From Leptotrichiaceae bacterium (GTDB lineage: Bacteria; Fusobacteriota; Fusobacteriia; Fusobacteriales; Leptotrichiaceae): a stretch of DNA of 16,078 nucleotides. Within the stretch, counting starts at the first letter, position 1. Every line of letters begins with the position of its first letter. Shown piece by piece: positions 1-16,078 of the stretch. Below the pieces are notes generated by a model, which searched no databases, was not told where the DNA came from, and was given only the letters and a program-made list of their open reading frames with translations. Where the stretch lies: assembly GCA_030532815.1 (NCBI GenBank), contig JAUNKI010000027.1, positions 1 through 16,078 on the forward strand, written 5' to 3'. Both the position numbers and the translations under genes were made by a program.

Positions 1-363
1 AAGAAACATTAAATTTTATAAAAAATATTTCTGTAGGAAAATATCAGAGATGCTGGGATAAAAAAACCTACATTTTTTATATAGTGATTTTTAAGGTAAA
101 AATTTTACTTTTACATATATTTTCTATATTATAATTATATCATAAGTAATAAAGAAGCCGTAGAAAAAATTTTTTTTTAACAGCTTCTTTTTATTTTATA
201 TCATATTACTATTCCTGATGTACTCATTGCCGCCTCATTTACATTTCTTCGGATATTCTCCGTATTCTTTACTGGATTTTTCATAACTTTCTCAGATTTA
301 TGATAAGCTGGCTGACAGAATTACAGACTGTACTCTTCTCATTACTACTCTTTAAGTTCGAGT
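1..363. other. Left-edge stretch without a convincing gene
   Basis: Bases 1-150 are very AT-rich and show no reading frame. A terminator-like hairpin sits at 151-190. Bases 200-363 are somewhat less AT-rich and contain, on the minus strand, a 27-codon frame from an ATG at 284 to a stop at 201, without a Shine-Dalgarno site. In another frame a short lysine-rich tail can be read that ends in PKKCK. These may be remains of a decayed gene, but no family could be recognised. Confidence 0.4.
151..200. terminator. Hairpin with T-tract, possible bidirectional terminator
   Basis: An 8-bp perfect inverted repeat, AAAGAAGC (151-158) and GCTTCTTT (183-190), encloses an A-run and a T-run that can extend the stem. 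On the plus strand it is followed by a T-rich tract (CTTTTTATTTTATAT). On the minus strand the trailing sequence is less T-rich. It could end transcription of the cysteine-rich gene at 364-861 or of a gene beyond the left edge. This is read by eye; no folding energy was calculated. Confidence 0.4.
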
Positions 364-861
364 CTATTCTTCTTTACAAGGAATTTTATTATCGTCAATT
401 AATCTTTCAGCAATATAAGCAGTTATGTTTCCGGTTATTTCTATGCAGTGCTTCTTTCTTTCAGGACTTTTGAATTCATCACCTTTCCACTGTTTAGTCA
501 TTACTCTACAACAGCATGAACCGTAATTTTTTATTGTATGGTCATGAAGTCCTTTAGATTCTTCAAACATTTTTTCTTCCATAGGTTCACCCTGAAGTCT
601 TCCGTAAACCATCCCCAGAGCCATCTGTCCTCCCGAAACAGCTCCGCACAGACATCCGGCCTTCCCCATTCCTATCGGAAATCCGCTGGCCATTTTTACT
701 ACATCGGGATGATACGGCTGTCCCAGATAATTATTTATTACCGTAAGGACAGCTTCGCTACAAAAAAATGTTCCACAGGCAAATAATTCTTCTGAATCTT
801 TTCTGATTTTTTGAATAAGCTCGTCTTTTGTGTATTGTGTCGTGTCAATTTTTTCACTCAT
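364..861 (-). CDS. C_GCAxxG_C_C family protein (cysteine-rich, probable redox or metal protein)
   Basis: This 165-residue protein carries the cysteine pattern of the C_GCAxxG_C_C family: C29-G-x-x-x-C34 near the N-terminus, G69-C70-x-C72-G73 in the middle, a run of three cysteines at 116-118, and C139. Members of this family are small cytoplasmic proteins often found near redox enzymes; their biochemical role is not established. I placed the start at 861 (MSEKID) because GGAGGT lies six bases upstream of that ATG. An upstream ATG at 906 would place this ribosome site inside the coding region. There is no signal peptide or membrane segment. It lies downstream of the TDT transporter gene after a 324-base spacer, so it is probably transcribed on its own. 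Family assignment is good; function is unknown. Confidence 0.85.
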   Translation of the reverse strand: MSEKIDTTQYTKDELIQKIRKDSEELFACGTFFCSEAVLTVINNYLGQPYHPDVVKMASGFPIGMGKAGCLCGAVSGGQMALGMVYGRLQGEPMEEKMFEESKGLHDHTIKNYGSCCCRVMTKQWKGDEFKSPERKKHCIEITGNITAYIAERLIDDNKIPCKEE

Positions 862-1185
862 TTCATTACCTCCAAAAATTAATTTTTTATTTACTTCAGT
901 TTTCATTTACAAAATTTTATTATTCTCTGCAGGTTGCATCAGTTTTTCTATTTTCCCATAGTTATTTCAGGAATCATATTTTTTCATATTATGAGATACT
1001 TCAGTCTGAATAGAATTTCCAACGTCCAACTGTTATACATTCCATTCATTATTACATATACAAGCCACATTAAATTTTTTCTACCAATGACTATTTTCAT
1101 ACTGTTCAGATAAATTATAAATAATATTGTCGGTTCTCCGACTAACAATACTGTCGGAGTCTGTCAACGTTTTTCCTTTTTATAA
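862..1185. other. Spacer with overlapping inverted repeats and a TTGACA box
   Basis: This 324-base gap separates the transporter from the cysteine-rich gene. At 1136-1159 an exact 7-bp inverted repeat, CTCCGAC and GTCGGAG with a 10-base loop, overlaps a second repeat, GTCGG (1129-1133) and CCGAC (1138-1142) with a 4-base loop, so only one of the two can form at a time. TGTCAA at 1162-1167 reads TTGACA on the minus strand. A minus-strand TATAAT sits at 1114-1119 but not at promoter spacing from it. A 38-codon minus-strand frame (984-1100) has no ribosome site. Operator, small RNA or dispersed repeat are all possible. Confidence 0.4.
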
Positions 1186-2103
1186 TTAACTTTGCCCACT
1201 TTTAAACATGAACTTCAAATATTTCACTAATACATAGACAACAATAATGACTGCTATAAATTCCTGAAATTTTACTATCATAGATAATATTTTTACATCT
1301 CCGCCTGATTTTTTTATAAATCCTGTAAGAAGTTTCATACCTGTAGCACTTATAACCATAGGAAACGTAAATGCCGAAATCGCAGGATAGAACTTCAATT
1401 TTAAAAGTTTCGGAAATTTGAATATACAGTATATATAAAATCCTGCTGAAATAGCTGTTAATAAATATATTATGAACATATTCTTTTCAGGAAAACTGCT
1501 CATATATCCTGCAAGAAGCAGTGAAATCGGTGCAGAAAATACTATCAGCATAGGCTGCAGCGGTTCGGGTATTTCCTTCATCAGAAAAAAAACTCTGTAG
1601 CAAATTATTGGCTGTATTATAAAATAACATATAAAGCCGAACCAGAAAATTGACTGCCCGACAGGAAACATTTTATAAATTGGTGCAGTTACACTGGCAG
1701 TCACTATTCCTACATAAAGTATCGACCATGTTGTAAATATTTCATCTATTTTGAACCTGAAAGCAAACTTTACATTAAACCATAGGATAAAAGCTGCATT
1801 TAAAACAATTCCCGCAAACCATATCATTTTTCCTATTGAAGTCGGAAAATACGTAGACAGTATTATTACCGACATAGGTGCTGTGGCAAAAGCTGCCGAA
1901 GCAACGGGATTCTGTAGGAAATTTCTGAAACTTTCAATATCCGATACAATTTTTAATATCAGGACAGTCAGCAGTGCTGTCGCTATAACTCCGAATATAT
2001 TTCTATAAACTTCTCCATAATTTCTTATCAAATTTCCTAAAGCTGCCAATCCTAAAATCAGCCCGGATACAGGATAAGGGTATTTCCCCAATATTTTTTT
2101 CAT
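1186..2103 (-). CDS. TDT family transporter (TehA/SLAC1-like anion channel or dicarboxylate exporter)
   Basis: The 305-residue protein is almost entirely hydrophobic, with roughly nine to ten membrane helices and short charged loops. The opening, PYPVSGLILGLAALGNL, is the hallmark first helix of the tellurite-resistance/dicarboxylate transporter (TDT) family, which includes bacterial TehA, fungal malate permease and plant SLAC1. TehA and SLAC1 form trimeric anion channels in the inner or plasma membrane; others export malate or sulfite. The substrate cannot be told from sequence here. The ATG at 2103 is preceded by GGGAGAG at suitable distance. It follows the acyl-CoA dehydrogenase gene by 90 bases, with only an AT-only hairpin in between, so the two could be cotranscribed. 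Family confident, substrate open. Confidence 0.85.
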   Translation of the reverse strand: MKKILGKYPYPVSGLILGLAALGNLIRNYGEVYRNIFGVIATALLTVLILKIVSDIESFRNFLQNPVASAAFATAPMSVIILSTYFPTSIGKMIWFAGIVLNAAFILWFNVKFAFRFKIDEIFTTWSILYVGIVTASVTAPIYKMFPVGQSIFWFGFICYFIIQPIICYRVFFLMKEIPEPLQPMLIVFSAPISLLLAGYMSSFPEKNMFIIYLLTAISAGFYIYCIFKFPKLLKLKFYPAISAFTFPMVISATGMKLLTGFIKKSGGDVKILSMIVKFQEFIAVIIVVYVLVKYLKFMFKSGQS

Positions 2104-2193
2104 CGTAATCTCTCCCTAAAAAAATTTATTTCCCGAATAAATAGAAAAAATATATTTTTCATTCGTCTGTTTTTATTTATCATATTAAAATAA

Positions 2194-3330
2194 TTATATC
2201 AGAGACTGTCCAGTTTCTATTTTTGCAGTCCAGTTTTTCAATACATCCACACTCGGAAACATCACAGGAGCTGCCAATGCATCTCTCATAAGTCTTTCCA
2301 GAGGACCTTTCTTATTGTATGCCTGTCCTCCGCCTATTCTCATTGCAAGGTTTGCAGACTCCACACAGTTCAATGATCCTGTTACCCTTGCCGCCATTAT
2401 TTTAGCAAAAGCATCGGGTTCTTCCCTATCCAGTGCCTTTGAAGCAGCTGCCAATGCATTTTCGGCATTTACTGTGTTATTATAAAGATTAAACAAATGT
2501 CCCTGTACTGTTTCAATAGATGCAAGCGATTTACCTTCGGGATATTTTCTTGAAACAGCATGTTTTTTTGTCTCTTCATAAATAGTTCTCGTAAGCCCTG
2601 TATAAACTCCTGCAAGCCCTGTCATAAAATAAATAACATCTATATTTACGGGATATTTCTGATTTGCTTTTACTCTATCTATATAAATTGCATATTTATT
2701 ATCAAGTTTCATATTTTCCATATACATAGGACACGAATTGTTTCCTCTCATTCCAAGACCGTCCCAGTCACTTTCTGCAAATCTGAGTCCTTCCGCTCCA
2801 ATCGGAACAAGCCAATTTACGGGACCTCTTTTTTCATCGGCAGGAACTGATATTACATAATACGATGCATATCCTCCTGAACTGATCATACTTTTTACTC
2901 CGTTTATTATGCTGTAATTATCAGTATTTTCAGTCTGTGTCTGTGAATTGAATACATGTACTCCCGTTCCGAATTCACTTCTTGCAAGAGACATAAATTT
3001 ATCATTTTCCATAATATCTTTTATAACCTGCTGTTTTATTTCATCCCTTCCGAAAGTTAGAGTAAATTTTAACGCAACATTACTCATTGTGTAACAAAGT
3101 CCCACTGTTGCACATGCCTCTCCGAATGCTCTTGAAATCTGTCCGTGTGCATAGGCTCCCGCTCCTTCTCCGCCAAATTCTTCGGGAACCAAAATTTTAA
3201 AAAATCCCTCCTCGGCAATCTTCTTAAATATTTCTTCAGGAAATTTCCCTTCTTTGTCAATTCGATCTGCATGAGGAGCTATATACTCCTTTGCAAAATT
3301 TTTAGCCCATGTGTAGTAACATTTTTTCAT
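2194..3330 (-). CDS. Acyl-CoA dehydrogenase family flavoprotein lacking the canonical catalytic glutamate
   Basis: This 378-residue protein has the full acyl-CoA dehydrogenase layout: an N-terminal helical domain (about 1-110), a middle beta domain with the flavin-contact stretch around SEFGTG, and a C-terminal four-helix domain ending in GGGQAYNKKGPLERLMRDA. Typical members use FAD to desaturate acyl-CoA thioesters and pass electrons to ETF. Here the usual YEGT after the RLMRDA motif is replaced by PVMFPSVDVL (355-364). The alternative glutamate site used by isovaleryl-CoA dehydrogenase also seems absent. It may therefore be a related flavin monooxygenase or a non-desaturating homologue. The start at 3330 (MKKCYY) is chosen because GGAGG lies five bases upstream; the ATG at 3342 overlaps that site. 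A terminator sits upstream at 3395-3447. No ETF genes are nearby. Confidence 0.85.
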   Translation of the reverse strand: MKKCYYTWAKNFAKEYIAPHADRIDKEGKFPEEIFKKIAEEGFFKILVPEEFGGEGAGAYAHGQISRAFGEACATVGLCYTMSNVALKFTLTFGRDEIKQQVIKDIMENDKFMSLARSEFGTGVHVFNSQTQTENTDNYSIINGVKSMISSGGYASYYVISVPADEKRGPVNWLVPIGAEGLRFAESDWDGLGMRGNNSCPMYMENMKLDNKYAIYIDRVKANQKYPVNIDVIYFMTGLAGVYTGLTRTIYEETKKHAVSRKYPEGKSLASIETVQGHLFNLYNNTVNAENALAAASKALDREEPDAFAKIMAARVTGSLNCVESANLAMRIGGGQAYNKKGPLERLMRDALAAPVMFPSVDVLKNWTAKIETGQSLI

Positions 3331-3394
3331 TTTTTCCTCCATTTTTTATTTATTTTGATTTTAATATACTTTACAATATTTCAGCAGTTACAGT

Positions 3395-3447
3395 AAATAA
3401 AAACAGCAGCACAATAAAATAATACACAATATTATTTATTATGCTGC
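3395..3447 (-). terminator. Strong rho-independent terminator
   Basis: On the minus strand the arms at 3430-3447 (GCAGCATAATAAATAATA) and 3406-3424 (which ends TTGTGCTGC) pair over about 17 bp with one mismatch and one bulge, around a 5-base loop. The stem is followed directly by TGTTTTTATTT. The orientation fits termination of transcripts coming from the decayed region, upstream of the acyl-CoA dehydrogenase gene. It overlaps the end of a 22-codon ORF, so an attenuator role is possible. Confidence 0.65.
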
Positions 3448-3500
3448 AAAACGGTATATATTTTTATATATCCTGTAAAATTTTTATTATAAGTTTTCAC
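3432..3500 (-). CDS. Possible 22-residue leader peptide
   Basis: A GTG at 3500 is preceded by AAGGAG at ordinary spacing and opens a 22-codon frame rich in lysine, asparagine and tyrosine. It ends inside the stem of the terminator at 3395-3447. A good ribosome site, short length and overlap with a terminator upstream of an enzyme gene are the layout of a transcription attenuator, but no run of a single regulatory amino acid codon stands out. It could equally be a chance ORF in a decayed region. Confidence 0.25.
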   Translation of the reverse strand: MKTYNKNFTGYIKIYTVLQHNK

Positions 3501-3688
3501 TGTATTTCTCCTTAAATTCATATTTATAGTATACTAAGACTCTGTAAACTGAATTTCAAAAAGAAACAGTATAAAAAACTATGTTTTAAAATAACTGTCA
3601 TAAAATTCAGGCATATTAAAACAAATTAATCTGTTATATACCGAAATTTTACCCGACATAATATTGAATTTATTCTGTAAATCCCAAA

Positions 3689-3916
3689 TCAAGAAAAAAT
3701 GTCCTTCTCTTTTCTGTTTATGTTTATTTTTAAAGATAAATTAATCGAAAAAACAGCAGAAAGAGATGATAACAGAATATTCTCATTGAAATTTTTACAT
3801 AAAGTACAACCTGCACTTTTAATACCCGCAGCTCAACTGTATCGAACTGTATTAAAAGTATCAGATAAGAATAATCTATTCTCAATATCCGCTATTTTAA
3901 AATCATAGATATTCAT
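3689..3916 (-). pseudogene. Decayed gene, N-terminus resembling glutathione peroxidase
   Basis: An ATG at 3916 has a good ribosome site (GGAAGGAG) and a promoter upstream (3967-3994). The first 27 codons read MNIYDFKIADIENRLFLSD and onward, which resembles the N-terminus of glutathione peroxidases (xIYDFxVxDxxGxxxxLSD), thiol peroxidases that reduce hydroperoxides. A TGA at 3833-3835 interrupts the frame. Another 47 codons follow to a second TGA at 3689-3691, without the family's later motifs (NxAxxCGxT, FPCNQF). I infer a broken gene whose expression signals survive. The family call rests on about 20 residues and is weak. Reading the first TGA as selenocysteine is not supported, since the context does not match the family's active site. 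Confidence 0.35.
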
Positions 3917-3966
3917 ACTCTTTCTCCTTCCTTTCATTTTTTATCTTTAATATACTCTATAACATA

Positions 3967-3994
3967 ATTATATCCTATAAATAAAATAATGCAA
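3967..3994 (-). promoter_or_regulatory. Sigma-70-type promoter before the decayed peroxidase-like gene
   Basis: On the minus strand TTGCAT (3989-3994) and a perfect TATAAT (3967-3972) are separated by 16 bases. The start codon and its GGAAGGAG site follow about 50 bases downstream, at 3916. The surrounding DNA is AT-rich, so a chance match is possible, but the combination with a good ribosome site supports a real promoter. Confidence 0.45.
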
Positions 3995-4042
3995 CACTTA
4001 TTTTCAATTTTATTTATAATCTGTTATCCGATTTTTTTTATC

Positions 4043-4330
4043 TCATCTAACTTTCCATAGTTGTAAATTTACAAATATTGACATCCGATATCTGCTCTTT
4101 TCTCCTATGCTGTCTATATATTCCTTATCCTTATCCGGAGATAATGTCACCCGTTCTTCTGAAAAAATATACTGTATTTTTCCAACTTTTTCATCAATTA
4201 TATCAAGAAATTGGCACTTATATATTCCTAATTTTTCAAACAGCAAGATGACAGCATATCAGCAAAAATATTCCGGCTTCCCGACAAGAATACCTCTTTC
4301 CAAAACAGCTACATAACAGGTGCAAAAAAC
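4043..4330 (-). pseudogene. Unidentified decayed coding sequence with one in-frame stop
   Basis: A 96-codon minus-strand frame contains a single in-frame TGA at 4259-4261. The part after it can be read as 67 residues from a TTG at 4246 and contains charged, coding-like sequence such as DIIDEKVGKIQYIFSEERV. No ribosome site precedes that TTG. Random DNA this AT-rich should meet a stop about every 13 codons, so one stop in 95 codons suggests former coding sequence. No family was recognised. Confidence 0.3.
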
Positions 4331-4406
4331 TCAGAATATAAACGGCATATCGGAACCATCCGAAAAGAAAAAACACTAAAATCAATGCAATTATTAATAC
4401 TTTAAT

Positions 4407-4850
4407 TTATCCGTTATAACAGTAAAAAGGAAATCCCGCTGCTGCAGTGGATGGATATCCTAAGTAAATAATGTTATTGTGAACAAAACCTGTTGCAGTA
4501 AAACAATCTATCCTATATTGGGAAAGTGAAAAACAAACAGCGACATTGTCCAAAAAAGACTTCGGAAACAGACTGTCCAATCGGTCGGCATTGTTTAAAA
4601 AATATCATCTGATTAAGTATTTTTCCGATAAATTCAGGCAATTCAAACATTTCTGCACTTAATACCGTAACCCGGCATTTCTTTTTTTGTCGTTTGTATA
4701 TTTAAGTTAAGCTTCCGTTTTAATTTTGTTAAGTTCTACACTGCTGAAATATTTTTCAGATACAGCCTGATACTGCTAAAAATCAAAACGGAGCTGCTGT
4801 CTTATAAAACACTTTTCTATCTTTAAAATTTCAACTTCAAATCCGTCCAA
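4407..4850 (-). pseudogene. Unidentified decayed coding sequence with four in-frame stops
   Basis: Directly after the DUF4912 gene a minus-strand frame of 148 codons contains four internal stops (TAG at 4776-4778, two TAA, and TGA at 4605-4607). It ends with an uninterrupted 65-codon stretch (4407-4604) whose last part reads GFVHNNIIYLGYPSTAAAGF. About eleven stops would be expected in random sequence of this composition. A 45-codon frame from an ATG at 4650 to 4513 runs in another phase over the same DNA, so a frameshift is also possible. I could not identify the ancestor. An imperfect inverted repeat (4710-4727 with 4778-4794) lies inside it. Confidence 0.35.
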
Positions 4851-4852
4851 AT

Positions 4853-6025
4853 TTACGAACTTCTGATACCTGTCATTACAAGTCTGTCAGGAGAAGTTCT
4901 TTTTATTTCTTTTTCGGACATATTTTCCGAAGAACCTACTTTCATAAGTCTTTCAATGACCTCCACCGTAAATCCGTCATTATTTTCAGGATTTTTTATG
5001 AATTCCATAAATTCTTTATTTTCTTCAGTAGGAATCGGACTGTTTACATATTTTATTACCTGCTTTGTATTTTTATCTTCTTTAACTGTTCCCCAAACCA
5101 GCTCCAGATTATCAGACAGCCTGTCAGACGGAGATATTGACTGAGTAGAGTGGGCAACTTCGGAAAAATTCCCATATTTATCTTCATATCCGATAAATAC
5201 TTCATAATTTTGGGCAGTATCCACTTCTCCTATATAATGAGAGCCTATTCTTTCATGTCTTATTATTTTCCTGTATTCACTGCCGTCCTTAAACAGTTTT
5301 ATTACTATATTGTCTATTATATCAGGATTTTCCGACAGTTTTTCAAAAGTATCGTCCCTAATTTCCCAGTAAACATAAAGTGTGGTAGGATTTTTAGGCA
5401 TCAGAACCACTTCATCTACAAAATATGCCGCAGGTAAAGGAGCCTTGTCAAAATAAATATCCTCCGGACTTGAATGTCCTTCATACTCGGCACCTTTGGC
5501 AAATTTTGATCTGTTAATTTCCGTTTCTTTTTCTCTTTTTCTGATTTCTTCTTCATTTATTCCCTTATATATAAAATCAATTTCTTTCTGAAAATCACTT
5601 CGATATTTTCTGTATCTTTTTCTCAGATTTCTCATTAATTTTTTATTGGGATAATTTCTGTAATAAGTTCTGCTTCTATACATAAAAGTAGCTTCAGAGA
5701 AAAATTCTTCTGACAACTGAATTTCATTTTCCGATTTCTGTACTTTATTTTCAGTATTTAAAACTTCTGCATTTTCTGTTACATTTTCTTTCCCGTCTGA
5801 TTTTGAGACTGCTTTTTCATTCACTGCACTTTTTTCCGTAAAAATTTCTTTTTCTCTGTTATCAGGATTTTCCATATTCCTGTTTAGGGAATAATTACGT
5901 TTATATCCTTTTTTTTCAAGTTTTTCCATAATTTTTTCCCTGTTAAATGTCAACCCCAAAAAAAGTTTTTCTTTCTTAGCACAATCAATAAGCTCCTCTT
6001 TCGTCATTTCATCCAAATATTTCAT
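4853..6025 (-). CDS. DUF4912 domain protein with an N-terminal Rho_N/SAP-like motif
   Basis: The 390-residue protein begins with a short helical motif (about 6-45, MTKEELIDCAKKEK) that resembles Rho_N/SAP-type helices. A low-complexity, strongly charged linker follows (about 45-190). The DUF4912 domain runs from roughly 195 to 315, seen in PLPAAYFVDEVVLMPKNPTT followed by LYVYWEI. DUF4912 proteins have no established function; the domain resembles a beta-sandwich and often occurs near glycogen or alpha-glucan enzymes in Fusobacteria and Firmicutes, which is background knowledge and not shown here. There is no signal peptide. CGGAGGC lies just upstream of the ATG at 6025. It lies 80 bases after atpC with no clear terminator between, so it may be the last gene of the ATP synthase transcript. 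Confidence 0.75.
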   Translation of the reverse strand: MKYLDEMTKEELIDCAKKEKLFLGLTFNREKIMEKLEKKGYKRNYSLNRNMENPDNREKEIFTEKSAVNEKAVSKSDGKENVTENAEVLNTENKVQKSENEIQLSEEFFSEATFMYRSRTYYRNYPNKKLMRNLRKRYRKYRSDFQKEIDFIYKGINEEEIRKREKETEINRSKFAKGAEYEGHSSPEDIYFDKAPLPAAYFVDEVVLMPKNPTTLYVYWEIRDDTFEKLSENPDIIDNIVIKLFKDGSEYRKIIRHERIGSHYIGEVDTAQNYEVFIGYEDKYGNFSEVAHSTQSISPSDRLSDNLELVWGTVKEDKNTKQVIKYVNSPIPTEENKEFMEFIKNPENNDGFTVEVIERLMKVGSSENMSEKEIKRTSPDRLVMTGIRSS

Positions 6026-6105
6026 ACACGGCCTCCGTTTTTTATATTTTATATATTTTCCAACTATTTAAGCTTTATGTACATTTAAGTGCTTCTGAAT
6101 TCCGT

Positions 6106-6495
6106 TTATTTTCTACGTAAATTTTCCTGTATACGTTTCTTTGTTCCGAGAATATCCTGATCTTCTCTCAATTTATGCTGTTTTGCAAGCTCAATTGCAG
6201 CTTTTTTTGCAAGTTTTACCGCTTCAGCCGTCGTAGCTTCCATCATATCCTCACCCAAAATAACGACTTTATCCTGTCGAACTTCAAGAAATCCTCCTTC
6301 AAGATAATATGTAGTTTCCGCATTGTCCTTTTCTCTGACGATCATTTCTCCTGCCCCGAGTGAAGAAACAAAATTCGCATGCTTGGCAAGAATACCTACA
6401 TCTCCGTTTTCAGTTTTCACTTTAACAAATATTACAGGCTTTTCAAAAACAAGTCCTTCAGGCGTAACTGCTTTTAAAATAAATTCCGTAGCCAT
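6106..6495 (-). CDS. atpC: F-type ATP synthase epsilon subunit
   Basis: This 129-residue protein is the epsilon subunit of the F1 central stalk. The N-terminal beta-sandwich (about 1-85) includes the family's conserved VTPEG near the start and GDVGILAKHANFV (about 31-43). The C-terminal helical hairpin (about 88-129) carries the KLAKKAAIELAKQ stretch. Epsilon links gamma to the c ring, and its C-terminal helices can inhibit ATP hydrolysis. TAGGAGAT precedes the ATG at 6495, which lies 20 bases after the atpD stop. It is the last of the ATP synthase genes. Confidence 0.96.
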   Translation of the reverse strand: MATEFILKAVTPEGLVFEKPVIFVKVKTENGDVGILAKHANFVSSLGAGEMIVREKDNAETTYYLEGGFLEVRQDKVVILGEDMMEATTAEAVKLAKKAAIELAKQHKLREDQDILGTKKRIQENLRRK

Positions 6496-6515
6496 TTTTC
6501 CAATCTCCTAACAAA

Positions 6516-7928
<1,413 letters not shown>

Positions 7929-8789
7929 CTACTTCAGGGCTTCCGAACCTCCGACAATTTCCGATAACTCCTGAGTAATCTGTCCCTGTCTTTCCCTGTT
8001 GTACTGAACCGTCAGTTTTTTTATCATATCATCGGCATTGTCATTTGCCTGCTTCATTGCCGACATTCTTGCCGAATGTTCACTGGCAGCACTTTCAAGT
8101 AAAGCCTGATACAGCTCTATATTCAGCACTTTCGGGACAAATGCCCTCAGCACTTCTTCTTCAGAGGGCTCAAATATATATTCCTTTGTAGGAAGGTTTT
8201 CTTTTTTCTCTATAGGAAGTATTTTTTTTATCTGAATACTGTATTCAATCGCTGAAATAAATTTTGAATACAGCAGATACACTTCATCATAAAAATCGTT
8301 CAGATAAAACTGTACAACATCCTCACTTATTTTTTTGGCTTTTTCAAACATAGTTTCAGGTATAAGCTGGATATATTCACTGTCTACCGGTATATTTCTA
8401 CTTTTACAGTAATCCCTTGATTTTTTTCCTATTGACACTATGCTGACTTCTTTTCCTTCCTGTCGAAATTTTTTCATCATTTCTTCCATTTTTCTCAGCA
8501 TATTGGAATTAAAACTTCCACAAAGTCCCCTATCCGAAGTCATTATTACAATTCCTATTCTTTTTACTTCAGGTTTTCCGTCAAATATAATATGCTTTTT
8601 TCCTTTGAGACTGGCAACAAGGTTGTCAAAAGCAATATCAAGAGTTTCCGAATAACTTCTGGACCTTAAAGTCAGCTCCTGAAATTTTTTAAATTTCGTA
8701 GATGAAACTATATTCATAGCATTTGTAATTTGACCCGTATTTTTAACACTGTCAATTCTTTCTTTTATTTCTTTCATATTTGCAGCCAT
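7929..8789 (-). CDS. atpG: F-type ATP synthase gamma subunit
   Basis: Gamma is the rotating shaft of F1 and couples proton or sodium flow through the c ring to catalysis. The 286-residue protein shows the two conserved terminal helices that form the coiled coil: [20 protein letters not shown] at the N-terminus, and the C-terminal stretch with [11 protein letters not shown] and [13 protein letters not shown]. The middle Rossmann-like part contains [17 protein letters not shown] chose the ATG at 8789 because AGGTGG lies five bases upstream and the family usually starts MAxNMKEI; a GTG at 8798 in the same frame is less likely. It begins 13 bases after the atpA stop. Confidence 0.97.
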
Positions 8790-8802
8790 ATAACCCACCT
8801 AC

Positions 8803-10308
8803 TTACCATACATAGTCCTGTTTATAATTTATTATATACCCGTCAAGTTCATTTTTTACTTCATCGGTCAACTTTTCTTCATCTCTTATTCTGTTTAAAA
8901 TTTCACTGTTGGCTCTTAAACTTTCAATAAGATCATGTTCAAAAACTGCCACTTTTTCAGTGGAAATATCGTCAAAATATCCGTTTGTAACACAGTAAAA
9001 GGAAACTACCTCTTCTTCAACTTTATAAGGATTATACTGTTTCTGCTTCAGTACTTCCATTATTTTTGCTCCTCTGTTCAGCTGCTCTCTCGTAGCTTTA
9101 TCAAGATCCGAACCGAACTGTGCAAAGGCAAGAAGCTCATTATACTGTGCAAGTTCTATTTTGACTTTTGAAGAAACCTGTTTCATGGCTTTTATCTGAG
9201 CACTTCCTCCTACCCTTGAAACTGAAACTCCGGGATTTATCGCCGGTCTGAATCCGGAATTAAATAAATCCGTTTCAAGAAATATTTGACCGTCAGTTAT
9301 AGATATTACATTTGTAGGAATGTATGCCGATATATCTCCCGCTTTGGTTTCGACAATAGGCAGAGCCGTTATGGAACCTCCGCCTAATTTATCACTTAAT
9401 TTTGCAGCTCTTTCAAGAAGTCTTGAATGAAGATAAAAAACATCTCCAGGATAAGCCTCCCTTCCCGGCGGTCTTCTCAAAAGCAAAGACATTTCCCTGT
9501 ATGCTACTGCGTGCTTGGACAAATCATCATATACAATAAGTACATGTTTTCCCTGTTCCATAAAATATTCCGCCATTGCAACTCCCGCATAAGGTGCCAG
9601 ATATTGGAGAGGAGCCGTTTCTGATGCTGTTGCCGCAACTATTGCTGTATATTCCATTGCACCTTCCTCTTCCAATTTTTTATATATCTGAGCTACTGTA
9701 GATCTTTTCTGACCGATTGCCACATAAATACAGTAAACCCCGGTTGTTTTCTGGTTAATTATCGCATCTACGGCTATTGCAGTTTTTCCCGTCTGCCTAT
9801 CTCCTATTATAAGTTCACGCTGTCCTTTACCGATAGGAACCATACCGTCTATGGCTTTAATCCCCGTCTGAAGAGGCTCGCTCACAGGTTTTCTGTCAAT
9901 AATACCGTAGGCCTTTCTTTCAATATTCATATATTTTTCGGCATTCACAGTGCCTTTTCCATCTATAGGCTCTCCAAGTGCATTTACTACTCTTCCGAGA
10001 ACTTCCTTTCCTACAGGAACACTGGCAATTTTCCCTGTTCCCTTTACTGTACTTCCTTCTCTTATCCCTCTTATTTCTCCGAAAATTACCGCACCTATAT
10101 TATTTTCTTCAAGATTCAGTGCCATTCCCGTTGCCCCGTTTTCAAATTCAAGGAGTTCTCCGGACATTACATTACCCAATCCGTATATTCTCGCTATTCC
10201 GTCTCCCGCTTCCAGTACAGTCCCTGTATTGGAAATATCAAGAGTCGCATTATAATTTTCAATTTCTGCACGAATTATTTTACTTACTTCTTCCGGTTTA
10301 ATTCTCAA
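8803..10308 (-). CDS. atpA: F-type ATP synthase alpha subunit
   Basis: The 501-residue protein is the non-catalytic nucleotide-binding alpha subunit of F1. Walker A is GDRQTGKT at about 169-176. The stretch [14 protein letters not shown] holds the arginine that reaches into the beta catalytic site. Length is standard. The reading frame is open up to a TTG at 10323, but that codon overlaps the Shine-Dalgarno site GGAGGTG. The TTG at 10308, eight or so bases after this site, gives [12 protein letters not shown], which matches the usual family start. It therefore uses a TTG start, like atpD. It begins 18 bases after the atpH stop. Confidence 0.98.
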
Positions 10309-10326
10309 AAAAAGCACCTCCAATTT

Positions 10327-10854
10327 TTAGAACATTTTTTTCAAATTTTCAATCTGATGTTTTACGGAACCGTTTATTATTTCGTTACGTATTTTAACAA
10401 TTCCTCCTCCAATAAGACTTTCATCAACTTTGAGATTTAAAACCACTTTTTTTCCGTATTTTTTTTCCAACTTTCTTATTAATTTCTCTTTCTGATTTTC
10501 CGATAATTCCTTTACAAATATCGCAGTTATAGGTAACTTATCATTCTCAGCATAATAAATTTTTAAAAATTCTTCCTTTATATGGGAAATTAAAGACAAT
10601 CTTCCTTTTTTTACTATATAATTAACTATTCTCAATGCTTTTTCACTTACAAAATCAAAAGATCTTTTCAGAAAATCTTCCTTTTCCTCTACTGTAATGA
10701 CAGGATCCGACAAAAATTTTCTGAATTCCTCTTCTTCTTCATATTTTTCCATCAGAAGATTTAAAGTTTCACGGATTTCCCCTATGTTATCTGAAGATTT
10801 AGCTATATCATAGATAGCTGAAGCATATCTTCCGGCAATTCCTTTTTTATCCAT
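10327..10854 (-). CDS. atpH: F-type ATP synthase delta subunit
   Basis: Delta (the OSCP homologue) sits on top of F1 and joins it to the b-subunit peripheral stalk. The 175-residue protein has the N-terminal six-helix domain (about 1-105, with IAGRYASAIYDIAK) and a C-terminal part ending in the conserved DESLIGGGIVKIRNEIINGS. Length is normal for the family. The ATG at 10854 follows the atpF stop by five bases, and the ribosome site TAGGAGAT overlaps that stop, which suggests coupled translation of b and delta. Confidence 0.95.
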   Translation of the reverse strand: MDKKGIAGRYASAIYDIAKSSDNIGEIRETLNLLMEKYEEEEEFRKFLSDPVITVEEKEDFLKRSFDFVSEKALRIVNYIVKKGRLSLISHIKEEFLKIYYAENDKLPITAIFVKELSENQKEKLIRKLEKKYGKKVVLNLKVDESLIGGGIVKIRNEIINGSVKHQIENLKKMF

Positions 10855-10859
10855 AAATA

Positions 10860-11354
10860 TTAATCTCCTATTTTATCAATAAAATTGTCAATTATCTCGT
10901 CTTCTCTGCCTTTTATATTTTCTTTTATAATTTTTTCCGCAAGTTCAACTGCTATTTCTCCTACTTCCTTCTGGAGCTCAAATTTTGCATTCTGTCTCAT
11001 TTTTTCAATATCGGCTTCAGCTTTCATCATCATTCTTTCCCTATTCATCATAGCAGATGATATAATCTGGTCTTTTCTCTCGTCAGCCTGTCTTTCGGCT
11101 TTAATTAAAATTTCGTTGGCTCTTCTTTTGGATTCCTTTTTCAGTTTTTCAGCAGTTTTTTTCTGTTCTTCCAACTTTTCCCTTTCCTGATCCACGATTT
11201 CCATTTCTGACAAAGCCAGATTTTTCCTGTCTTCTATTACTTTTCCGATTTTTTTTGCAAATCCTTTCCAAAAAATATACACAAGTATTAAAAAATTTAC
11301 TATTTGGATTGCCATTGTAAAATCTATATTAATTAACTTTGATCCTTCCGACAT
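10860..11354 (-). CDS. atpF: F-type ATP synthase b subunit
   Basis: Subunit b forms the peripheral stalk. The 164-residue protein has one N-terminal membrane helix (about 12-33, FTMAIQIVNFLILVYIFWKG), then a long, highly charged helix with coiled-coil character (about 35-150) rich in K, E and R, and a short C-terminal part that contacts delta. Length is typical. AAGGAGAG lies about nine bases upstream of the ATG at 11354. The 43-base gap after atpE contains no terminator. Confidence 0.95.
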   Translation of the reverse strand: MSEGSKLINIDFTMAIQIVNFLILVYIFWKGFAKKIGKVIEDRKNLALSEMEIVDQEREKLEEQKKTAEKLKKESKRRANEILIKAERQADERKDQIISSAMMNRERMMMKAEADIEKMRQNAKFELQKEVGEIAVELAEKIIKENIKGREDEIIDNFIDKIGD

Positions 11355-11397
11355 ATTTTGTTTCTCTCCTTCAGATGATTTCAGAAATTTATTGAAT

Positions 11398-11634
11398 TTA
11401 ACCTTTTAAGAATATTAACAGAAAAGATATCACTAAAGCATATATCCCCGTTGATTCGGTAATTGCCAGTCCTATAATAAGTGTCTGCATAATATCCTGC
11501 TTCGCTTCAGGCTGCCTTGATACTGCTTCTACCGCATATGCGGTAGCCATACCCTGTCCGAGACCTGCTCCTATACCCCCGATTGCTGCTATTCCGGCAC
11601 CTAATAATGCTGCCGCCTGTACTAATCCTTCCAT
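11398..11634 (-). CDS. atpE: F-type ATP synthase c subunit with sodium-binding signature
   Basis: The 78-residue, two-helix hairpin forms the membrane rotor ring. The loop RQPEAKQDI joins the helices. The ion site matches that of the sodium-dependent Ilyobacter tartaricus c subunit: Gln27 in helix 1 (GAGLGQG), and Ile58, Glu60, Ser61, Thr62 and Tyr65 in helix 2 (ITESTGIY), equivalent to Gln32, Val63, Glu65, Ser66, Thr67 and Tyr70 there. Proton-type c subunits usually lack the Gln and the Glu-Ser pair. The enzyme is thus predicted to run on Na+. AGGAGG precedes the ATG at 11634. Confidence 0.97.
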   Translation of the reverse strand: MEGLVQAAALLGAGIAAIGGIGAGLGQGMATAYAVEAVSRQPEAKQDIMQTLIIGLAITESTGIYALVISFLLIFLKG

Positions 11635-11688
11635 TATTTTCCTCCTAAAATTTTAATATTTATTTCATCATTTTATATTTTTTTATTT

Positions 11689-12603
11689 TTATTCCTCTTC
11701 ACTTTCTTCTCCCAGAACTTCACTTACATAGACAGATGAAAGCACTGTAAACACAAAAGCCTGTATAAGTCCGACAAAACCATCGAAATACAGCTGTAAT
11801 ATTCCCGCCCAGCCTACTGAAAAGGAAAACTGTCCGTGCAGTATGTTTTTTGTGGCAGACTGTATTATTTCCCGTCCTACGAGACTGTAGAGCAGTCCTC
11901 CTATTACAAGTCCTGCAAACATATTTCCGAATAGTCTCATTGAAGTGTTAAGAGGCTTTGAAAGCTCTCCTACTATATTTACGGGAAGCATAAACCATGC
12001 AGGATGCATCAGACTTTTCAAATACCCTGTAACTCCGCCTTTTTTTATAGCAATGGACACAAAAAGAACCACTACTACAAGAGACAGGCCTATCGTTGTA
12101 TTCGGATCTGCCGTAGGTGTTCTGAAAAAAGGTCTAATATAATAGCCTCCCTCTGCTCCTCTGGATACTGTTATAATAAACGGAAACAGGAACAGACTTA
12201 AATTCAAAAAAAGTATGAATGCAAATAATGCTGAAAAAAACGGCATAAATTTTTTCTTATATTTTCCGAATGTCCCTAAAAACATATTTTCTATAAAATG
12301 ATAATACTCTTCTAAAATAATCTGCAGTTTACCCGGATTGGTCACACTTAATTTATCCGTCCCTTTTTTTATTATAAATGTGAGCAGAGCCATAATCAAC
12401 CATGTATTTAGCACTGTCTGACTAATAGGAATCTTCATATTTCCTATGAAAAAATTATAATATTTCGGTGCTTCAATAAGGCTTTCAGGCATCACAAATT
12501 TTACGGGAAGGAAAGTTGAAATTAATGATAATACCAGATTTACAATAAGTATTACACCTGATAGGACAAATAATAAAACTGTTATTTTTTTTCCTTTTCC
12601 CAT
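11689..12603 (-). CDS. atpB: F-type ATP synthase a subunit
   Basis: Subunit a is the membrane stator that passes ions to the c ring. The 304-residue protein has several membrane helices and the conserved PLNTSMRLFGNMFAG stretch, in which Arg223 is the essential arginine facing the c-ring glutamate. The sequence ends in an acidic tail (EESEEE). It is at the long end for bacterial a subunits because of a hydrophobic N-terminal segment. AAGGAGGAT lies upstream of the ATG at 12603. It follows atpI by 85 bases, and a promoter at 12671-12699 could start transcription of the structural genes here. Confidence 0.96.
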   Translation of the reverse strand: MGKGKKITVLLFVLSGVILIVNLVLSLISTFLPVKFVMPESLIEAPKYYNFFIGNMKIPISQTVLNTWLIMALLTFIIKKGTDKLSVTNPGKLQIILEEYYHFIENMFLGTFGKYKKKFMPFFSALFAFILFLNLSLFLFPFIITVSRGAEGGYYIRPFFRTPTADPNTTIGLSLVVVVLFVSIAIKKGGVTGYLKSLMHPAWFMLPVNIVGELSKPLNTSMRLFGNMFAGLVIGGLLYSLVGREIIQSATKNILHGQFSFSVGWAGILQLYFDGFVGLIQAFVFTVLSSVYVSEVLGEESEEE

Positions 12604-12670
12604 TTTTGTACTATCCTCCTTGTATTTATAATATTTATAAAATTATGAATATATTCAAATTCCAGATTCT

Positions 12671-12699
12671 ATTATACTCCAATCATTATCATTTTGCAA
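12671..12699 (-). promoter_or_regulatory. Internal sigma-70-type promoter before atpB
   Basis: On the minus strand TTGCAA (12694-12699), a 17-base spacer and a perfect TATAAT (12671-12676) lie across the end of atpI and the start of the atpI-atpB gap. This would allow the eight structural genes to be transcribed separately from atpZ and atpI. The -35 box matches the consensus at five of six positions. Evidence is the sequence match alone. Confidence 0.5.
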
Positions 12700-13081
12700 A
12701 CTTTAATATTGCCCGATTTATGTATAACGATACTTTAAAATTTAAAAAACCCGCTCCTGTTGCAATTATATTATTTACCGTGTGCCCCGAATAAAATTTC
12801 CGACTTAGAAATATGACAATACACATTCCTATGCAGTAAATTAAGACTCTTTTCAAATATTCAAATGTCCCCTTAAATCGTCCGACATTTCCGCTATTTA
12901 ATATCTTATATGTACCTGTCATTATTAAATACACACTTATCATTGAAATTATCGAGCCTGTAAAAAAACCCACATACAACTCGGGTATTTTTAAAAATAT
13001 TCCTAAAATCAGAGATACTATTGTTAAAATAAACGAAATTACATAAGTTTTTTTTATTAGTTCAGGTATATTTCCAAACAT
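12689..13081 (-). CDS. atpI: ATP synthase subunit I (c-ring assembly factor)
   Basis: AtpI is a small membrane protein encoded at the start of many bacterial atp operons; it assists assembly of the c ring and is not part of the finished enzyme. The 130-residue protein has four predicted membrane helices, with positions about 12-30, 36-57, 79-97 and 101-118. Sequence is weakly conserved, so the call rests on topology, length and position. The frame is open to a GTG at 13099, but GGAG lies just upstream of the ATG at 13081 (MFGNIPEL), which I take as the start. It begins 19 bases after the atpZ stop. Confidence 0.8.
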   Translation of the reverse strand: MFGNIPELIKKTYVISFILTIVSLILGIFLKIPELYVGFFTGSIISMISVYLIMTGTYKILNSGNVGRFKGTFEYLKRVLIYCIGMCIVIFLSRKFYSGHTVNNIIATGAGFLNFKVSLYINRAILKFAK

Positions 13082-13100
13082 TTTTTCTCCTATTTTCACT

Positions 13101-13415
13101 TTATTTAATATTCATAACCTGCTTTACTAATGTCCAGTAACCCGTGAATGCACCTGTTACCAGAAATATAATCAGCACAATAGGCTGCTGTTTTTTAAAA
13201 ATATGCCTTTCCATGACAAGATACAGTCCAAGCATAAGCAGAACAGGACCCGCCAGAGTATAAATCATATTTGTCGCTATTAAGAAATATTTTAAAAGTA
13301 TTCTGTCTTTTTTTATTTTTAATTCTTTTTCTTTGTTATGTCTTCCTAATTTTTTTTCCAATTCATAAAGCCTTTCAGCTCTTTTATTTTTTTCTTCATT
13401 AAATTTTTCGGTCAT
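13101..13415 (-). CDS. atpZ: AtpZ/AtpI family protein
   Basis: The 104-residue protein has a charged N-terminal helix (about 1-40) and two membrane helices (about 43-66 and 78-97), the layout of the AtpZ family, which precedes atpI in many atp operons. AtpZ is thought to act with AtpI in assembly or cation uptake, but its role is less settled. The frame extends to an ATG at 13511, giving 32 extra residues that overlap the upstream gene. I reject that start, because AAGGTGAG lies at proper spacing before the ATG at 13415. The upstream gene ends at 13438, only 22 bases away, so both share a transcript in the Leptotrichia-like genome. Confidence 0.8.
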   Translation of the reverse strand: MTEKFNEEKNKRAERLYELEKKLGRHNKEKELKIKKDRILLKYFLIATNMIYTLAGPVLLMLGLYLVMERHIFKKQQPIVLIIFLVTGAFTGYWTLVKQVMNIK

Positions 13416-13437
13416 ATTCTCACCTTTTTTACATATT

Positions 13438-13701
13438 TTAAAGTTTTTTAAATATAAAAAATATTCTGCTTTCCCCAAAATCGGGATTTTTTGCCACATC
13501 AAAAATTTCAAATCCTTTATTCTGAACAGTTTCAGCTATCCATTGAGGATCATAAATAAACTTATTGTGCTGTTCATTGTATTTTCTGAATAAATTGTCT
13601 TTTTCATTCTGTCTTATGAAAAGATCAATTTCCACAAAATATTTTTCGGAATTCAGTTTTTCATATCTCCATATACTAGTATATTCCGGTTCTTCATCTA
13701 A
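13438..13701 (-). pseudogene. 3' fragment of a probable SAM-dependent methyltransferase gene
   Basis: The last ~87 codons before the stop at 13438 look like the end of a class I methyltransferase: a strand with YFVEIDLFI, a helix with FRKYNEQH, then DPQWIAETVQNKGFEIFDVA and a closing strand RIFFIFKK. In such enzymes this region completes the Rossmann sheet; the SAM-binding part (GxGxG) is missing because it lies beyond the junction. Codon use and the 22-base spacing to atpZ tie it to the Leptotrichia-like side. The family call is from pattern memory and is moderately sure. Confidence 0.55.
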
Positions 13702-14910
13702 AAATATACCATTTTCAATCAAAATAACACTTTTCTCTCCCAGAGTACGCCCTTTGTCAAGTATCGCAATGGTTTTTCCTTTGAATGAATACTGATGCAA
13801 TGCTTCTTCGACTCGTGCATTATATTCTTGCAAATTTTCAATATCAATACAAGCCCCTTTGCATTTGTTCATTGTATAATTGTAACAATTATGAGGAGCA
13901 GAAGAAAAGCCTGTTAGTTTTGTACAAAGTGTATGCTGCTCTGTAAGTTCGTAGAGCGTATTTTTTCCTTCGGCTAAGGTCTCGAAACTTAGCCAATGGC
14001 TTGCATTGTGTTGTAATGGAAGGATATTAAGTGTGAGATACCCTTTTTTATTTTTTTTGACAAAAAGTCCATACGAAAGAGGGCGAAATAGTCGTTTTCC
14101 ATTAAGCGTAGGTTTGTTTAGCTGTATCTCTTGGAGTTCTTTGAGTTGGGCAATTAGCTCATTGCCAGTAAGTTCAAAAACTACTTTATATGTATGTTTT
14201 TGTAGATATAAATCTTTTTTCTGAACAGAAGTAAAGTGCTGATTTACACGTTTTTTTATATTTTTATTACGACCAATATACAAGAGTTTTCCTTCTTGAT
14301 TGTACATATAATACACTCCCATTTGTGTAGGTAAATCGTCCAAAATATGTAGAAGCCGAGTAGAAATACTCGGATTTATATCTTGCTTGACCCATTGTGT
14401 TATGATTTGCTTTGAAGTGTCTTTGGCAAGAAATAATTTGAAAAGTTCTAGTGTAGCAAGTGCATCTCCGTTAGCACGATGTCTATCACTGACCGGGATA
14501 CCCAGCGAACGCACGAGTTTTCCCAAGCTATACGACTTAGAATCGGGAAAGAATTGTTTAGCCAATTCGACAGTGCAAATGCTACTGCGTTGATAGTTAA
14601 AACCCAGTCGGCGAAACTCCGTTCGAAGTATCCGATAGTCAAAATCGGCGTTGTGAGCCACCAGAATGCAATCTTCTGTAATCTCGACAATTCGCTTGGC
14701 TATTTCATAAAACTTAGGAGCGGTGTGGAGCATTTTCTGATTGATGCCTGTTAGCTTTACGACAAAATTCTGAATTTCACGCTCAGGATTAACCAATGAT
14801 ATGAACTGGTCAAGGACATTTTGCCCATCAAAACGATAAATGGCTATCTCGGTAATACCCTCTTGGTTATATTGTCCTCCTGTAGTCTCTATGTCTAAAA
14901 TTGCATACAC
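13438..14910 (-). CDS. Chimeric ORF: DEDDh exonuclease + GIY-YIG protein joined to a methyltransferase tail
   Basis: The 490-codon frame joins two unrelated proteins. Residues 1-165 are a DEDDh 3'-5' exonuclease like DNA polymerase III epsilon, with D6, E8, D91, H144 and D149. Residues about 196-275 are a GIY-YIG nuclease domain (GVYYMY, LLYIGR, E251). A UvrC-like cysteine group follows (C342, C350, C354). This architecture is common in Bacteroidetes. Up to about residue 403 it matches that family, whose members normally continue with a different C-terminus. The last ~87 residues (LDEEPEYTSIWRYEKL to SRIFFIFKK) instead resemble the C-terminus of Firmicutes/Fusobacteria class I SAM-dependent methyltransferases. 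No Shine-Dalgarno site precedes the ATG at 14910, while the tail lies 22 bases before atpZ. I infer an artificial or recombinational join, not a natural fusion. Confidence 0.75.
   Translation of the reverse strand: MYAILDIETTGGQYNQEGITEIAIYRFDGQNVLDQFISLVNPEREIQNFVVKLTGINQKMLHTAPKFYEIAKRIVEITEDCILVAHNADFDYRILRTEFRRLGFNYQRSSICTVELAKQFFPDSKSYSLGKLVRSLGIPVSDRHRANGDALATLELFKLFLAKDTSKQIITQWVKQDINPSISTRLLHILDDLPTQMGVYYMYNQEGKLLYIGRNKNIKKRVNQHFTSVQKKDLYLQKHTYKVVFELTGNELIAQLKELQEIQLNKPTLNGKRLFRPLSYGLFVKKNKKGYLTLNILPLQHNASHWLSFETLAEGKNTLYELTEQHTLCTKLTGFSSAPHNCYNYTMNKCKGACIDIENLQEYNARVEEALHQYSFKGKTIAILDKGRTLGEKSVILIENGIFLDEEPEYTSIWRYEKLNSEKYFVEIDLFIRQNEKDNLFRKYNEQHNKFIYDPQWIAETVQNKGFEIFDVAKNPDFGESRIFFIFKKL
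13690..13740. other. Junction between Fusobacteriota-like and Bacteroidetes-like DNA
   Basis: The protein-level break falls at about residue 403 of the chimeric frame, where the Bacteroidetes family reads IENGxF and then usually KGYG, but here continues LDEEPEYTS. That codon is at 13699-13701, so the join lies near 13690-13740. No insertion sequence, att-like repeat or tRNA is visible at the site. Confidence 0.65.
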
Positions 14911-14948
14911 CGATTATAAAAAACTTTATGGGTCAATAAAATTATTTC

Positions 14949-14980
14949 TGGTAAAAAATTGAAATTCTTTTTGAAGAATT
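14949..14980 (-). terminator. Likely terminator of the yggS gene
   Basis: On the minus strand AATTCTT and AAGAATT (14974-14980 and 14963-14969) form a 7-bp stem with a 4-base loop, overlapping the yggS stop codon, and are followed by TCAATTTTTTACC. The stem is all AT except one pair, so it is weak, but the T-run is good. Confidence 0.4.
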
Positions 14981-15638
14981 AGTTTTTGTCGAATACGGCA
15001 CTTCCTATTCGAACCATTGTACTTCCGCAGGCAATAGCAATTTGGTAATCTCCGCTCATTCCCATCGAAAGGATATCAATATTACAATTTGTGTGCAGAT
15101 TATTTTTTATCACATCAAAGATCGATTTTGCATATAGGAATTCTTGTTTTATTTGTGCTTGATTATCTGTGTTTGTTCCCATTCCCATAATTCCTCGTAG
15201 TCGAATATGTTGCATTTGCTGAAAATCAGTTGAAGAAACTATGCTAAATAATTCATTCTCGCTTAAACCGAATTTGGTCTGCTCCTGAGCGATGCGTATT
15301 TGGAACAAAAAATCAATAATTCGATTGTTTTTTTGAGCTTGCCAATTGATTTCAGAAAGTAATTTTAGGCTATCTACACTATGAATGAGTGATACATACG
15401 GAGCCATATATTTTACTTTGTTAGTTTGCGTATGCCCAATCATATGCCATTGAATGTCTTTGGGAAGATGTGTATATTTTTCTGTCATTGCCTGAATTTT
15501 ACTTTCACCAAAGATACGTTGCCCCGCTTGGTAGGCTTGCATTATTTCTTCCTTAGAATGATATTTAGAAACAGCAACAAGCGATACATTTTCGCCCAAA
15601 TCGGCTTTGATCCGAAGTAAATTTTCTCGAATGCTCAT
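14979..15638 (-). CDS. yggS: YggS/YBL036C family PLP-binding homeostasis protein
   Basis: YggS (PLPBP) proteins bind pyridoxal 5'-phosphate in a TIM barrel and help regulate free PLP levels; no enzymatic reaction is established. The 219-residue protein has the PLP lysine, K25, in VAVSKYHS, the IGHTQTNKVKY stretch, TKFGL, and the phosphate-binding end LSMGMSGDY...GSTMVRIGSAVF. Length is typical. The usual FGENYVQE motif reads FGESKIQA here, a variant of Bacteroidetes members. There is no Shine-Dalgarno site before the ATG at 15638, as is common in Bacteroidetes. It lies 68 bases upstream of the exonuclease gene in the same direction. Confidence 0.92.
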   Translation of the reverse strand: MSIRENLLRIKADLGENVSLVAVSKYHSKEEIMQAYQAGQRIFGESKIQAMTEKYTHLPKDIQWHMIGHTQTNKVKYMAPYVSLIHSVDSLKLLSEINWQAQKNNRIIDFLFQIRIAQEQTKFGLSENELFSIVSSTDFQQMQHIRLRGIMGMGTNTDNQAQIKQEFLYAKSIFDVIKNNLHTNCNIDILSMGMSGDYQIAIACGSTMVRIGSAVFDKN

Positions 15639-15725
15639 AATTGTTAAGTTACAAGATGAAAAATAGTTTGTTTTTTATACAATTTATATATAAATTTCCT
15701 TATTTTCAATTTGATATAGCAAAAA

Positions 15726-16078
15726 TTAAGAATTTTTCTCTATTTCGGCAACAATCATCTTGGCAATACGCAATGCTTCTGTACCTTGTTGCAAAGTAAC
15801 AACAGGCGTTGTATTCTGATTGATAGCATCTGCAAATGAATTAAGTTCGTCTAAAATAGCATTGTTAGGAACTACTTCAGGATATTCAAAATAGATTTGT
15901 TTTTTCTCCCCTTCGGCATTTTGCAAAATCATATCGAAATCAGAAGGCTCTTTTGGAGCGTTTTTCATTCGTACAACTTCTACTTTTTTCTCTAAAAAAT
16001 CTACTGAAATATAGGCATCTTTCTGAAAAAATCGAGATTTTCTCATATTTTTCATCGAAATACGACTTGCAGTAAGGT
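15726..16078 (-). CDS. Gfo/Idh/MocA family oxidoreductase, C-terminal part (cut by window edge)
   Basis: The frame is open to the window end (117 codons visible) and ends at 15726. Upstream of an internal ATG at 16055 it reads LTASRIS, so the gene continues beyond the edge. The visible part, with SRISMKNMRKSRFFQ, DAYISVDFLEKKVEVV and NAILDELNSFADAI, matches the C-terminal beta-sheet dimer domain of NAD(P)-dependent Gfo/Idh/MocA oxidoreductases. The nucleotide-binding N-terminal domain lies outside. Substrate is unknown; members act on sugars, inositols and bile-pigment or amino-sugar derivatives. It belongs to the Bacteroidetes-like side. Confidence 0.8.
   Translation of the reverse strand, partial: LTASRISMKNMRKSRFFQKDAYISVDFLEKKVEVVRMKNAPKEPSDFDMILQNAEGEKKQIYFEYPEVVPNNAILDELNSFADAINQNTTPVVTLQQGTEALRIAKMIVAEIEKNS

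Follow-up and report, generated by a model that had tools for sequence, protein, structure and literature searches.

An in-frame exonuclease–methyltransferase fusion in a Leptotrichia draft genome is very probably an artificial join with Capnocytophaga catalasegens DNA

A 490-residue open reading frame near the right end of a contig from an uncultured Leptotrichia very probably arose through the artificial joining of DNA from two bacteria, whether during assembly or before it. The window, which is the whole stretch of DNA analysed here (16,078 bp), comprises all of contig C88 in a draft genome of 1.85 Mb and 230 contigs, with reported figures of 82.5% completeness and 0.62% contamination. In the ORF list of the window the frame occupies 13438–14910 on the minus strand. 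Its two parts match two distant taxa at high identity with an abrupt switch between them, and the preliminary description had proposed that one frame combines two unrelated genes; this was borne out, as both parent genes exist whole and separate elsewhere. Compared separately, as that description had suggested, residues 1–400 led to Capnocytophaga and residues 399–490 to a Leptotrichia methyltransferase.

The 5′ part of the frame (residues 1–400; 13711–14910, minus strand) encodes a DEDDh exonuclease joined to a GIY-YIG domain, with Pfam matches to RNase_T at residues 4–157 (E 2e-32) and GIY-YIG at residues 197–267 (E 2.3e-8). It lacks the last ~50 residues of the corresponding gene in locus L023 of Capnocytophaga catalasegens KC07084, which is whole at 453 aa. 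The two products are 99.5% identical over residues 1–400, and the KC07084 protein continues with its own last ~48 residues where the window frame carries a methyltransferase end. The intact protein (L023:10001–11362) is a DEDDh exonuclease joined to a GIY-YIG/UvrC-like part; it is matched in part by the UvrC and Cho models of NCBIfam, and PRK07883-type models stay below their cut-offs (best 220 vs 495 bits). Many homologues of this type exist; where those listed carry a name, it is that of an exonuclease, a GIY-YIG protein or DNA polymerase III epsilon. A 453-codon gene of the flavobacterial exonuclease/GIY-YIG type, 52% identical to that of the window, is also present in CALPPA020000066.1, which bears the title of a Klebsiella pneumoniae MAG and is perhaps mislabelled or contaminated.

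The likeness to C. catalasegens extends well beyond this gene. At the DNA level, window positions 13698–16078 (minus strand) match KC07084 over 2381 bp at 99.08%, gap-free and with 22 mismatches, spanning portions of three genes together with the intergenic DNA. These are the exonuclease/GIY-YIG gene (residues 1–404), a gene that NCBIfam assigns to the YggS type (14979–15638, minus strand) and an oxidoreductase gene of which the cut end is present (15726–16076, minus strand), for which a Gfo/Idh-type Pfam match is sub-threshold (14.2 vs 22.9 bits). The neighbouring genes are whole in KC07084. The match ends at 13698 and includes nothing to the left of it. When the KC07084 genome was searched with all 16,078 bases, four weaker matches (64–84% identity) were returned besides the main one, all of them under the ATP synthase genes and the last just 43–44 bases long. 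The 99.08% shared with this isolate, which belongs to another phylum, is as high as is normally seen inside a single species. Among the best 80 of 180 loci, KC07084 shares 99% with residues 1–400, and the next named genome, another Capnocytophaga, shares 58%. KC07084 is described as an isolate from a cat mouth (PMC13413776; PMC11218291).

The remainder of the frame belongs to Leptotrichia. Its last 90 residues alone are without any Pfam family (E up to 0.1), and the 3′ end (13438–13716, minus strand; residues 399–490 and the stop) is that of a Leptotrichia class I SAM-dependent methyltransferase. It is identical in 92/92 positions to the public metagenomic protein P0122, which is whole at 241 aa, and residues 395–490 are 86% identical to the gene of the closest relative, the same-genus genome G002 (locus L004). 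A methyltransferase C-terminus of about 87 residues had been proposed earlier; the assignment stood, and the length is better given as 92 residues identical to an intact protein. The product of the G002 gene is identical to P0121, a class I SAM-dependent methyltransferase of Leptotrichia sp. OH3620_COT-345. The real methyltransferase starts with about 148 residues that the window is without, which we take, from the Pfam labels, to be the SAM-binding part. P0122 is probably from the same species as the Leptotrichia part of the window.

The surroundings of this end are also those of Leptotrichia. The stop codon of the frame and an ATG at 13415 are 22 bases apart with the atp genes beyond, in agreement with the spacing given in the preliminary description. 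The atp operon and the two small genes that precede it (6106–13415, minus strand) are collinear with contig C5 of G002 over 4852–13718 at 86% DNA identity. ATP synthase subunits A and alpha were identified by NCBIfam and the remaining subunits were named by sight; the 104-aa gene at 13101–13415 is without an NCBIfam match, and its earlier name atpZ is not confirmed. The intact methyltransferase, expected upstream of the atp genes in Leptotrichia, is indeed present in G002, where the 241-aa gene precedes these small genes and the operon by 27 bases. The methyltransferase end is near the atp genes in five of the eight genomes searched (G001, G002, G003, G004 and G009), with ~0.9 kb of extra DNA between the two in G001 and ~1.4 kb further along in G004. 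It lies ~1 Mb from the atp genes in G018 and G021 and on another contig in G013.

The two matches meet within a few codons. The Leptotrichia match begins at 13718 leftwards and overlaps the Capnocytophaga match by 21 bp, which places the joint at 13698–13718 (minus strand; residues 398 to 405), inside the interval 13690–13740 named earlier. These 21 bp match C. catalasegens at 21/21 and the Leptotrichia locus L004 at 20/21, the Leptotrichia side being judged from L004. The mismatch to L004 falls mid-junction and would cut the exact overlap to 10 bp on each side of it; across ten Leptotrichiaceae loci the same bases show 1 to 4 differences from the window. The overlap encodes ENGIFL in the same frame in both parent genes, and the frame stays open across the joint because both parents read the stretch in that frame. 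The earlier remark that the join happens to keep frame was right about the frame, with the qualification that its preservation follows from the position of the joint and is no coincidence in its own right. Beyond the overlap the switch is sharp: 230 bases on the Capnocytophaga side match C. catalasegens at 228/230 and L004 at 81/230, and 230 bases on the Leptotrichia side give 73/230 and 200/230, respectively.

For two genomes of these sizes and compositions, an iid estimate predicts about 15 exact 21-mers in common by chance. In a comparison of 13.7 kb with 21.2 kb, words of 10–16 bases were common more often than the iid estimate, and no words of 18 or 21 were common outside the joint. The draft genome itself holds one exact copy of the junction 21-mer and one with two mismatches.

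Sequence composition changes at the same place. A third-order Markov comparison, for which L023 (minus its matching part) and other Leptotrichiaceae loci served as training sets, placed the change point at 13696. All 27 of the 500-base segments from 1 to 13500 favour Leptotrichia, most weakly at 12501–13500; the segment holding the joint is near zero, and Capnocytophaga is preferred in 4/4 from 14001 to 16000. Homologues of the atp region are among the Leptotrichiaceae loci used for training, so homology helps the fit there; the matches listed for window positions 1–4850 in relatives lie outside the training loci. At 34.0% and 35.1%, G+C hardly differs between the two sides and does not separate them.

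The left part of the contig was also considered as the site of a possible second bad join. Synteny with the same-genus genomes G001 and G002 breaks at ~4850, just past a DUF4912 gene, and composition is Leptotrichia-like on both sides. Genes for a C-GCAxxG-C-C family protein (364–906), a SLAC1-type transporter (1186–2103) and an acyl-CoA dehydrogenase (2194–3342) have matches elsewhere in G001 and G002, and a natural rearrangement at ~4.85 kb seems likelier. Between these genes and the break lies ~1.5 kb of AT-rich DNA (3343–4852) with no ORF of more than 69 aa wholly inside and no Rfam match; across the window, Rfam gave nothing at the gathering threshold.

Elsewhere in the draft genome, wider Capnocytophaga contamination was looked for with one locus and one protein family, and neither gave a sign of it. 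When 20 kb of the C. catalasegens locus were compared with the draft genome, the only match beyond this contig was one of 54 bases at 80%. The SusD family, which C. catalasegens may carry, gave no match in the draft genome; as a control it was positive in 1/14 genomes, a Bacteroides. On contig C77 the draft genome carries a Leptotrichia-like YggS gene of its own, 35% identical to the Capnocytophaga YggS of the window, and G001 and G002 have one each. A search for the N-terminal half of the methyltransferase found none, an absence that may reflect the incompleteness of the genome; beyond the window only a distant methyltransferase-like match (32% identity) was recovered.

An evolutionarily conserved family of true fusion proteins would be expected to show homologues covering both parts, and the sets searched contained none. 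The fused form occurs in 0/39 related genomes. The last ~90–96 residues are matched in 26/39 of these, in the relatives' own frames of 221–268 aa, and the exonuclease part is joined to the methyltransferase end in 0/26. In 80 flavobacterial and related loci, residues 405–490 find no match at E up to 1, and the frames measure 449–461 codons in 70, 359–365 in 8 and run into the end of the locus in 2. Nor does the fused form appear among the 120 homologues listed out of 8000 scored; these cover 81–82% of the query except for P0060 (89%), whose own terminus aligns along the flavobacterial C-terminus. In favour of a conserved family stand the open frame and weak matches in 13 relatives (24–27% identity; frames of 590–608 aa, presumably UvrC-sized) that run from residue ~191 past the joint, ending at residue 441–442 in 11 and 406–407 in 2. 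We read these as UvrC aligning loosely, which would not amount to the fusion. Judged from a listing, the literature on Leptotrichia/Capnocytophaga fusion genes yielded nothing related. Within the sets searched, a conserved fusion family is extremely improbable.

A real event in nature is another rival. By illegitimate recombination at the short common stretch, Leptotrichia would have taken up C. catalasegens DNA, and its methyltransferase gene would have been cut. C. catalasegens is known from cat mouths (PMC13413776). For the nearest Leptotrichia, the COT in the strain name COT-345 presumably denotes canine-mouth origin, and the Leptotrichia of the window would likewise be from a pet's mouth. 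The open frame, the clean junction and the low contamination estimate of 0.62% also count against an artefact, the first and the last speaking for recombination. Set against these are the whole P0122 gene with its identical C-terminus, the within-species level of identity to an isolate of another phylum, and the remaining part of the methyltransferase gene, not found in a genome that is 82.5% complete. Moreover, the contig ends inside Capnocytophaga DNA with no second junction seen, and eight sequences (six window genes) searched in Pfam included no transposase or integrase. Recombination of this kind is considered very improbable. So is its specific form, a very recent cross-phylum event in a cat or dog mouth that placed at least 2.4 kb of C. 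catalasegens DNA beside the Leptotrichia ATP synthase operon through 10–21 bp and made an in-frame hybrid gene.

Within the preferred explanation of an artificial join, a physical chimera formed before assembly, by template switching in multiple displacement amplification (MDA) or library PCR and then faithfully reproduced by the assembler, is the second choice and rather unlikely. In general, template switching is compatible with an overlap where the two molecules join. Overlaps of MDA chimeras, measured on inverted chimeras within one genome, are reported to peak at 6 nt and to be mostly of 5–8 nt (PMC4595205), and the 10 to 21 bp seen here fits less well. Most likely the assembler itself would have crossed between the genomes via the short common word. 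An uncultured Leptotrichia would supply positions 1 to about 13.7 kb and C. catalasegens 13.7–16.1 kb, both presumably from one sample, with the joint falling where up to 21 bp are common to both genomes, probably by chance. Twenty-one is also a usual smallest word of common short-read assemblers. The 490-aa "fusion protein" would then be made by no organism. A chimeric contig of two oral bacteria had been thought most likely from the outset, and the whole parents (453 aa in KC07084; 241 aa in L004 and P0122), the 21-bp junction and the absence of the fused form from the sets searched support it.

Scaffolds chimeric between two organisms are reported to be rare but known (PMC7111523). In metagenome-derived gut pangenomes, Majernik et al. 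(2025; PMC12108083) reported chimeric misassembly genes in which a small overlap matched either taxon, oral taxa being among the sources, in genomes with contamination estimates under the usual 5% limit. Relative to the cases in that report, the present one pairs Fusobacteriota with Bacteroidota, has its junction located to 21 bp and has both parents whole. No new protein would be gained here, and the frame is to be seen as an ordinary artefact. It is an example of how a short identity between genomes may yield a false in-frame fusion gene despite an estimated contamination of 0.62%, and false fusions of this kind would mislead searches for domain fusions or gene transfer.
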